From Bacillus xiapuensis (GTDB lineage: Bacteria > Bacillota > Bacilli > Bacillales > Domibacillaceae), in assembly GCF_002797355.1 (NCBI RefSeq), contig NZ_KZ454940.1, positions 248,001 through 312,000 of the forward strand: DNA of 64,000 nucleotides, written 5' to 3'. The first letter of the stretch is position 1; the number at the start of each line of letters is the position of its first letter. Both the position numbers and the translations under genes were made by a program. This document shows, in pieces, positions 1 to 64,000 of this stretch. Under the pieces are notes generated by a model. That model did no database searches. It had not been told where the DNA came from and saw nothing but the letters and a program-made list of their open reading frames with translations.

Positions 1-1293
1 TTGTTCGGTTTCTTCGCTAAAGTAGCCATCCGTCCGCCCGGGCCCATAGCCAAGGCCTTTTAGCATCATTTGCGCGCTTTTGACATTATCATCAATCATT
101 TCCCGCTCCAAAGGCTTGGTGATCTGCAAGGGATGAGCATTGAAATAAGCAGGCTGTTTCACTTCTATATCAGGCTGTATGCCTTTTTGGTGAATCCAAT
201 TCCCGTTTGGTGTCAGCCATTTGTGCGTCGTAAGCTTGAGGTTGCTGCCGTCGCCGAGAGCAACCGGCTGCTGAACCGTTCCCTTTCCGAAGCTTGCTTC
301 CCCGATGATCGGATAGCCTTCTGCTTCCTTCAAGGCAGCAGCCAGAATCTCAGAAGCAGATGCACTGCCTTCATCTGTCAGCACAGCAATCGGATAAGGC
401 TTCACCTGTTTTGTTTCAGTAAAAAAAGGAAGCTTCCGTCCGCCTTTTTCTTCAATTTGCATATAGGCCTTATTCTCAGTGACCAGCTCCTTCAATATTT
501 CCTGGACGCTATCCAAGAAGCCGCCCGGATTGCCGCGCACATCAATCAAAAGACCGGTCACCTCTTTTTGTTCCAGTCTTTTTAGCTCGCGCTTGAAATC
601 CTTCGCGGTATTTTCGGAGAAGGAAGTGATTTCAATAAGGCCGATCGGCTGGCCCTTCTTCTTTTTCACCTTCGCTTCGACCGTTTCAATCGGAATTTCG
701 CTTCTCTTCACTTTCACTTTAAGCGGCTTGGACAGTCCTTGGCGAATAATGCCGAGGGTAACACTCGTTCCTTTCTTGCCGCGGATTTTCTTCATCGCTT
801 CAAACATCGTCATGCCATTTACGGACTTGCCGTCAATAGCGACAATTTGATCCTTCGGTTTCAGTCCGGCCTCCTCAGCCGGGGAGTCTTTCACAGGAGC
901 GACGATGATCAGCTTGCCGTCCTCAATCGTAATCTCCGCTCCAATGCCGTCAAATGAAGATCCGAGTGAATCCTCAAACTGCTTAACCGTATCGGCGTCC
1001 ATATAGACAGAGTACGGATCCTTCAAGGAGCCCACCATCCCATCAATCGCTCCTTCCACAAGATCCGTGCGGTTCACCTCGTCTACATACTGGTCAGAAA
1101 TCACTTTGTAAGCTGTCTGGACCTTGTGAAGCTCGTCCGGCAGTTTGGCCTCCCCTGGCGGCACTTCCCCCTGTTCTTTCCTCGGCTGCGCCGGCTCCTC
1201 TCCCGCCTCCCAAGCAGCGATTCCGGCATACATTCCGCCTGCACCGGTGAGAAAAGAAGCCGCCGTGATAGCTGCAATCCATTTTTTCTTCAC
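1..1293 (-). CDS. ctpB: C-terminal processing protease CtpB (S41 family), partial
   Basis: An exported serine protease, cut by the left window edge. The start is GTG at 1293, after a GGAGGG ribosome binding site; a signal or anchor segment follows. A PDZ domain lies at about residues 85-165. The S41 core shows the nucleophile in GSASASE near residue 309 and the catalytic lysine in GKGTVQ near residue 334, the spacing known for the family. A peptidoglycan-binding domain begins near residue 400 and runs out of the window. In B. subtilis, CtpB from the mother cell cleaves SpoIVFA to trigger sigma-K activation, and its gene lies by ftsEX as here. The family call is firm. The sporulation role is inferred from orthology and synteny. 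Confidence 0.93.
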   Translation of the reverse strand, partial: MKKKWIAAITAASFLTGAGGMYAGIAAWEAGEEPAQPRKEQGEVPPGEAKLPDELHKVQTAYKVISDQYVDEVNRTDLVEGAIDGMVGSLKDPYSVYMDADTVKQFEDSLGSSFDGIGAEITIEDGKLIIVAPVKDSPAEEAGLKPKDQIVAIDGKSVNGMTMFEAMKKIRGKKGTSVTLGIIRQGLSKPLKVKVKRSEIPIETVEAKVKKKKGQPIGLIEITSFSENTAKDFKRELKRLEQKEVTGLLIDVRGNPGGFLDSVQEILKELVTENKAYMQIEEKGGRKLPFFTETKQVKPYPIAVLTDEGSASASEILAAALKEAEGYPIIGEASFGKGTVQQPVALGDGSNLKLTTHKWLTPNGNWIHQKGIQPDIEVKQPAYFNAHPLQITKPLEREMIDDNVKSAQMMLKGLGYGPGRTDGYFSEETEQ

Positions 1294-1419
1294 TGTTTTG
1301 CCCCCTCCAATATGGAAAGCTAATCAAAAAAGCTGTCCCGAAGGATCCGCTAAGATCTCGCTGAGACAGCCTCCTTTGTACACTGTATGAAGCGGGAGGA
1401 CAAGTTATGATTGAATCGC

Positions 1420-2001
1420 TCATTTCAGCTCGCTCACCAGCTGCTTCATCATTTTTTTATCCATCGGGCCGATAATTTTCTGATGAACGGTGAGATCGCT
1501 GTTTAAAATATACGTCGTCGGGATGGTAAAAGCTTGATATTCCTTGCCGACCGTTCCTTTCTCATCCAGCAGTACCGGAAAAGTCAATTCGTACTGTCTT
1601 GCGAATGCTGCAATGGCTTTTGGGCCTTTGTCATTTTCCGTTAAATTCACCGCAAGAATTTCCACGTTATTCTGCTTCGCTTCTTCTTGATAATAACTTT
1701 GCATATGGGGCATCTCCGCTTTGCACGGCGGACACCATGTAGCCCAAAAATTCAAGATAATCTTCTTCCCTTCGTAATCGGACAGCGAGACTTTTTGCCC
1801 ATCCAATGTGCGCAGAGTGAAATCCGGCGCCTTCTCTCCCTGGCCGATGCCAAAATCTTGACCGGCCAGGGCGGAATCTTTCGTGATCTTCATGCCGGCG
1901 CTGTCTAAATCTGTATTGTCCTGTCGATCTTTTACGATGTTGACCGCGGCAATGCCAATCAGCAATACTAGCAGTGCGAAACCAAACCACTTTTTATTCA
2001 A
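1420..2001 (-). CDS. TlpA/ResA-like membrane-anchored thiol-disulfide oxidoreductase
   Basis: A 193-residue thioredoxin-fold protein with one N-terminal membrane segment (about residues 5-22) and the domain outside the membrane. The active site WCPPC lies near residue 91, within FWATWCPPCKAEMP, and the cis-proline segment is TIPTTY. Family members (ResA, StoA, TlpA) reduce disulfides in apocytochrome c, or in proteins of spore cortex or copper-centre assembly. The start overlaps the end of the upstream membrane protein by 8 bases, so the two are probably translationally coupled. Which of ResA, StoA or another member it matches cannot be settled here; the cytochrome c gene cccB is 4 kb away. 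Confidence 0.85.
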   Translation of the reverse strand: MNKKWFGFALLVLLIGIAAVNIVKDRQDNTDLDSAGMKITKDSALAGQDFGIGQGEKAPDFTLRTLDGQKVSLSDYEGKKIILNFWATWCPPCKAEMPHMQSYYQEEAKQNNVEILAVNLTENDKGPKAIAAFARQYELTFPVLLDEKGTVGKEYQAFTIPTTYILNSDLTVHQKIIGPMDKKMMKQLVSELK

Positions 2002-2578
2002 TCTGTCTCCTCCTTCTTATCATTCCAAAAAATATAGCGACAGCGATGTACACCCAGCCATTCGTCGAGAACAATCCATCAGTTAAAGATTCAAACAGCA
2101 GTTGCCATAGAGTAAATAAAGATAATGCTTGGAGAAAGCTTAAAGCCCGCCAGCCAATGAAGAAGGCTCCCCCTGCCAGACGAACCCAAACCTCCCATCC
2201 AACATGTCCATAAATCAGCGGCACTAGTATTTCATATAGCACCATCACAGCCATCCATAATTTTATAGTTTGCTTCCATGGAACTGTCGGCCCCTTCCAA
2301 GCAAGATAGAGAAAAACAGCTGCCATGGCAAGCCAAAACCCTTGCTTTCCCCCATTAAAATACAGCAAGGATAACGGTGCTTGTACAATCAGCTCGAAAC
2401 TAAAAACAAGGACGCTCAGCTTCCAGACTAGAATGAACAGCAGCACCGCATTTCCGTACACGTCTAACAAGGCCTGCTTTTTTGTCAGCCAAAGATAACA
2501 GGCCGCGATGGCAAATGCAAGCCCAAGTGCAAGCTGAGCGATGGGCACAGTCAAGCTTCCAACAGTTATCCAATTCAT
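1994..2578 (-). CDS. Polytopic membrane protein coupled to the TlpA-like oxidoreductase
   Basis: A 194-residue protein made almost entirely of hydrophobic segments, five or six by eye, ending in a basic RRRRQIE tail. I do not recognise a named family with certainty. The stretch VWKLSVLVFSFELI...YFNGGKQGF loosely recalls prolipoprotein diacylglyceryl transferase-like membrane proteins, but no catalytic set is evident. It is the first gene of a two-gene unit with the TlpA-like protein (8-base overlap), so a role in extracytoplasmic thiol or lipoprotein chemistry is a guess from context. The ATG at 2578 has a weak GAGGA site about 10 bases upstream. Confidence 0.7.
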   Translation of the reverse strand: MNWITVGSLTVPIAQLALGLAFAIAACYLWLTKKQALLDVYGNAVLLFILVWKLSVLVFSFELIVQAPLSLLYFNGGKQGFWLAMAAVFLYLAWKGPTVPWKQTIKLWMAVMVLYEILVPLIYGHVGWEVWVRLAGGAFFIGWRALSFLQALSLFTLWQLLFESLTDGLFSTNGWVYIAVAIFFGMIRRRRQIE

Positions 2579-2630
2579 ATTATTTTATTCCTCAAACATG
2601 AAAATAGCATCATTTGCCACTTTCCTCCTT

Positions 2631-2651
2631 ATTATATACCTAACTAGGTAT
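2631..2651 (-). promoter_or_regulatory. TATAAT -10 overlapping a perfect palindrome (operator candidate)
   Basis: On the minus strand the 16-base sequence ATACCTAGTTAGGTAT is a perfect 7-2-7 inverted repeat at 2636-2651. It runs directly into a TATAAT at 2631-2636. A related half-site (GGGTAT) lies just upstream at 2656-2662. No good -35 box is present, as is common for regulated promoters. ATACC...GGTAT palindromes are typical of CsoR/CstR-type repressors, but no such regulator is in the window. The target would be the membrane protein/TlpA pair. Confidence 0.45.
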
Positions 2652-2692
2652 CATCATACCCTATGGAAGCTTTCTCGTCCATTCCCTTAACC

Positions 2693-2726
2693 AAAAAGAG
2701 CCCGCCTAGTGGCAGACCCTTTTTTC
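2693..2726 (-). terminator. Rho-independent terminator after the YjcZ peptide gene
   Basis: On the minus strand GGGTCTGCC and GGCGGGCTC pair as a 9-base stem (with G-U pairs) around the loop ACTA, followed by a T run. Confidence 0.6.
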
Positions 2727-2741
2727 ATATGGCTCTTATGC

Positions 2742-2837
2742 TTAGTAACCCCAGCCAATGTAGGCTGCACCGACGATAATTAACAAAATGAACAATACAA
2801 CGATTAGCGCGAAACCAGCTCCGTATCCGCAACTCAT
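2742..2837 (-). CDS. YjcZ-type small hydrophobic sporulation protein (31 aa)
   Basis: A 31-residue peptide starting [14 protein letters not shown] and ending IGWGY, one long hydrophobic helix with the Cys/Gly/Tyr-rich head typical of the YjcZ/YoyG-like peptides of Bacillus spores. The ATG at 2837 follows a strong GGGGAGGTG site at the proper distance. A terminator follows the stop. Such peptides are usually expressed in sporulation and are often missed in annotation because of their size. The family call rests on composition and pattern; the exact function is not known. Confidence 0.85.
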
Positions 2838-2915
2838 TTGCTACACCTCCCCTTTCACTTACAATTACAATGTATGTAAGAGGTGAGACTTTGCGTGGGC
2901 GAATGCCCCAGAAAA

Positions 2916-2966
2916 CAGAAAGCCGCCGGCACGCAATTCTGTCAAGAACCGCATGCCGGCAGCCTA
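2916..2966 (-). terminator. Hairpin after the EnvC-like gene
   Basis: GCCGGCATGC and GCGTGCCGGC form a strong stem on the minus strand, just after the stop of the M23 protein, followed by GGCTTTC. The T run is short. Confidence 0.5.
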
Positions 2967-2970
2967 CTCA

Positions 2971-4284
2971 TTAAAAGTTTACATATTTGCGGGGATCCAC
3001 GGCGTGTTGTTTAGACACTGTCCATGGTCCTTCGTGAATCTCAAAGTGTAAATGCTGACCGGTTGATTGTCCTGTATTTCCCATGTAGCCGATGACTTGG
3101 CCCTTAGAGACGCTTCCGCCCTGAACAACACGTTCAGACATATGAGCGTATACCGTCGTATATACCTTGCCATTAATATTGTGGGAGATGAAAATCGCAT
3201 TTCCATAGGAATTGGAATAATAAGAGCGAATCACCTGTCCATCCGCAGCGGCCACAATTGGCACGCTGACGGTGTTGGCGATATCGATGCCTTTATGGTT
3301 GCCAAGACTTCTCATGCCATATCCGGAAGAAACGATTCCTTGAGCTGGCCGCATAAAGCTGCCTCCAGAAACAGCCGGGGCATCATTCGAGCGCTGAACA
3401 GCAGGCGACCCATCAGATGAACCTGAACCTTCAGACGATGAGCCGGCGCTTGCTTTTGGCGCGCTGGCACGCGCTGCCCGCTCCCGTTGTTCCTTCGCTA
3501 TCCGCGCTTTCTCTGAAGCAAGCGAAGCTTTAATAGCTGCTTCTTGAGAAGCCAGCAGCTCCCGTTCCTCTTCAAGGCTCAACTTTTGATTATATGCGTC
3601 CTTTTGCTCTTTAGAGACTTGCTGCATCACGCGGTCTTTAATCGACTTTTTCTCTTCCAGACCCGCTTTGGATTGTTCAAGCTCTTCAAGCATCTCTTCA
3701 AGGCCGTTCAGCTTCTTCTCGACTTCTTTTTCGCTTTTTTCAAGCTTCTTTTTATCCTTTTCCTGATCTTCTAGAATCTCTTTATCGGCATTGACAAGCT
3801 TTGTTGCGGCTGTGGCCCGATTGATGAAATCACCGAAGCTTTTCGCTCCAAGCAGCACATCAATATAGCTGGCAGACCCTCCGTTTTCCTGAAGCGAACG
3901 GGCGCGCTGTTTTAAAACGACATTCCGTTCGGCAATTTGCTCTTTCAGCTGTTTAATTTCTTTCTTCAGCTTTTCAATATCTTTTTTTGTCTTAGCAACT
4001 TCCTCTTGCTTCTCGCGAATGCTGGTGGCTGCCTTGGTAATGGCTTTATCCAGCTTTTCTAACTCTTTAGTCAGCTTGCTCTGCTGGCTGCGCAACTCCA
4101 AAATCTTTTGGCTTTTTTCATTGATGCTCTGCTGCACAGCTGAACGTTTATTCTCCAGTTGGCTTTGACGATTTTCAAGATCAGATACATTCGCGGCCAA
4201 AGCTTGCTCCGCTGTCATTCCTAATGAACTTCCGATGCTAAGTGAAGTAGCTAAAGCTACCGTAAGACCCACGCGTTTCTTCAA
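2971..4284 (-). CDS. EnvC/PcsB-like murein hydrolase or activator (M23 family)
   Basis: A 437-residue exported protein with a signal peptide (residues 1-30, ending near AEQALAA), a long Lys/Glu-rich coiled coil (about 35-280), a Ser-rich linker and a C-terminal M23/LytM domain. Zinc-site patterns are visible as GNHKGIDIA and HLHFEI. The start is TTG at 4284, with AAGGAG 9 bases upstream; the open frame continues further 5' but into ftsX. Coiled-coil plus LytM proteins (EnvC, PcsB, CwlO) are held by the extracellular loops of FtsX and activated by FtsE ATP hydrolysis. Here it is placed immediately after ftsX, so it is the likely partner. In B. subtilis the partner CwlO is encoded elsewhere. 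M23 catalysis rather than pure activation is inferred from the intact metal motifs. Confidence 0.9.
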   Translation of the reverse strand: MKKRVGLTVALATSLSIGSSLGMTAEQALAANVSDLENRQSQLENKRSAVQQSINEKSQKILELRSQQSKLTKELEKLDKAITKAATSIREKQEEVAKTKKDIEKLKKEIKQLKEQIAERNVVLKQRARSLQENGGSASYIDVLLGAKSFGDFINRATAATKLVNADKEILEDQEKDKKKLEKSEKEVEKKLNGLEEMLEELEQSKAGLEEKKSIKDRVMQQVSKEQKDAYNQKLSLEEERELLASQEAAIKASLASEKARIAKEQRERAARASAPKASAGSSSEGSGSSDGSPAVQRSNDAPAVSGGSFMRPAQGIVSSGYGMRSLGNHKGIDIANTVSVPIVAAADGQVIRSYYSNSYGNAIFISHNINGKVYTTVYAHMSERVVQGGSVSKGQVIGYMGNTGQSTGQHLHFEIHEGPWTVSKQHAVDPRKYVNF

Positions 4285-4340
4285 ACCGAAATTCTCCTTT
4301 CTTCCCCATATCAATATTTTTCTCTCTCGTTTACAATCTC

Positions 4341-5225
4341 TTAAACTTTTAAAAACTTGCGCACAGACATCATGCTTCCCCACATGCCGATAAAAGCGCC
4401 GATCAGCAAGAGAATGCTGCTGATTTGAAGCGTGAATGGAAAGTAATCCAGCAACTGGATGAAATGCCCTTGCATGCGGGCGGCTATCGCTTCGGCTGTG
4501 TAGTAGTAACCGATGGCGACGGCGGCAATCGGCAGCAGTGAACCGAGCAGACCAAGCCATAAGCCTTCCAGCAAAAATGGCCAGCGAATAAACCAATTGG
4601 TCGCTCCTACCAATTTCATAATCTCAATTTCTTTGCGGCGGGCAAAAATCGTCATTTTAATCGTATTGGAAATTAAAAACATCGCCGTAAACAGCAAACC
4701 AATGATTAATACTAGGCCGACATTGCGGCTTGTATGAATGAAATTAAATAGTTTTTCGACTTTCTTTTCTCCGTAAATCGCATCTTCCACAAAATCGAGC
4801 TTCATGACTTTCTTCGCAACCTTCGGCGTGTCAGCCGGACGCTTCGTTTTGACAATAAATACGTCGTATAAAGGGTTGTCCTGCTTAAATGTGGAGAAGT
4901 CCTTGCCGAGATCTTCAATCAAATTCTGCAGCTCTTGTTCCTTAGAAGAATACGCGACACTTTTGACTTCAGGCAGATTCTTCAGCTGCTGCTTCAGCGC
5001 AGCCTGCTCCTCATCCGTCGTATTTAAATCAATATGCACTCGGACTTCGACATCATTTTCAATATCGGAAGCCACTTTATTCATGTTCAGCATAACGACT
5101 AAGAATACGCCAACCAGCAGTAACGTCACTGTAACGGCAGAGATGGCGGCAAATGTCATCCAGCCGTTGCGCCGCAGATTTTTAAAGCTTTCCCGAAAAT
5201 GGCGACGGATCGTATTAGATTTCAT
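4341..5225 (-). CDS. ftsX: Cell-division ABC transporter permease FtsX
   Basis: A 294-residue membrane protein: one N-terminal membrane helix (about 25-45), a large extracellular domain, then three C-terminal helices with the conserved RRKEIEIMKLVGATNWFIRWP coupling segment before the third. This is the usual FtsX plan and length. The chosen start at 5225 (MKSNTIRRHFRESF) matches the family N-terminus and overlaps the end of ftsE by 11 bases; an upstream in-frame ATG at 5249 is less likely. With FtsE it transmits ATP hydrolysis across the membrane to a peptidoglycan hydrolase, here probably the next gene. Confidence 0.96.
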   Translation of the reverse strand: MKSNTIRRHFRESFKNLRRNGWMTFAAISAVTVTLLLVGVFLVVMLNMNKVASDIENDVEVRVHIDLNTTDEEQAALKQQLKNLPEVKSVAYSSKEQELQNLIEDLGKDFSTFKQDNPLYDVFIVKTKRPADTPKVAKKVMKLDFVEDAIYGEKKVEKLFNFIHTSRNVGLVLIIGLLFTAMFLISNTIKMTIFARRKEIEIMKLVGATNWFIRWPFLLEGLWLGLLGSLLPIAAVAIGYYYTAEAIAARMQGHFIQLLDYFPFTLQISSILLLIGAFIGMWGSMMSVRKFLKV

Positions 5226-5901
5226 AGCCGTAATCACCCCGCTGTTCATCCCGAACGATGCGCCCGCTTTCTATTGCCAGCACCCGATGGCGAATCGTGT
5301 TGACGATCTCTTTATTATGCGTAGCCATCACCAGCGTCGTTCCCTGTCCATTAATTTCCTGAAAGATACTCATAATATCCCAAGAGGTCTCTGGATCAAG
5401 ATTCCCAGTCGGCTCATCAGCAATCACAACTTTCGGTTTATTGACAATGGAACGAGCGATCGATACGCGCTGCTGCTCTCCCCCTGACAATTCGTCCGGA
5501 AGCATTCTCGCTTTATTCTTCAGACCGACGAGATCAAGCACTTCCATCACTCGCTTTTTTATCTTGTCTGGACTTTCTTCAATAACTTCCATCGCAAACG
5601 CCACGTTTTCGTACACCGTTAAGGTAGGAAGCAGCTTGAAATCCTGAAAAACCACTCCGACTTGCCGGCGCAAAAATGGCACGTCTTTGTTTTTTAATGT
5701 AGACAAATTGATCCCGTTAACGACAATTTTCCCGTTCGTTGGCTTTTCTTCGCGGTACATCATCTTAATGAAGGTTGATTTTCCTGCGCCGCTCGGCCCG
5801 ACTACGTACAAGAATTCGCCCTGTTTAATTGACACATCAATATCATGCAGAGCCGTTACGCCATTGGGATACTTCTTTGTCACACCTTTCATATCTATCA
5901 T
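5215..5901 (-). CDS. ftsE: Cell-division ABC transporter ATPase FtsE
   Basis: A 228-residue ABC ATPase very close in pattern to B. subtilis FtsE: Walker A GPSGAGKST near residue 36, signature LSGGEQQRVSIARS, Walker B VVIADEPTG, and the H-loop ATHNKE. The start at 5901 (MIDMKGV) follows AGGTGA; a second ATG at 5916 lacks a site. It forms FtsEX with the overlapping ftsX and drives hydrolase activation at the wall. cccB lies upstream but is separated by its own terminator, so ftsE should have its own promoter. Confidence 0.96.
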   Translation of the reverse strand: MIDMKGVTKKYPNGVTALHDIDVSIKQGEFLYVVGPSGAGKSTFIKMMYREEKPTNGKIVVNGINLSTLKNKDVPFLRRQVGVVFQDFKLLPTLTVYENVAFAMEVIEESPDKIKKRVMEVLDLVGLKNKARMLPDELSGGEQQRVSIARSIVNKPKVVIADEPTGNLDPETSWDIMSIFQEINGQGTTLVMATHNKEIVNTIRHRVLAIESGRIVRDEQRGDYGYEI

Positions 5902-6141
5902 GGAATCACCTAACATTTATTTAATCATTCACTTGCAGAGAAAAAACGGAAGACTTCCGTTTCTTTCTTGCAAATCCAGACTTATTATATCACTGATTCC
6001 GCGAATATTAAGGAAAAACTATATTACATTTTATTTTCATCTGTAATATATTCGACCTTTTTCTGTTAGGTATAGGAGGGGGAAATGGACTGCTTCCAAT
6101 GATGGCAGTGATTACATTCCTTGTAAAATTCGACATAATTC

Positions 6142-6171
6142 AAAAAAAAACACCAGCTCAAAAGCTGGTGC
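6142..6171 (-). terminator. Terminator of cccB
   Basis: A perfect stem CACCAGCT/AGCTGGTG with a 4-base loop, followed on the minus strand by nine T residues. Confidence 0.9.
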
Positions 6172-6180
6172 TCACTGTCT

Positions 6181-6528
6181 TTATTTCTTTTCTGCCAACC
6201 ATTTCGCCACTGCATCGGCTTCTGCCCCTTCAACGACGTTTGGAGGCATCGAACCTTGTCCCTTCTTAATCACATCGCGAATCTCTTGTTCGCTCATTTT
6301 TGATCCGATTTTATCTAAAGCAGGACCTACGCTGCCTTCAAGGTTTTCACCGTGACAGCTGACACAACTTTGCTTATATACAGCTTCTCCATCGGCTGCT
6401 GCTGTTTCCTTGCCCGCGTTATTGTTATCTTCCTTTGGCTTATTCGCGCCTTCGTCTCCGCCGCCGCATGCTGCCAGCGCAACGGAAGATCCCATTAACA
6501 GGGCTAGCAATGATTTCTTGAATTTCAT
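6181..6528 (-). CDS. cccB: Membrane lipoprotein cytochrome c-551
   Basis: A 115-residue lipoprotein: lipobox LAAC with acylated Cys21, an acidic linker, and a small class I cytochrome c domain with the haem motif CVSCH at residues 55-59 and a likely axial Met near residue 93 (GSMPPN). In Bacillus CccB passes electrons on the outer face of the membrane, probably to a haem-copper oxidase. The position next to ftsE and prfB is as in B. subtilis. An AGGAG site lies upstream of the ATG, and a strong terminator follows. Confidence 0.95.
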   Translation of the reverse strand: MKFKKSLLALLMGSSVALAACGGGDEGANKPKEDNNNAGKETAAADGEAVYKQSCVSCHGENLEGSVGPALDKIGSKMSEQEIRDVIKKGQGSMPPNVVEGAEADAVAKWLAEKK

Positions 6529-6940
6529 TTTCTCTCCTCCTAAAGAAAAAGTATGCCATCCGATTCTATTATACCAAACCTGCCATGTTTTAAAACATGA
6601 ACCAGCCGCAGAGCAAGCGCAGCGATAGGCTCCATGCTGGCTGAGTAGACAGTTTCTAGTTTCCCCACCTTCAGTCTAATTAAACGGGAAGATTGGACTT
6701 TCGGCGGATAGAGAGATTATTTTCCTATTTTGTATAATAAAATGAACCTTCCGGCGTGGGAGTTTGCTTTTGCTCCCGGTGCTGGATAGAATAACAAAGG
6801 CTGCAGCGCCTTTGTCCCCTGCATCGTGCACTAAATTGTTGGTCCCTCTTCCTTTTCATTCTTGAAGCGGGAGAACTTCATGCAGGATAAAAGAACAGCC
6901 GGAGGTAATAAGTGCAGCCTGCTACATTTTTCTTCTGGAG
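6529..6940. other. Intergenic stretch carrying repeat copy A
   Basis: 412 bases between two divergent genes. No coding region is supported. The stretch contains AT-rich promoter-like sequence around 6715-6745 and one minus-oriented copy of the dispersed repeat (6760-6905), which reaches almost to the start of the next gene. Confidence 0.6.
6760..6905 (-). repeat. Dispersed intergenic repeat, copy A
   Basis: The reverse complement shares blocks with the three other copies in the window: TATCCTGCATG, CGCTTCAAGAATG, GCACGATGCAGGG (identical to copy B), GGCGCTGCAGCCTTTGTT, then a C-A-G-C-rich end. The order of blocks is the same in all copies. Confidence 0.6.
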
Positions 6941-7516
6941 ATGGCTGACTCTCTGCAGCCTTCATCTCCTTATCTGTATTTCCTGCGGAGCACTTGGAGC
7001 GATAGCCTTCTTTTAGGCTATTCTGTTGTTTTGGCTCTCTCTTGTCTGCTGCTGTTGAAGCAGCTGATCGCTTTTCTGAAGCGCCGCCAAGAAAAGCGAT
7101 CCGTCCGCTTATTCCTTTGGATGGGGGGTGTTCATCTGCTCTTGCTTCCGTTTGTCTATTTAGCGATGCATCATTCGATCGCTATTACGGAAGAAGAAAT
7201 TCTGGTGTCTCCTTTCTGGGACACAGACCAAAAGCGCTACAGCTGGAAAGCCGTTGACTTTCTTGAACTCGGCTATGAGTACGATGAGGGCGCGTATTAC
7301 GGGTATTACGAATTATATTTGGCAGATGGACAAAACTGGGATTTATGGAGCGATGAACCGTTCAAGCTGATGTTTATTGACCACTTAGCCGCCGCTAAGC
7401 AAATTGAAAAAGAATATTGGAGCCGGCCCCACGTCTCCGAACTTTCCTCTTGGGCGAATAACAGCAATTATTCAGAAGCAGAGCTCAGCACCCTTTTCGA
7501 GGTGGGCCGAGAGTGA
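6941..7516 (+). CDS. Hypothetical membrane protein, start uncertain
   Basis: A 191-residue reading frame with two hydrophobic segments (about residues 22-45 and 56-75) and a soluble, Tyr/Glu-rich C-terminal half (ITEEEILVSPFWDT...YGYYELYLADGQNW). It resembles small Bacillus membrane proteins with a PH-like tail, but I do not recognise the family. The ATG at 6941 has a GGAG block touching it, which is too close. The good site GGAGGT at 6900-6905 is correctly spaced from a GTG at 6912, but that GTG is in another frame and stops after 34 codons. Either the start is unusual or there is a frameshift near 6920-6990. It ends at a bidirectional terminator shared with prfB. Confidence 0.55.
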   Translation: MADSLQPSSPYLYFLRSTWSDSLLLGYSVVLALSCLLLLKQLIAFLKRRQEKRSVRLFLWMGGVHLLLLPFVYLAMHHSIAITEEEILVSPFWDTDQKRYSWKAVDFLELGYEYDEGAYYGYYELYLADGQNWDLWSDEPFKLMFIDHLAAAKQIEKEYWSRPHVSELSSWANNSNYSEAELSTLFEVGRE

Positions 7517-7551
7517 ACGGGATGCCCTCTTTGAGTCAAATGCATCTAAGC

Positions 7552-7594
7552 AAAAAGCCCGCGAATGCTGATTGGACAGCATTCGCGGGCTTTT
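7552..7594. terminator. Bidirectional terminator between the orphan gene and prfB
   Basis: AGCCCGCGAATGCTG and its exact complement pair around a 6-base loop. A runs precede and T runs follow it, so it serves both converging genes. Confidence 0.92.
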
Positions 7595-7640
7595 AATTTT
7601 CAAGCTGGGCTGCCATTCTCTGCTCAGCTCCATCAAAAGA

Positions 7641-8739
7641 TTAAAGACGGGAGCGCAAATAGGCATTGATGAATGGAGTAATCTCCCCATCCATAACCGC
7701 TTGGACGTTTCCAGTTTCTTCATTGGTCCGGTGATCTTTCACCATGGAGTACGGATGGAACACGTAAGAACGGATCTGGCTTCCCCAGCCGATATCTTTC
7801 TGCTCCCCGCGGATCTCCGCAAGCTCCGCTTCTTTCTCTTCTAATTTCTTCTGATACAACTTGGCTTTCAGCATTTTCATTGCCTGCTCGCGGTTTTTAA
7901 TTTGCGACCGTTCAGACTGGCAAGTGACCACCACATTCGTCGGCAAGTGGGTAATGCGGACCGCGGAATCCGTTGTGTTGACGTGCTGGCCGCCCGCTCC
8001 GCTTGCCCGGTACGTATCGATTTTGATATCTTCTGTCCGGATGTCAATTTCAATATCCTCATTGAATTCCGGCGTCACTTCACAGGATACGAAAGAGGTG
8101 TGGCGGCGGCCTGAAGAATCAAAAGGAGAGATCCGCACTAGGCGATGAACGCCTTTTTCTGCCTTTAAATAGCCATAGGCATTATGCCCTTTAAATAAGA
8201 GTGTGACGCTTTTGATTCCCGCTTCATCTCCCGGAAGATAATCCAGCGTTTCCACCTTGAAGCCCTGCTTCTCTCCCCATCTTGTATACATGCGCAGCAG
8301 CATGGAGCCCCAATCCTGAGACTCCGTTCCGCCCGCTCCGGGATGCAGCTCCAGAATCGCGTTGTTCTTATCATGCGGCTCATTTAAAAGCAGCTGCAAT
8401 TCGAAATCATTGATTTTCTTTGAGAATTCTTCCAGCTCTTTCTCCAGTTCCGCTTGCAGCTCCGCATCCGCTTCTTCCTTGACCAGCTCGTGCGTCACAT
8501 CTAAATTTTCCTGCGTTTCCACCAGCTCATTATAGCCATTTACGATTTCCTTTAAGCTGTTAGACTCGTTAATGACCACCTGAGCTGCCTGCTGATCGTC
8601 CCAAAAGCCGGGATGCAGCATTTCATCCTCCAGTGCCGCAATTCGCGCCTCTTTATTTTCTAAGTCAAAGAGACCCCCTAAAGTCCGCTAGTTTCTTAGC
8701 TGTTTTATCTAACTCGTTGCGTATTTCAAACAATTCCAT
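7641..8739 (-). CDS. prfB: Peptide chain release factor 2, with programmed +1 frameshift
   Basis: RF2 recognises UGA and UAA codons and releases the finished chain. The gene is read in two frames: ATG at 8739 gives 24 codons ([20 protein letters not shown]...) ending at an in-frame TGA at 8665-8667, and the rest continues in the +1 frame to 7641. The shift site AGGGGGTCTCTTTGAC has the internal Shine-Dalgarno-like block and the CTT-TGA-C slip found in most bacterial prfB genes. The release motif GGQ is in [10 protein letters not shown], and SPF ([11 protein letters not shown]) is the stop-reading motif. The total of about 365 residues is normal. RF2 scarcity raises shifting, so expression is self-regulated. 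It follows secA, as in Bacillus. Confidence 0.97.
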
Positions 8740-8769
8740 ATAAACACCTCATATTTAGTAGTCAGCAAG

Positions 8770-8814
8770 CAGGAAAAAGGCAGCGCCTCTCAAGCGGAGC
8801 CTCTTTCCTGCAAT
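8770..8814 (-). terminator. Hairpin between secA and prfB
   Basis: GCAGGAAA and TTTCCTGC pair at the base of a long imperfect stem containing GAGGC/GCGCTGCC. It could attenuate transcription from secA into prfB; the T run is interrupted. Confidence 0.4.
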
Positions 8815-8833
8815 AAGCCGCCGCAGCGCTTCT

Positions 8834-11341
8834 TTACTTGCCTGCGCCGCAGCAATTTTTATACTTTTTGCCGCTGCCGCATGGACACGGGTCGTTCCGT
8901 CCCACTTCCGGCGCTTTGCGGACCGGTTTCTTTTTAGTCTTGCCTTCTTCTTTCGGATTAACGGCTTGGCCCTTGGCTACTTCCTGCCGCTCCAGGTTAC
9001 TGCGGATTTCTGCTTTCATAACATATTTGGCCGCTTCCTCATTGATGGCTGCGACCATGTTTTCAAACATCGCAAAGCCTTCATTCTGATATTCGCGAAG
9101 CGGATCATTTTGCCCGTATGCACGCAAATGAATGCCCTGGCGCAGCTGATCCATCGCATCAATATGGTTGATCCATTTGGAGTCAACGGCCCGCAGAAGC
9201 ACGACCTTCTCAAACTCGCGTGTTTGCTCTTCGCCCATCTGCTCTTCTCTTTCATCATAACGTTCTTTCACCTGGTCAAAGAGAAAGGCGATAAGATCAT
9301 CTGCATCTTTTCCGCGCAAATCGTCAGCTGAGACTTGGCCCTCATGCAGCAGGTTGGCGTTCGCGTAATCGGCTATGCCTTGAAGATTCCATTGCTCCTC
9401 TGACTCGGCTCCGTTCACGTGCATGCCAACCACCTGGCTGATCACCGTATGGATCATGCCTTCAATGATTTCACGGAGATTCTCTGATTCCAGCACTTCA
9501 TCGCGCTGCTTGTAAATGATTTCCCGCTGCTGACGCAACACATCATCGTACTCAAGCAATCGTTTGCGGGCATCAAAGTTATTGCCTTCCACCCGCTTTT
9601 GAGCTGACTCCACCGCCCGGCTGACCATTTTGCTTTGAATCGGCTCGCTGTCCTCCATGCCTAGCTTTGTCATCATCGATTTCATATTATCCGAACCGAA
9701 GCGGCGCATCAGTTCATCTTCCATAGACAGATAAAATTGTGTAACCCCCGGGTCGCCCTGACGTCCGGAACGTCCCCGCAGCTGATTATCAATCCGGCGC
9801 GATTCATGACGCTCGGTGCCGATGACCGCTAAGCCGCCCAAGTCCTTTACTCCCTCGCCAAGCTTGATATCCGTACCGCGCCCGGCCATATTTGTAGCGA
9901 TTGTTACGGCGCCCGGCTGGCCGGCTTCTCTAATAATTTCCGCTTCACGGCCATGATTCTTCGCGTTCAGAACATTGTGCGGGACACCGCGTTTCTTCAG
10001 CAAGCTGGAAATGAGCTCAGACGTTTCAATCGCTACAGTACCGACAAGGACTGGCTGCTTTCGCTGATGGCGCTGGTAAATATCCTCTACAACCGCATGG
10101 AATTTCCCTTTCATAGTGGCATAAATCAAATCAGGGCGGTCGTCACGGGCAATCGGCCGGTTCGTTGGAATAGCGATAACTCTCATATTATAAATATTGC
10201 GGAATTCCTCTTCCTCCGTTTTCGCCGTTCCCGTCATACCTGACAGCTTTTCATACATGCGGAAATAGTTCTGGAAGGTGATCGTCGCCATCGTCATGCT
10301 TTCGTTCTGGATCGGCACGCCTTCCTTCGCTTCTATCGCTTGATGCAGACCGTCACTATACCGGCGGCCTTTCATCAGACGTCCGGTAAATTGGTCAACG
10401 ATCACGACCTCCTCATCTTGGACGACATAGTCAACGTCGCGCTGCATGGTCACGTGCGCCTTTAACGCCTGATTAATGTGATGATTCAATGTGACGTGCT
10501 TCAAGTCAAACAGGTTTTCAATACCGAATGCTTTTTCCGCCTTATTAATGCCCTCTTCCGTTAATAAAACAGCTTTCGTTTTCACATCATACGTATAATC
10601 CTCTTCCTGCTTCAGCGTTCGCACGAAGCTGTTAGCCTGAATGTACAGCTGTGTTGACTTTTGAGCTTGTCCGGAAATAATGAGCGGCGTCCGCGCTTCA
10701 TCAATTAAGATGGAGTCGACTTCATCGATGACGGCATAATGAAGGGGACGCTGCACTTTATGCTCCTTGTAAAGCACCATATTGTCCCGCAAATAGTCAA
10801 AGCCAAATTCATTATTCGTACCATAAGTGATATCTGCAGCGTAGGCAGCCTTCTTCTCTTCCTTCGTCAGACTGTTCGTATTTAATCCGACAGAGAGGCC
10901 GAGAAAATTATACAGCTCGCCCATTTCTGTCGCATCACGGGAAGCCAGATATTCATTGACAGTGATGACATGGACTCCCTTGCCGGCAATCGCGTTCAAG
11001 TACACCGGCATTGTCGCCGTCAGCGTTTTTCCTTCCCCTGTTTTCATCTCGGCGATATTGCCTTCATGCAGAGCGATGCCCCCCATCAGCTGTACGCGGT
11101 AAGGGTACAAGCCGAGCACGCGGCGCGAGCCTTCCCGGACAACCGCAAAAGCCTCCGGCAATAAGTCATCCAAAGACTCTCCCTTCGCATAACGCTCCTT
11201 AAATTCTTCCGTTTTAGCGCGAAGTTCATCATCGGACAGTTTTTCAGTGGCGTCCGCAAGCTCCTCAATTTTTAGTGCTATCTTATCCAAACGCTTCACT
11301 TCGCGTTTATTGGCATCAAATAATTTATCTAATAAACCCAT
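8834..11341 (-). CDS. secA: Preprotein translocase ATPase SecA
   Basis: A 835-residue motor ATPase that pushes unfolded preproteins through SecYEG. The start [14 protein letters not shown] at 11341 matches the family; the open frame extends 18 codons further without support. Walker A is [11 protein letters not shown] near residue 100 and Walker [16 protein letters not shown] near 205. The preprotein cross-linking and scaffold regions are intact, and the C-terminal zinc tail [18 protein letters not shown] is present. This is the housekeeping copy; a second SecA without the tail lies at 61082. A second gene with the same zinc motif precedes it. Confidence 0.97.
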
Positions 11342-11466
11342 TAAATGAACGCTCCTTTTTACTCTCAACAAGTTAATATACGAGCCTAAACACACATAAA
11401 TTTCCTACTTAATATTAACATTTTGCCCCCGATGAAACAACTGAATCGCCTGCGGGAAAAACGTTC

Positions 11467-11497
11467 AAAAAAAAACGTTCCGAAGAACGTTTTTTTG
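11467..11497 (-). terminator. Terminator of the SEC-C protein gene
   Basis: AAAAACGTTC and GAACGTTTTT pair around CGAA, with A and T runs on both sides. It separates the SEC-C gene from secA. Confidence 0.9.
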
Positions 11498-11499
11498 AA

Positions 11500-12558
11500 T
11501 TACCGCTTCCCTGCTTTTTCTCCTTGCTCAAGAAGCTTACTTTTGAGGATATTCTCCATTTCTTTCGCCCGCTTTGACAAACTCTGGGCAGATATGCTTA
11601 ATCGTTTTGCTAAAGCAGCATTCGTAAGATCCGTTCCCGCAATTTGATAAGCTTGCATCAATGAGTATAGGGCGCCTACGTAAATTTCCGGCTTGCGGAT
11701 TGTTGGATTTTCTTTCTGGCAGTACAGATGCCACAAGAGCACAGCACTTTGCTGGTGCATCTCCTCAACGGCCTCCTCCTGCAAAAATTGAAGAAGCGTA
11801 TGAGCTGTTTTCTCTTGGGATTCTTTTTCCCACGTGAGTTCGCTGTAATCAAGGGATTCTTCCTGTTCTTGATGATAAATTGCGAACAGCCCGTCCAGAA
11901 CAAACAGAAAATGATTCGCGACATATGCCTGCGCCTCTTTTTCTTGCGCTTGTTCACATTGCGACAGCAGCCATGATGCCATTTGATCCGCTTTGTCTTT
12001 TTCAAAATGAAAGTCGATCATAAAAAATGTGTACTCTTGCTCAAATGGAAGCACGCCCCCGATGATAAAGGCATGATCGACCGGCACCCGCTGACGGGAT
12101 CTGACAGCGACCATCTCACCGGAAAGAATATCCTGCACTTCATACACATTTCCTCGAACTTCTCCTAACTGGCCCGCCAAAAATCTTGCTTGCGGCCACA
12201 TTTTGAAAATATTTCTTGTCCGCTCGCGCTTAATCGACGGCAAGCGGCGCGCCACATACTCCTCCAAAACCGTTCGCCCGTTCTTGACAGGCTGCGTCAA
12301 AATAAACCAAATTTCAAAAGCGACTAAAAATACTTGTGGATCTTTTCGAATCACTTCGTATTTATGTAAGAGCGTCTGGAACTGCTTCTTCATCGCATGA
12401 GAGTAGTGCTCCATTGCATAATCGATGAGACCGCGCTGCAAGCTTTCAAGCTCTTCCAGCATCACCCCATGGATCGCTGAGCCTTCTACTTTGCCGCAGC
12501 ATTTTTTATACTTTTTCCCGCTTCCGCATGGACATGGTTCATTCCGTCCAACTGACAT
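11500..12558 (-). CDS. SEC-C zinc-motif protein with C-terminal HTH, upstream of secA
   Basis: A 352-residue cytoplasmic protein that opens with [20 protein letters not shown], a SEC-C metal motif nearly identical to the SecA tail, followed by a long helical region of unknown type and a C-terminal helix-turn-helix-like stretch ([23 protein letters not shown], about residues 312-334). The start at 12558 has GGAGGA well placed; the frame extends nine codons further 5' without need. In SecA this motif binds zinc and SecB or the ribosome. Its presence at the N-terminus next to secA suggests ribosome or translocase contact, but that is inference. I know of no functional assignment. Confidence 0.8.
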
Positions 12559-12627
12559 GAATCTAATTCCTCCTCTGGATGACAAAACTTAGCGCTTTTT
12601 CTATCTTATCATGTCTTGTCAACCAGA

Positions 12628-12661
12628 AACAGAGAGCGGGCCTTTTTCAGGCCGCTCTTGC
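12628..12661 (-). terminator. Weak hairpin after the exported 130-aa protein gene
   Basis: AGAGCGGCC and GGCCCGCTCT pair with a one-base bulge around TGAAAAA. There is no clear T run after it. Confidence 0.35.
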
Positions 12662-12665
12662 TCGT

Positions 12666-13058
12666 TTACTGTGCAGTCATTCGCTCATACTTCAAAGTTT
12701 CCAGCAAGGTCATCACTTGGGCCTCGAGCCATTCAGCTTCCTTCTGCAAAGATTCCTCATCCTCCAATGCCAGCTGGTACTTAATCGTATAAATGCGTTT
12801 CGCCAGCGTGTTCAATCGCTGTTCGTAAGAGTCCTCCTCTGTGATCTTTACCCCTTTGGCATCGAGATTAGCGATTTCTCTTTGGATTTGCTGGTAGGTT
12901 TGTTCGCAAATGGCTAATTGCTGCTGATAAGAGAGCTCCTCCTTCTCATCAGCCGAAGACTCCTGCGCTAGTATATCAGGGGCTGCTAAAGCCCCTGCGC
13001 TCACCCCAGCCGCTATCATCATCGACTTGATCAGCATTTTTAGCTTCTTATTCCGCAT
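12666..13058 (-). CDS. Small exported coiled-coil protein of unknown function
   Basis: A 130-residue protein with a signal peptide (basic start MRNKKLKMLIKSMM, hydrophobic core, likely cleavage after ALAA or ILAQ) and a remainder that is acidic and helical, rich in Glu, Gln and Leu, probably a short coiled coil (LSYQQQLAICEQTYQQIQREI...). No family recognised. A strong GGAGGAGAGGA site precedes the ATG. It stands alone between hpf and the SEC-C gene, a position without a counterpart in B. subtilis. Confidence 0.7.
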   Translation of the reverse strand: MRNKKLKMLIKSMMIAAGVSAGALAAPDILAQESSADEKEELSYQQQLAICEQTYQQIQREIANLDAKGVKITEEDSYEQRLNTLAKRIYTIKYQLALEDEESLQKEAEWLEAQVMTLLETLKYERMTAQ

Positions 13059-13204
13059 TGTCCTCTCCTCCTTTATATTGTCGCGTCTCTTATTATCGAC
13101 TGTTCCCTGTTCACCGCCCTGTTAATCTGAAAATTTGATGCCGTGTAAAAAAACACTTAAAGGCCAGGGCTGGCGTCTTGGAGGAAAAATACCGCGGCTG
13201 ACAG

Positions 13205-13345
13205 CGGAATGGTTTGGCATGTATCCTGCGAGTAAGATGCTGTAGATTCCCCTTCAAACCAAACAGCAATGGAGGAGCTCACGCTGGCACGATGCAGGGC
13301 GTTTTGCGGGCAGCCTTTGTTCTTCTTTTCAACAGCGGAGCGCGG
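13205..13345 (+). repeat. Dispersed intergenic repeat, copy B
   Basis: Shared blocks in order: TATCCTGCGAGTAAGATGCTG, CCCCTTCAAA, CAATGGAGGAG, GCACGATGCAGGGC, GCAGCCTTTGTTCTTC, CAACAGCGG. Copies A, C and D show the same blocks in the same order. Confidence 0.6.
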
Positions 13346-13360
13346 TTCACTCTATCATGA

Positions 13361-13392
13361 AAAAAGGGTCCTCTCGGCTGAGAGAACCCTTA
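13361..13392 (-). terminator. Terminator of hpf
   Basis: AAGGGTTCTCTC and GAGAGGACCCTT pair around a short loop, followed on the minus strand by six T residues. Confidence 0.88.
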
Positions 13393-13400
13393 TCACTGAT

Positions 13401-13955
13401 TTAGTTGGTTTCAATTAATCCGTATTTGCCGTCTTTGCGCTTGTAGACGATGTTTGTGCCGTCTGTTTTGGCATCTGTGTAAATGAAGAAGCTGTGGCCT
13501 AAAAGATTCATTTGCAGGATGGCTTCTTCTGAGTCCATCGGTTTCAAGTTAAATTGTTTTGTACGGACAATTTCTAACTCTTCTTCGTCTTCAACGGCCG
13601 TAGCGGCTGTTTCACTGGCTGAAGCAAAGTATTCGTGCAACTCCCCTTTTTCGCGAAATTTGCGGTTGACTTTTGTTTTGTGCTTGCGGATTTGACGCTC
13701 CAATTTATCGACGATTAAGTCGATGCCGGCGTACATATCCTGGTTGCGTTCCTCCGCACGCAGCACCAAGTCCTTCATCGGGATTGTAACTTCAACTTTT
13801 GTATTTTTATCAGGATAAACTTTCAAGTTAACGTGGACAGTAGCATTAGGTGTTTCGTTAAAATATCGGTCTAGCTTTCCAATCTTTTTCTCGACGTATT
13901 CGCGAATCGCCGGAGTTACTTCAATGTTTTCACCACGAATGTTGTAATCCATCAT
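13401..13955 (-). CDS. hpf: Ribosome hibernation promoting factor, long form
   Basis: A 184-residue protein that joins two 70S ribosomes into inactive 100S dimers in stationary phase or stress. The N-terminal ribosome-binding domain spans about 1-100 ([29 protein letters not shown]) and is followed by an acidic linker. The C-terminal dimerisation domain (about 125-184) has [26 protein letters not shown], as in B. subtilis YvyD. Two adjacent ATGs (13955 and 13952) share one GGAGGAG site; the second gives the usual MDYNI start. A SigH-like promoter lies upstream. Position next to fliT and secA is conserved apart from inserted genes. Confidence 0.96.
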
Positions 13956-13990
13956 GTAAACTCCTCCTTCACTATGACTATGTATATATT

Positions 13991-14015
13991 ATTCTCCTTT
14001 CTTCTAAAAATTCCT
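13991..14015 (-). promoter_or_regulatory. SigH-like promoter of hpf
   Basis: On the minus strand AGGAATT (14009-14015) and GAAT (13991-13994), 14 bases apart, fit the SigH pattern AGGANWT/GAAT. B. subtilis yvyD/hpf is known to use SigH and SigB. Confidence 0.45.
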
Positions 14016-14187
14016 GCATGTTTTCAAAAAAGCATGTGTCGAAATTTCAACAAACACCCCAAATTTTGCGAGTCAAGAATAAACTACTGCTTGACATACG
14101 AACATAGAAAAAAATACCTAGATTTAAGGAGGAAATAGGAAAAAAACATGGAAGTATTTATAGTTTAAAGATAAAGGAGGGATTCAT

Positions 14188-14367
14188 ATGAGTGCTATTG
14201 CTGGAGTGGGACAAGGCCCTGTTTCCCAATTTGTCTTGATCAGCAAGCAAATAGCTGAACAAGCTGTGTCAGAACAAATACAAGAAGTGATCAATGACCC
14301 AGCCAAGCGGATTCGCGAACTGCAGCAGCCATCGCCGTTCTCACAATTTATTGATATAAAAATTTAA
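14188..14367 (+). CDS. Short 59-residue protein before the flagellar block
   Basis: ATG at 14188 after a strong AAAGGAGGG site gives a 59-residue frame, MSAIAGVGQGPVSQFVL...PSPFSQFIDIKI, with a Gln/Ala/Val-rich middle that is probably a helix. No family recognised, and no signal peptide. A TTGACA lies at 14091-14096 with a weak -10 near 14115. It ends at a very strong terminator shared with the converging FliS-like gene. The perfect ribosome binding site and the dedicated terminator argue that it is real. It sits beside the FliS-like/flagellin-like pair, so a flagellar link is possible. Confidence 0.65.
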   Translation: MSAIAGVGQGPVSQFVLISKQIAEQAVSEQIQEVINDPAKRIRELQQPSPFSQFIDIKI

Positions 14368-14409
14368 TGAAGAAAGCGGTCAAGATGTTCTTGACCGCTT
14401 TCTTCATTA
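14366..14409. terminator. Bidirectional terminator, 17-base perfect stem
   Basis: TGAAGAAAGCGGTCAAG pairs perfectly with CTTGACCGCTTTCTTCA around ATGTT. It separates the 59-residue gene from the converging FliS-like gene. Confidence 0.92.
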
Positions 14410-14805
14410 AAACAAATCCCCTTTATACTTCTTCCGACGGTTCCGCAGCGCTTCATTCCAATCCTCTGTCAAATTCAGCAAAAATTCTTCCGCTTCCTGC
14501 AAAAGATCCCCGTTTTTTTCTATATTTGCACGGATCAACAGCCGGTTTACATAACCGTATAAAGCAATGAGGCGCTCGCCTTTGTTTGATTGATCATTGA
14601 CATAGGATATCAGCTGCAGCACGCAATCCTGGGCCTTTAGTAAGCTCTTATTCCTTGCAGGCGTCTCTTGATTTTCAATAGCCCGCTTGCCTTTTTGGAT
14701 TTCTTTGACTGCTTCAGCCAGCAAGTTAATCATCTGTTCTTCGGGTGGAGCAGTCCGGACACTAACTCGGCGATATAATTGATGAACCCTGCGCTGATCA
14801 TTCAT
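14407..14805 (-). CDS. FliS-like flagellin chaperone, second copy
   Basis: A 132-residue helical protein that follows the FliS pattern: YRRVSVRTAPPEEQMINLL at the start (FliS: SVTTASPGELTLMLY), a middle KAQDCVLQLISYVN, then LYGYVNRLLIRANIEKNGDLLQEAEEFL and W in TEDWNEAL. FliS binds the C-terminal helix of flagellin in the cytoplasm and hands it to the export gate. This copy is strongly diverged from the canonical fliS at 16142. It faces a flagellin-like gene across a 129-base divergent promoter region, so it is probably the private chaperone of that protein. Assignment is by pattern, not by search. Confidence 0.72.
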   Translation of the reverse strand: MNDQRRVHQLYRRVSVRTAPPEEQMINLLAEAVKEIQKGKRAIENQETPARNKSLLKAQDCVLQLISYVNDQSNKGERLIALYGYVNRLLIRANIEKNGDLLQEAEEFLLNLTEDWNEALRNRRKKYKGDLF

Positions 14806-14867
14806 AGGTTTCCCCGCCTTTCTCCTTATTGTTATCGGACTTTTCCCATAAAAATCAACACTATCCG

Positions 14868-14894
14868 TGAAAACTTAGTGAAAAAGGCCGATAT
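14868..14894 (+). promoter_or_regulatory. SigD-like promoter of the flagellin-like gene
   Basis: GCCGATAT (14887-14894) is a perfect SigD -10. TGAA at 14868-14871, 15 bases upstream, approximates the TAAA -35. A weaker TCCGATAA occurs on the opposite strand at 14832-14839 for the FliS-like gene. Confidence 0.7.
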
Positions 14895-14934
14895 AAGAAC
14901 AGACTACGATCTTACAAAGGAGAGAGGTGAAGTT

Positions 14935-15747
14935 ATGAAGCTTCATAACCAAACGATGATCGCTTTTTCCGTCACCCGCTACCAAAAAAATGACCGCACC
15001 ATGGAAAAAACGATTGATAAACTGTCGACCGGCTTGGCTATTCGGCGAGCCAGCGACAATGCAGCGGGACTCGCTGTATCCGAAACAATCCGCGCCCAGG
15101 TTCGCGGACTTTCGCAGGCGCAGCGCAATATGCAGGACGGTTTATCGGTGTTGCAGGCAGCCAATGAAGGACTCAACAATGTCAATGGCTTGCTGCAAAG
15201 GGGGCGCGAGCTAGCGGTGATGAGCGCGAATGAAACGATGACGGCCGAGGATCGCAAAGCCAGTCAAGCGGAGCTTGATGAATTGCTGAAAGCGATTGAT
15301 GACACCGCCCAAAAACTAGAATTTAACACAAAGAAAATTTTGGGAGAGAACGCTCCTCTCATATTGATGGTCGGCGCCAATCCCGGTCAGAAGCTTACCG
15401 TGGACTTAGTGGATACGAGCACTTCCGCCCTTAACTTGACACAGGCGTCTGTATTAACATCGGAGAGTGCGGAGCAATTAATTCAGACACTCGACGAAGC
15501 CATCATTAAAACAACAGGAAATCTGACAAAGATTGGATCTTATTATGAAGCTATCGAACATCATATGGCGAACACGATGGTAAAGGAAACCAACTTGACG
15601 TCTTCCTTATCCAAACTGGTCGATACGGATATGGCGAAAGAAATGATGAATTATATCAGTCAGGATATCCGCCAAAACAGCGATCAGCTCATCGTCTCGC
15701 GCATTAATCAGTCGGCAGGAGATGCGCTGAAATTATTCAATTCCTAA
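14935..15747 (+). CDS. Short flagellin-like protein
   Basis: A 270-residue flagellin-family protein. The N-terminal D0/D1 region is well kept (TIDKLSTGLAIRRASDNAAGLAVSE, AQRNMQDGLSVLQAANEGLN, LQRGRELAVMSANET), and the C-terminal D1/D0 region is recognisable ([23 protein letters not shown]). The very end is LFNS instead of the usual VLQLLR, and the first residues are MKLHNQTMIAFSV rather than MRINHN. There is almost no variable central domain. The start at 14935 has AAAGGAGAGAGG upstream; the open frame before it is unsupported. A SigD promoter and a facing FliS-like gene indicate an expressed export substrate: a minor filament protein, cap or junction variant. It resembles the role proposed for YvzB-type flagellins. 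Confidence 0.85.
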   Translation: MKLHNQTMIAFSVTRYQKNDRTMEKTIDKLSTGLAIRRASDNAAGLAVSETIRAQVRGLSQAQRNMQDGLSVLQAANEGLNNVNGLLQRGRELAVMSANETMTAEDRKASQAELDELLKAIDDTAQKLEFNTKKILGENAPLILMVGANPGQKLTVDLVDTSTSALNLTQASVLTSESAEQLIQTLDEAIIKTTGNLTKIGSYYEAIEHHMANTMVKETNLTSSLSKLVDTDMAKEMMNYISQDIRQNSDQLIVSRINQSAGDALKLFNS

Positions 15748-15751
15748 AAAA

Positions 15752-15794
15752 GAAAGCTGTCCCTTAGAACCTTTTGTCTAAGGGACAGCTTTTT
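15752..15794. terminator. Bidirectional terminator between the flagellin-like gene and fliT
   Basis: AAAGCTGTCCCTTAGA pairs with TCTAAGGGACAGCTTT around ACCTTTTG, with A and T runs on either side. Confidence 0.92.
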
Positions 15795-15797
15795 CGG

Positions 15798-16142
15798 CTA
15801 ATTTTTCTTATCGTAAAACACGCCATCCGTACGCACGGACGCAAATGGGCGAGTGTATTTATTCATGGAGCCTTTTTTCTTTGATACGCCTTTTAAATCT
15901 TTTTGAATATCCTCTTTGATTTTGCTTAAGCTGGCGTTAATGACGGCATTGCGGCGAATCATTTCCTGTCCGAGCCTCCGCTCCGCTTCATCAAAGGGCG
16001 GACGGATCTCCGCCAGCAGCGCCTGCCGCTTATCAAGCAGCTCTTCAATAGCGGAGACCATCCGCTCCCGGTCTTCTAGAGGATTTTGAACGATTCTGTA
16101 CAGCTCATCCGTTACTCGAAAACAATCTTTGACCGCTGACAT
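15798..16142 (-). CDS. fliT: Flagellar protein FliT
   Basis: A 114-residue helical protein starting MSAVKDCFRVTDELYRIV at 16142. In Bacillus FliT acts as an export chaperone for the cap protein FliD. Its ATG shares bases with the stop of fliS (TAATG-type overlap), so it is translationally coupled. The frame runs further 5' inside fliS, but that is a shadow. Sequence conservation of FliT is weak; position, length and coupling carry the call. Confidence 0.85.
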   Translation of the reverse strand: MSAVKDCFRVTDELYRIVQNPLEDRERMVSAIEELLDKRQALLAEIRPPFDEAERRLGQEMIRRNAVINASLSKIKEDIQKDLKGVSKKKGSMNKYTRPFASVRTDGVFYDKKN

Positions 16143-16546
16143 TACGCCTTCCCACCTGCGCTGCCATGCTGAATGAGACGATTTTTTTGAATGACCTCTT
16201 TCCACGCATCGCGAAATTCCGTCACAAAGCCTTCCACTTCTTCTAAAATCGCCGCGTCGTTTTTCACATTGGCTTCAATTAGACGGCGATTTAAATAATC
16301 ATACAAAGACATCAAATTGGACGATAGGTCTACCTCCATATTCAGCGTCACCATCAATTCCTGAATGATCGCCTGCGCTTTTTGGATATTCGTATTCTTA
16401 CCTGCAATATTGTTTTCATGGATCGCTTTTTTGGCCTGATGGATAAATTTCAGGCAGCCATTGTACAGCATCAGCGTCAATTCACCTGGTGAAGCGGTGG
16501 TGACGGAGTTGTTGGAATACGTTTGATAAGGATTTTTCATGGCCAA
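16142..16546 (-). CDS. fliS: Flagellin export chaperone FliS
   Basis: A 134-residue protein matching B. subtilis FliS closely: NPYQTYSNNSVTTASPGELTLM..., KAQAIIQELMVTLNMEVDLS, LYDYLNRRLIEANVKNDA, VTEFRDAWKEVI. It binds the C-terminus of flagellin to prevent polymerisation in the cytoplasm and, in Bacillus, also takes part in FliW/CsrA control by freeing FliW from Hag. It is in the flaG-fliD-fliS-fliT operon, 24 bases after fliD. Confidence 0.96.
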   Translation of the reverse strand: MAMKNPYQTYSNNSVTTASPGELTLMLYNGCLKFIHQAKKAIHENNIAGKNTNIQKAQAIIQELMVTLNMEVDLSSNLMSLYDYLNRRLIEANVKNDAAILEEVEGFVTEFRDAWKEVIQKNRLIQHGSAGGKA

Positions 16547-16570
16547 GTAAAAAACATCTCCTTTTCTTCC

Positions 16571-18088
16571 TTACTTGAAGTAGTTCATGAGCGACATCGA
16601 CTGCTCATTGGAGCGCTGAATGGCTTTCTCCATCATCGTAAACTGGCGCCAGTAGCGATCTTCTATCTTGAATAATTTCTTTTCAAAACTCGTGATCTGA
16701 TCATTGAGACGATCGAGCGTTTTACCGATGGAAAAGGTATTATTCACGGAAAAAGCTTTGCCCGCCTTTTCTTCAACGGCTTCCATTGTTCCTTTAATGG
16801 CGTCCCGCAATCTCCGGGCTAGCCCCTGTGTCTCGTTCTTTACAACAGGCTTTCCATCCACTACCTCCACATCGCCTTCCTTGGCAAACAGCTTGTGAAT
16901 AGCCGCCGGATCTTTCGCAATCGCTGCTTTTAATTTTTTAGGATCAATCACAAGCTTTCCTCTTTCCAAGTAGTTACTTGATGTTGTAATGCCGATATCA
17001 GACAGCTGATTCAAATCTTTCGGCAGCCCTGCTACAGGAGTGGACAAATCAAGGCGCATTTTATTCATGCCGGAAGAAAGAGCGAAATCTGAGCGCAATG
17101 TCCCGCTGCGGGCCTTGTCTTCCCAAAGCTCGATCTCTTTTTCTGACATCGCTTCCCGCTGCTCCTTCGTTAACGGGTGGTAGCTGCGGTAACGCTTCTC
17201 ATTCAGTTCTCCGTTGACTTTCCCGATCAATTCATTATATTTTTCGACAAAGTTTTTGATCGTGTCATATACTTTCTCGACATCCGGGGAAGATTGATAA
17301 TTCACCTTTCCCTGCCCTTTGAGCGTGTACTCCACTCCGCCGATATTAAATATGTTTGAGGACCGCTCAGTTTCCAGTCCGTTCAGGGTAACCTTGGCGT
17401 TTTGTCCGGCTTGATTGGCGGGGTTTGCACTGTCCAAGTTAGTAGCCGACAGATGAAGCTGATTAGATAAGAAGTCTCCTCCCAGCACAATTTCCGCTGT
17501 TCCTTTCGCATCTCCGGAATTTTTGGCGGTCATGGACACTTTTTGCGTAAAGCTGTCATAAAACATCGTCACGCCTGTTTTCTCATTAATCTTTTCCATC
17601 AGGCTGTTTAGCGATTCATCTTCCAGATTAAACTGGATCTCCACCGGTTTTTCCTGCAATTTCCCTTCTTTATCAACTGCTTGAATAGAGATCGTTTGTG
17701 TTCCTGTACCGAAATACTCACTTAATTTTTTCGTTGGATCCGTGATATTTGTCGCCTGACCGCTTGTCATTCGCGCCGCCTTAGCTAATTGGGCCACCTC
17801 CAGCGTGCCTGAAAATTCGCTGGCAGAGCCGACATTGTTAACAGCGGCCACATCCGAGTCAGACACGCTGACCGATTTTTGAATGAAGTTCTTTTGCATG
17901 ATCATGTCGTCAAATAACATTTGGTCAAATGTAAATAACGCGCTGTTCATACTGCGGTAATCATCGCGCTGCCACTCTAAATATTGCTTTTTCTGCTGTA
18001 ATTTATCCCCCTTCATTCTTTCCGCTTTCATCAGGTCTTTCACCATCTGGTCAATGTCCATGCCGCTTGCTAGTCCGCCTATACGCAC
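16571..18088 (-). CDS. fliD: Flagellar hook-associated protein 2 (filament cap) FliD
   Basis: A 505-residue protein with the FliD N-terminus MRIGGLASGMDIDQMVKDLM, which forms the leg domain with the C-terminal coiled coil (FEKKLFKIEDRYWRQFTMMEKAI...MSLMNYFK). The central part forms the cap plate. It caps the growing filament and guides flagellin folding. Position between flaG and fliS is as in B. subtilis. The presence of three flagellin-type proteins means this cap may have to handle more than one subunit. Confidence 0.96.
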   Translation of the reverse strand: MRIGGLASGMDIDQMVKDLMKAERMKGDKLQQKKQYLEWQRDDYRSMNSALFTFDQMLFDDMIMQKNFIQKSVSVSDSDVAAVNNVGSASEFSGTLEVAQLAKAARMTSGQATNITDPTKKLSEYFGTGTQTISIQAVDKEGKLQEKPVEIQFNLEDESLNSLMEKINEKTGVTMFYDSFTQKVSMTAKNSGDAKGTAEIVLGGDFLSNQLHLSATNLDSANPANQAGQNAKVTLNGLETERSSNIFNIGGVEYTLKGQGKVNYQSSPDVEKVYDTIKNFVEKYNELIGKVNGELNEKRYRSYHPLTKEQREAMSEKEIELWEDKARSGTLRSDFALSSGMNKMRLDLSTPVAGLPKDLNQLSDIGITTSSNYLERGKLVIDPKKLKAAIAKDPAAIHKLFAKEGDVEVVDGKPVVKNETQGLARRLRDAIKGTMEAVEEKAGKAFSVNNTFSIGKTLDRLNDQITSFEKKLFKIEDRYWRQFTMMEKAIQRSNEQSMSLMNYFK

Positions 18089-18100
18089 CTTATTGCCTCC

Positions 18101-18442
18101 TTACACCTTTTTATCTATTAAAATCCCTAAATACTCTGTCATCGCTGCATACATATCCAGCAGCTTTTTCGGTGGAATTTCGCGAATGATTTCCTGCGTT
18201 TGATCATCCACCATCGTTACATAATACTCTTCCAATTCATCATGAAACTCAAATTTTACATGGATGGTTGAAGGATACAAAAAATCATTCATGCCTTGAA
18301 CGACTTTCTTCATCTCTTCTTTACTGGGCTGATATTGAGCCATCTCCCTTTCAGCAGTCAGGGATTCGGGATCCTCCGACTTCCTAGGATGAGTCACAGG
18401 CTGTACGGGCTGATGATTGGACACTCTAATTTTATCAAGCAT
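18101..18442 (-). CDS. flaG: FlaG family flagellar protein
   Basis: A 113-residue protein with the FlaG core (VVQGMNDFLYPSTIHVKFEFHDELEEYYVTMVDDQTQEIIREIPPKK), corresponding to B. subtilis YvyC. FlaG proteins influence filament length in other bacteria. The start at 18442 (MLDKIRV) has GGAGAGG 5-10 bases upstream. It is the first gene of the operon with fliD, fliS and fliT, behind a SigD-like promoter. Confidence 0.92.
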   Translation of the reverse strand: MLDKIRVSNHQPVQPVTHPRKSEDPESLTAEREMAQYQPSKEEMKKVVQGMNDFLYPSTIHVKFEFHDELEEYYVTMVDDQTQEIIREIPPKKLLDMYAAMTEYLGILIDKKV

Positions 18443-18813
18443 CCTGAACCTCTCCTTCCGACATATCACCTCTAAAGCTTATATCGGAAGGAGCGTATCA
18501 ATATTAATACATGAAAAGAAAAACATTGAAAAATGATGAACGGTTGCCCCCGTTTGGACTATATTCGATTATACAACGAGTCCCTGCGAAAACCGATGAA
18601 GTGAACCTGCAAATAACGAAAGCTTCTTTCCTTTTCAGCTGTTGGTCCGTGAGACGAATCGGGTCTTTCAGAACCGTGATCTCTCCTTCATTATTGAAGC
18701 GAAAATCCTGCGTTATCTCGCATATGGGTTAAAAAGTAATGCATTTCACTCGACAACGGTACTGAAGTAATTTAGAATAATTATTAAATAATAATAAAAT
18801 AGAGGTGCGAACG
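18443..18813. other. Intergenic stretch at the junction of flagellar block and accessory segment
   Basis: 371 bases. Apart from the SigD-like promoter of flaG at 18480-18506 and the AT-rich promoter zone of the peroxidase gene near 18760-18800, I see no gene or repeat here. In B. subtilis hag would lie on the far side of this junction. Confidence 0.6.
18480..18506 (-). promoter_or_regulatory. SigD-like promoter of flaG-fliD-fliS-fliT
   Basis: On the minus strand, -10 CCGATATA (18480-18487) lies 15 bases from TAAT (18503-18506). This is close to the SigD consensus TAAA-N15-GCCGATAT. Confidence 0.7.
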
Positions 18814-19362
18814 ATGAGTATTTATGACTATACGGCTACAAAGGCAAACGGAGAGCAAGTACCGCTGTCAATCTATAAAGGCAAGGTGCTGCTAATTGTC
18901 AATACGGCAAGCAAATGTACCTTTACACCGCAGCTTGAGGATCTGCAAAAACTGTACAATCAGTATCGGGATGCCGGATTAATGGTTCTCGGCTTTCCCT
19001 GTAATCAATTCGCAAATCAAGAGCCCGGCAGCAGTGAAGAAGCCTCCGCTTTCTGCCAATTAAATTACGGCGTCACCTTCCCGGTCTTTGCCAAAGCAGA
19101 TGTCAACGGCGAGCAGCAATTGCCTCTATTCCGCTATTTAAAGCAAGCTGCTCCCTTCCGCGGGTTCGATGAATCCAACGGCAGCGAAAGGCTGCTGAAA
19201 ATGATGATCGCTGACAAGGCTCCGGAATTTCTGATTGGCGATGCCATCAAGTGGAACTTCACTAAATTTCTCATCGGCCGCAGCGGAGAGGTCATCAGGC
19301 GCTACGAACCATCAGATGACCCTTTCTCATTTGCCGCAGAGATTGAGAAACTATTAGCCTGA
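18814..19362 (+). CDS. Glutathione peroxidase family thiol peroxidase
   Basis: A 182-residue peroxidase of the GPx/BsaA family, using cysteine rather than selenocysteine. The catalytic Cys is in NTASKCTFTPQ (Thr where Gly is usual), with the family motif LGFPCNQF holding the second Cys and the tryptophan in KWNFTKFLI. In Bacillus these use thioredoxin rather than glutathione to reduce hydroperoxides. The ATG at 18814 has AGAGGTG upstream; a further in-frame ATG at 18805 lies inside the site. It is a single gene with its own terminator, the first gene of the accessory segment. Confidence 0.93.
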   Translation: MSIYDYTATKANGEQVPLSIYKGKVLLIVNTASKCTFTPQLEDLQKLYNQYRDAGLMVLGFPCNQFANQEPGSSEEASAFCQLNYGVTFPVFAKADVNGEQQLPLFRYLKQAAPFRGFDESNGSERLLKMMIADKAPEFLIGDAIKWNFTKFLIGRSGEVIRRYEPSDDPFSFAAEIEKLLA

Positions 19363-19378
19363 CAAAAAAACAAACGCA

Positions 19379-19415
19379 AACGAAGCTGCTTTTTAATCTA
19401 ACAGCTTCGTTTTTC
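19379..19415 (+). terminator. Terminator of the glutathione peroxidase gene
   Basis: AACGAAGCTG and CAGCTTCGTT pair around a 13-base loop, followed by a T run. Confidence 0.85.
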
Positions 19416-19478
19416 TTCATGCTGTATGGCACCGTTCGTTGACATTGAGGCGATGTCTTTCACCTATTGGCTTCCTGA

Positions 19479-22019
19479 TTATTTCTTATATTGATCCAGT
19501 GTATAAATCACTTTGGCCGCTTCCGCACGGGTGGCGCCCTTCTTTGGCAGGAAGGAGCGGTTTTTGTAGCCGCTGATTAGCTTCTGCTCAACAGCGATCG
19601 CGACGGTCTCCTGAAACGGCTTGTGTATCCGTTTATTGTCTTTAAAGGCAGCCGGTTGGGACGCTTTAAATGATTGACCGGTTTTGACTTCAAGCGCTTT
19701 GACAGTCATCGCGGCCATTTGCTCTCTTGTGACCGGCTTGTGGGGAGCGAATGATTTCTCGCTCATCCCCGAGACAATTCCCGCTTCATATAAAGCCGTG
19801 ACGGCATCCTTCATGTGGGCCGGAACATCAGTAAATGGCGATGCTCCCTTCGCTTTAAGATCGAGGACGCGCGCAAGGAAAGCCGCATATTCCCCTCTTT
19901 TGACGCTGGCATTCGGAGCAAAGCGGCCATCATTTTTCCCGAGAATAATCCCTTTCTCCGCCAGCGCTTGAATATAAGTATACGCCCAGTGATTCTTCGG
20001 AACGTCTTTAAATTCTTCCGTTTGGGCTGGCGGCTGACCCTCCCGCTTCATATTAATGGAAAACTGGGCAAAGCCGCTGTCCAACTGCTTCTCAAATGCA
20101 AACTTATCGGAGTCCCCGATATACTTTTTGGCATTCGGAGAGGTTTCAAATGTCACATGAACCTCTTCTTTGATTGGAGCAAACGCCCAGTTCTTGTCCG
20201 CCGCTGGATTGATTTCTTTCATCTTCATAATATAGTCGATGACAATCCCCCGGCTTTCATCCGGCGTTTCAACGGCGATATTCTTCCCGCTGATCCCCGG
20301 GAAATTCCCGCCGCCTCCTGCCCGGTAATTATTCGTAGCCACGAGGAATTTCTGCTTGGGATCAATCGCCTTGCCGTTGAAGGTTAAGTTTTTGATTCGG
20401 TTGGCATTCGGATGAAGCAGCTTGCCATCGGCCGAATATTTAGTCGGCTGGGTGACATCGATGTCATAAGCCACCCCTTCGATCACATCAAAATTAAAGG
20501 TCGGAAAGCTGGCATTAATCAGCGGCTGTTCTTTGTCCGCTGCAGCAGGATCAATTTGGTTGAATTGGCCCGCAGCCATTTCCAGCCATTCCTTGACATC
20601 GGCTCCATCCACGAGCACAGCGCTCAGCGTGTTGGGATAGAGATACAGATCGGAGACATTTTTAATGGCGATATCGCCGGCCGGAATCTCGGTGTAGTAG
20701 TCCGGTCCCATGCGCGCGCCGGCTTTAAACGGAGCGGCCGCTGACAGCACCGGAACGTTTTCGTATTCCGTTCCTTTAATTTTATTTTCCAAATACCATT
20801 TCTGTGCGTTTGCGACGATTTGCACGGAAGGATCATCCTGCACGAGCGCAAAGTAGCTTGTAATCGGCGCGGTTGTTCGGCCGACAGCGCTGCGCACCCA
20901 ATCAAGCGTGCCCTCATGCTCGTTCTTAACCGCGCGGACGATCTCCTTGTCCGATTCAACCGCCGCCTTTCCGTCCGGGGTTGTAATGCTGCGCGTTTGC
21001 GATTGAGAATCTCTCACCTGCCACTTGCCGTTTTCCTTATTCAGTTCAAGATCAACAATTCCCAAATGGCTGCCCCAGAATCCCGGCATGACCGCTGCCA
21101 CCCCGTTGACTGTGCCTTTTTCAACATCAGCGCCCGCAAGATCCTTGTATTGGCTGCTTGGAAACACTCCGTGAGAATGGCCAAAAAGAACGGCGTCAAT
21201 ACCTTCGACCTTTGTTAAATCATATGTAGCGTTTTCCTTCATCTGCCCTTCTTCCATCGTTCCGAGACCGGAGTGAGGAATGGCAACGATGACATCCGCT
21301 CCTTTGGCCTTCATTTCCGGAACGAATTTCTTCGCAGACTGAACGATATCCTTGGCGATGACCTTTCCTTCCAGATGAGCCTTATCCCAGTTCATAATTT
21401 GCGGGGGAACGAAACCGATGACTCCCACTTTGATCGTATGCTCTTCCCCGTCTTCATCCTTCACCTTTTTATCAAGCAGGAGATACGGCTGGAAATAGTT
21501 CTTGTCATTATCGGGGTTATTGTCCCCATCGTCCTTATATACATTCGCGTTCACATAAGGAAACTCGGCGCCTTTCAGCGTTTTTCCTAGAAAATCAAGC
21601 CCGTAATTGAATTCATGATTGCCGATATTTCCAGCATCATACTGCAGCAGATTCATCGCTTTGTAGACAGGATGGACCTCCCCTTCATTCAATCCTTTAA
21701 CCTTTGCCACATAATCTCCGAGAGGGTTGCCTTGAATCAAGTCGCCGTTATCGAACAGCATAGAGTTTGCGCTTTCCTCGCGTGCATCCTTAATTAAAGA
21801 GGCGGTGCGCGCCAGTCCGTACTTGTCCACTTCCTTGTCTTGATAATAATCATAATTCATTAGGTTCACATGGATATCCGTTGTTTCCAATAACCGCAGC
21901 TTCACCACGTCATCATCAAGCACATTGGCAAAGGTCTGCGGCTTCTCTCCATTTCCAAGAACAAGGCTAACGAGCAGCGCCGAGGCAAGCGCAGTTTTCT
22001 TTAGTTGGCTATGGCCCAT
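19479..22019 (-). CDS. SLH-anchored 2',3'-cyclic phosphodiesterase / 3'-nucleotidase (CpdB-like)
   Basis: A 846-residue surface enzyme. After a signal peptide (residues 1-32) comes a metallophosphatase domain with ETTDIHVNLMNYDYY, the NGDLIQGNP block, GNHEFNYG and GHSHGVF, then a 5'-nucleotidase C-terminal domain (NNYRAGGGGNFP). Three S-layer homology repeats follow at about 660-846 (FKDVPKNHWAYTYIQALAEKGII, FTDVPAHMKDAVTALYEAGIV, FKDNKRIHKPFQETVAIAV). It would release phosphate and nucleosides from extracellular nucleotides at the wall. SLH domains bind pyruvylated wall polymer, consistent with an S-layer and with secA2-slaP in this window. The start at 22019 has GGAGGAG upstream; an ATG at 22046 lies before that site. 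Confidence 0.93.
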   Translation of the reverse strand: MGHSQLKKTALASALLVSLVLGNGEKPQTFANVLDDDVVKLRLLETTDIHVNLMNYDYYQDKEVDKYGLARTASLIKDAREESANSMLFDNGDLIQGNPLGDYVAKVKGLNEGEVHPVYKAMNLLQYDAGNIGNHEFNYGLDFLGKTLKGAEFPYVNANVYKDDGDNNPDNDKNYFQPYLLLDKKVKDEDGEEHTIKVGVIGFVPPQIMNWDKAHLEGKVIAKDIVQSAKKFVPEMKAKGADVIVAIPHSGLGTMEEGQMKENATYDLTKVEGIDAVLFGHSHGVFPSSQYKDLAGADVEKGTVNGVAAVMPGFWGSHLGIVDLELNKENGKWQVRDSQSQTRSITTPDGKAAVESDKEIVRAVKNEHEGTLDWVRSAVGRTTAPITSYFALVQDDPSVQIVANAQKWYLENKIKGTEYENVPVLSAAAPFKAGARMGPDYYTEIPAGDIAIKNVSDLYLYPNTLSAVLVDGADVKEWLEMAAGQFNQIDPAAADKEQPLINASFPTFNFDVIEGVAYDIDVTQPTKYSADGKLLHPNANRIKNLTFNGKAIDPKQKFLVATNNYRAGGGGNFPGISGKNIAVETPDESRGIVIDYIMKMKEINPAADKNWAFAPIKEEVHVTFETSPNAKKYIGDSDKFAFEKQLDSGFAQFSINMKREGQPPAQTEEFKDVPKNHWAYTYIQALAEKGIILGKNDGRFAPNASVKRGEYAAFLARVLDLKAKGASPFTDVPAHMKDAVTALYEAGIVSGMSEKSFAPHKPVTREQMAAMTVKALEVKTGQSFKASQPAAFKDNKRIHKPFQETVAIAVEQKLISGYKNRSFLPKKGATRAEAAKVIYTLDQYKK

Positions 22020-22334
22020 CCTATTCTCCTCCTGTACACTTTTCACCAGAATACCATGCCTATAAAAAATATATTTTCGATTTATGTAAAGTTATTGTAA
22101 ATTCGATCTAAAAGGACTGTCACAACAGATCTTTTGAGCAACATGTATAGGGTAGGCCATTGAACAGAGCATTTTACTTATATAATGCACAACAACTTCT
22201 TCCTATTCAAACAAAATCGGATCCTCTCGCAGCCGAACATTTTTTTGAACATCTTATGTATTTAGCAGGCTTTTAATATCCGGCGGCGAATAAAAATAAG
22301 GAAAACAAAATTGAATATCAAAGGAGAGCGATCT
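22020..22334. other. Divergent intergenic region
   Basis: 315 bases between cpdB and the YbjQ-type gene. I see AT-rich sequence suited to divergent promoters, and no gene, repeat or hairpin that I would defend. Confidence 0.5.
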
Positions 22335-22655
22335 ATGATTATCGTCACAACCGAACGGATTCCGCATTACAAGGTAACAGAAATAAAGGGCCCTGTCTTT
22401 GGATTAACCGTCAGAGCGCGAGGGATTGGAAAGGATATTGTCGCTTCCTTTAAAGGGTTAGTAGGCGGAGAAATTAACCAGTATACAGAAATGCTCGAGG
22501 ATGCCCGCAAGCAGGCAATTGACCGCATGGTAGAAAACGCCCAAGCAATGGGAGCGAACGCCATCATTATGATGCGCTTTGATTCGGGGGAAATCGGCCA
22601 GAATATGAGTGAAATTGTCGCTTACGGCACAGCTGTTATCGCCGAGAAAGAGTAA
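22335..22655 (+). CDS. YbjQ/UPF0145 family protein
   Basis: A 106-residue protein with the YbjQ fold pattern: MIIVTTERIPHYKVTEIKGPVFG at the start, ARKQAIDRMVENAQAMGANAII in the middle, and VAYGTAVI at the end. Members form pentameric rings and are sometimes called heavy-metal binding, though the function is unsettled. The ATG at 22335 follows AAAGGAG; the frame extends eight codons upstream through the site. A small membrane protein gene follows after 3 bases, so the two form an operon. Confidence 0.88.
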   Translation: MIIVTTERIPHYKVTEIKGPVFGLTVRARGIGKDIVASFKGLVGGEINQYTEMLEDARKQAIDRMVENAQAMGANAIIMMRFDSGEIGQNMSEIVAYGTAVIAEKE

Positions 22656-22658
22656 GAC

Positions 22659-22883
22659 GTGGCTTGGGTTCTCGGCTTTTATGGCATTCAACTCGTGATC
22701 TTAATCGTGCTGATCATCGGCTCTTGGCTTATTTGGGACCGCCGATTCAAAAAGAAGCACGGCAAACAAGTTCCCCCGGGCTTTATTCGCACAGAAGAAG
22801 TATCCATCGACCCAACCACGAAGAAGAAATGGGTCGTCTACTATCATCCACAAACAGGGAAACGATTTTATAAGGAAGAATAG
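22659..22883 (+). CDS. Small single-pass membrane protein
   Basis: A 74-residue protein with GTG start, one hydrophobic helix (residues 5-25, YGIQLVILIVLIIGSWLIW) and a basic cytoplasmic tail ending YYHPQTGKRFYKEE. Family not recognised by name; such proteins are common beside YbjQ genes in Bacillus. It begins 3 bases after the YbjQ stop, with the GAGAAAGAG of the previous gene's end as a weak site, and is followed by a terminator. Confidence 0.72.
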   Translation: MAWVLGFYGIQLVILIVLIIGSWLIWDRRFKKKHGKQVPPGFIRTEEVSIDPTTKKKWVVYYHPQTGKRFYKEE

Positions 22884-22893
22884 CCAAGTGAAA

Positions 22894-22922
22894 AAGCGGC
22901 CTCCGTTAGCAAGAGGCCGCTT
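22894..22922 (+). terminator. Terminator of the YbjQ operon
   Basis: AAGCGGCCTC and GAGGCCGCTT pair around CGTTAGCAA. The T tail is short. Confidence 0.7.
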
Positions 22923-23005
22923 GTAATGCCGGGCAATCTCAATAGCTGCCCCCACCCTGACAAAACGGTTCAGCAGAGGGTAAAGGCTACAGAAGCGGGA
23001 CTGGC

Positions 23006-23563
23006 TTAATCGGCCTTCCCCCGAAATGTTTCATTAAACCATTTTTTGCGCGCTTCTTTGCGCAATTCTCTTTCAGCTTTGCGGGCCGCTTCAATGTCCC
23101 GGCGAACCGAATGCTCTGGCAGGGTGAGCACCTTCCCGTTTAATTCCTGGCCAATCCATCGATCCATTTCTTCCTCGACGTACTCTGACGCGATCACAAT
23201 CAGCCCCGTTTTGCCCGGGGAAATCGCCTTGGACGTTTGTTCAAAAGCCGTCACCGCTTCCCTCATCTCCATCGCGTCTCCCGTACCGCCGATAATGGAA
23301 CCGGTCGCCCAGCCGAGCAGCACGCCGAGCGGCCCGCCAAGCATCCCTACGAGCATGCCGATCACACCGCCGGTCACTAATTGATCTTCCCCCGTCATGT
23401 CCAGAACATCCTTCACTTGAAACGATTGGTCTTCTTCATGATGCACCACCGCCATCTGTTCCACTACTACTTTCTGCTTTAGATGCAGCGCCTTCATTCG
23501 GGAAAAAGCTTCGTATGCCTGACTGTTTTTTGGAAATGTCATAATCAGCACTTGTTTCTCCAC
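23006..23563 (-). CDS. DUF1269-like protein with glycine-rich membrane segment
   Basis: A 185-residue protein: an N-terminal alpha/beta part (MEKQVLIMTFPKNSQAYEAF), a glycine-rich hydrophobic pair of helices at about 66-95 (GGVIGMLVGMLGGPLGVLLG), and a basic helical tail (EAARKAERELRKEARKK). This is the layout of DUF1269-type membrane proteins; function unknown. The start is GTG at 23563 with AGGAGAG upstream. It stands alone between two plus-strand units. The family name is my best match by pattern. Confidence 0.65.
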   Translation of the reverse strand: MEKQVLIMTFPKNSQAYEAFSRMKALHLKQKVVVEQMAVVHHEEDQSFQVKDVLDMTGEDQLVTGGVIGMLVGMLGGPLGVLLGWATGSIIGGTGDAMEMREAVTAFEQTSKAISPGKTGLIVIASEYVEEEMDRWIGQELNGKVLTLPEHSVRRDIEAARKAERELRKEARKKWFNETFRGKAD

Positions 23564-23753
23564 CTGTTATCTCTCCTATTTCATCAATTATCTCTTACCA
23601 TCGCTATTCCCTAAAGTCTGGAAACGAAACAAGTCAAGTTTAGATGTGGAGACTGAATCCTATGCTGTTTTGTATTTATTGCGCCGGGATTTTCGATTGC
23701 CAGACAAGAGAAAATAGGTCTATGATAAAATAGGCGCCCAAGAGGACTTTAAC

Positions 23754-23948
23754 GTGTTGAAACCGATCTTTTCCTATTCGGCTATTTTCCTCTGCTGGTA
23801 CTTCTTTTCCGCCGGAAAGCCATCATCTGATTCAGCCATACAGCGATTTGTTCAGCTTGTACACAATGATGACTGTGGAGTTTATCCCGCCTATACGCTG
23901 CTGTTAGACTCTCCCTTCAAAAATGGAGCGGGAAATCGGGGCGCCTAA
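23754..23948 (+). CDS. Possible small exported protein overlapping repeat copy C
   Basis: A GTG at 23754 with AGAGG 8 bases upstream opens a 64-residue frame. It begins with a hydrophobic stretch (MLKPIFSYSAIFLCWYFFSAG) and ends inside repeat copy C. TTGCCA and TATGAT, 18 bases apart, lie upstream near 23697-23726. No homologue recognised. The last third of the frame is repeat sequence, so the gene may have been truncated or extended by the repeat, or may not be real. Confidence 0.28.
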   Translation: MLKPIFSYSAIFLCWYFFSAGKPSSDSAIQRFVQLVHNDDCGVYPAYTLLLDSPFKNGAGNRGA

Positions 23949-24030
23949 CTACGTGATTCGTTCGGACCTGCACGCAGCAGGTAACAAAGACGCTGCAGCG
24001 TTAGCCTTTGTTCTTCGTTCCAACAGCGGA
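23870..24030 (+). repeat. Dispersed intergenic repeat, copy C
   Basis: Blocks in order: TATCCCGCCTATACGCTGCTG, CCCTTCAAAAATGGAGCGGGA (the last shared almost exactly with copy D), CACGCAGCAGGT, GACGCTGCAGCG, GCCTTTGTTCTTCG, CAACAGCGG. Confidence 0.6.
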
Positions 24031-24089
24031 AAATGATACAAATCCTACTGTTTGAACGCTCACATTCTTATGAAAGAAAGGGAAGAATA

Positions 24090-24692
24090 ATGAAAAGCAG
24101 AGATTCAGGAAAGGTTTTAAAGGAAAGACTCACCAAGCATAAAATGATTGCGGCCATTAAAGAACCAAAATTCATCGAGCAAGCCATCCAGTATAAAAAC
24201 AATTTAAGCGCTGTCTTATTAATGACAGGAACCATACTGACAGTGAAACGGTACGTTGACTACATTCAGTCGCAAGGTCTCCCGGTCATTTTGCATGTAG
24301 AAAAAATAGGCGGATTAGAAATGGACAGAGACGGAATTGAATTTGTCAAAAGAAATGTCCAGCCGTACGGAATTGTCACAACGAGAAATGGGATCATTAA
24401 AAAAGCGAAATCGAGCGGATTATTTGTCGTGCAGCGGGTGTTTTTAATTGACACGGAGGTGTATACGAACCTCATGAAAGATCTTCACCGCATCCAATCA
24501 GATATCATTGAAATCATGCCGTGCCGGGCGCCCGATTTTGTGAACAGAGTATCAGGAGCTTCTCCTGTTCCCGTTATTACAGGAGGACTGCTTAATTCCT
24601 CAGAACATGCCAAGCAAGCATTAGCAAATGGAGCTGCGGCTGTGACAACATCTAACCCAAAGATTTGGAAAATAAATCTGAATACTTTGTAA
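24090..24692 (+). CDS. glpP: GlpP-type glycerol-3-phosphate responsive antiterminator
   Basis: A 200-residue TIM-barrel-like protein of the GlpP family (KMIAAIKEPKFIEQA, SAVLLMTGTILTVKRYVDYIQSQGLPVILHVEKIGGL, IEIMPCRAPDFVNRV, PVITGGLLNSSEHAKQALANGAAAVTTSNPKIW). In B. subtilis GlpP with glycerol-3-phosphate binds leader mRNA of glpFK, glpD and glpTQ and prevents termination. Here no glpF, glpK or glpD follows. Instead a hairpin leader and a Ugp-like ABC operon follow, 250 bases downstream on the same strand, which are the likely target. The ATG at 24090 follows AAGGGAAG. Confidence 0.92.
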   Translation: MKSRDSGKVLKERLTKHKMIAAIKEPKFIEQAIQYKNNLSAVLLMTGTILTVKRYVDYIQSQGLPVILHVEKIGGLEMDRDGIEFVKRNVQPYGIVTTRNGIIKKAKSSGLFVVQRVFLIDTEVYTNLMKDLHRIQSDIIEIMPCRAPDFVNRVSGASPVPVITGGLLNSSEHAKQALANGAAAVTTSNPKIWKINLNTL

Positions 24693-24777
24693 ATAATAAT
24701 TTTACATTAACTTAATACTATCCTAATAATTACTTGTTATGGTATAAGCATCAAGTGAATAATTAATCGGTGCGAGC

Positions 24778-24840
24778 AGAGAGACCACAAATTAGATGTA
24801 TATCACATATATACATTTTATTTGTGGTCTCTCTATTTGT
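24778..24840 (+). promoter_or_regulatory. Leader hairpin, likely GlpP-controlled terminator
   Basis: AGAGAGACCACAAAT pairs perfectly with ATTTGTGGTCTCTCT around a 27-base loop, followed by ATTTGTTT. It lies in a roughly 180-base leader before the solute-binding protein gene. GlpP-controlled leaders of B. subtilis carry such an inverted repeat as the conditional terminator. That GlpP acts here is inferred from adjacency. Confidence 0.68.
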
Positions 24841-24941
24841 TTACACACCGTGCGCGGAGGTGACCTACATTCTTTATCCACACTCACTGTCACTGAACAG
24901 CTGAATGGCAGCAAACCATCCATTTATGAAGGAGGAACAAA

Positions 24942-26246
24942 ATGAAGTCCTATGTAAAATTACTTAGCTTGCTTTCATTCCTATTGCTATTGGCGGCTTG
25001 CGGCAAATCTGGAGATGCCACATCAGCTGATGGAAAAACCACGGAAGACGGAAAGACAGTTATTGAATACTGGCATGTCAATGCGGAGACCCAGGGTGGG
25101 AATACAGTCGAAGAGTTAGTGAAGGAATTCAATGAACAAAGCAAAACCACGAAGGTTGTCGCTAAGTATAATCCGGATATGTATAAAGGCCTGATGCAAA
25201 ACTTGCAAGCGGAAGCGGCCGCTGGAAAGTCTCCCGCTGTCGTCCAAGTCGGATGGGCTTTTTTGGACTACTTTTCCAGCAACTTCAGCTACACATCTCC
25301 TCAAGAAGTAATAGATAAGCACGCGCCAGAAGACCAATCGTTTTTAAAAGACAACTTTTTAAATAATGTCATGGACTTAGCAAAAAATTCTGAAGAAAAA
25401 CAAGTCGGCATACCATACTCGTTAAGCACACCGGTTTTGTACATTAACAAGGATCTGTTGAAAAAAGCCGGTCTGGAGGAGAACGGTCCTAAAACATGGC
25501 AAGAAGTGAAAGAATTTTCAAAAGTGATCAAAGAGAAAACAGGAAAATACGGCTTCTATATGCAAGAACCGGCTGATAACTGGGCAACTCAGGCTTTATT
25601 AGAAAGCAACGGCGCCCGCATGCTGAAGGATGGAAAAGCTTCTTTCGCATCAAAAGAAGGAATTGAAGCTTACAAACTGCTGGCCGATATGGTGGTCAAG
25701 GATAAAACCGCTCTTCATGTTCCATGGGATCAAGGCGTGCAAAGTTTTATCGACGGAAATGTTGCTATGGCGTACACAACAATCGCCCGCCGCTCGCAAA
25801 TACAAGAGAATGTGAAATTTAAGGCCGCCGCTATTAAATCTCCGGCTTGGGAAGGAAAAGAAGTAAGATTGCCGGCTGGCGGAGCGATGCTTGCAATAAC
25901 AGCGCAAGAAGAGAGCCAGCAAAAAGCGGCTTGGGAATTTATGAAATATTTATACAGCGTAGAATCCATGGCGAAGTGGACAGAAGGCACTGGCTATGTC
26001 CCGCCCCGCAAAGATGTGGCGGAAGCAGAAAATGGCCTGAAGGCATTCTTGGAAGAAAATGAAATGATGAAAGCAGCTGTTGAACAAATGGACGGTGTCG
26101 TTTCTTGGACATCCTTCCCCGGCAATGCAGGCTTGCAGGCCGAACAATTACTGCTGGACATCCGCGACCAGATCCTCGGCGGAAAAACCGGCGTAGAAGA
26201 AGGATTAAAGTCAACTGAAAAAGAGATCAATCAGTTATTGAAGTAA
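24942..26246 (+). CDS. ABC transporter solute-binding lipoprotein, UgpB-like
   Basis: A 434-residue lipoprotein with lipobox LAAC (Cys near residue 20) and a family 1 (UgpB/MalE-type) fold: VIEYWHVNAETQGGNTVEELVKEFNEQ, GIPYSLSTPVLYINKDLLKKAGL, and the C-terminal AAWEFMKYLYSVESMAKWTEGTGYVPPRKD block, strong in glycerol-3-phosphate binding proteins. It should capture G3P or a glycerophosphodiester outside the cell. The ATG at 24942 has GGAGG upstream. A hairpin after it separates it from the permeases, a usual way to make more binding protein than transporter. Substrate inferred from glpP and family resemblance. Confidence 0.88.
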   Translation: MKSYVKLLSLLSFLLLLAACGKSGDATSADGKTTEDGKTVIEYWHVNAETQGGNTVEELVKEFNEQSKTTKVVAKYNPDMYKGLMQNLQAEAAAGKSPAVVQVGWAFLDYFSSNFSYTSPQEVIDKHAPEDQSFLKDNFLNNVMDLAKNSEEKQVGIPYSLSTPVLYINKDLLKKAGLEENGPKTWQEVKEFSKVIKEKTGKYGFYMQEPADNWATQALLESNGARMLKDGKASFASKEGIEAYKLLADMVVKDKTALHVPWDQGVQSFIDGNVAMAYTTIARRSQIQENVKFKAAAIKSPAWEGKEVRLPAGGAMLAITAQEESQQKAAWEFMKYLYSVESMAKWTEGTGYVPPRKDVAEAENGLKAFLEENEMMKAAVEQMDGVVSWTSFPGNAGLQAEQLLLDIRDQILGGKTGVEEGLKSTEKEINQLLK

Positions 26247-26265
26247 TCCAAGCTCCATGAACATC

Positions 26266-26346
26266 TGCAGGGCTGATACTGAAAAGCCAGGAGAGGATTC
26301 CCCCCTCTACCTTGGATATTGGAGGGAAGTCAGCCCTTTTTCTTAA
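26266..26346 (+). terminator. Intercistronic hairpin between binding protein and permease genes
   Basis: AGGGCTGA (26269-26276) pairs with TCAGCCCT near 26331-26338, enclosing a second stem CCAGGAGAGG/CCTCTACCTTGG, then a T run. It is probably a partial terminator or mRNA stabiliser giving excess solute-binding protein. Confidence 0.6.
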
Positions 26347-26380
26347 TTGGTGAATACAAAGCGTGGGAGGAAAGCGCGAC

Positions 26381-27289
26381 ATGCAAGCTGTACAAATTTC
26401 AAAACGGAAATGGACTAAAGATCACTGGAAAGCTTATGGCTTACTGATGCCTTCCTTAGTTATTTTCATACTATTCATGTTTTGGCCGTTTCTTTATACG
26501 ATTTATTTAAGCTTTTTCGATTGGAATATGGTGAAGCCAACTAAAGAATTTGTCGGACTGCAGAATTATGCTGACGTCTTATCGGATCCGGTTACATATA
26601 AAGTGTTTGGCAACACATTGCTCTATATTGCTTTACTGCTGATCATTAATCTCTCGGTTCCCTATCTTTTTGCTTTTGTTCTAGATGTGGCGCTTCATAA
26701 ATTCAGCCAATTTTATAAAGGGGCGATTTTTTTACCGTCTGTGATTTCATTGGTGGTCGGCTCTATATTATTTACGTGGCTCCTTAATCCCGTATCGGGG
26801 CCAGTAGCCATCATTCTCGGCTGGTTAGGCATCGAAATGCCGATTTGGAGCAAGTTAGACGGCTGGGTTATCGTCGTGCTAAGTTTAATCACTTCCTGGA
26901 AAGTGTTTGGCTATAACTTTATCGTTCTATATGCTGCCGTCAACGGCATCTCCCGGGAAGTCATCGAAGCCGCCCGGCTGGACCAAGTCCCTTTATGGAA
27001 AATATTCTTTCATATTGTGCTGCCGATGAGCAGCGCCACAGGTATTTATGTATTGATCATCACCATCGTTCAAGGGCTTCAATATGTATTTACACCAATT
27101 AAAGTCATTACACAAGGCGGCCCCAACTATGCAAGCTCGAATGCGATTTATCATGCTTATCACGAAGCATTTGTATTGTATCGGACAGGACACTCCGCCG
27201 CCTTATCGATTGTAACTATGGTGTTCTTTATCATTTTGCTCATTCTAGAATTTAAGTTTGTAGAAAGAGGAGTCCACTATGCAAACTAA
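26381..27289 (+). CDS. ABC sugar-type permease, UgpA-like
   Basis: A 302-residue permease with six membrane helices and the binding-protein-dependent transport motif ISREVIEAARLDQVPLWKIFFHIVLP (EAA loop) contacting the ATPase. The start at 26381 (MQAVQIS) follows GGGAGG; an ATG at 26363 is upstream of that site. It pairs with the UgpE-like permease, overlapping it by 11 bases. Confidence 0.9.
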   Translation: MQAVQISKRKWTKDHWKAYGLLMPSLVIFILFMFWPFLYTIYLSFFDWNMVKPTKEFVGLQNYADVLSDPVTYKVFGNTLLYIALLLIINLSVPYLFAFVLDVALHKFSQFYKGAIFLPSVISLVVGSILFTWLLNPVSGPVAIILGWLGIEMPIWSKLDGWVIVVLSLITSWKVFGYNFIVLYAAVNGISREVIEAARLDQVPLWKIFFHIVLPMSSATGIYVLIITIVQGLQYVFTPIKVITQGGPNYASSNAIYHAYHEAFVLYRTGHSAALSIVTMVFFIILLILEFKFVERGVHYAN

Positions 27290-28103
27290 CCGGATGGCAG
27301 CGGTACCTTGGCACTTGATTTTTATAGCCGTCGTCTTCATTTTAACTTTTCCGATAATCTTTGCGATCGGCATTTCTTTTAAGCCGCTGCAAGAAGCTTA
27401 TAATAATGCATTGAATTTTATTCCCATTCAACCGACACTCGAGAACTATACAATTTTTTTTGAAAGCATCAATGTTGCCAAGGTTGTCTCGAATACATTT
27501 ATTATCGCAGCGGTCGTGACGTTATTTAAAGTCTTTACCTCCTTTCTGGCAGCCTATGCATTTGTGTTTTTTGATTTTAAAGGAAAAAACATCCTGTATT
27601 TTCTTTTAATCAGCACCATTTTCATTCCTTTTTCCGTCACGATGATTCCCAATTATCTGGTCATCTCGGATCTCGGATTAGCTGACAGTATATGGGGAGT
27701 CATTTTGCCGCAGCTTGCTGATGCGGTTGGGATTTTCTTGCTCAGACAATCGATGAAAACGATCCCTGCCGCTTTAATTGAAGTAGCAAGGCTGGATCAT
27801 CTCGGACATGCGCGCATTATGAAAGACATCGTGCTTCCGCTCGTCAAACCAGCCGTCACATCCACAGGTATCTGGTTTTTCATCCTGTCTTGGAATGAAT
27901 ACGTATGGCCTGTGCTTATATTGAAAACAGTTGATCACTACACATTGCCGCTGGCGCTGCAAATGTACATCAGCTCAGAGGGCGGAACGAACTTTACCGT
28001 TGCCATGGCGGTTGCTGTGATCACCATGATCATCCCCCTCACATTGTATTTGGTATTTCAAAAATATATTATTGGAACATTTACTTCTTCAGGAATTAAG
28101 TAA
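27279..28103 (+). CDS. ABC sugar-type permease, UgpE-like
   Basis: A 274-residue six-helix permease with EAA loop AALIEVARLDHLGHARIMKDIVLPLVKPA and the typical ending WNEYVWPVL...PLALQMYI. It forms the membrane channel with the UgpA-like protein. Its ATG lies inside the end of the previous gene with AGAGGAG upstream. Confidence 0.9.
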   Translation: MQTNRMAAVPWHLIFIAVVFILTFPIIFAIGISFKPLQEAYNNALNFIPIQPTLENYTIFFESINVAKVVSNTFIIAAVVTLFKVFTSFLAAYAFVFFDFKGKNILYFLLISTIFIPFSVTMIPNYLVISDLGLADSIWGVILPQLADAVGIFLLRQSMKTIPAALIEVARLDHLGHARIMKDIVLPLVKPAVTSTGIWFFILSWNEYVWPVLILKTVDHYTLPLALQMYISSEGGTNFTVAMAVAVITMIIPLTLYLVFQKYIIGTFTSSGIK

Positions 28104-28115
28104 AGGCGGGATACT

Positions 28116-29213
28116 GTGAAAGAAATTCAGTTTGAAAATGTATGCAAATCTTACGGAAAAACCGAGGTCGTAAAGGATCTCAGCTTAACAATTAAGAAAG
28201 GCGAGCGTTTAGTTCTCCTCGGCCCCTCAGGATGCGGCAAATCTACGACCTTACGCATGATTGCGGGACTGGAGGATATTACATCAGGTACGCTGTATAT
28301 GGGAGGCCAAAAAGCCAATGACATTCCGAGCGGCGAAAGAAATGTAGCCATGGTGTTTCAGAACTATGCTCTTTACCCTCATATGAATGTGTTGAACAAT
28401 ATTACGTATGGCTTAAAGGTTCAAAAGGTTCCTCCCGAGGAAATCAACCGCCGAACAGACGCCGTGCTGGAAATGCTTCAGTTGAAAGAATACAAAGACC
28501 GTCTGCCAAAAGACTTATCTGGCGGTCAAAGACAAAGAGTAGCCTTAGCTAGAGCCGCCGTTAAGCAGGGAGATTATTTTTTATTGGATGAACCATTGTC
28601 CAATCTGGATGCTCAATTAAGGGTCACAGCACGAAAAGAATTAGTGAAGATCCATGAAACTTATAAACAAACGCTTGTGTACGTGACGCATGACCAAGTA
28701 GAGGCCATGACCGTAGGCGACCGAATTGCCTTAATGTACAAAGGGCGCCTGCAAATGGTGGATACTCCTGAAAATGTCTACCACCGGCCTGTCAATATAT
28801 TCACCGCAAAATTCATTGGTTCTCCTCCAATGAATGTAATCGACATGGCTTATCATAACCAGCACGCGGTGATTGCCAATCAGGAAATTCCGCTCCACCC
28901 GGAATGGAATCGGCTGATTAAAAAGTCCGGCGCACAAAGCTTGGCCTTTGGCATTCGTCCTGAACATATGACTCTATCGAAAAAGCCGCTGCCCCATTGT
29001 ATAAAAGGACACGTAAAATATGTCGAAAATCACGGAAACCGCTATGGCGTCTTTATCGATATGGAAGGAACAGAAATCATCGCCATGAGCGAAACGAAGC
29101 ATTGGACCTCAGGGGAAACCGTATATATTGAACCGAAAGCAGATAAAATTCATCTATTTAATAAGCAAACCACGCAGTCTATTGGCTGCCCATCATCTAT
29201 TGTGGAGGTGTAA
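28116..29213 (+). CDS. ABC transporter ATPase, UgpC/MsmK-like
   Basis: A 365-residue ATPase with Walker A GPSGCGKST, signature LSGGQRQRVALARA, Walker B YFLLDEPLSNLD, and H-loop THDQVEAMT. A C-terminal TOBE-type regulatory domain contains GIRPEHMTLS. It energises the two permeases. It starts 12 bases after the UgpE-like gene with an AAAGGCGGG site. The end SIGCPSSIVEV is ordinary variation. Confidence 0.92.
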   Translation: MKEIQFENVCKSYGKTEVVKDLSLTIKKGERLVLLGPSGCGKSTTLRMIAGLEDITSGTLYMGGQKANDIPSGERNVAMVFQNYALYPHMNVLNNITYGLKVQKVPPEEINRRTDAVLEMLQLKEYKDRLPKDLSGGQRQRVALARAAVKQGDYFLLDEPLSNLDAQLRVTARKELVKIHETYKQTLVYVTHDQVEAMTVGDRIALMYKGRLQMVDTPENVYHRPVNIFTAKFIGSPPMNVIDMAYHNQHAVIANQEIPLHPEWNRLIKKSGAQSLAFGIRPEHMTLSKKPLPHCIKGHVKYVENHGNRYGVFIDMEGTEIIAMSETKHWTSGETVYIEPKADKIHLFNKQTTQSIGCPSSIVEV

Positions 29214-29216
29214 AAC

Positions 29217-30032
29217 ATGAGTAAGAACCTGATATGTTATTCTGATTTAGCCCTTTTATCTCATCATCCTTTTGAAAATACCGATCAACTCATCAAGCAT
29301 GGAGCCGGCAAAGTCGAATTGTTAATGGACGGCCCATGCTGGGATGAGATGGAGGATCTCTTTCAAGAGCTTGCTCCAAAGCTTCAGGCTCTTCCCGTTC
29401 GCTATTCGATTCACCCTCCCGCCTGGGACATTAATTTAACTAGTGAAAACCGAGCTGTGAGGGAAACAGCATTTACTGAATATAAAAAAGCGATTCAATT
29501 GGCTGGCATGATTGATGCCTGTCACGTTGTCATCCATCCCGGATTCTGTTTCTCTCCAGCTTTTGATAAACAAACGGCTCAAAAGCGGGCAGCTCAAATG
29601 ATCAATGAATTGTGCAAAATAGCTGAACCGCTCCAAGTGAAGCTGGCGATTGAAAATGTGGGATACAGCGGAAGCTCTCTTTTCACTCAAGAGGAATATA
29701 CCCGCTTTTTAGACGGCATTGATAAAACAGCAGGCTTTTTAATCGATATTGGGCATGCCAACTTGAATCAATGGGACATTCCCCGGCTAATCAAAGAAAC
29801 AAAAGATCGGCTTTTGGCCTTGCATATTCATGATAACGACGGCATACGCGATGCTCATTGGCCGATCGGCGAAGGAAACATAGAATGGCCGGCTATTTTT
29901 TCAGCGATCAACCAATGTCAATTACCCATAGAACTCATTTTGGAATATGCTCCGGGTACGCCTTTAAATTGGCTGGAAGAAGGGAAGCACATTCTGCAAA
30001 ATGAAATACAAATTAATGAAACAGGAGTATAG
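29217..30032 (+). CDS. Sugar phosphate isomerase/epimerase-type TIM barrel
   Basis: A 271-residue AP-endonuclease-2-fold (xylose isomerase-like) barrel with metal-ligand patterns VIHPGF, LAIENVG, LIDIGHANLNQW, LHIHDNDG and LILEY. Family members isomerise sugars or act on phosphodiesters. It starts 3 bases after the ABC ATPase stop, so it is co-transcribed. With a G3P-type transporter and a HAD phosphatase it may process the imported compound; the exact reaction is not determinable from sequence. Confidence 0.85.
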   Translation: MSKNLICYSDLALLSHHPFENTDQLIKHGAGKVELLMDGPCWDEMEDLFQELAPKLQALPVRYSIHPPAWDINLTSENRAVRETAFTEYKKAIQLAGMIDACHVVIHPGFCFSPAFDKQTAQKRAAQMINELCKIAEPLQVKLAIENVGYSGSSLFTQEEYTRFLDGIDKTAGFLIDIGHANLNQWDIPRLIKETKDRLLALHIHDNDGIRDAHWPIGEGNIEWPAIFSAINQCQLPIELILEYAPGTPLNWLEEGKHILQNEIQINETGV

Positions 30033-30033
30033 T

Positions 30034-30819
30034 ATGATTAACATTCGCGATTTTGACGCCTTTTGTTTTGATTTAGACGGAACGATTTACGTCGGGAACC
30101 AGCTGTTGCCGGGCGTAAAAGAAACAATAGGCTTATTACGGCAGCACCAAAAAAGCATTTTATTTATCACCAATGCACCAACGCAGACGAGGGAAGGGTG
30201 CCAGAAACTGCTTACGTCCTTAGGAGTCGCCGCACAGCTTGAAGAAGTGCTCACCGCTTCCTTCCTATCTGCTGCTTACTTCTTAGAAAACTGCGCAGAT
30301 GCGAGAATTTTTATCGTTGGCGAAAGGGCGCTCCTGCAAGAATTCAGCAATTATTCCTTGCACGTCACAGCCAATCCTTTAGAGGCCACCCATGTGCTGG
30401 TCGGCTTAGACCGCGACTTCTCCTATCAAAAGCTGAACCGCGCGATGAGAGCTGTGCGCAATGGAGCAAAGCTGATTGTAACCAATCCCGATCCGTCCTG
30501 TCCTGTCTCTGAAGGATATATTGCGGATACATTCGCGATCGCCAAAGCAATTGAAGTAGCCGCCGGGCATCCAATTGACCTGGTTATCGGAAAGCCCTCA
30601 TCCTACTACGCAAGAAAAGTAAGCAAGCAGCTGAACATCGCAAATGAGCGATGCCTGATTATCGGTGACCGCCTGGAGACCGATATTTTAATGGGAAAGG
30701 CCAATCAGTTCCGCACGTGCCTCGTCTTAACAGGCGCCTCCAGCAAAGCGGACATAAATAAAATCAAGATTAAGCCAGATTACGTTATTGAGAATTTAAC
30801 AGAATTATTTACGAAATAA
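30034..30819 (+). CDS. HAD-IIA family sugar phosphatase (NagD/glycerol-phosphatase-like)
   Basis: A 261-residue HAD phosphatase: nucleophile motif FCFDLDGTIYVGN near residue 12, motif II FITNAP, cap domain of the NagD/AraL type, motif III GKPSS, and motif IV IIGDRLETDILMGK. Relatives hydrolyse glycerol-1-phosphate, phosphoglycolate or sugar phosphates. The start at 30034 follows AGGAG and sits one base after the TAG of the barrel gene. It is the last gene of the operon. Together they look like an uptake and dephosphorylation route for glycerol phosphates, which is inference. Confidence 0.88.
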   Translation: MINIRDFDAFCFDLDGTIYVGNQLLPGVKETIGLLRQHQKSILFITNAPTQTREGCQKLLTSLGVAAQLEEVLTASFLSAAYFLENCADARIFIVGERALLQEFSNYSLHVTANPLEATHVLVGLDRDFSYQKLNRAMRAVRNGAKLIVTNPDPSCPVSEGYIADTFAIAKAIEVAAGHPIDLVIGKPSSYYARKVSKQLNIANERCLIIGDRLETDILMGKANQFRTCLVLTGASSKADINKIKIKPDYVIENLTELFTK

Positions 30820-31136
30820 ATTAACGCTTGATCAAAGAATCGTCTGCTTTTCTTTGTCCCTCTAATTGTGAAATATAATGGCTGGCAGCGGTAATAACTG
30901 CCTATTTCCGCTGCCAACGAGATTCTATTCACGCATTTTTAATTATTTCCTCCTACACAAACAGCAGGATTTGGTTTTTCAAGGAATAATCCTCACATTT
31001 ATGTAAAAAAAAGATAAAAATTTTTGACAATTAACTACTATTTACCCAATTTATTATAGTCATATTGAAATAAACGCTCCTTTATCTTAAGATAATACAA
31101 GGTATTAAAACAAATAAATAACAGGTATATATGGAA

Positions 31137-31232
31137 GTTAAAGGCAAACTGCCTGAAAGGGTAGGACGCAAAGCCTAGGGTCTAAGGTTTTATTGAAAAA
31201 ACTATGATCGCCTGGCTACCAAGTTAAGCACA
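31137..31232 (+). ncRNA. c-di-GMP-I (GEMM) riboswitch aptamer
   Basis: The aptamer core is plain: AAAGGCAAACTGCC, GAAA tetraloop, GGTAGGACGCAAAGCC, then TAGGGTCTAAGG, an AT-rich variable hairpin, and ATGATCGCCTGGCTACC. Helix CTGCC/GGGTAG closes the GAAA loop, and the receptor CTAAGG...ATGATCG is in place. This class binds the second messenger cyclic di-GMP. A terminator follows 17 bases later, so the riboswitch controls transcription of the downstream DNA-binding protein gene. Whether ligand turns it on or off is not settled by sequence alone. Confidence 0.92.
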
Positions 31233-31248
31233 TGTTTATGAAAAATTT

Positions 31249-31281
31249 GGCTGTTCTATCCTGTATAGAACGGCTTTTTTA
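31249..31281 (+). terminator. Riboswitch expression platform (terminator)
   Basis: GCTGTTCTAT pairs with ATAGAACGGC around CCTGT, followed by six T residues, 38 bases before the start of the controlled gene. Confidence 0.88.
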
Positions 31282-31318
31282 ATTTTCAGACTTATTTATA
31301 CATGAGGTGATTTTGGAA

Positions 31319-31906
31319 TTGCGAAAAGAGTGGAACACAGAAGAAGTAGAATATTTAAAGGAAAATGTCGGCTTTCATAACCTTGCCAAAATGGCTGACA
31401 AGCTCGGGCGGTCCTTTGAATCTGTCCGCATTAAAATGCACCGCATCGGGCTTTCTAATACGAAGTCACAGACAGGCTTGATTACAGCTGGTGAACTGGC
31501 AAAAATCCTGCAGGTGGACCGCAACACGGTTAAATGGTGGATGAAGAAATACGGGCTGCCGTGCAAAAAGAAAGTTACGCGAAAATCAAAACAATTTTAT
31601 TTCATCGATCCGCGTACATTTTGGGAATGGGCGTCGGGTCATAAAGAAAAGGTGGTCTTCTCCCGAATTCCCCCGCACGCCCTGCCCCCTGAGCCTGATT
31701 GGGTCACACAAGAAAGGCGAAAAGAAACCTTTCACCAGCTGTGTAAGCAAAGGCCTTATAAGCCTTGGACGACGAAAGAAGATCAGAAACTGATCGAGCT
31801 TCGGCAGAAAGGACTGACTTACGCGGAAATTGGCGAACAAATGAACCGAACCGCGAACAGCGTCATCAGAAGATATAGCCGCTTAAAGAAAGAGGTCAGA
31901 CAATAA
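31319..31906 (+). CDS. Myb/SANT-like and excisionase-like DNA-binding protein under riboswitch control
   Basis: A 195-residue protein with three probable DNA-binding units: an N-terminal Myb-like helix set (WNTEEVEYLKENVGFHNLAKMADKLGRSFESVRIKMHRIGL), a central MerR/excisionase-type HTH (ITAGELAKILQVDRNTVKWWMKKYGLP), and a C-terminal Myb-like unit (WTTKEDQKLIELRQKGLTYAEIGEQMNRTANSVIRRYSRL). TTG at 31319 is preferred: GAGGTGA (31304-31310) is 8 bases upstream. GTG at 31307 lies within that site. It is a likely transcription regulator made in response to c-di-GMP and lies next to the flagellinolysin gene. I do not recognise a named orthologue; target genes unknown. Confidence 0.82.
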   Translation: MRKEWNTEEVEYLKENVGFHNLAKMADKLGRSFESVRIKMHRIGLSNTKSQTGLITAGELAKILQVDRNTVKWWMKKYGLPCKKKVTRKSKQFYFIDPRTFWEWASGHKEKVVFSRIPPHALPPEPDWVTQERRKETFHQLCKQRPYKPWTTKEDQKLIELRQKGLTYAEIGEQMNRTANSVIRRYSRLKKEVRQ

Positions 31907-32061
31907 TCAATGAGCTCTTCGGCCTTCCCTGCAAGCAGAGGGGCTGCCGCAATCATGACGACAGCCCCATCCGAAGACATGTACTCTCTTAATTCCAGCC
32001 ATTCCCCAATTTCTGCCCATATGCCTTGAAGTGTACAGCTGATTCCCTCCCATCCTTACAT

Positions 32062-32103
32062 GGAAAAAGGGCTTCATTCCCGTGTAGGGAAGCGCCCTAT
32101 TTT
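32062..32103 (-). terminator. Terminator of the flagellinolysin gene
   Basis: AGGGCGCTTCCC and GGGAATGAAGCCCT pair imperfectly around TACAC, followed on the minus strand by five T residues. Confidence 0.75.
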
Positions 32104-32124
32104 AGAGTGTGATCTTTTGATCTT

Positions 32125-33750
32125 TTAGGCCAACAGCCGAAGCACATTTTGCGGGTGATTGTTCGCTTGAGCAAGCAACGCCTGCGCCGCTTGCGCCAAA
32201 ACGGACTTCTTGAATTGCTCCATCATCTCTTTCGCCATATCCGCCTCGCGGATGCGCGATTCAGCTGCTGTTATATTTTCTTCTGTGATCGCCGATACAG
32301 CGATCGCCCTTTCAAGCCGGTTTTGATAAGCCCCCAGCCTTGAACGCTGCGCGGAAGCAGCCGCAATGGCCCCATCCAAAATGGAAAGATTATCGGTTGA
32401 TTTGTTTAACAAATCAACCGCCGTAATGCCTAAAGAGGAACTGGTCGCATTCGCCAGCTCAATCTCTATAGACGGACCGATGCGCATCTTATTCATCTGG
32501 TTATCAGATGAATTTTGCCATTTTTCTGAAAATGATTCCAATGGATTGGATAAGTTTGCGTTTTCTATATCTGGAATTACAGAATAATCATCTCCTCCTC
32601 CGATTGCACCAGTATCCGCATCCCCCAGAACAATGCCTGAATTAGCCAGTGTGGCGTTAGCTTTAAAATCAGCGATAAAACCGGCTGTATCCATACCAAT
32701 TAAGTCGTTCAGCGCCTCGTCCAATGTTTTTTCCTTCCCGCCAAGGCTGCTTAATTTCATTTCGTTGAAAAGAGCTCTCATCTCGCCTGCGATTTCCGCG
32801 TTTAAGTATTTGACAGCAGCATAACCAGCAGAATAATCAGCGCTTGTGCTGTTCCAGGCGTCAATATTCTTCTTCAAGGCATTAAAGTCATTTCCCGCTG
32901 CCGCTAAATCGTTAGCCAAGCGTTCATCCGCCCCCGCAATAAATTCCGCAGCTCCTTCTTTAAACCAAGTAGGCAAGTCGCGAAAATTCATCGTTCTTCC
33001 CATTACCGCATGCACCATTTCATGAGCAATAATCCGGTCATTCGAGATCCATGAGCCTCCGCCATTGGGCATTTCCACAGGGGAAAAGTCGCTCATATCC
33101 AGCACCAGCTTTTGATTAAAATAACGGCCATCGCTGCCGCTCGGATAATAGGAGCCTTGCACCCAAGCGACACGGCCGTCCCCCGAGTTTTGAACAAACT
33201 GAATGTCAAGCGGGGCATCATCCGCTGCAGCCTGCAGCCCATATTGGCCGGAAATCAACTTCTCACTGTTGGTTAGCCAATACTTTTGAAGCGCCTCTGC
33301 TGCCGCTTTTTGTTGATCACTGGCCGCTTCTGATGTCACATTTAACAGCTTAATCGTATTAAATTCAGTGGTGTTCGCAATCCGGTTCACTTCCTCAACG
33401 ATCTCGTCCCATTCCATTTTAATCGCTTTCCGGTCACTCTCAGCCAGGGTATCATTTTCAGCCTGTACCGCTAGCTCCCGCCCGCGCTGAAGCAGTGCAT
33501 GAATTTCATTTAATCCGCCCTCAGCCGTTTGCAGCAAGGAAATGCCATCTTGCATATTCCGCTGTTCTTGAGACAGCTCGCGGATCTGTCCGCGCATTTT
33601 TTCAGAAATCGCCAGCCCTGCGGCATCATCCCCCGCACGATTTATGCGCAGCCCGGACGATAGCCTCTCCAGCGTTTTGTGTTGCAGTTTTTTTGCTTGA
33701 TTGAGCTGAAGGTATGACTGTAACGCCATCCTATTGTGCCGAACGATCAT
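32125..33750 (-). CDS. Flagellinolysin: flagellin with inserted zinc metallopeptidase
   Basis: A 541-residue flagellin. The N-terminal D0/D1 region (about 1-140: [50 protein letters not shown]) and the C-terminal D1/D0 region (about 430-541: [35 protein letters not shown]) are complete. The central variable domain is replaced by a gluzincin-type peptidase with HEMVH near residue 244 and a downstream glutamate in WFKEGAAEF 22 residues later, the third ligand. Such flagellinolysins are known from several motile bacteria and form filaments with surface protease activity. It is a single gene with ribosome site GGGAGG and its own terminator. It sits next to the c-di-GMP-controlled regulator and the glycosylation island. 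I see no CsrA-like site in its leader. Confidence 0.95.
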   Translation of the reverse strand: MIVRHNRMALQSYLQLNQAKKLQHKTLERLSSGLRINRAGDDAAGLAISEKMRGQIRELSQEQRNMQDGISLLQTAEGGLNEIHALLQRGRELAVQAENDTLAESDRKAIKMEWDEIVEEVNRIANTTEFNTIKLLNVTSEAASDQQKAAAEALQKYWLTNSEKLISGQYGLQAAADDAPLDIQFVQNSGDGRVAWVQGSYYPSGSDGRYFNQKLVLDMSDFSPVEMPNGGGSWISNDRIIAHEMVHAVMGRTMNFRDLPTWFKEGAAEFIAGADERLANDLAAAGNDFNALKKNIDAWNSTSADYSAGYAAVKYLNAEIAGEMRALFNEMKLSSLGGKEKTLDEALNDLIGMDTAGFIADFKANATLANSGIVLGDADTGAIGGGDDYSVIPDIENANLSNPLESFSEKWQNSSDNQMNKMRIGPSIEIELANATSSSLGITAVDLLNKSTDNLSILDGAIAAASAQRSRLGAYQNRLERAIAVSAITEENITAAESRIREADMAKEMMEQFKKSVLAQAAQALLAQANNHPQNVLRLLA

Positions 33751-33951
33751 CTATTTCCTCCCTTCTATTTTTTTATAGTCATTTAGATCCTTTGACCAAT
33801 GACTATACACGCATGATTATACCTCATTTATTCGAGTGAATTCGACATTTTTTTCAGAATGCTAATTAAATCCAATAAATTAACCGAATTGTCCGTTAAT
33901 TTATTTTGGAACACTGAGAAGCTTGGGACTAACCATTGAAGGCAAACAATA

Positions 33952-33985
33952 AAAACCAAATTCAAGGAAACCTTGATTTGTTTTT
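33952..33985 (-). terminator. Terminator of the DUF2920-like gene
   Basis: CAAATCAAGG and CCTTGAATTTG pair with a one-base bulge around TTT, followed on the minus strand by a T run. Confidence 0.7.
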
Positions 33986-34019
33986 TGAGTTACTGCCTAT
34001 TCAAATAGCATTCTTACCA

Positions 34020-35114
34020 TTAAGATTCCACTTTAACAACTGGCAGCCCCTCCGAATAATCTACATTGTATACACGTTTAGATGTTTGAATTCGCACAGG
34101 CCGTTCGCTTCTCTCAACTCCGCTAGAAAATGTATGATTAGTGATGACAGCGTCAAACAATTTTAAGAAATCAGCATCTAATCCATGATTCGTTGACTTA
34201 AATACCTCGCCATCTACATCCCGATCCGATATTTCATGATACCAACAATGATGGATACTTTCACAAAATTTTCGTTTCCTCACATGAGAAATCAAATGGT
34301 CGGTTGTACCATGAAAACATTCAATATGGCAGCGGTTATGAAAAGTTTGATAAAGAAAAGATAAATCTAAAAATTCCTCATCATAATCCAATCTACTAGC
34401 TAAATAATCAAATTCTATCTGTAAAGTCATTTTTCCGATCCTTGTAAGTAAATAGCGAGGAGACTTTAAATAATTTGGAAATAACCAAGACGAATTATCA
34501 ATCAGCAAAGAAAATAAATCAGGAGCTAATGCATTGCATAAATAGCTTAAATAGGCACCATGGGATTGCCCGAATAGTATAATCCTCTTCGTATTAAAGA
34601 GCAATCCATTATCCTCTAGAATCTTCATCACATAATGAATGGCTGTGATGTGATCTATCGCCTGCATAATCCCCATATCATTGAAGTTGTCTAATGTCTC
34701 TTTCAAGTTTTCTTTTACTCTTATAGAAAGATCATAGTTTCTTCCAATCGTAATGAATTGGCTAGCATCAAAGCCGCCAGCATAGATTCTTTCGATTTCA
34801 CTTGCTGTAAAGATCCCTCGCAGTTCCTTTTCAGAAATCTGGATATTCACTGATTCGCTGCCTTGCATAAATTGCTGGCCAAAGTAATCACATTGAATAG
34901 TGATTAAATTATATTGATCCGCAAATAGTGAACGCATTTTCTTGTACACATTTGAATGGGCGCTCCCTCCAAAGCCCGGAATTAATAAGAGCATGCCCGT
35001 TTCTTTATTTACCCCTTGATCTGGCTCAGAAAAATATATCGTTAGCTCCCTTGCATTTTCATTTTGATATAAATTGGGATGTGCAGGCCAACTAAGTTGA
35101 TAATCCTTGGACAT
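34020..35114 (-). CDS. DUF2920-like alpha/beta hydrolase in the flagellar glycosylation island
   Basis: A 364-residue protein with an alpha/beta hydrolase layout: oxyanion-region IPGFGGSAHSN, nucleophile elbow FGQSHGAYLSY with Ser near residue 186, and a late histidine in STNHGLDADF. It matches my memory of DUF2920, a family found beside flagellin modification genes in Campylobacter and Bacillus, where the role is not established. The gene is AT-richer than the core genes. A GGGGTTC block precedes the ATG. It might trim or transfer an acyl group on the flagellar sugar; that is speculation. Confidence 0.72.
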   Translation of the reverse strand: MSKDYQLSWPAHPNLYQNENARELTIYFSEPDQGVNKETGMLLLIPGFGGSAHSNVYKKMRSLFADQYNLITIQCDYFGQQFMQGSESVNIQISEKELRGIFTASEIERIYAGGFDASQFITIGRNYDLSIRVKENLKETLDNFNDMGIMQAIDHITAIHYVMKILEDNGLLFNTKRIILFGQSHGAYLSYLCNALAPDLFSLLIDNSSWLFPNYLKSPRYLLTRIGKMTLQIEFDYLASRLDYDEEFLDLSFLYQTFHNRCHIECFHGTTDHLISHVRKRKFCESIHHCWYHEISDRDVDGEVFKSTNHGLDADFLKLFDAVITNHTFSSGVERSERPVRIQTSKRVYNVDYSEGLPVVKVES

Positions 35115-35229
35115 TTTTGAACCCCTTTCACTAATCCATTGTTTTCGCTGTTTTTAAAGACTGTTTATACTTTTGTATAAATAAGTTACCAACTTCTTTA
35201 TCTCGTCTAATGGTTCACATAGCTCTTCT

Positions 35230-35871
35230 CATACTGTTCGTTCCTGATTCAATCCAATCGAATTCGAGTGCTTTTTGCTCGTCTACTAAACTCGCTATCT
35301 AGCGGACTTTCTTGAACTTCTCACAAATTGTCGCTCTATCTTTTACACGCACTGTATATATCATATTTGCTAGCCCCACGGGCTAAACAGACCCGATATT
35401 CCCCTTTGGAAACGCAGTAAAAGCTTGCGTTAGCCGTGCCTTTTAAAGCGCTTAAAAAACAGAAGGACCTCTTCCACGACACACCTGTTCAATTCTACCA
35501 ATAACTATTTCCAGTAATTATCTGATTCTATTGTCTTCACCATGTAGGCAAACACTTCTTTGCAGCCATCTTCACAAATCCCAACAACGATATATATAGC
35601 TGCTTTAGACACCCTATCACAGTGCACCGCTATGCATGTCGCATCTAAAATAATGCACTCAGACATAGCGCAAGTGTAGCGAGCGGTGATTTAATGCTTT
35701 ACCACTTTTGAAACCGCATTCATTATATTTGAATTCGTTTATGAGGTATCATGATACCCGTACATTTTTTCGACTAGACTAGCGTTTACGTCGTCTTGAT
35801 ACCTTTTTGAAACAAATGCGTTCTTGTTGTTTGACTAGTTCGATGGCAATTCCTGTTGTAAACTGATTCAT
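35230..35871 (-). pseudogene. Decayed IS256-family transposase
   Basis: The minus strand from ATG at 35871 reads MNQFTTGIAIELVKQQER, then stops. Further fragments in shifting frames read ECIILDATCIAVHCDRVSKAAIYIVVGICEDG, then CKEVFAYMVKTIESDNYWK and VEEVLLFF, then KDRATICEKFKKVR with ALEFD. These match, in order, the catalytic (LDA...) and following regions of IS256/mutator transposases. Stops, frameshifts and an internal deletion make it inactive. GGGGACAGACCTCTTTTCTTT just upstream (35872-35892) recalls an IS terminal end. It sits exactly between the DUF2920-like gene and neuB, a sign that the island was mobile. Confidence 0.8.
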
Positions 35872-36026
35872 GGGGACAGACCTCTTTTCTTTAAAAGAGT
35901 TGTGCTAACTTTATTCTATCAAGAAAAAGTCTTCCTTTTTAGCGTTTTATTCATTTTCACCAAATATTATACACTTTCTGCCGATAATAATATTAAGAGT
36001 TACGCATAAAAGGTTGGAGGAATAAC

Positions 36027-37076
36027 ATGAAAAATCCATTTATCCAAATAAAGAATAGAAAAATTGGTCTAGATTATGAACCTATTGTTATTGCTGAAAT
36101 TGGCATAAATCACGAAGGAAGTTTATTAGTCGCAAAAGAGATGGTGGATGCTGCTTATGAAGCTGGTGCTGAAATAATCAAGCATCAAACACACGTAGTA
36201 GAAGATGAAATGAGTAAACATGCCAAAAAGGTAATACCAGGAAATACAGATGTCTCTATTTATGAAGTGATGGAAAGATGCGCATTAAATGAAGAAGATG
36301 AACAAGCACTTAAAACTTATGTTGAATCAAAAGGGATGATTTTTTTAAGCACTCCCTTTTCAAGAGCTGCTGCTGATCGATTAGAAAGAATGGGCGTCTC
36401 AGCCTATAAAATCGGATCTGGCGAATGTAATAACTACCCATTGATTGAACATATCGCTTCATTCGGTAAGCCAATGATTGTATCCACTGGTATGAATGAT
36501 ATAAAAAGTATAAAAAAAACGGTTCAAATATTAGAACAATACCAAGTTCAATACGCTTTATTACATTGTACAAACATCTACCCTACTCCTCCGGAACTAG
36601 TAAGACTAGGAGGAATGCAGGAATTACAAAAAGAATTCCCCAACGCTGTAGTTGGCTTATCGGATCATACGTTAAATAATAATGCTTGTTTGGCCGCTGC
36701 GGCTATAGGAGCATCCGTTTTAGAAAGACATTTCACCGACAGCAAAACAAGAAAAGGGCCCGACATTATTTGTTCGATGGATCCATATGAGTTGAAGCAA
36801 CTTATCAACGGAAGCAAAGAGATTTATAAAATGCGTGGTGGCAAAAAAGAAGCCACACAGGAAGAGCAAGTAACCATCGATTTTGCATTTGCTACCGTTG
36901 TCACAACCGCTGATTTGAAAGCAGGGGATACGCTAACCAAAGAGAATATTTGGGTTAAGCGCCCTGGTATTGGTGAAATAAAGGCTGAACATTATGAAAA
37001 ATTAATAGGAAAACGTATAAAAAAAGATATCTTAGCAGATGAACATTTATCTTGGAATGATATTGAAGACGTTTAA
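36027..37076 (+). CDS. neuB: Sialic/nonulosonic acid synthase, NeuB family
   Basis: A 349-residue enzyme that condenses a 6-carbon amino sugar with phosphoenolpyruvate to make a nonulosonic acid. The TIM barrel shows [61 protein letters not shown] and GLSDHT. The C-terminal antifreeze-like SAF domain (about 285-349) ends [15 protein letters not shown]. NeuB (ManNAc to Neu5Ac), LegI and PseI are hard to tell apart by eye. The partner genes neuC and neuA follow at once, forming a three-gene operon. The operon is AT-rich relative to neighbours. Confidence 0.93.
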
Positions 37077-37088
37077 GGGGTACATGAT

Positions 37089-38216
37089 ATGAAAAAGGTA
37101 TTATTTCTTACTGGTACGAGAGCGGATTATGGTAAAATTAAATCTCTGATGAAAGAAGTAGAAAAGCATAATGAGTTTGAATTACATATTTTTGTCACAG
37201 GCATGCATATGCTGTCAAAATACGGTTCAACTTGGAAAGAAATAAAAAAAGATGGTTTCAACAATATCTATCAATTTATTAACCAAAAAAGCCAAGCACA
37301 TATGGATATTACATTAAGTAATACGATCTTAGGCTTAAGTAATTATGTTCATGAACTAAAACCTGACTTAATTGTTGTTCATGGTGATCGCCTTGAAGCG
37401 TTAGCTGGTGCAATTGTCGGCGGATTTAACAACATTCGAGTGGCTCATATTGAAGGAGGAGAAGTCTCTGGAACTATTGATGAATCCATCAGACATGCAA
37501 TCACAAAGTTTTCTCATATCCACCTTGTCAGTAATGAAGAAGCAAAGAAAAGAGTCATTCAGCTTGGTGAAAGAGAAGAAGCCATTCATGTAATCGGTTC
37601 CCCAGATATTGATATTATGTTATCAAATGACCTTCCAACTATTGAAGAGGTAAAAAAGAGATATGAAATACCATTCGATGAGTACGCTATTTTTATGTAT
37701 CATCCAGTCACAACGGAATCAAAAGAAGTATCAGAGAAAATTAAAATTATAATTAATTCATTAATTGACTCCAACAAAAATTATATTATTATATTTCCGA
37801 ATAATGATGAAGGCAGTGCTGCGATACTCAAAGAATATGAGAATATTTCCAATCATCCTAATTTCAAAATTTTCCCATCAATGAGGTTTGAATATTTTTT
37901 AACTCTATTGAAAAATTGTCAATTTATGATTGGAAATTCAAGTGCAGGAATCCGAGAAACGGGTATATATGGCATCCCTTCTATCAACATCGGCAATAGA
38001 CAGCAGGGAAGATTTGACATGCATAAAAATCATCATATTATAAATATAAGGGAAGATCAAAAAGAAATATTAGCAGCTATTCAATCTATAAACAATCACA
38101 AACAAAAGAACTTTACCTATGGGGACGGAACAAGCAACTTAAAGTTCATTAATCTGCTAAAAAAAGATGTTTTTTGGAGAATACCTATACAAAAAAAATT
38201 TATCGATACATATTAA
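37089..38216 (+). CDS. neuC: Hydrolysing UDP-GlcNAc 2-epimerase, NeuC family
   Basis: A 375-residue epimerase that releases UDP and forms ManNAc (or the diacetyl-bacillosamine-derived sugar if LegG). Motifs: GTRADYGKIKSLMKEVE, VVHGDRLEALAGAIVGG, VAHIEGGEVSGTIDESIRHAITKFSHIHLVSNEEA, and NSSAGIRETGIYGIPSINIGNRQQGR near residue 300. No aminotransferase or dehydratase for legionaminic acid lies in the window, which fits plain NeuC, unless those genes are elsewhere. 12 bases after neuB. Confidence 0.92.
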   Translation: MKKVLFLTGTRADYGKIKSLMKEVEKHNEFELHIFVTGMHMLSKYGSTWKEIKKDGFNNIYQFINQKSQAHMDITLSNTILGLSNYVHELKPDLIVVHGDRLEALAGAIVGGFNNIRVAHIEGGEVSGTIDESIRHAITKFSHIHLVSNEEAKKRVIQLGEREEAIHVIGSPDIDIMLSNDLPTIEEVKKRYEIPFDEYAIFMYHPVTTESKEVSEKIKIIINSLIDSNKNYIIIFPNNDEGSAAILKEYENISNHPNFKIFPSMRFEYFLTLLKNCQFMIGNSSAGIRETGIYGIPSINIGNRQQGRFDMHKNHHIINIREDQKEILAAIQSINNHKQKNFTYGDGTSNLKFINLLKKDVFWRIPIQKKFIDTY

Positions 38217-38230
38217 GTAGGTGCAGCAAA

Positions 38231-38932
38231 ATGTATAAAGAAAAGACATTTTTAGCCGTCATTCCAGCAAGAGGCGGCAGTAAAGGCATACCCAGAAAGA
38301 ATATCTTTACCGTTAATAATAAACCATTAATTCAATATACAATAGATGAAGCCTTATCATCTAGATATTTGGATGAAGTAATTGTATCGACAGATGATTT
38401 AGAAATAGCAAAAATATCTAGAGATTTAGGAGCAGGGGTACCCTATCTTCGCCCTGCTGAACTTGCCAACGATCAATCGAAAACGATTGATGCTATTATT
38501 CACATTATTGAAGAGCAAAAAAAAAGAGGCAAAGTATATGACTACGTCGTTGTACTTCAACCAACACAGCCTTTACGTAAATTCTGGCACATTGATGAAG
38601 CTATACAAAAAATAATAAACTCTCATCAATCCAGCTTAGTGAGTATTTCACTTGTGAAAGAGCATCCCATTTTGTTTAGAACTCTAAATGAAGATGGCTT
38701 AGTAAATAACCTCCTTAATGTTAACAGCACGGTTCGCCGGCAAGAATTTAATGCTTATTATAAAGTTAATGGAGCGATATACATAAACAAAATCGATGCA
38801 AACTTCAATCATCATACTAGCCTTAACGACAACAAACTAGGATACATTATGGATACTAAGTTTGACTTAGATATTGATACCTATTCGGATTTGGAAAGGT
38901 TTAAACTGATCCAAAAAGGAATAATAAACTAA
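38231..38932 (+). CDS. neuA: CMP-nonulosonic (sialic) acid synthetase, NeuA family
   Basis: A 233-residue nucleotidyltransferase that activates the acid with CTP. The CTP-binding motif is AVIPARGGSKGIPRKNIF, followed by VVLQPTQPLR and the sugar-binding region with YIMDTKFDLDIDTYSDLERF near the C-terminus. The start at 38231 has TAGGTG upstream; the open frame overlaps neuC further 5' but lacks a site. The product should be the donor used by the Maf transferases. A strong terminator follows. Confidence 0.92.
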   Translation: MYKEKTFLAVIPARGGSKGIPRKNIFTVNNKPLIQYTIDEALSSRYLDEVIVSTDDLEIAKISRDLGAGVPYLRPAELANDQSKTIDAIIHIIEEQKKRGKVYDYVVVLQPTQPLRKFWHIDEAIQKIINSHQSSLVSISLVKEHPILFRTLNEDGLVNNLLNVNSTVRRQEFNAYYKVNGAIYINKIDANFNHHTSLNDNKLGYIMDTKFDLDIDTYSDLERFKLIQKGIIN

Positions 38933-38946
38933 TTATACCTATGCTT

Positions 38947-38984
38947 AAAAAGCCTTAATCACTTCATTATGATTAAGGCTTTTT
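38947..38984 (+). terminator. Terminator of neuBCA
   Basis: AAAAAGCCTTAATCA and TGATTAAGGCTTTTT pair around CTTCATTA, with A and T runs. Confidence 0.92.
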
Positions 38985-39023
38985 AATGCGACATTCACAT
39001 TCCTAATAAAAGATAACTTTTTA

Positions 39024-40004
39024 TTATACTCTCAAGATTGCTCTCAAATGATTTCCTGATTTAGATTGATCTATAATAGGCTGCAAGACATCATAGAGCG
39101 CTTCGCATGTCTCAGATAAATTCAATTGCTGGTTGTACTCGTAATAACTTTTTAAATCCCCCAAATCGATTCCTTTTGTTGCAAAGTAGCTTACTTCCAT
39201 ACCAGTTAATTCTGCTAAGCGATAAATGGATTGCTCTGTGAAATAAGATAGATGTTCTGCCGGCATAATTAAATTGGATTCACTTTTCATAACTTGAATG
39301 GCAACAGAATCATAATGAGGAGTAAAAATAACAAGAATACCGTCCTTGTTTAGCAAACTTTTTGCTGCATTCACTAAATTCAAAGGATCTTCTACATGTT
39401 CTATTAAATCAAACATAGTAATAACGTCAAATTTCTCATCCGTATGTAAATCGCTTAATTGTTGATTCCAGATAGGAATATTTAACCTTTCCGAAGTGAA
39501 ACTTGCTAAATCCTCACCTAATTCCAATCCGTGGCATTTTACTCCCTTTTCCTTTGCAATTTCTAAAAACCACCCTGTACCGCAACCAACATCTAACAAA
39601 CGAATGTCTTCTATTTTTTTATTCACATTCTTTTCTATTAACGAAATTCTTTCCTCAGCAAATCTTATTTGTCTATAATTTTTATTTGATAAATATCCCT
39701 TTCTAGCATCATTTAATGCATGCGGAGCTGAATAAATATCATTGGTATGGATAGGAACCCGATCAAAAAAAGCTGTCCCGCAAAGTAAACATTGATATAA
39801 GTTAAAATTGAATTTTTTAAATTCAAATTTTTTTTCTAAAGAACTGCATACAGGACATTTAGTTCTTTCCTTCCAACCATGTTTGTTATCAATAGTTCTA
39901 ACATTATTTTTCTGCCTATCTAAAATAGTGCTTAAAAAACCTTTGGGTCTCATCTCAGTTAAATCTATTGTTTGAAAACTTTCTAAAGAATCCTTATATC
40001 CCAT
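39024..40004 (-). CDS. SAM-dependent methyltransferase with N-terminal zinc-ribbon-like site
   Basis: A 326-residue class I methyltransferase. Residues about 45-75 carry CPVC...CLLC, a zinc-ribbon-like pair. The SAM motif is LLDVGCGTGWFLEIA near residue 145, motif II-III ITMFDLIEHVEDPLNL and ILVIFTPH. Zinc-ribbon plus MTase proteins are common in glycan clusters, where they methylate sugars. It lies between neuA and the larger Maf gene on the opposite strand to neuBCA. Substrate not determined; the flagellar glycan or its precursor is the contextual guess. Confidence 0.85.
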   Translation of the reverse strand: MGYKDSLESFQTIDLTEMRPKGFLSTILDRQKNNVRTIDNKHGWKERTKCPVCSSLEKKFEFKKFNFNLYQCLLCGTAFFDRVPIHTNDIYSAPHALNDARKGYLSNKNYRQIRFAEERISLIEKNVNKKIEDIRLLDVGCGTGWFLEIAKEKGVKCHGLELGEDLASFTSERLNIPIWNQQLSDLHTDEKFDVITMFDLIEHVEDPLNLVNAAKSLLNKDGILVIFTPHYDSVAIQVMKSESNLIMPAEHLSYFTEQSIYRLAELTGMEVSYFATKGIDLGDLKSYYEYNQQLNLSETCEALYDVLQPIIDQSKSGNHLRAILRV

Positions 40005-40080
40005 GAACGGTCCATTCCTTTTTTAAGTATTATGGTCTTATAGAACACAAATATTTTATCCGAATTCATTAAGAGAACAA

Positions 40081-41946
40081 TCATTGATTTCCTTTAAAAT
40101 GATTCTCAAGTTCTTCCCTTAGTTCTGTAAAGTAATCTTTGACAAACACAAAGTGAGCTTGTATATCTTTCAAAAATCTACTGAATAATTTAATGACCAA
40201 GTTTCCTTTTCTAATTGCATTCTTTTCGTAACGAAGTAATTGGCTCTCCTCAGAAAGCTGTTCATTTTGGACTTGCATCATCGGCTCGATAAATGCCTGA
40301 TAGTATGGATTAGCCTTCAATTTCGCAAACTCTTTATCAAATTTTGCAAATTCATATTCTAATCTGTTAGCTTGATGCTGTACAACCATTGATTCTATTT
40401 TTTTTAATTCTTGAGTGGTGCTCCCAATCAACTGCTGACATTTTTCATAATTTAAATTCATTTTTCGCAGTTTCTTTTTTATGTAATCTTTATTATATTG
40501 ATTATTTACTGAATGCCAATTATTTGATACTATCCCTTTCTCAGTAAGATGATTCTCCATCACTTGTGCTAACGAAAGAAAGCTTGTTCCCGCAATATGC
40601 GCTCCACCCTTTGTCGTATTTATCACTTCTATTTCAGGTGATTGACTAATATACCATTCCAACTGTTTGCGCATTCGGTTAAATCCATCATTGGTCTGAA
40701 CATCATTGCCATACACATCTTTTACACATATGCTTTTTTCTTTTTCTTCTTGTGTTAATTCATTAGCTATATGTTCATACTGAATCCCATCTGAATAACG
40801 GCGGTTGTTTTGATACGCTAAATTTTGTCCAGCTAAGATAATTGAACGGCATCCCAGCAACTTTAACAGTTGGAATGTCACGACTGCTATAGAAGGCGCG
40901 TCAAGGACAATATCAATATTTTGAGAAATATCCAGTAAGTGAGGTGCCACTGTATCTTGACTTGTAATCATATGCAGCATTGGTCCTGGATATTTTTCTA
41001 ATGTTTCAAATCCTACAGAACTACCAAATACTAAAGGAATTTGGTTAATATTGTCTGCTTTTAACCTTTGAAATGCGATCTGATTGGCTTCTTTCGGATC
41101 ATACGTACAGGCCGCATCCGGATAAATCCCATGCTCTATGAGCGCATTGATTGCTGAACCAACGGAAAAAATATACGCTAACCCATTTTCTTTAATATGC
41201 TTCAGGTTTTCAAACTCCTCAGACAATGACGGACCAGCCGCAACAATAATCGCCGGTTTGCCTTCAAACGCACTCTTATCTACATCATGCAAAATGTTTG
41301 GCGTTTGTAATACTTTAGGAAAGTTTTTAATGGAGTTGATCGTCCAGCGTTTTTGAAAAGACAGTCCGACCGCTAAGTTGCTCCTCTTATCTTTGAGCAG
41401 CTCCTTCAATGTTTTCATCACAGCTGTATATTCTTTGGCATAGAGCTTTTCATATACTGGAAGAGTGTAGATATATATATCCTTGCCTGCCCATTGATAA
41501 AGCTTTCGCATGACTGACTGAATGTCTTCTTCTTTACTGGATGTAAAAATCTTTTGTAATCGATGAACGGATAGCTCTTGTAAGCTTTGATGCGATAAAA
41601 ACTGGTTCAGCACTTCCAAGTTCGGCTCGTAAATCGAATATTTCATATCCGGGTATTGTTTCAGCAAAGCTTTAATATGGTAGCCCAATCCTGCTCCAAA
41701 AAACAGCACGTGTCGGACATTTTCGGGTATATCTCTTTGCTGCTGCAGCCGCTCGCTTTCCTTTTCAGGATCATATTTACTGTGAATGTATTGTGTATAG
41801 CCACCGACCGTTAATTTTAACGTCGGCAAGCCTTTTTTCGAAGGCTCGACTGAGACGTTCTCCGTCTTTTCATCATGCTTGGATAAAGCTTGCAGCAAGG
41901 AACGGTCCTGCAGCCGCAAATAATTCCGATTATCAATTAAGATCAT
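40081..41946 (-). CDS. Maf-type flagellin glycosyltransferase (DUF115), long form
   Basis: A 621-residue Maf-family protein. The N-terminal Rossmann-like part has FFGAGLGYHIKALL. The central DUF115/MAF_flag10 domain shows GKPAIIVAAGPSLSEEFENL, YDPKEANQ, and GCRSIILAGQNLAYQ. A long helical C-terminus (about 490-621) is seen in PseE/Maf transferases. Maf proteins put nonulosonic acids on Ser/Thr of flagellin before export. The ATG at 41946 has AAGGA 8 bases upstream and overlaps the previous gene by 14 bases, so it is coupled to it. It is the candidate user of the CMP sugar from neuBCA. Confidence 0.88.
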   Translation of the reverse strand: MILIDNRNYLRLQDRSLLQALSKHDEKTENVSVEPSKKGLPTLKLTVGGYTQYIHSKYDPEKESERLQQQRDIPENVRHVLFFGAGLGYHIKALLKQYPDMKYSIYEPNLEVLNQFLSHQSLQELSVHRLQKIFTSSKEEDIQSVMRKLYQWAGKDIYIYTLPVYEKLYAKEYTAVMKTLKELLKDKRSNLAVGLSFQKRWTINSIKNFPKVLQTPNILHDVDKSAFEGKPAIIVAAGPSLSEEFENLKHIKENGLAYIFSVGSAINALIEHGIYPDAACTYDPKEANQIAFQRLKADNINQIPLVFGSSVGFETLEKYPGPMLHMITSQDTVAPHLLDISQNIDIVLDAPSIAVVTFQLLKLLGCRSIILAGQNLAYQNNRRYSDGIQYEHIANELTQEEKEKSICVKDVYGNDVQTNDGFNRMRKQLEWYISQSPEIEVINTTKGGAHIAGTSFLSLAQVMENHLTEKGIVSNNWHSVNNQYNKDYIKKKLRKMNLNYEKCQQLIGSTTQELKKIESMVVQHQANRLEYEFAKFDKEFAKLKANPYYQAFIEPMMQVQNEQLSEESQLLRYEKNAIRKGNLVIKLFSRFLKDIQAHFVFVKDYFTELREELENHFKGNQ

Positions 41947-42535
41947 GGCGCATTCCTTCTCTATCAATCATCATTTTCACTTCTTTAGCCATCGTCTCAA
42001 ATACCGGCTCAATTTCATATTGCAGCATATCCGCAATAAGAACAGTATCGATATTTTCTAATGCTTCTTCCAGATTGCCTAACTCTCCTTTTAGATCCGA
42101 TAAGGAGGCCAGCACCTTCTCCCAATTTGCTGGCCGGACCACAGATTGATCTATCGTTTCTGCCGATAGCAGCAGCCACTGAATTCCTTCAAATAACTGA
42201 TTTAACTCTTGCCAACAAGAAGGATCCGGATGATTGTAAAATCGGTCCGCTAATGCGGCAATATGCGGCAAAGCACGCGCTGTATATTCTTCTGCGGACA
42301 GCAGCAAGTCATTGATAAATTCTTTGGCTGGCACCGCCATCACTTCAATCGTTTCAATGTGAGGCAAACGGTTGGACAAAACCACCTCGGGACTTTCCAA
42401 TATCTTCTCATGATTGACCACCAGATGATCAAAATAATATTGATCACCTAATAAATCATTAATCTTCTCTATTATCTCCTCGACAGAAGTGTCGTTATCA
42501 AACTCAATCACTTGTTCTTGAAAATGGAGTTTCAT
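41933..42535 (-). CDS. Acidic protein coupled to the Maf transferase
   Basis: A 200-residue soluble acidic protein, MKLHFQEQVIEFDNDTSVEEIIEKINDLLGD... then mostly helical with many Glu/Leu. No recognised family. It overlaps the Maf gene by 14 bases and is translated just before it, so it probably works with the transferase, as a partner or acceptor-binding protein. The ATG at 42535 follows GGGGGG; a first in-frame start at 42550 lies within that region. Similar small proteins occur beside Maf genes in other Bacillaceae, as far as I recall. Confidence 0.68.
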   Translation of the reverse strand: MKLHFQEQVIEFDNDTSVEEIIEKINDLLGDQYYFDHLVVNHEKILESPEVVLSNRLPHIETIEVMAVPAKEFINDLLLSAEEYTARALPHIAALADRFYNHPDPSCWQELNQLFEGIQWLLLSAETIDQSVVRPANWEKVLASLSDLKGELGNLEEALENIDTVLIADMLQYEIEPVFETMAKEVKMMIDREGMRHDLN

Positions 42536-42681
42536 AGGTGTTCCCCCCATACATTAGTTCTGTATCATCACTTTCTTCTCCTAATATCGACATAAATCAG
42601 CTTTTTTAAATAGCCTAATGTCCTAATCTTATTTATTCCCTAAGGCTTTTATATTACAATAGTGGCAAAGGAGACTTAGCT

Positions 42682-43947
42682 ATGCAGATCAAGACAATAG
42701 AAACGAGAACTGTTCCGACGGTCCAGCTGGAATACCTCGGAAAAACACTGACTTTTCACAGCAAATACAATCCCTTGCATGAAGCGGAAGTTTGGTGCAA
42801 AAATGCAGTAGAACGCATAAAGAAAAATCAGCAGGTCCTTGTCATTGGACTAGGTGCCGGCTACCATATTCAATTGCTTGCCAAGCTGTTGCCTGAGCAG
42901 TCTATTACTGTCATTGAATTTAATGAGCCGTTTTTCAACTGGTTTACCCGCAGCTCTTTTTATCCGATGATTGCCGACGTGGAAAACGTTTCGGTAAAGT
43001 CCTTCAGCCAACTGTTACCGGATGAAAGAAAAGCCATCTTCTCATCGGTCAGCTCCACTAATCTATTGATCCATAAAAATGGGATAGACATCATTCCAAC
43101 TGAGTTTCAAAATATAAAAGCTTTGCTGGATGACATCAAGCTACAAAATGGTTCGATCAACAATCAGCTGGAAAATATGCAATCAAACTTTAACAGAAAT
43201 GTAGAATTGAACGATCAAGGGATTCGAGAACTGGTGAATAGATACAAAGGAAGACCGATGATTTTAGTATCAGCGGGGCCTTCGCTTGATAAGCAGCTGC
43301 CTTTATTAAAAAAGATTCGAGATGAAAACACTTTTATTATTGGAGCGGTGGGAACAGCTGTGAAACCATTGATTCAACATGATATTGTACCCGACTTTTT
43401 TGTCATTATTGATCCGAATAAAGGCACTTATAAACAGCTCACGGATGTTTGTTTGCCGGAAACGACGCTCTTTTATTTATGCACCGCCTATCACGATACC
43501 GTAATGCTTCATAAAGGACCTAGGCGCATTCTTTGGCAAGAAGGGTTTGCAGAAGCGGAGAAAATGGCGGGCATTAGAAAGGACCCTACCATCCAAACAG
43601 GCGGATCTGTAGCAACCGCTTTGCTCGATTTGATGGTTTTACTCGGCGGAGAACGCATTGCGTTAATCGGGCAAGATTTAGCGTTTACAGATGGCAAAAG
43701 CCACGCAAACAGAACGCATGCTCAAAAAGAAATGAAACAATTAAAACCGTCCCAAAAAGTGTTAAGCTATGATCAAACTGGCGAAGTATATACAGCGAAA
43801 AATTTAAACATCTACCGTAAATGGTTTGAAACGTTTGCTAGAGAGCACCCTCATTTGCATCTTTATAATTGTACTGAGGGAGGAGCCTATATCCACAATT
43901 GGGAACATATTCGCTTGCAAGACTATTATGTAAAATATAAACCATAA
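42682..43947 (+). CDS. Maf-type flagellin glycosyltransferase (DUF115), short form
   Basis: A 421-residue Maf-family protein lacking the long helical C-terminus of the other copy. Motifs: VLVIGLGAGYHIQLLAKLL, the DUF115 core RPMILVSAGPSLDKQLPLLKKI, GAVGTAVKPLIQHDIVPDFFVIIDPN, TGGSVATALLDLMVLLGGERIALIGQDLAFTDGKSHA, and NCTEGGAYIHNWEHI. The SAGPSL, IDPN and GQDLA blocks correspond to those of the long copy, so the two are paralogues; they may serve different flagellins or different residues. GGAG at 42668-42671 precedes the ATG. It is divergent from the acidic-protein/Maf pair. Confidence 0.86.
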   Translation: MQIKTIETRTVPTVQLEYLGKTLTFHSKYNPLHEAEVWCKNAVERIKKNQQVLVIGLGAGYHIQLLAKLLPEQSITVIEFNEPFFNWFTRSSFYPMIADVENVSVKSFSQLLPDERKAIFSSVSSTNLLIHKNGIDIIPTEFQNIKALLDDIKLQNGSINNQLENMQSNFNRNVELNDQGIRELVNRYKGRPMILVSAGPSLDKQLPLLKKIRDENTFIIGAVGTAVKPLIQHDIVPDFFVIIDPNKGTYKQLTDVCLPETTLFYLCTAYHDTVMLHKGPRRILWQEGFAEAEKMAGIRKDPTIQTGGSVATALLDLMVLLGGERIALIGQDLAFTDGKSHANRTHAQKEMKQLKPSQKVLSYDQTGEVYTAKNLNIYRKWFETFAREHPHLHLYNCTEGGAYIHNWEHIRLQDYYVKYKP

Positions 43948-44186
43948 AGAGATATTTCTATCAGCGGGGCTCTTCATTCCCCGCTATTTGTTCGTTGACG
44001 AACCAACCTTGCTCCTTACATGCGGAATAAACAGCCACATTCCCCATAAGTCATTTGGCTGACGGACGATTTCTTTGCTAAAGAAAAAGTAAAAAGACTC
44101 AGCCTGCTTCAAGCAAAATTTTATCATGGCTTTACATCAGGTCAGCTGAATCATTTCTTTTTCTCTAACTAGGCCCCTTCATAACT

Positions 44187-44321
44187 TTATGACGCTTGAT
44201 CCAGCCAACTTGGCATCTGTATGTGACGCCAGTCAAGCTCATCATATCGTATCACTCCAAGATGAACGACCGTCTGCTTGCCACAGCACACCGAATAATC
44301 ACAGCCTCCATCCTTTTTCAA
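44187..44321 (-). pseudogene. Possible gene remnant downstream of hag
   Basis: A minus-strand frame reads LKKDGGCDYSVCCGKQTVVHL...DELDWRHIQMPSWLDQAS and stops. It looks protein-like in composition but has only a TTG and no ribosome site, and it lies after the hag terminator. It is probably the tail of a lost gene at the edge of the accessory segment. Family unknown. Confidence 0.25.
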
Positions 44322-44336
44322 TCTTTATACTGAAAT

Positions 44337-44376
44337 AAAAAAATCCGGTTTTCCAAAAATGGAAAACCGGATTTTG
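44337..44376 (-). terminator. Terminator of hag
   Basis: AAAATCCGGTTTTCCA and TGGAAAACCGGATTTT pair nearly perfectly around TTTT, with a long T run on the minus strand. Confidence 0.93.
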
Positions 44377-44383
44377 AAAATTA

Positions 44384-45211
44384 TTAACGAAGAAGTTGGA
44401 GAACTCCTTGTGGTTGCTGATTAGCTTGAGCTAGCATTGCTTGAGATGCTTGCGCTAAGATCGAATTCTTCGTTTGGTTCATCATTTCTTTCGCCATGTC
44501 AACGTCACGGATACGAGATTCCGCAGCTGTTAGGTTTTCAGAAGATGTTCCTAAGTTGTTGATAGTGTGCTCTAAACGGTTTTGGTTCGCACCAAGCTTC
44601 GCACGCTCAGCAGACACTTTATCAATTGCATCTTGAATTGTAGTAATCGCTTTATCGGCACCAGATTGAGTTTTGATGTCCACACCGCTAACGGCTAAAC
44701 CGCTAGCACCTGCGCCCATATTAGCAATTGTTAATTCCATGTTTTGTCCTTCATTCGCGCCAATATGGAATTTAACAGCGCCTGAACCATCAAGAGTTCC
44801 GTCTAATAATTTCTTAGTGTTGAACTCTGTATTGCCAGCAATACGGTCAATTTCTGAAATTAACTCGCTAACTTCTTTTTGAAGCTCGTCACGGTCAGTA
44901 GATGTATTTGTATCATTGGCAGATTGGACTGCTAGTTCACGCATACGCTGAAGAATAGAGTGTGTTTCGTTCAATGCGCCCTCAGCTGTTTGGATTAAAG
45001 AAATACCGTCTTGCGCGTTTTTAGCAGCCATATCTAAGCCGCGGATTTGTCCGCGCATTTTTTCAGAGATCGCTAGACCTGCAGCGTCATCTCCTGCACG
45101 GTTAATGCGAAGACCTGAAGATAATTTTTCCATTGATTTAGATTGCATGCCATTGGCACTGTTTAGCTGGCGGTATGTGTTAAGCGCCGCGATATTATGG
45201 TTGATTCTCAT
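44384..45211 (-). CDS. hag: Major flagellin Hag
   Basis: A 275-residue flagellin: [68 protein letters not shown], and C-terminal [46 protein letters not shown]. The central domain is short (about 140-200). It is the main filament subunit, with the SigD promoter, CsrA site and terminator expected of an abundantly made protein. Synteny with csrA-fliW upstream is normal. flaG, the next gene downstream in B. subtilis, is 26 kb away here. Confidence 0.97.
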
Positions 45212-45236
45212 AATATGATTTCCTCCTTGAGTGAAT

Positions 45237-45256
45237 CGTTCACGTCCTTGTGAACG
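45237..45256 (-). promoter_or_regulatory. CsrA-binding hairpin in the hag leader
   Basis: On the minus strand CGTTCAC and GTGAACG pair with AAGGAC in the loop. ACAAGGACGT matches the CsrA consensus RUACARGGAUGU core at nearly all positions. A second GGA lies at the Shine-Dalgarno sequence (AAGGAGG, 45222-45228). This two-site arrangement is that used by CsrA to block hag translation in B. subtilis. Confidence 0.8.
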
Positions 45257-45312
45257 CTGATTTTTTTAGGGGGAGTTCAAGTCGGCCGCCCTGAGCTCCC
45301 CGCTACATGTTT

Positions 45313-45339
45313 ATTATCGGACGGGGCAGGGAATGTTTA
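45313..45339 (-). promoter_or_regulatory. SigD promoter of hag
   Basis: TAAA (45336-45339), a 15-base spacer and CCGATAAT (45313-45320) on the minus strand fit TAAA-N15-GCCGATAT. Confidence 0.85.
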
Positions 45340-45374
45340 ATAGTTTTGAAGAAATATTTTTATCTTTTTTGCTG

Positions 45375-45405
45375 AAAAAAAGAGCTTCGCGGAGAAAGCT
45401 CTTTA
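45375..45405 (-). terminator. Terminator of the fliW-csrA unit
   Basis: AAAGAGCTTTCTCC and GAAGCTCTTTTTTT form a stem-loop overlapping the csrA stop. It also isolates hag from upstream transcription. Confidence 0.8.
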
Positions 45406-45621
45406 TTTTTCGCCTATGAAATGGGAAAGATTCTGTACGGCGGCGGAAGCGGCTTGGTTTTCTTGCTGGATGGCTACGTAAACTTCTTTGCGGTGAATGT
45501 CAATATGCTTGGGCGCGTTGATGCCGACCTTGATTTGGTCGCCGCTTGTGCCGATGATGGTGATTTCAATATCGTCGCCGATTTGGATCGATTCTCCCTG
45601 TTTTCTGGATAGCACTAGCAT
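45403..45621 (-). CDS. csrA: Carbon storage regulator CsrA (translational repressor of hag)
   Basis: A 72-residue RNA-binding protein, [22 protein letters not shown]...[19 protein letters not shown] pattern intact. As a dimer it binds GGA hairpins in the hag leader and blocks translation; FliW sequesters it when free of flagellin. The next gene is hag, whose leader carries a clear site. GGAGTGAG precedes the ATG. Confidence 0.97.
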
Positions 45622-45627
45622 GATGGC

Positions 45628-46068
45628 TCACTCCTTTGCGGCGCCGGCTGGGAAAAGAGGGTGGCGCGTTTGATAGCGGCGGTCATTTAAGATGACTTGC
45701 TTCGCCTGATTGCTGGCGGTGTTGACAATCACCGGCGCCTGCAGATTGGCGGTCGTTTGCTCGAACGGATCATGAACAGTAAGTATTGTGTATACGGCGG
45801 CTTGTTCGGCTTTTTCTAATTGCAAAGCGGCAACGGCGCTATCCTCTAATTGAATATCGTAATCCGGAAAAAAGGAAAAAGGATTGGCCACGATAAATCC
45901 GAGCGAAGGCGTATTCGTTGATTGCAGAACGAAAAACACGCCGTTGTCCGGAAAAGCCAGCAGGGTGAATTGCTTCTCGCCGGCAAAACCGGGAAGGCCT
46001 TGGCGGAATGTCCAAATGTCCTTCTGGCTGATGTTGATTTGTCCGTGGTATTTTGTATCAATGATCAT
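45628..46068 (-). CDS. fliW: Flagellar assembly factor FliW
   Basis: A 146-residue beta-rich protein (TKYHGQINISQKDIWTFRQGLPGFAGEKQFTLL, STNTPSLGFIVANPFSFFPDYDI, VYTILTVHDPFEQTTANLQAPVIVN). FliW binds Hag or, when Hag is exported, CsrA, relieving repression. It ends 6 bases before csrA, so it is one operon with it. Confidence 0.96.
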   Translation of the reverse strand: MIIDTKYHGQINISQKDIWTFRQGLPGFAGEKQFTLLAFPDNGVFFVLQSTNTPSLGFIVANPFSFFPDYDIQLEDSAVAALQLEKAEQAAVYTILTVHDPFEQTTANLQAPVIVNTASNQAKQVILNDRRYQTRHPLFPAGAAKE

Positions 46069-46086
46069 CGTTTCACGTTCCTTTGA

Positions 46087-46677
46087 TTAAATTTCCTGCT
46101 CGTAATGAATGCCTTTATATTTTAAATTTACAAAGTCAATGTCGACAGATGGATATTGCTTCATGGATACATGCACTTTCCCGGGCTGATAGTCATGAAT
46201 CGGTTTATTCGCTCTCGTATTGTTGATGATGCCGCGGGTTTGCACATCGATGTTCACGCTGGCCGGCTGGTAGTGGATCTTCACGCTGCCGGCCGATGGA
46301 ATAAAACCGATGTTGAATTCCAAGGGCGGACCTTCACTGTTTCTTCTCGCTTGCTCCGGTATCGGATTGCCGCCGTTTTCAATTCTCATCAGCTCATCGC
46401 CATCAGCGGAAACGCGCGCCAGCCCCTCGATCCAATCCTGGTAGCCGCGCTGGGCAAATTCTTCGATGCGTTTTCTGACGCTTTTCAAGTCCATGTCTTC
46501 CCGCGCTTTCGTCTGATCAATCGTTAACTTCGACGGCGTCGTTTCAATCGACAGCTCAGCCGGCGGCTGCTGCAAATCGAGCTCGGCTGGCGGCTGCTGA
46601 AGCGACTGCACCGGCTTTTCAATATCCAGGGCGATTTGCGCCCGCTGCGATGTCATGCGGATTTGAGCCAATTCCAT
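46087..46677 (-). CDS. yviE: YviE-type flagellar-locus protein (DUF6470-like)
   Basis: A 196-residue soluble protein corresponding to B. subtilis YviE by position (between flgL and fliW) and sequence pattern: MELAQIRMTSQRAQIALDIEKP near the start and KPIHDYQPGKVHVSMKQYPSVDIDFVNLKYKGIHYE at the end. A short tandem repeat, LQQPPAEL twice at about residues 26-41, is unusual. Function unknown; a role in flagellar assembly or quality control is only contextual. Confidence 0.82.
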   Translation of the reverse strand: MELAQIRMTSQRAQIALDIEKPVQSLQQPPAELDLQQPPAELSIETTPSKLTIDQTKAREDMDLKSVRKRIEEFAQRGYQDWIEGLARVSADGDELMRIENGGNPIPEQARRNSEGPPLEFNIGFIPSAGSVKIHYQPASVNIDVQTRGIINNTRANKPIHDYQPGKVHVSMKQYPSVDIDFVNLKYKGIHYEQEI

Positions 46678-46725
46678 ACGTAGTCACCTCATTTTAAAGA
46701 AAAGCTATCCCCAAGACGGAATAGC

Positions 46726-47607
46726 TTATCGTAAAAAGTCCATCAGCGTAGGCTGAATGATGCGCGCGCCGACACCTAGAGAGGCGCGGTGAATGCTTTC
46801 CTGCGTTTTCAATTGGGTAATCGCCTTCTCAATGTCGATATCTTCATTTTCCGACATGATGCGCTTGGCGATGACCTCCTGCTGATTGATCCGGTCTTCC
46901 ATCAGCTCAATGCGATTGAGACGGGCGCCCATGCTTGCGCGTTCATAGGTCATGGCATCGATATGGTTATCTAATTCCGTTAGAAAGCCATTCAGCTCCT
47001 TGCCTGTTGCCCCGCTATCTAATTTCGTGATCAGATCATTCACATCTGTAAATAAGTCTTGGCTAAAAGTCTTTTGTGGATTGGCATTCACTGGAATTTC
47101 TACACCTTTTGCCAGCTCAATCAACACTGGCTGACTGTTTTGAGAAACGGTCGGCGGATTTTTCTTGATGTCCACAGGGGGCGACATCGTATCCGTTCCG
47201 TTAAATAGGTATTTATCCCCAAATTTTGTATTGGCGATTTGCGCCAAATGCTCCTTCAATTGCTTAACCTCTTCACTGATTCCCTGCCGCTGTGTTTCTT
47301 CATAGGTGTCGTTGCTCGCTTGCACGGTCAATTCTCGAATACGGTGCAAAGCCTGTGTCGCTTTGTCCAGTGCGGAATCCGTATTTTCCACCCAGTTATA
47401 CGCTTCTCCGAAATTGCGCTGATATTGCTCGACTTCCAGAACCGCGGTGCGGTAGCTCATGCCTTTCATGGCTACAACGGGATCATCTGACGGCCTTGTG
47501 ATCTTCTTTTGCGTATTGATTTGCTCTTCCAGCTTTCCCAGTCTTTCATAACTATTAGAGAGACGAGAAAGCATGTTATTGGATAACATCGATTGTGTCA
47601 CGCGCAC
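46726..47607 (-). CDS. flgL: Flagellar hook-associated protein 3 FlgL
   Basis: A 293-residue hook-filament junction protein: MRVTQSMLSNNMLSRLSNSYERLGKLEEQI at the start, and the flagellin-like D0/D1 helices with NGTDTMSPP in the middle and IEKAITQLKTQESIHRASLGVGARIIQPTLMDFLR at the end. It joins hook and filament with FlgK, which is upstream. Confidence 0.95.
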   Translation of the reverse strand: MRVTQSMLSNNMLSRLSNSYERLGKLEEQINTQKKITRPSDDPVVAMKGMSYRTAVLEVEQYQRNFGEAYNWVENTDSALDKATQALHRIRELTVQASNDTYEETQRQGISEEVKQLKEHLAQIANTKFGDKYLFNGTDTMSPPVDIKKNPPTVSQNSQPVLIELAKGVEIPVNANPQKTFSQDLFTDVNDLITKLDSGATGKELNGFLTELDNHIDAMTYERASMGARLNRIELMEDRINQQEVIAKRIMSENEDIDIEKAITQLKTQESIHRASLGVGARIIQPTLMDFLR

Positions 47608-47630
47608 AATCCTTCACCTGCCTTTATGAA

Positions 47631-49214
47631 TTATCTTCCTACAACGCCCATGCCATTAATAATTTTGTCAAGCATTTCATCAACGACCGTAATATTTCTG
47701 GCTGCGGCATTATAGGCATGCTGATATTTAATTAAATTCGTCATTTCTTCATCCAGCGATACCGAGCTGATGGACTGGCGGTTCGTTTCAATAGAGGCGG
47801 TCAATATCTTCGTGTCGCTTGCCAGCCGGTTGGCCTTTAAGGCCTCGACGCCGAGACGTCCGATCACGCCTTCAAAAAAGGTTTTGATCGAACCAGCTTC
47901 AACAGGCACACCGTCAGCTGCGGTTATCAAGTTGCTGGAAATCTTACCTAGCTCAATCGCGTTCTTTCCGTTTCCGCCATTGGATTTAATCGGCTGAACG
48001 GATAAATCGGCAGCTACTTGAGAGGCTGCAATATCCTCAGGATCAAGATCCTTCTGTATTGCAATGATTTTCGCGGCGTCTTTATAATTGTCTTTTGTCA
48101 GTCCACTTACGTCAAAAAACTCTTTCCCCTTTTGATCCTGATTCAGCCCGTACCCCTCTTTATGCTGGTTATTAAACATCGTCGCGAACGTATAGGCTAG
48201 CTTATCTAAATCATCCAGCATGCGAGGGTACAGACCTTTCACTTCTGATCCATCCTGGTAGCCGTACGCTTCAGCCATTGATCTCAGCTTACCTTGGGTA
48301 AAATCCTTTACGTCCAGCGCTGTATCGCCGACTTTAAAACCCGTGACCGCCCCGTCCGGCAAATCCGGCAGACCGTTGCTGTCGCTGTCAATTGCCGGCT
48401 TTTCGGACTGCACGCTGATTTGCTGGACATCCGTACCCGTGATTAATTTCACTTCCTGGCCATTGGCGTCAAGCATGGTGATATTATAGATGCCTTCGGC
48501 GATATCAAGCGCATGGCCGCCTGACCCGACCGTTTCCACTTGGATATTGACATGCTGGGATAATTGATCGACTAAGCGGTCGCGCTGATCATACAAGTCA
48601 TTCGGCAAATAGCCATGCGGCTCTATTTCCCCGATTTGCCGATTTAAATCACTGATCTGATCAAGCAGGGAATTAATCTCCTTAATGTTCACGCTGATTT
48701 GATTGCCCAGGTCCTTTTGGACCGTCGAAAGCGAGCTGTGCAGATGTTCAAAGGTATCAATGACGGCCTCTCCCCGCTCCAGCACCACTTCTCGGGCGCC
48801 GATGTTCTCGGGATGAACGCTTAAGTCCTGAAGCGACTGCCAGAACTCTCCCATCACCGCGGAAAGACCGTTTTTGCTTGGTTCGTTCATGATATCTTCC
48901 ATTTTGCTCAGCGATTCGGCGCGGGCTTGCCAGTATCCGAGTTTATTATTCTCTCCGCGGAACTGCATATCGATAAAATTATCTCTCACCCGCTGCACGG
49001 ATCCCGCCTCGACACCAGTTCCCATTTGCCCGGGAATGCCCGGACGGTTCATGCCGATCGCCGGATAGGGCAGAGTCGTCTGGAAGTTAACCCGTTGGCG
49101 CGTGTATCCCGGCGTATTGGCGTTAGAGATATTGTGGCCTGTCGTATATAAAGCGCTTTGCTGTGTGAACATGGCGCGCTTTGCTGTTTCTAATCCAAAA
49201 AAAGTGGATCGCAT
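47631..49214 (-). CDS. flgK: Flagellar hook-associated protein 1 FlgK
   Basis: A 527-residue protein with the FlgK start MRSTFFGLETAKRAMFTQQSALYTTGHNISNANTPGYTRQRVNF and the C-terminal IETNRQSISSVSLDEEMTNLIKYQHAYNAAARNITVVDEMLDKII. The start at 49214 follows GGAGG; the frame extends 11 codons further. It forms the first junction ring on the hook. It is in operon flgM-flgN-flgK-flgL. Confidence 0.95.
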   Translation of the reverse strand: MRSTFFGLETAKRAMFTQQSALYTTGHNISNANTPGYTRQRVNFQTTLPYPAIGMNRPGIPGQMGTGVEAGSVQRVRDNFIDMQFRGENNKLGYWQARAESLSKMEDIMNEPSKNGLSAVMGEFWQSLQDLSVHPENIGAREVVLERGEAVIDTFEHLHSSLSTVQKDLGNQISVNIKEINSLLDQISDLNRQIGEIEPHGYLPNDLYDQRDRLVDQLSQHVNIQVETVGSGGHALDIAEGIYNITMLDANGQEVKLITGTDVQQISVQSEKPAIDSDSNGLPDLPDGAVTGFKVGDTALDVKDFTQGKLRSMAEAYGYQDGSEVKGLYPRMLDDLDKLAYTFATMFNNQHKEGYGLNQDQKGKEFFDVSGLTKDNYKDAAKIIAIQKDLDPEDIAASQVAADLSVQPIKSNGGNGKNAIELGKISSNLITAADGVPVEAGSIKTFFEGVIGRLGVEALKANRLASDTKILTASIETNRQSISSVSLDEEMTNLIKYQHAYNAAARNITVVDEMLDKIINGMGVVGR

Positions 49215-49267
49215 GAATGTGCCTCCGTTTCTGTTTTGAAGGAACACGCGGCGGTGATCCTCATCGT

Positions 49268-49747
49268 TTATACTTGTGAGTCAAACATGGATTGCTTGTG
49301 CGGCTGCTGGCTTCGGTGTTTGGCCGGGTGGCTGTAGGTAGCCCGCTCCGGCTGCGGCTGCAAGAGTCCCATGCTCATATTGACAAACTGCAATGATTGA
49401 TACACGAGCTGCTGGTTGAGCTCATTTTGCTCCTTCAGCTCTGTCACATACTGGAACAGGCCGCGCTGCAGCTCCTGCAGACGTTCCTGTTCGTCTGCCG
49501 GAGCCTGGCGGATGCAGTCAGAAAGCGTCGCATCTCCTCGGCCCGTCAGCTCCATCACTTGCTGCTTCCTTTGGCTTTCCATCGTCTGAATGGCCGCCAC
49601 ATACTTCTGCTCGTCCTTGAGCAATTGATCGAGTCCGTTCATATCATTCAGCTTAATTACTTCTGTTTTCTTCTCCGCTAACTGGAGGAGCCTTTCATGC
49701 AGGCGAACCATCTTATCGAGTGTTTCGATTAGCTTTTGTGCGGGCAT
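49268..49747 (-). CDS. flgN: FlgN-type flagellar export chaperone
   Basis: A 159-residue helical protein (YvyG/FlgN pattern: MPAQKLIETLDKMVRLHERLLQLAEKKTEVIKLNDMNGLDQLLKDEQKYVAAI). FlgN keeps FlgK and FlgL soluble for export. The start at 49747 follows AGAGGGAG; an upstream in-frame ATG at 49774 is inside flgM's tail region. It lies between flgM and flgK, as in B. subtilis. Confidence 0.88.
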   Translation of the reverse strand: MPAQKLIETLDKMVRLHERLLQLAEKKTEVIKLNDMNGLDQLLKDEQKYVAAIQTMESQRKQQVMELTGRGDATLSDCIRQAPADEQERLQELQRGLFQYVTELKEQNELNQQLVYQSLQFVNMSMGLLQPQPERATYSHPAKHRSQQPHKQSMFDSQV

Positions 49748-49782
49748 GATCTCCCTCTGCTTTCTTTGCGGCAAGCCGCTGT

Positions 49783-50049
49783 TTATTTTCTAGTAAAAAA
49801 GTTCACAAGTCCTTTGGCGATCTGTTCCGGATTCGGCTTGTAATGTCCGGAGGCTACTTCCTGTTTCAAATCAGAAATCCTATCCCTGCGCTCCTGTAAA
49901 AGCTTTGATGCTTCCTGCATTTCTTTGGCCGCTGAAGAGATTTCCAGCTTATCGGCTGGCGCTCCGGAAGTTTTCTTCGCTTCCTCTTGTTTGTTAAGCT
50001 GCTTTTGATATGGATTCATTCCGGATACGCCTGTCTTTTGAATTTTCAA
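49783..50049 (-). CDS. flgM: Anti-sigma-D factor FlgM
   Basis: An 88-residue protein with the FlgM pattern: basic start MKIQKTGVSGMNPYQKQ, a middle KLEISSAAKEMQEAS, and the sigma-binding helix IADLKQEV-like DRISDLKQEVASGHYKPNPEQIAKGLV. It holds SigD inactive until the hook is finished. The start codon is TTG at 50049 with GTGAGGG upstream. A SigD-like promoter lies about 50 bases upstream, giving autoregulation. Confidence 0.94.
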   Translation of the reverse strand: MKIQKTGVSGMNPYQKQLNKQEEAKKTSGAPADKLEISSAAKEMQEASKLLQERRDRISDLKQEVASGHYKPNPEQIAKGLVNFFTRK

Positions 50050-50095
50050 CGCATATCCCTCACTTTCTTACGGACCGTTTTCTTATTTTTCATTT

Positions 50096-50121
50096 ATATC
50101 GACCGTTTGCCAAAAAGTTTA
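50096..50121 (-). promoter_or_regulatory. SigD-like promoter of flgM-flgN-flgK-flgL
   Basis: On the minus strand TAAA (50118-50121), a 14-base spacer, and GTCGATAT (50096-50103), close to the GCCGATAT consensus. Confidence 0.65.
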
Positions 50122-50185
50122 AGTTCTTTTTCTAGGTTATTTGGCTCAATTAAGCCGGCCAACTTGCGCGTTTTCCGCCTTTAGG

Positions 50186-50614
50186 CTATTCCTTTGATGT
50201 ATCTTGATTCATCGCGTAATAAGTGGTGATTCTCTCATTTTCCCGTTTTGCCTTTTCAAATTCTTCATTTTTTTCCGCCCGCTTGATATCCTCTTTTATC
50301 TCTTCTCGGCATTTAGCGCAGATCGTCCCTCTCGTAATCAGCGTTCCGCAGCGGTCGCACGGATAGCCCATATTCGGAAATTGGGCGGCATGAAGGCGGC
50401 CCTTCTTCATCCATTTGTAAAGCAATTTCTCCTCCACACCCGTCGCTTCCACAACACGTTCAATCGTCGCAGCACGGTTTTCGCGCTGCCGCAAAAATTT
50501 ATAGACCTTCTCATACATTTGTTCTTCTTCTTTGGCACATTTGGCACACACATCGCGAAAGGCATTACTCATATACAGCTCACCGCAGCGCGGACAATTG
50601 GTAATTTCATTCAT
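50186..50614 (-). CDS. yvyF: YvyF-type zinc-ribbon regulatory protein
   Basis: A 142-residue protein of the TIGR03826/YvyF type: an N-terminal zinc site CPRCGELYMSNAFRDVCAKC (residues 7-26), an HTH-like middle (RAATIERVVEATGVEEKLLYKWMKKGRL), and a second site CDRCGTLITRGTICAKC. It is found between comF and flgM in Bacillus. A regulatory role in the flagellar operon is assumed, not proven. Confidence 0.9.
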   Translation of the reverse strand: MNEITNCPRCGELYMSNAFRDVCAKCAKEEEQMYEKVYKFLRQRENRAATIERVVEATGVEEKLLYKWMKKGRLHAAQFPNMGYPCDRCGTLITRGTICAKCREEIKEDIKRAEKNEEFEKAKRENERITTYYAMNQDTSKE

Positions 50615-50653
50615 TTCGCTTTCCTCCCCAAGACATTCTTTCCTTTATTATAG

Positions 50654-51358
50654 TTAACCGCGGGATAGAGTAAAGGAATAAATGTCCTTTGCGCCCGCTC
50701 CCTTCAACAATTTAGCCGCCTGCCTGACCGTGGAGCCTGTAGTATATATATCGTCGACTATCACGATCGTTTGATTGCTCCACTCCTTTTTTTCGATCAG
50801 GCTAAACACTTGCTTCCTCTGCATCCGCTCGGCCCGGGATTTCTTGGCCTGCTTTTCAGCATGCATGCGCTGCAAGATATCCGTCACGCCAAGGCCCGCT
50901 TCCTCCGCTAATGCCTTCGCCTGATTGAATCCTCGTTCCCTCAGCCGCTCTTCACTCAGCGGGATCACCGTCAGCACATCATACTCCAGCTGCTGGAGGG
51001 TCCGCTTGATCTCCTTCGAAAAACAACGCGCCAGCACATAATCCCCGCGGTATTTAAAACGGCTGATCCACGCCTGCATCGCCTCGTTATAAGTAAACAG
51101 AGAAAGATTTCCGGAAAGCACGCCGCGGTAGTCGGGGTCCTGCTCCCAGCGCAAGCAATCGCAGCAGCACCCTTCCTCCACATGCGCTGCATCCAGACTT
51201 TCCAGCGGGCGCGAACACTTCTGGCATCTCTCTCCTTCAATTGGCTGAAATCTTGACAGGCAGCGCCCGCAAAGCTCTTCCGCCTCCTGCACTAAGAAGA
51301 ACTGCCGCCAATTCAGCAGCGCGGCTTGTTCTTGGCCGCAAAGCAAACAGCGCTTCAT
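50654..51358 (-). CDS. comFC: Competence protein ComFC (phosphoribosyltransferase-like)
   Basis: A 234-residue protein with N-terminal zinc-binding CLLCGQE...CGRC and CQKCSRP clusters and a PRTase domain with the PRPP motif TIVIVDDIYTTGSTVRQA near residue 200. It is needed for DNA uptake in competence along with the ComFA helicase. It overlaps comFA by 4 bases. comFB is not present between them as it is in B. subtilis. Confidence 0.94.
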   Translation of the reverse strand: MKRCLLCGQEQAALLNWRQFFLVQEAEELCGRCLSRFQPIEGERCQKCSRPLESLDAAHVEEGCCCDCLRWEQDPDYRGVLSGNLSLFTYNEAMQAWISRFKYRGDYVLARCFSKEIKRTLQQLEYDVLTVIPLSEERLRERGFNQAKALAEEAGLGVTDILQRMHAEKQAKKSRAERMQRKQVFSLIEKKEWSNQTIVIVDDIYTTGSTVRQAAKLLKGAGAKDIYSFTLSRG

Positions 51359-52704
51359 CCGTCAATCAGTCCCCTTTCCCGCCCTTGCTTATTCATCATT
51401 TCGATATGGGCGATTGCCCGCGTCATCGCTCTCGTCCGTCCAAAGTGAAAGAAGGTTACCTCGCCATGCGGAAAATCGGCGCTTCGGCCGGCGCGCCCGG
51501 CAATTTGTACGAGCGCGCTTTCTGTGAAAATATCCTCTTCTGCGCCGATGACGGCGACATCCGCATTGGGGAACGTAACCCCCCGCTCCAAAATGGTCGT
51601 GGTCAATAGCAGCACCAGCTCCTGCTGGCGCATGCGCATGATCTTTTGCTGACGGTCCGGATCTTCCGCATGGACGGAGGCAGTGCGGGGTTCCAGCCTT
51701 TGAATTAGCGGCAGCGCTTGCTGCATTTCATCAATATGAGGAAAAAACAGCAGGGCTTGCTTTTTCTGCGCCAGCCGAATCGCGAGCCAATCAGCCACTC
51801 TGGAGGGCAACTTGCCTTTTTGCAGGGCTTTTGGCCAGCGGCCGCACCATGCCATCTGCGGCACTGGTAGCGGATGACGGTGGAAACGGGCGGGAATTTT
51901 CACATGCTTTCTGCGCTCCGAACGGCATTCTTCCTGCCAGCGGCGCGTGGGTGTGGCGGTTAGGTAAATGAGGGAAGATCGGGGCTTGCGGGCTTTTTCC
52001 GCCGCGAATTGCAGCGGCTGATCGCAAGAATAAGGAAAGGCATCTACTTCATCTACTATCATGACATCGAACGCTTCCTGAAAACGGAACAGCTGATGGG
52101 TCGTGGAGACGGTGAGCGGACTGTATTTGTGACGATCGGGGCTGCCGCCGTACAATGCGGCAATATCCAATCCCGGAAACACGCGTTCAAGCCGCGGTGC
52201 CAGCTCCAAGACGACATCCGTTCTCGGCGCGGCAATGCAGACCCGCTCTTTTCTTTGCAGCGCTTCAGCTATCCCTTGAAACAGCACCTCAGTTTTGCCG
52301 GCTCCGCATACAGCCCAGACGAGCAGCTCGTCTTGCTGTGCCATCGCTTTCCTTACTGCCGCGGAAGCAGCTTGCTGCCCCTGTGATAGCTTTCCGTTCC
52401 AGCACAGCGTTCCATCGCCTTCCAGCTCCGGCTCAGGGCCCGCCCAGCGAACGATCTTGGAACATTCGGATACGCGCCCCATCATAAGACAATGGCGGCA
52501 ATATGCGCAGCAGCGCCCGCAGCGCGCGCACGGAAAAGAAGCAAAGAACTCCGGGTGTTGATTGCCGCACCGGAAGCAGCGGTACTTATCGTTTTCTTTG
52601 AATACACCTTGGTGAAATGTTAAAGGGAGGGAATCAAGAGGAAAGGGGATTTCTTCTTCGAGCAGGGATCGCCCCGAAAGAAAGAGGGCTTGAGGAGAAT
52701 TCAT
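51355..52704 (-). CDS. comFA: Competence helicase ComFA
   Basis: A 449-residue DEAD-box ATPase: N-terminal four-cysteine zinc finger (CFRCGNQHPEFFASFPCARCGRCCAYC), Walker A VWAVCGAGKTEVLFQ, Walker B VDEVDAFPYS, motif III LTATPT, and motif VI QIAGRAGRS. It pulls single-stranded DNA into the cell. The ATG at 52704 follows AAGGAG. Confidence 0.95.
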   Translation of the reverse strand: MNSPQALFLSGRSLLEEEIPFPLDSLPLTFHQGVFKENDKYRCFRCGNQHPEFFASFPCARCGRCCAYCRHCLMMGRVSECSKIVRWAGPEPELEGDGTLCWNGKLSQGQQAASAAVRKAMAQQDELLVWAVCGAGKTEVLFQGIAEALQRKERVCIAAPRTDVVLELAPRLERVFPGLDIAALYGGSPDRHKYSPLTVSTTHQLFRFQEAFDVMIVDEVDAFPYSCDQPLQFAAEKARKPRSSLIYLTATPTRRWQEECRSERRKHVKIPARFHRHPLPVPQMAWCGRWPKALQKGKLPSRVADWLAIRLAQKKQALLFFPHIDEMQQALPLIQRLEPRTASVHAEDPDRQQKIMRMRQQELVLLLTTTILERGVTFPNADVAVIGAEEDIFTESALVQIAGRAGRSADFPHGEVTFFHFGRTRAMTRAIAHIEMMNKQGRERGLIDG

Positions 52705-53069
52705 GTCATCCGCTCCTTATCATCGTTATAGGCCTTACACATCCTAGTTTAATACAAGCGCTTCGTCCTGTCATTGCATGGGAGAATCACGGGGCTCTAT
52801 ATTTTTCGACAAGAGAGGAGAGAGGGCCGGTGACTGGCCAAAAAACGAAAGAAGCCGCTTCCTTATCGGAGAACAGCCTCTTGTTGATCCCGCATGTAAG
52901 ATGCCGCAAGAATCCCCCTTCAAAAATGGAGCGGGAGAACTCGGCTCCAAAACGCCCCACTCATTCAGACCTTCATGACGCAGGGAAAAAGGCGCTGCAA
53001 CAGGACGCTGGGATGGAACTTCTTTACAGCAGCGGAAGCGGAAAAAACACTGGTTGAAGATGCACTTTA
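52705..53069. other. Intergenic stretch carrying repeat copy D
   Basis: 365 bases. The plus-strand frames across it are not gene-like, have no ribosome site and are made of the repeat. The ComFA promoter zone lies at its left end, and repeat copy D at 52865-53050. Confidence 0.6.
52865..53050 (+). repeat. Dispersed intergenic repeat, copy D
   Basis: Blocks in order: GATCCCGCATGTAAGATGCCG, CCCCCTTCAAAAATGGAGCG, ACCTTCATGACGCAGGG, AAGGCGCTGCAAC, CTTCTTTACAGCAGCGG. The first blocks match copies B and C at most positions. Confidence 0.62.
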
Positions 53070-53915
53070 TCAAGGCTTCTTCATCCAGCCCATGCCGATC
53101 GCTCCTTCGCCCAGATGAGTGCCGATGACCGGACCGAAATAGCCCAGGCTGAATTCAGCCTGCGGAAAACGCTGCTGCAATTCCTCCTTCCACTGCTGAA
53201 CATGGGCCTCGCGGTTGGCATGAATGATCACGACAGAAAGCGGATCACCTTTTTGATAATCTTCTTCGAAAAGCTCAACAATGCGCTTTAACGCTTTTTT
53301 ACTCGTACGGATTTTTTCAAAAGGCACGATCTTCTTATCAGCAAAATGAAGCAGCGGCTTCACCTGCAACAGCCCGCCGATGAGTGCCTGAGCCCCGTTT
53401 AAGCGGCCGCCCCTCTTCAAGTGTTGTAGGTCGTCCACCATAAAGTAAGCTCTAGTGGAGGCCTTCATCATTTCCAGCTCAGCGATGATTTCTTCCGGAT
53501 CCCGCCCTTGCTGCGCAAGCTCAGCGGCTCTCAAGGCATAAAATCCTTGAGGGCCGCAGCTGATTTCCGAGTCGAACGAATACACCCGTAAGCCTTCTAC
53601 CATCTCACCTGCCTGAATGGAGGTCTGATAGGTTCCGCTGATGCCGCTGGAAAGATAAATGCCAACCACCGCATCATATTCCTTCGCCAGCTGTTCATAC
53701 AGCTGAACAAAATGACCGATCGGCGGCTGCGACGTAGTCGGAAGCTTTTCTCCGGCGCGCACTTCCTCATAAAACTCGCCAGCGGTCAGATCCACCTCTT
53801 CCCGATATGTCTCTTCTCCTACAATCACACTTAATGGGATCATATGTATATGGAACTGATCGCGCAATTTCTTCGGAAGATAAGCCGTACTATCCGTTAT
53901 AATGGCCGTTTTCAT
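53070..53915 (-). CDS. DegV family fatty-acid-binding protein
   Basis: A 281-residue DegV-fold protein (MKTAIITDSTAYLPKKL, TTSQPPIGHFVQLYEQL, IYLSSGISGTYQTS, DSEISCGPQGFYALRAAELAQ, DLQHLKRGGRLNGAQALIGGLLQVKPLLHF). DegV/FakB proteins bind fatty acids, and FakB forms present them to FakA kinase. In B. subtilis degV lies next to degU, as here within 1.5 kb. Which ligand it binds is not visible. Confidence 0.92.
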   Translation of the reverse strand: MKTAIITDSTAYLPKKLRDQFHIHMIPLSVIVGEETYREEVDLTAGEFYEEVRAGEKLPTTSQPPIGHFVQLYEQLAKEYDAVVGIYLSSGISGTYQTSIQAGEMVEGLRVYSFDSEISCGPQGFYALRAAELAQQGRDPEEIIAELEMMKASTRAYFMVDDLQHLKRGGRLNGAQALIGGLLQVKPLLHFADKKIVPFEKIRTSKKALKRIVELFEEDYQKGDPLSVVIIHANREAHVQQWKEELQQRFPQAEFSLGYFGPVIGTHLGEGAIGMGWMKKP

Positions 53916-54148
53916 AAAGATACCTGCCTTGTTTATATATTTAACTGAATGCTAATGTTCTTTTTATTTTATAAGAAATCCGGCGCTTTTGCATCATTTT
54001 CATAGAAAAAAAGAAAAGTCACCGTGTGCACGATAAATCACTAAAAGCTGAGAAAGATCTTTAAGCATCAGGACATGGCGCCCATTAGAAAAAGAGGCCA
54101 GAAAACCAATTAAAACCGGCTTCCTGACCCCCTTTTTCAGGATCGGAC

Positions 54149-54634
54149 TTACCTTTTAATTAATGCTGCTGTCAAGGTGACCGGACCGTTTAAATATACT
54201 TCGTCGCCGTCTGGCCTTACTGTGACCGTGTATGTGACGTTGCGGTCATTTTCAGCGATTTCATCCACGTGAGCAAGAGGAGCGACGATTTGGTCGCCAT
54301 CATTTTCTCCGTCGATATCGATCCGGGCTAAATAAATTTCCTGGCCTGGAATGATGACAGGCGGTGTTCCCTTGTAAACTCTCATTTCAATTTCCCGCGG
54401 GTCGTTATCATCGTTATCTAAGCCAAATACCCCATTAAGCCACACAAGATCGCCGGCTTTCACTTGCTCTACAGTGACGGATGCTACGGTTGTTTCAGTG
54501 TTTACTGGCAATTCAAAGCGGTTGTCAACAGAAACGTTAGGTGTTAAAGTGTAAAACTCAAAATCTGCGAAACTTGCTCTTCTTTTGTGATCCTCTTTAT
54601 CTTTATGATGCTTGTGGCAGTAGTTGTTCCCCAT
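54149..54634 (-). CDS. Hypothetical beta-rich protein, possibly spore-surface
   Basis: A 161-residue protein with a His/Lys-rich head (MGNNYCHKHHKDKEDHKRRASFADFEFY) and a body rich in Val, Thr, Asp and Tyr, predicted beta strands (ELPVNTETTVASVTVEQVKAGDLVWLNGVFG). It resembles small exosporium/coat-type beta proteins in composition, but I do not recognise the family and saw no signal peptide. A GGAGGTGAG site precedes the ATG. Function unknown. Confidence 0.62.
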   Translation of the reverse strand: MGNNYCHKHHKDKEDHKRRASFADFEFYTLTPNVSVDNRFELPVNTETTVASVTVEQVKAGDLVWLNGVFGLDNDDNDPREIEMRVYKGTPPVIIPGQEIYLARIDIDGENDGDQIVAPLAHVDEIAENDRNVTYTVTVRPDGDEVYLNGPVTLTAALIKR

Positions 54635-54742
54635 TTATCTCACCTCCTTACACTTCTATTAAATGAAGGTGGGACGCATTTGGCAGGGGATACTAGTTTA
54701 CTAGGTGCAAAATGTTTGATTGTCCATTCCTAAAGAGGAGAT

Positions 54743-54780
54743 AAAAAAAGAAACAACCGCCCTAGCGGGAGCAGTTGCTG
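54743..54780 (-). terminator. Terminator of the lipoprotein gene
   Basis: CAACTGCTCCC and GGGCGGTTG pair with a bulge around GCTA, followed on the minus strand by TTTCTTTTTTT. Confidence 0.7.
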
Positions 54781-54787
54781 ACAGCTC

Positions 54788-55315
54788 TTATTGCATGGCG
54801 GATAGCGCTGTTTGCTTCCACCCATCCTTTTCTTTCTTAAATTGCATGATTTGCCGCGACTGATTCTCGACTGCCCGTCCAGACGATGCATCCTTCGTTG
54901 TGGATTTCATCACGATAAAGAAATGGGCCTCTTTTGCTTTGTCGTCATATTTAATAATTTTCGTCTGCTGCGGCTCCATCTTCATATCAAAAGCCTCAAA
55001 CCGCTTCTTCACAAACTGCCGCTCTTCCTCGAGATCCCTAGTCTGTGGGGAAATGGTGTTCATATAAGCCTCCAAATCCTTCGCGTTAAATGCCGCCACA
55101 TGCTTTTGAAATGCGGCCATTAATTCCTTCTTCACTTCAGGCGGAAGATTTGCCGCTTCTTCAATCGGCTTTCTCACCGTTTGCTTTGCCGCGCTCTCCT
55201 TCGTCTCCTTAGACTCCTCAGACAGCTTAGTCTCTTTCTGCTGGTCTGCATTGTCTCCGCAGCCGGTAAGCAAAAGGCCGGCCAGCAAAGCGAACCTGAG
55301 CTTATGCGTCTTCAT
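54788..55315 (-). CDS. Lipoprotein with NTF2-like domain
   Basis: A 175-residue lipoprotein, MKTHKLRFALLAGLLLTGCGDN with acylated Cys near residue 19, then a charged linker and an NTF2/SnoaL-like domain (AFQKHVAAFNAKDLEAYMNTISPQTRDLEEERQFVKKRFEAFDMKM...). The start at 55315 follows AAAGGACG; the frame extends 19 codons further without support. Function unknown; such proteins often carry small ligands or act in the cell envelope. Confidence 0.78.
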   Translation of the reverse strand: MKTHKLRFALLAGLLLTGCGDNADQQKETKLSEESKETKESAAKQTVRKPIEEAANLPPEVKKELMAAFQKHVAAFNAKDLEAYMNTISPQTRDLEEERQFVKKRFEAFDMKMEPQQTKIIKYDDKAKEAHFFIVMKSTTKDASSGRAVENQSRQIMQFKKEKDGWKQTALSAMQ

Positions 55316-55410
55316 CTGTTTCCACGTCCTTTCTGTATCCTTATTGTATGCTAAACAGAATTCGTTTCTCAACTGCCCTACGCCGAAGCAGCTGAAGCGT
55401 TTCCATCATT

Positions 55411-55443
55411 AAAAAAGGAGACCGTCTGAAAGAGACGGCCTCC
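55411..55443 (-). terminator. Terminator of degSU
   Basis: GGAGGCCGTCTCT and AGACGGTCTCC pair around a short loop, followed on the minus strand by six T residues. Confidence 0.9.
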
Positions 55444-55480
55444 AATAGGAAACGCATTGCCTATTCGGCAGATACCCCGG

Positions 55481-56161
55481 CTACCGAACCTCTACCCAGC
55501 CCTTCTTAATGGCGGTGACGACGGCTTGAGTGCGGTCATTCACGTTCATTTTTTGCAGGATGTTGCTGACGTGGTTCTTTACCGTTTTTTCACTGATATA
55601 CAGCGCTTCGCCGATGCCTCTGTTGCTTTTGCCATCCGCAAGCAGCTGAAGCACCTCGCATTCGCGGCGCGTCAGCAAGTGAAGCGGGCGGCGCACCTCC
55701 GTTTGCTGGAACCCTTTGCCGCTGCCCTCATCATTGGCTAAACGGCGATAATCTTCAATCAAGTTATGCGTCACGCGGGGATGCAAGTAGGAACCGCCGG
55801 CAGAGACGACATTTACTGCTTCAATCAAAGCATCGGCATCCATTTCTTTCAGCAAATAGCCCATTGCTCCAGACTTGAGCGCATGCGTAACATAATTCTC
55901 ATCATCATGAATGCTTAAAATGATCACCTTCGTATCAGGGAATCGGTCAACGAGCCCGCGGGTGGCCTCCACTCCGTTTACTTCAGGCATATTGATATCC
56001 ATTAGGACGACATCCGGACGGTGTTTTTCAATCAGTTGAACCGCTTCGCTGCCGTCGTCTCCTTCCGCTACTACTTCGAAGGAATCTTCAAACTCTAAAA
56101 TTCGCTTGACCCCTTCCCGAAATAATTGATGATCGTCTATTATGACAATTTTCGTAGACAT
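55481..56161 (-). CDS. degU: Response regulator DegU
   Basis: A 226-residue NarL-type regulator: receiver domain with Asp55 in [13 protein letters not shown], conserved acidic pair IIDDHQ, and C-terminal HTH ([43 protein letters not shown]). It governs exoenzymes, competence, motility and biofilm in Bacillus. It lies 13 bases after degS, sharing its promoter. Confidence 0.97.
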
Positions 56162-56174
56162 TCGTTCTCCTCCC

Positions 56175-57341
56175 TTAGTTCAACGTCTTCTCTATAATGG
56201 GAACGGTAATCATGACTAAAGTTCCGTCGCCCGGTTTGGAGTGAATGGACATATCTCCCTCCAGCAGCTCCAGCCGCTCCTTCATGCCCATGATTCCAAA
56301 TGATCCCGTTTTCTTCTCTTTCACATTAAATCCTTTGCCGTTGTCCTTAATGACAGCCAGCACATTATGTTTATTGATTTCAAGTTTCACTGTAATAGCC
56401 GTAGCTTCCGCATGCTTCAATGCGTTTTGTACTGATTCCTGTATGAGCCGGAATAAAGCCACTTCCAATTTAGAAGAAAGCCGCTTTTCTTCCCCTATAT
56501 TTGCAAAGGTAATCTTCGTCGATTTATTCAAGGATTGTACATATTCCTCCACCGTTGCCAAATACTTCTTCAGCGTAGGAACCAACCCGAGATCATCTAA
56601 GGCCATTGGGCGCAGGTCATAAATAATCCGCCGCACTTCATACAAAGCCGAACGAACCATTTCCTTCAAACTGCGGATCTCTTCAAACGCATCCTCCACT
56701 TGCCGCTCTTTGTACAGCTTCTCAATTAAATCAGAGCGGAGAAGGACATTCGCCATCATTTGCGCAGGTCCGTCATGGATTTCCCGCGACAGGCGTTTTC
56801 GTTCCTCTTCCTGAGCTTCCATAATCTGAAGGCCGAACTCCTGCTTCATACGCGCATCCTCTAGAACTTCACCAATCTGCTTGATATCTTGGCTCAAATA
56901 ATTCAGCACAACGGACACCTGAGAAGCGAGATGCTCCGCCCGGTCGATCGTCATTTCCACCGATTTCAGGCGCCGCTCCAGGTCATTCCTCTTCTCTAAC
57001 AGCCGCTTTTCATTTTGTCTCGATACAAGCAATTTCACCGTTAACTCATGAGCCTTCTCGTAAGCTTCACGCACCGCTTCTTCAGAATATGTATGAAAAT
57101 GTTTGCTCACTTCCGATAAGCGCTTCCTTGCCAGCTTCACGCTGACTTCCAAACCATCCTGTTCAGTAATGATCTGATGTACTTGATGGCGGATCGAGTT
57201 GAGCTCGGCAAGCAGCGTTTCATACTCACTTCGGCTTTGTTCCGCAATCGCAAAGATTTCACCCTTACTTTGATCAACGGTCACTATCATCTTTTCTAAA
57301 ATGGTATCTAAAAGTGAGATGTTCGCATTTTTAATCGCCAT
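56175..57341 (-). CDS. degS: Sensor histidine kinase DegS
   Basis: A 388-residue cytoplasmic kinase without membrane segments: a long N-terminal sensing coiled coil (about 1-175), HisKA_3 motif [21 protein letters not shown] with His near 189, and a HATPase domain ([50 protein letters not shown]). It phosphorylates DegU. Confidence 0.97.
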
Positions 57342-57782
57342 TAGGTAATCCCTTTCTCGACAATCCTATTTTACCTGCATCCGCCCTATTTCACTAGGAA
57401 AGCCGCATCATTGATTCATTTTTCCCCTAAAAGACTTAGGAAAACAAAAGCGAAACAGGCAAATTTAGGCCTAAAGTATTTACTGCCATGCATCTCCTTG
57501 GCGGATCTTCCAATCATCTCGATTCATTTTTGTATGTATTCACAAAACAAAATCACAGAAAATCTGCCCAGTCTGACCTTTACATTATACCATGACAGCT
57601 TTTCCAATAAATTAAAGTTTATTTACTATTGTATTAAAAGTATTTCTTTTTTTCCTTATTTAAAAACCAATGACTTTTTTCTTTTTCATTTTTTATATAT
57701 TATAAGAACTGCCTTTACCCGTTTATCTGCTCAATGAAACTTCGAAACACAAATTCAGAACTAGTTATTGGAGGAAGCTGCC
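57342..57782. other. Divergent intergenic region between degS and yvyE
   Basis: 441 bases, AT-rich, with likely divergent promoters for degSU and yvyE. A plus-strand open frame inside it has no ribosome site and no protein-like composition. I see no other element. Confidence 0.5.
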
Positions 57783-58421
57783 TTGTTATCCCAATATTAT
57801 ACCGTTAAAGGCTATGGAGAAAATGAAATAGTTATTCAAAAGTCACGATTTATTGCCTATATCAGCCGAGCCGAGACCGAGGAAGAGGCTCAGCAATTTA
57901 TCGCCGATATAAAGAAAAAGCATTGGAACGCCACCCATAACTGCTCCGCTTATATGGTCGGCGAAAGGAACCAGATTCAAAAAGCAAACGATGATGGAGA
58001 ACCGAGCGGCACAGCCGGAATCCCAATGCTTGAGGTGCTGAAAAAACGCAACCTGAAAGATACCGTCGTCGTGGTCACCCGCTACTTCGGCGGCATCAAG
58101 CTTGGCGCTGGCGGCTTGATCCGCGCTTACGGGAGAGCGACCTCAGAAGGGCTGAATGCTGTCGGCATCGTAGAACGCAAGCTGATGCAAATCATGAAAA
58201 CAAAGATTGACTACAGCTGGCTTGGAAAAATTGAAAATGAAATTCGTTCATCGGTTTACACATTGAAGGATATCCATTATGCAGATGTTGTCGAAGTGGA
58301 AACCTTTGTCGAAGAAAGCCAGAAAGCGGCTTTTGAGCAGTGGATGATCGAGCTGACGAATGGCCAAGCCATCATCCGGGAGGGGGATGTTCTCTATCAG
58401 GAGCGGCTCGTTCAAAAGTAA
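57783..58421 (+). CDS. yvyE: YigZ/YvyE (IMPACT) family protein
   Basis: A 212-residue protein with the UPF0029/IMPACT pattern: VIQKSRFIAYISRAETEEEAQQFI, HNCSAYMVGERNQIQKANDDGEPSGTAGIPMLEVLKKRNLKDTVVVVTRYFGGIKLGAGGLIRAYGRA. The start is TTG at 57783 with GGAGG 8 bases upstream; a TTG at 57768 lies before the site. Position between degS and tagU is as in B. subtilis. Linked in E. coli to ribosome-related housekeeping. Confidence 0.93.
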   Translation: MLSQYYTVKGYGENEIVIQKSRFIAYISRAETEEEAQQFIADIKKKHWNATHNCSAYMVGERNQIQKANDDGEPSGTAGIPMLEVLKKRNLKDTVVVVTRYFGGIKLGAGGLIRAYGRATSEGLNAVGIVERKLMQIMKTKIDYSWLGKIENEIRSSVYTLKDIHYADVVEVETFVEESQKAAFEQWMIELTNGQAIIREGDVLYQERLVQK

Positions 58422-58498
58422 TCGGACCTAAGCAAAAGAAGTCCGTTCTATGAAAAAAAAATTTACTGCTGAATCATTTCGTAGTAAAATGAGGCTTA

Positions 58499-58527
58499 GC
58501 TTATTTTGTAGTAAAATGAGCTTTTTT
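58499..58527 (+). terminator. Terminator of yvyE
   Basis: AGCTTATTTT pairs with AAAATGAGCT around GTAGT, followed by a T run. A related imperfect copy (TCGTAGTAAAATGAG) lies 20 bases upstream, so TAGTAAAATGAG is present twice. Confidence 0.65.
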
Positions 58528-58580
58528 GTTGATTAGAATACAGGACACGGAAACACTAATTATTGAAGGAGCTAAGTGAC

Positions 58581-59561
58581 ATGCCATCTGATAGACAGCG
58601 TATGCAAAAGCGCAAAAGGCATAAACGGAGACGACGCCTGATGCTGTTTTTTATTACGCCCCTGTTGTTTTTAACGTTTACGGCCGCTGGTTACGGTGCC
58701 TTTTTGTATAAAAAGGCGGAATCCATCTTTACTAACTCATATGCAGATGACGGAAGAAGCAAATCCGCCCTTCGAAATGCGAAAGTCCACCCGCTCAAGG
58801 ATAATATTTCGATTCTCTTTATCGGGATTGACGAAAGTGAACAGCGTGATTTCGGAGACCAAACGCGTTCAGACGCCCTCATGCTGGCTACGTTAAACGC
58901 CAAGGATAAATCCATCAAACTGCTGAGCATTCCCCGTGATTCTTACGTGTATGTTCCAGAGGTAGAATATAAAACAAAAATTAACCATGCGCATGCTTAC
59001 GGAGGGGCAAAGGCCACCATTGAAACAGTCGAAGAGCTGCTGGAAGTCCCTGTCGATTATTATGTGCGCATGAACTTCTACGCCTTTATGGATGTCGTCG
59101 ATGCACTCGGCGGCGTGACATATGACGTGCCTTACGAATTGTATGAAAAGAATTCCAAGGATGCTCACAATGCCATTCACCTTAAGCCGGGCAAACAAAC
59201 GTTAAGTGGCGAAGAAGCGCTTGCTCTCGCCCGCACGCGCAAGCTAGACAGCGATATCGAACGCGGCAAGCGTCAGCAGGAGCTGTTGAAAGCCGTCACC
59301 AGAAAAGCAATTTCCGTGAATTCGATTTCAAAATATGATGAAATTCTTGAAGCGGTCGGCTCCAATATGAAAACCAATATGACATTTGGTGAAATGAAGG
59401 CCCTGATCAAATACGGAAACTCTGGCAAACTCAAATTCGAAACTCTGACTCTGGCAGGCCAAGACGGCAGAATGGAGAACGGAGCGTATATTTATGAACT
59501 GGATGAAGTAGAGCTGGAGGTCATTAAGCGCAAGCTGTCCCGGCATCTGGATCTGCCTTAA
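58581..59561 (+). CDS. tagU: LCP family wall polymer ligase TagU (LytR)
   Basis: A 326-residue membrane-anchored LytR-CpsA-Psr phosphotransferase. Membrane helix at about 20-45 after a very basic head (RKRHKRRRR); LCP domain with NISILFIGIDESEQRDFGDQTRSDALML, IPRDSYVYVPEVEYKTKINHAHAYGG, ALGGVTYDVPYEL and ARTRKLDSDIERGKRQQELL. It attaches wall teichoic acid to peptidoglycan. The start at 58581 has AAGGAG 9 bases upstream; an earlier TTG at 58563 overlaps it. tagO lies opposite, consistent with the role. Confidence 0.94.
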   Translation: MPSDRQRMQKRKRHKRRRRLMLFFITPLLFLTFTAAGYGAFLYKKAESIFTNSYADDGRSKSALRNAKVHPLKDNISILFIGIDESEQRDFGDQTRSDALMLATLNAKDKSIKLLSIPRDSYVYVPEVEYKTKINHAHAYGGAKATIETVEELLEVPVDYYVRMNFYAFMDVVDALGGVTYDVPYELYEKNSKDAHNAIHLKPGKQTLSGEEALALARTRKLDSDIERGKRQQELLKAVTRKAISVNSISKYDEILEAVGSNMKTNMTFGEMKALIKYGNSGKLKFETLTLAGQDGRMENGAYIYELDEVELEVIKRKLSRHLDLP

Positions 59562-59585
59562 AAAGTCCCGCTTGTTATCCTCATT

Positions 59586-59626
59586 TAAAAAGTCCGCATC
59601 CTCAGCTGAGGATGCGGACTTTTTTG
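59586..59626. terminator. Bidirectional terminator between tagU and tagO
   Basis: AAAAAGTCCGCATCCTCAG pairs perfectly with CTGAGGATGCGGACTTTTTT, with nearly no loop, serving both converging genes. Confidence 0.93.
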
Positions 59627-59676
59627 ATAGAAGAAGCAGCTCCCTTACCTTGAGGAACTGGCTCGTTACATATTGA

Positions 59677-60726
59677 TTAATTTTTTTTGGCGCGAACTCT
59701 CATGAATTTGATAAGCGGCTTATAGTTAGAGCTAACAAGCCCGACGCTCTCCACAAATAATTCGATGGCAATAACAAGCACGCCAATTAAGATAATGGCT
59801 CCCCAAAGTGTCGCTTTCGTAAAAATAACGGCTGCTAGCCCAAACATTGAGGCAATTGCGTAAATAATCAGCACGGTCTGTTTATGAGTGAATCCCAAGC
59901 GCAGCAGACAATGGTGAAGATGGGACTTATCCGGAGCTGAAAGCGGCTGCTTGTTTACCTTTCTGCGAACGATTGCAAAGAACGTATCCGTAATCGGCAC
60001 CCCTAGAATAATAATCGGAATGATTAGTGAAACGACCGTAATGTTTTTAAATCCAAGCAATGCAAGAACCGAGATAATATATCCGAGAAACAAAGCGCCG
60101 GTATCGCCCATAAAGATCTTGGCCGGGTGGAAGTTATAACGCAAAAAGCCAAGTGTGCTTCCTAATACAATCAGCGCTACGCTCATCACGTACACGTCGC
60201 CTTTCATAAAGGCCACCAGGCTGATCGTCAGCAAGGCGATCGAAGAAACTCCAGCGGCTAATCCATCGAGGCCGTCAATTAAATTAATGGCATTGGTGAT
60301 GCCCACAATCCATAGAATGGTTAAAGGAATGCTGAGATAACCAAACTCCATCTGACCGCCGAACGGCAAATTGATAAATTCCACTTGCACTCCGCCATAG
60401 ACCACAACGATGAGCGCAGCCAGCACTTGTCCGGCCAGCTTGACTTTCGCTGATAGCTCAAAGCGGTCATCCAACACGCCCGTCAGGATAATGATGATGC
60501 TCCCCACGATAATCGCTGCGTTAAATTCCGCATAGGGCTGGAGAATAAGCATGCCGATGATAAAGCTGAAAAAAATCGCTAATCCACCCATGCGCGGCAT
60601 AATTTTCTGGTGTACTTTACGATAATTCGGTTTATCCACTGCTCCTACAGCAATCGCCAGTTTTTTCACAAGCGGCGTGATCAAAAGCGATGCTATTAAA
60701 CAGATCACAAAGGCAAGGGCAACCAT
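59677..60726 (-). CDS. tagO: Undecaprenyl-phosphate GlcNAc-1-phosphate transferase TagO
   Basis: A 349-residue polytopic enzyme (10-11 helices) that starts wall teichoic acid synthesis by putting GlcNAc-1-P on the lipid carrier. Motifs: GAVDKPNYRKVHQKIMPRMGG, GVLDDRFELSAKVKLAGQ, NLIDGLDGLAAG, FLRYNFHPAKIFMGDTGALFLGY and SHLHHCLLRLGFTHKQ. An AGGAGG site precedes the GTG/ATG at 60726. Confidence 0.95.
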   Translation of the reverse strand: MVALAFVICLIASLLITPLVKKLAIAVGAVDKPNYRKVHQKIMPRMGGLAIFFSFIIGMLILQPYAEFNAAIIVGSIIIILTGVLDDRFELSAKVKLAGQVLAALIVVVYGGVQVEFINLPFGGQMEFGYLSIPLTILWIVGITNAINLIDGLDGLAAGVSSIALLTISLVAFMKGDVYVMSVALIVLGSTLGFLRYNFHPAKIFMGDTGALFLGYIISVLALLGFKNITVVSLIIPIIILGVPITDTFFAIVRRKVNKQPLSAPDKSHLHHCLLRLGFTHKQTVLIIYAIASMFGLAAVIFTKATLWGAIILIGVLVIAIELFVESVGLVSSNYKPLIKFMRVRAKKN

Positions 60727-61081
60727 GTAGTACCTCCTTAAAAATGTACGAGACGATTAATTTATTAGCTTATACCATTGATTTCATATTTATTATGCAG
60801 AGCTGAAAGAGAATTTTGCATATTGCCTTCCACTACATATTCTCTCACAAACCGCTTCAATTTCAATATTATAAAGGCAAATTCTTTTTAGTTCCATACA
60901 AAATAGTTAAAAAGACGGTTATTTTTCTTTTTCCTGACTAGGAAAAGTTAAACCTTTCCTCCCTCTTGTTTATTTTTACATAAGGATGGATAGGATAGTC
61001 AATTTGTGCTTCTTTTGGTAAGATAAAATAATGATTCACATTATTTCATAAGTCATTATCTCCAAGGGAGCGTTCACATAT
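60727..61081. other. Divergent intergenic region between tagO and secA2
   Basis: 355 bases, AT-rich; likely divergent promoters, with GATAAAATAAT near 61021-61031 upstream of secA2. No gene or repeat seen. Confidence 0.5.
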
Positions 61082-63433
61082 ATGATTTCGTTTTTCAAAA
61101 AATTAAGTGATTCAAATGATCAGCGCTTAAAAAAGTACTATAAGCTTGTCGAACAGATCAATGCTTTGGAACCCGCTTTTGAGAAATTGTCAGATAAAGA
61201 GTTAAGAGAAAAAACCGAGTCCTTTAAAGCGCGGCTGGCGAATGGCCAGACGATGGATGATGTGAAGGCGGAGGCCTTCGCCGTCGTCCGCGAGGCTTCT
61301 AAACGTGTGCTTGGGATGCGGCATTATGACGTGCAATTAATCGGAGGACTGGTCCTGACCGAAGCAAACATTGCCGAAATGCCTACCGGAGAAGGCAAAA
61401 CGCTTGTGGCTTCCTTGCCGAGCTATTTGCGCGCCCTTGAAGGGAAAGGTGTTCATGTCATTACCGTCAACGACTACTTAGCCAAGCGCGACTGCGAAAC
61501 AATCGGTCCGCTCCACCAGTTTCTCGGACTTACTGTCGGGTTAAACCTCCCGCTAATGGATCAGGCTGAGAAGCAAGCGGCTTATCAAGCGGACATCACG
61601 TACGGGGTCGGCACGGAATTCGGCTTCGATTATTTGCGAGACAATATGGTCTGGCACTCCAACCAGCGCGTGCAGCGCCCCTACCATTTCGCGATTATTG
61701 ATGAAGTGGACAGCGTGCTGATTGACGAAGCGAAAACCCCGTTAATTATTGCCGGAAAGATGGCGGCAAGCGCCGACCTCCATGTGCTTGGCTCCCGCCT
61801 CGCCAAGCGCTTTGTGGAGAAGGAGGATTATACGCTGGATCCGGAAACCAAAGCCGTCAGCCTGACAGACCAAGGCATTGAAAAAGTCGAAAAAGCCTTC
61901 GGCGTCGATAATCTTTATGAGCTGGAGCATCAAGTATTATATCATTATATGATTCAAGCTGTGCGGGCTCATGTGATGTTTACCCGCGATGTGGATTACA
62001 TCGTCAAAGACGGCAAGGTCTTGCTCGTAGATATCTTCACCGGCCGGACGATGGAAGGCCGCACATTAAGTGACGGACTGCATCAAGCAATCGAGGCGAA
62101 AGAAGGCCTGGAAATCACAGAGGAAAATAAAACACAGGCGTCGATCACAATTCAAAACTATTTCCGGATGTATCCGCATCTTTCCGGCATGACAGGAACC
62201 GCCAAAACAGAAGAAAAAGAATTTCAGCAAGTCTATAATATGAAAGTCATCCAGGTTCCGACCAACCGCCCGAAGCAGCGGGTGGATATGCCGGATCGCA
62301 TTTTTGCGACAACCGACCAAAAATATCGGGCGGTCACTGCCGAGGTCAAGAAAAGACATGAAACGGGACAGCCCGTGCTTGTTGGCACCACCTCCATTCT
62401 GCAGTCAGAAAAGGTGGCGGATTACTTTGCCAAAGCCGGTCTCTCTTATGAATTGCTGAACGCTAAGAGCGTCGAGCAGGAAGTCGAACTTATCTCCAAA
62501 GCAGGACAAGCCGGACAAATTACGATTGCCACCAATATGGCCGGCCGCGGAACGGACATTCTATTAGGCGAGGGCGTCGCAGAGCTTGGCGGGCTTCACG
62601 TCATCGGAACTGAACGCCACGAAAGCCGCCGAGTGGACAACCAGCTGAAAGGACGCTCCGGCCGTCAAGGAGACCCCGGCTCAAGCCAGTTCTTTATTTC
62701 TTTAGAAGATGAGATGTTCCGCCGCTTCGCAAGAGATGAACTGGAAAAGCTGTCGAAGAAGCTGCAAACGGATGAAAACGGACAGGTAACGAATAAGAAA
62801 ATACATGAATTTGTCGATCGTGTGCAGCGCATCGTTGAAGGCGCTCATTTCTCTATGAGAGAATATAACCTGAAGCTCGATGATGTCATTAATGAGCAGC
62901 GCAGCATTATCTTTACATTAAGAAATCAAATCATCGATCAAGAAGAGCATATTGAGCGCTTCCTCGATATGATGCAGCAAGCCAGCCATGATGAAATTGA
63001 CTTCATTTGTACGGACGAGCTGCTACCTGAAGAGTGGGATATGAACCGGTTAACCGCTTCTGTACGTGCGATATTAGGCGGCCGGCCGATTGAGTTCCCG
63101 CAGGATATTACCAGTGTGAAAGAAATGCATGCGATCGTGGAGAAGGAGCAAAGCCGCTATTCCGATGAATTAAAGGAGCAGCAGCAGCCGGAGTGGAATG
63201 ATCTTCTCAAGCGCATTATGCTCTCCACCATCGACCGCTTATGGGTCAGCCATTTAGAAAATATGACCAGATTAAAAGAAGGCATCGGCCTTCGCTATTA
63301 TCAGCAGGAAGATCCGATGAGGGTATACGCACGCGAAGGGCTGCAGCTGTTTACGGCTATGCATCACCAATTGCAGAAAGATGTCGCCGTTCAATTTGGC
63401 GCTCTCGTTCAAGAACTAACTAAAAAGGAGTAG
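61082..63433 (+). CDS. secA2: Accessory Sec translocase ATPase SecA2
   Basis: A 783-residue second SecA. Walker A AEMPTGEGKTLVASLPSYLRAL (Pro where SecA has Lys), Walker [51 protein letters not shown]. It is about 50 residues shorter than SecA and ends TKKE without the zinc tail. The next gene encodes a SLAP-type S-layer assembly protein, as in B. anthracis, where SecA2 exports S-layer proteins. The ATG at 61082 follows AAGGGAG. Confidence 0.96.
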   Translation: MISFFKKLSDSNDQRLKKYYKLVEQINALEPAFEKLSDKELREKTESFKARLANGQTMDDVKAEAFAVVREASKRVLGMRHYDVQLIGGLVLTEANIAEMPTGEGKTLVASLPSYLRALEGKGVHVITVNDYLAKRDCETIGPLHQFLGLTVGLNLPLMDQAEKQAAYQADITYGVGTEFGFDYLRDNMVWHSNQRVQRPYHFAIIDEVDSVLIDEAKTPLIIAGKMAASADLHVLGSRLAKRFVEKEDYTLDPETKAVSLTDQGIEKVEKAFGVDNLYELEHQVLYHYMIQAVRAHVMFTRDVDYIVKDGKVLLVDIFTGRTMEGRTLSDGLHQAIEAKEGLEITEENKTQASITIQNYFRMYPHLSGMTGTAKTEEKEFQQVYNMKVIQVPTNRPKQRVDMPDRIFATTDQKYRAVTAEVKKRHETGQPVLVGTTSILQSEKVADYFAKAGLSYELLNAKSVEQEVELISKAGQAGQITIATNMAGRGTDILLGEGVAELGGLHVIGTERHESRRVDNQLKGRSGRQGDPGSSQFFISLEDEMFRRFARDELEKLSKKLQTDENGQVTNKKIHEFVDRVQRIVEGAHFSMREYNLKLDDVINEQRSIIFTLRNQIIDQEEHIERFLDMMQQASHDEIDFICTDELLPEEWDMNRLTASVRAILGGRPIEFPQDITSVKEMHAIVEKEQSRYSDELKEQQQPEWNDLLKRIMLSTIDRLWVSHLENMTRLKEGIGLRYYQQEDPMRVYAREGLQLFTAMHHQLQKDVAVQFGALVQELTKKE

Positions 63434-63438
63434 GTCTA

Positions 63439-64000
63439 ATGCTATCTTTTTTCAAAAAGAAAAAGAAGGATACAAACAGCTTGAAAACCGATGGCCAGGA
63501 AAGCGCCGTTCATTCCAGTAAGCTGACAGGTGAGAACGCGCAGGAAAGCACGGAAGAAGTCCAAACGGAGCTTTCCATCCATCCGGCCGCTGCTATACCG
63601 AAAGAGCAAATGTACGTTTTACGTTTTCTCCATAACGAACTGCCGCCGCTAAAAGCCAATCAGCTGTCCTTGTCGGGCATTGAGTGGGACGAACAGCCTC
63701 ACGGACTAGCCGTTTCCGCCTTCGTCCGCAACTCGGTCAACAAGGCGATTCAGCTTGGCGAGGTTCGGCTCATTTTGCTCAATCAAACAAAGCAGGTGAA
63801 GGCCAAGCATACGTTTAACATGAAGGAGCTCGGAGACATTCCTGCTAAAAGCAGCCGGCCATGGACCTTTATCTTCCCGGCTGAGACAGTCCGCCCGGCC
63901 ACCGTTCTCGAAAAGGAAAACTGGACGCTCGCTTTTGACTTATCCTCCACAGAGCATCAGCTGGATCTAGCGGATGCTTGGGAGCAAGCTCTCCCTGAAG
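63439..64000 (+). CDS. slaP: Accessory Sec S-layer assembly protein SlaP, partial
   Basis: 187 residues to the right edge: a basic head MLSFFKKKKKDTNSLK, an acidic linker, then the first SLAP domain (YVLRFLHNELPPLKANQLSLSGIEWDEQPHGLAVSAFVRNSVNKAIQLGEVRLILLNQTKQVKAKHTFNMKELGDIPAKSSRPWTFIF). In B. anthracis the SecA2 neighbour SlaP assists S-layer protein secretion. ATG at 63439 follows GGAG; it is 5 bases after the secA2 stop. The family normally has two such domains; the second lies outside. Confidence 0.88.
   Translation, partial: MLSFFKKKKKDTNSLKTDGQESAVHSSKLTGENAQESTEEVQTELSIHPAAAIPKEQMYVLRFLHNELPPLKANQLSLSGIEWDEQPHGLAVSAFVRNSVNKAIQLGEVRLILLNQTKQVKAKHTFNMKELGDIPAKSSRPWTFIFPAETVRPATVLEKENWTLAFDLSSTEHQLDLADAWEQALPE

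Follow-up and report, generated by a model that had tools for sequence, protein, structure and literature searches.

A c-di-GMP-I riboswitch is paired with a phage-type Myb-winged HTH-Myb regulator near motility genes in Bacillales, a candidate relay from c-di-GMP to motility

The shut-off of swimming by c-di-GMP in Gram-positive bacteria is understood only in part. To our knowledge, most of the c-di-GMP outputs described are either PilZ proteins or riboswitches placed on single effector genes. Among the c-di-GMP-I riboswitches, Vc2 contacts its ligand through G20, A47 and C92, for which the equivalents in Bc1 are G11, A38 and C81, and by this correspondence a CC in the 3' tail of the aptamer contacts the ligand (accessible text of PMC11218506). 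Bc1, which lies before an MCP gene of B. thuringiensis, acted as an ON switch in a B. subtilis reporter and was unresponsive in its host, according to the same text (PMC11218506). In B. methanolicus, c-di-GMP riboswitches precede genes of unknown function, as stated in the available part of PMC4342826.

Only one Rfam family reached its gathering threshold in the window, the 64-kb stretch of DNA analysed here. This was RF01051, the c-di-GMP-I (GEMM-I) riboswitch aptamer, which a preliminary description of this DNA had expected and which matched 31133-31223 (+) over the full length of the model (positions 1-87) with 81.1 bits against a gathering value of 35 (E 2.2e-14). Our own covariance model R1, which was built from 30 aptamers and has this one in its seed, scores it at 88.3 bits. 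We found that GGCAAAC, GGACGCAAAG and the CC of the tail align to the RF01051 consensus and that the ligand-contact nucleotides equivalent to Vc2 G20, A47 and C92 are kept, with the A47 equivalent assigned to no single A. Judged by its sequence, the RNA belongs to riboswitch class RF01051 and is predicted to bind c-di-GMP.

The transcript carrying riboswitch and regulator would start from a putative sigma-A-like promoter at 31065-31093 (+), a consensus match that reads TTGAAA-17-TAAGAT. The promoter keeps its position in the leaders aligned from four members of the genus and from one pseudogene, and its version in G002 is TTGATA-17-TACGAT. Downstream of the aptamer lies an intrinsic terminator (31246-31280, +), an 11-bp hairpin of -13.3 kcal/mol followed by a T run, and thus both an aptamer and a U-tailed hairpin stand ahead of the regulator gene, as previously claimed. 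In the proposed antiterminator (31219-31250, +) the aptamer tail CCAAGTT (31219-31225) would pair with AATTTGG (31244-31250) to form 7 bp including a G-U pair, with a non-significant p=0.14 for this leader taken alone, and the terminator folds whether or not this pairing is present. The computed pairing probability of the tail is 0.94 before the right arm of the terminator is made and 0.20 with the full hairpin.

The regulator gene occupies 31319-31906 (+). The longest reading frame called by program starts at GTG 31307 and ends at 31906 (199 aa), and the alignment of leaders from four intact orthologues and one pseudogene favours the TTG at 31319, behind GAGGTG; with this start the regulator has 195 aa. 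Its C-terminal Myb domain matches PF00249 at residues 153-192 of the 199-aa frame (E 2.2e-8, 34.5 bits against a cut-off of 24.4). The middle HTH is of the MerR_1 type (PF13411, 26.3 bits against a cut-off of 21.6), an assignment that concerns the HTH domain alone and not the effector part of full MerR regulators, and 10 of 34 family members match the NCBIfam model 'excise' at E <= 0.001. In an AlphaFold2 model (mean pLDDT 85.4, pTM 0.52) this HTH is winged, with helices at 57-64 and 68-77 and strands at 83-87 and 91-96. No separate Pfam match covers the N-terminal Myb-like unit, which is recognised on the basis of fold only, from three helices (7-16, 22-29 and 33-42) in the same model. The arrangement given in the preliminary description, two Myb-like units around an excisionase-like HTH, is therefore borne out by PF00249, PF13411 and the predicted fold. 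PDB sequence searches with the regulator returned weak Myb matches alone. The protein was also considered as a sigma-70 factor and rejected, as TIGR02937 reached 28 bits against a cut-off of 42.9 and covered the C-terminal HTH only. We found no model specific to the regulator family in Pfam or NCBIfam, just general HTH and Myb models, while PHROGs gives a phage family, PHROG 323 'transcriptional regulator, D5-like', as its best match (E 5.4e-26; two stretches, best 6-89); this agrees with the earlier statement that the family seems to have no described function. The regulator is present in single copy in this genome, which has six GGDEF matches, one of them weak.

A homologue of the regulator was found in 18 of 61 genomes, its own included, and across the order matches at E <= 1e-20, long forms counted, occur in 51 of 397 genomes and 21 of 135 genera. 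An aptamer precedes the regulator in all five genomes of the genus. These five carry 22 aptamers, three of them in this genome, and the downstream gene was inspected for 20. Scanning the named genomes gave 56 regulator loci (455 kb), and R1 found 29 aptamers in 23 of them, a count that includes several seed aptamers which match by construction and which Rfam found independently. All 29 lie on the strand of the regulator; 17 of the 23 loci have an aptamer upstream and six have one downstream only. The upstream aptamer of L147 is weak (28 bits), and Rfam finds none at E <= 1 in the same locus (L014). In control DNA (400 kb, taken from four genomes as 20 stretches at fixed positions) a single aptamer was found, against the 29 in 455 kb of regulator loci. 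No aptamer was found by R1 within 2.5 kb of the regulator in three phage loci and one plasmid locus. At the level of genome sequence, the pairing of aptamer and regulator is real and conserved.

Aptamers were also seen directly 3' of the regulator stop codon (L142:4564-4671, L150:4571-4869, L151, L140, L144 and L160). In L150 and L151, and also in L090, tandem aptamers stand ahead of a 54-aa ORF that has a good Shine-Dalgarno sequence; the aptamer behind the regulator in L142, L144 and L160 is followed by a GC-rich hairpin without a clear gene.

We placed 55 regulator sequences on a FastTree phylogeny, leaving out L163, L165, L172 (truncated, and aptamer-linked), L174, L178 and L180; the tree is rooted at its midpoint and the root is not secure. 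One Bacillales clade of 34 tips (support 0.937) contains every aptamer-linked tip. An aptamer on the strand of the regulator is present in the locus for 23 of the 34 clade tips, the window included, versus 0 of the 21 tips outside. Among the clade tips, 17 have it upstream (the window included; one weak), six have it downstream only and 11 have none in the locus. The outside tips are phages, a plasmid, prophage-like copies, Paenibacillus, Clostridia-type and other sequences, and long Domibacillus forms. Homologues occur in eight phage and 38 plasmid records, one of them the SANT-annotated protein WAB25092.1 of the Lysinibacillus phage LysYB1 (38.9% identity over 88% of the query), and a Foldseek search of viral models has phage proteins as its best matches (E 2.1e-11 and 1.4e-8). 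Two loci outside the clade, L154 and L156, look prophage-like by eye. The Bacillales clade may thus be of phage origin, on a root that is not secure.

These relatives, together with PHROG 323 as the closest named family, are what would be expected if the regulator were a stray or domesticated phage-type transcription factor, for which c-di-GMP is a mere growth-state cue and whose targets, for instance mobile elements, are unrelated to motility; its neighbours would then share aptamer control and not function. We consider this rather improbable, since the members linked to aptamers and motility genes fall into a single clade, outside of which no tip has an aptamer in the stretch analysed, and since several genera show arrangements with motAB and chemotaxis genes.

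These gene orders were read on the strand of the regulator, with transcription units predicted and with genes named by Pfam in some cases and by script HMMs in the rest. In Melghiribacillus (L138) the order is aptamer-motA-motB-regulator. In Oceanobacillus salinisoli (L135) it is aptamer, a 96-aa gene, aptamer and regulator, with motA-motB about 0.9 kb further on and then an aptamer before a GTP cyclohydrolase-like gene. Alkalihalobacillus (L134) has aptamer-EAL-CheY-like-regulator followed by a 4HB/HAMP receptor gene, inside which the contig ends. We also found regulator-MCP-CheW in L133, aptamer-regulator-EAL-MCP in Cytobacillus citreus (L128) and aptamer-EAL-regulator in Calidifontibacillus (L130). 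In Metabacillus an HD-domain gene comes directly after the regulator (L139) or one small ORF later (L152). In G214 (L092) the order is aptamer-regulator-aptamer, then a frame of just 70 codons named motA-like by eye.

Counting genes of the MCP, EAL, GGDEF, CheY, CheW, MotA/B and HD families with script HMMs, we found 36 in 297 kb around 36 regulator loci and three in 400 kb of control DNA (20 stretches), that is 12.1 versus 0.75 per 100 kb. At least one such gene is present in 21 of the 36 loci. This excess of about 16-fold has to be taken with caution, because the families were chosen after the neighbours had been seen, the HMM seeds come from the same loci, these are not independent of one another, and four genomes supplied the control. 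The loci counted were L125-L165 minus L158, L159 and L161-L163, with L166-L180 left out, and they include L154 and L156 from outside the clade. Long response regulators, two near the regulator and three in the control, were set aside. The earlier claim of a c-di-GMP-controlled DNA-binding regulator tied to motility thus holds to the extent that links to an aptamer, motAB, MCP, CheY or CheW, and EAL or HD genes recur across genera. In the window itself the regulator is adjoined by a HAD-type phosphatase gene and by a candidate flagellinolysin gene, and no gene of the counted families is adjacent. Before the riboswitch, at 24033-30819, lie a gene for a glycerol-3-phosphate-type antiterminator (PF04309), a HAD phosphatase-like gene and, by resemblance, an ABC transporter set; G002 and G004 retain some of these genes on the upstream side of the regulator.

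The direction of the switch was approached through the pairing of the aptamer tail with the terminator. Over 18 leaders the mean best-helix score was 12.86 for the tail against its own hairpin and 10.63 against permuted hairpins (p=0.0004), and after thinning to 15 leaders p was 0.003. The 18 include some leaders that are not directly before the regulator (before EAL, MCP, GTP cyclohydrolase-like and 96-aa genes) and one aptamer positioned after a regulator. The leader of the Melghiribacillus motAB genes scored low, at 7.5, because the automatic window omitted the UUG before the left arm; by eye a GCCAA/UUGGC pairing can be read there. Striking pairings of tail and terminator are seen in Alkalihalobacillus (CCGUAAUGAA/UUUAUUACGG) and in G214 (ACCGAAAAGGU/AUCUUUUUGGU), and the G214 tail alternatively forms P1 with the 5' flank, as read by eye. 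In a shuffling test 11 of 27 leaders had p<0.05, and the combined Fisher value of 4.5e-10 is overstated because several leaders are near-identical and from one genus.

Leaders were also folded with the aptamer constrained. The expected number of terminator pairs went up in all seven leaders folded, a method that leans towards an OFF result because the ligand-mimicking constraint frees the tail by construction. The rise was from 0.3 to 8.2 in G002, 6.6 to 10.7 in G125, 7.7 to 10.8 in G027 and 8.7 to 10.2 in G003; little change was seen in the leader of the window (11.1 to 12.9), in G214 (12.5 to 12.8) and in G001 (0.1 to 1.8). The fit of the tails to their own terminators and the constrained folding together point to c-di-GMP as an OFF signal, which we hold to be probable for the leaders of the regulator family and less so for the leader of the window. 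If the preliminary description meant that c-di-GMP activates the regulator, this is doubtful, as by both measures the leaders resemble OFF switches.

The opposite direction has a precedent in Bc1, a Bacillus c-di-GMP-I riboswitch reported to switch a B. subtilis reporter on (PMC11218506, in the text accessible), and the weak antiterminator of the window's own leader also speaks for it. In that case c-di-GMP would favour read-through and the regulator would work in the sessile state, for example by repressing motility genes. We regard this as unlikely, given that the bound form has more terminator pairing in 7/7 terminator-type leaders, by a method biased in this direction, and that the fit of a tail is better to its own terminator than to permuted hairpins. 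A motAB pair also shares the aptamer, and from general knowledge an OFF switch suits stator genes better.

The preliminary description suggested a circuit in which the regulator adjusts filament composition or modification through the adjacent flagellinolysin gene and the flagellin glycosylation genes. The flagellinolysin candidate (32125-33750, -) has the flagellin N and C domains (PF00669 and PF00700) with HEMVH at residue 243, and its insert has no Pfam match at 1e-5; the name follows PMC5595980, of which the text was available in part. The gene does adjoin the regulator in the window, and in G001 a flagellinolysin gene is also found beside a regulator copy. The two genes are convergent, and flagellinolysin recurs in just one (G001) of 20 relative loci mapped. 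The G001 regulator copy next to it is a fragment with two stops, next to a full flagellinolysin frame of 541 aa, and the 20-kb loci of G002, G003 and G004 keep the regulator and contain no flagellinolysin. The fragment, together with an aptamer, lies in L026 (G001:C43:78535-81726), a stretch that also has pieces of a group II intron, and an intact G001 copy lies about 11 kb away.

Binding sites were sought as well. A 9-base half-site, TATAGTCAT, is common to the promoter region of the regulator and the flagellinolysin leader, which would fit control of the one by the other. The -35 block of the relatives' regulator promoters, TTTAGGCTTATTGATATG (<=2 mismatches), has one match each in G001, G002 and G004, where it precedes the regulator, and one in G003 that lies elsewhere, and has none in G000; a control with the reversed pattern gave similar counts (one each in G000, G002 and G004, two in G003, none in G001). 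The flagellinolysin leader holds a 10-bp inverted repeat, TATAGTCATT/AATGACTATA (33774-33807), of which there is one copy in this genome and none in four relatives. With neither the promoter block nor this repeat did we find a further site at a different motility gene, and no shared operator or regulon was found from them. We thus see no support for an effect of the regulator on filament composition or glycosylation: the flagellinolysin gene is convergent with it, only G001 among the 20 relative loci mapped shares that gene, and the adjacent regulator copy there is broken. We hold control of these genes by the regulator to be very improbable.

Other genes are linked to aptamers of the same class. 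In this genome a second aptamer, of the GGC type, stands ahead of a gene for a 101-aa protein (L001:1137-1442, -; G000:C1:1605714-1606166). This protein shares 49% identity with the small protein whose gene immediately precedes that of the regulator in Domibacillus-type loci. No model was matched at cut-off in a Pfam scan of two members or an NCBIfam scan of 24, a PDB sequence search gave nothing convincing, and the structure model consists of helices only and bears no clear resemblance to other folds. Of the 397 genomes from the order, 53 carry the family, which lies behind an aptamer in 10 of 20 loci examined. It co-occurs with the regulator in nine genomes against about 6.8 expected across the order; this is not beyond chance, and the small protein is therefore not an obligate partner of the regulator. 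A switch acting on translation was considered for the small-protein genes, as their leaders can sequester the start codon. On constrained folding, the opening of the SD-start region fell by at least 0.03 in seven of 14 such leaders, rose by 0.07 in one and changed by 0.01 or less in six, with the two states poorly separated. The third aptamer of this genome precedes a gene for an ATP-grasp protein (PF13535, L003:1502-2809), and an ATP-grasp-like protein, named by eye, is also encoded behind an aptamer in G001, G002 and G004. In two genera an aptamer stands beside the regulator before a GTP cyclohydrolase I-like gene, so named by sequence resemblance and not by family search (L149:4941-5027 and L135:7326-7409).

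Our data are best accommodated, we believe with some reservation, by a two-step relay in which a c-di-GMP-I OFF riboswitch controls a DNA-binding regulator and the regulator controls motility and chemotaxis genes. At low c-di-GMP the 3' tail of the aptamer would pair with the terminator region, and read-through would allow the regulator to be made. At high c-di-GMP the ligand would keep the tail in the aptamer, so that the terminator forms and the regulator is off. The targets of the regulator would be motility and chemotaxis genes, and it would most probably either activate the swimming state that goes with low c-di-GMP or repress sessile genes. More tentatively, we propose that Bacillales took over an undescribed phage-type Myb-wHTH-Myb family as a dedicated c-di-GMP-to-motility relay under an OFF switch, often in one unit with motAB, chemotaxis genes and phosphodiesterases. 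One messenger might thereby set the parts of the motor together with the transcription factor that serves them, and the EAL and HD genes in the unit might provide feedback. If the relay is correct, riboswitch control of a transcription factor whose gene accompanies motAB, chemotaxis receptors and phosphodiesterases would add a layer of amplifying regulation to a large group of bacteria from soil and sea. The relay would also assign a function to a family of phage-type regulators that had no specific curated model in our searches.

MogR and other motility regulators of Bacillus and Listeria would act at the same biological switch as the one proposed for this regulator. We know of no c-di-GMP riboswitch that controls MogR, and no MogR model is among the Pfam and NCBIfam matches listed for the regulator. 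The phage proteins of PHROG 323 and LysYB1 are homologous to the regulator; unlike these phage forms, the Bacillales clade is aptamer-linked and near motility genes, whereas three phage forms and one plasmid form fall outside it. Unlike Myb/SANT repeat proteins, the regulator has a winged MerR/excisionase-type HTH between its Myb-like units, and since alignments with both units give an rmsd of about 17 A the arrangement of the units differs from that in the repeat proteins. Titles and abstract openings in the literature searched held no description of the regulator family or of its linkage to motAB under a riboswitch; within that literature the riboswitch class is known, and its pairing with a phage-type regulator near motility genes appears to be new. 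The riboswitch shares with c-di-GMP-I riboswitches such as Bc1 the aptamer structure, the ligand-contact nucleotides and the terminator of the expression platform, and an association with chemotaxis genes is common to Bc1 and the present loci. Unlike Bc1, which precedes an MCP gene, the present aptamer precedes a predicted DNA-binding regulator, alone or with motAB, EAL or CheY genes, and is predicted to be an OFF switch where Bc1 was ON in the reporter (accessible text of PMC11218506).
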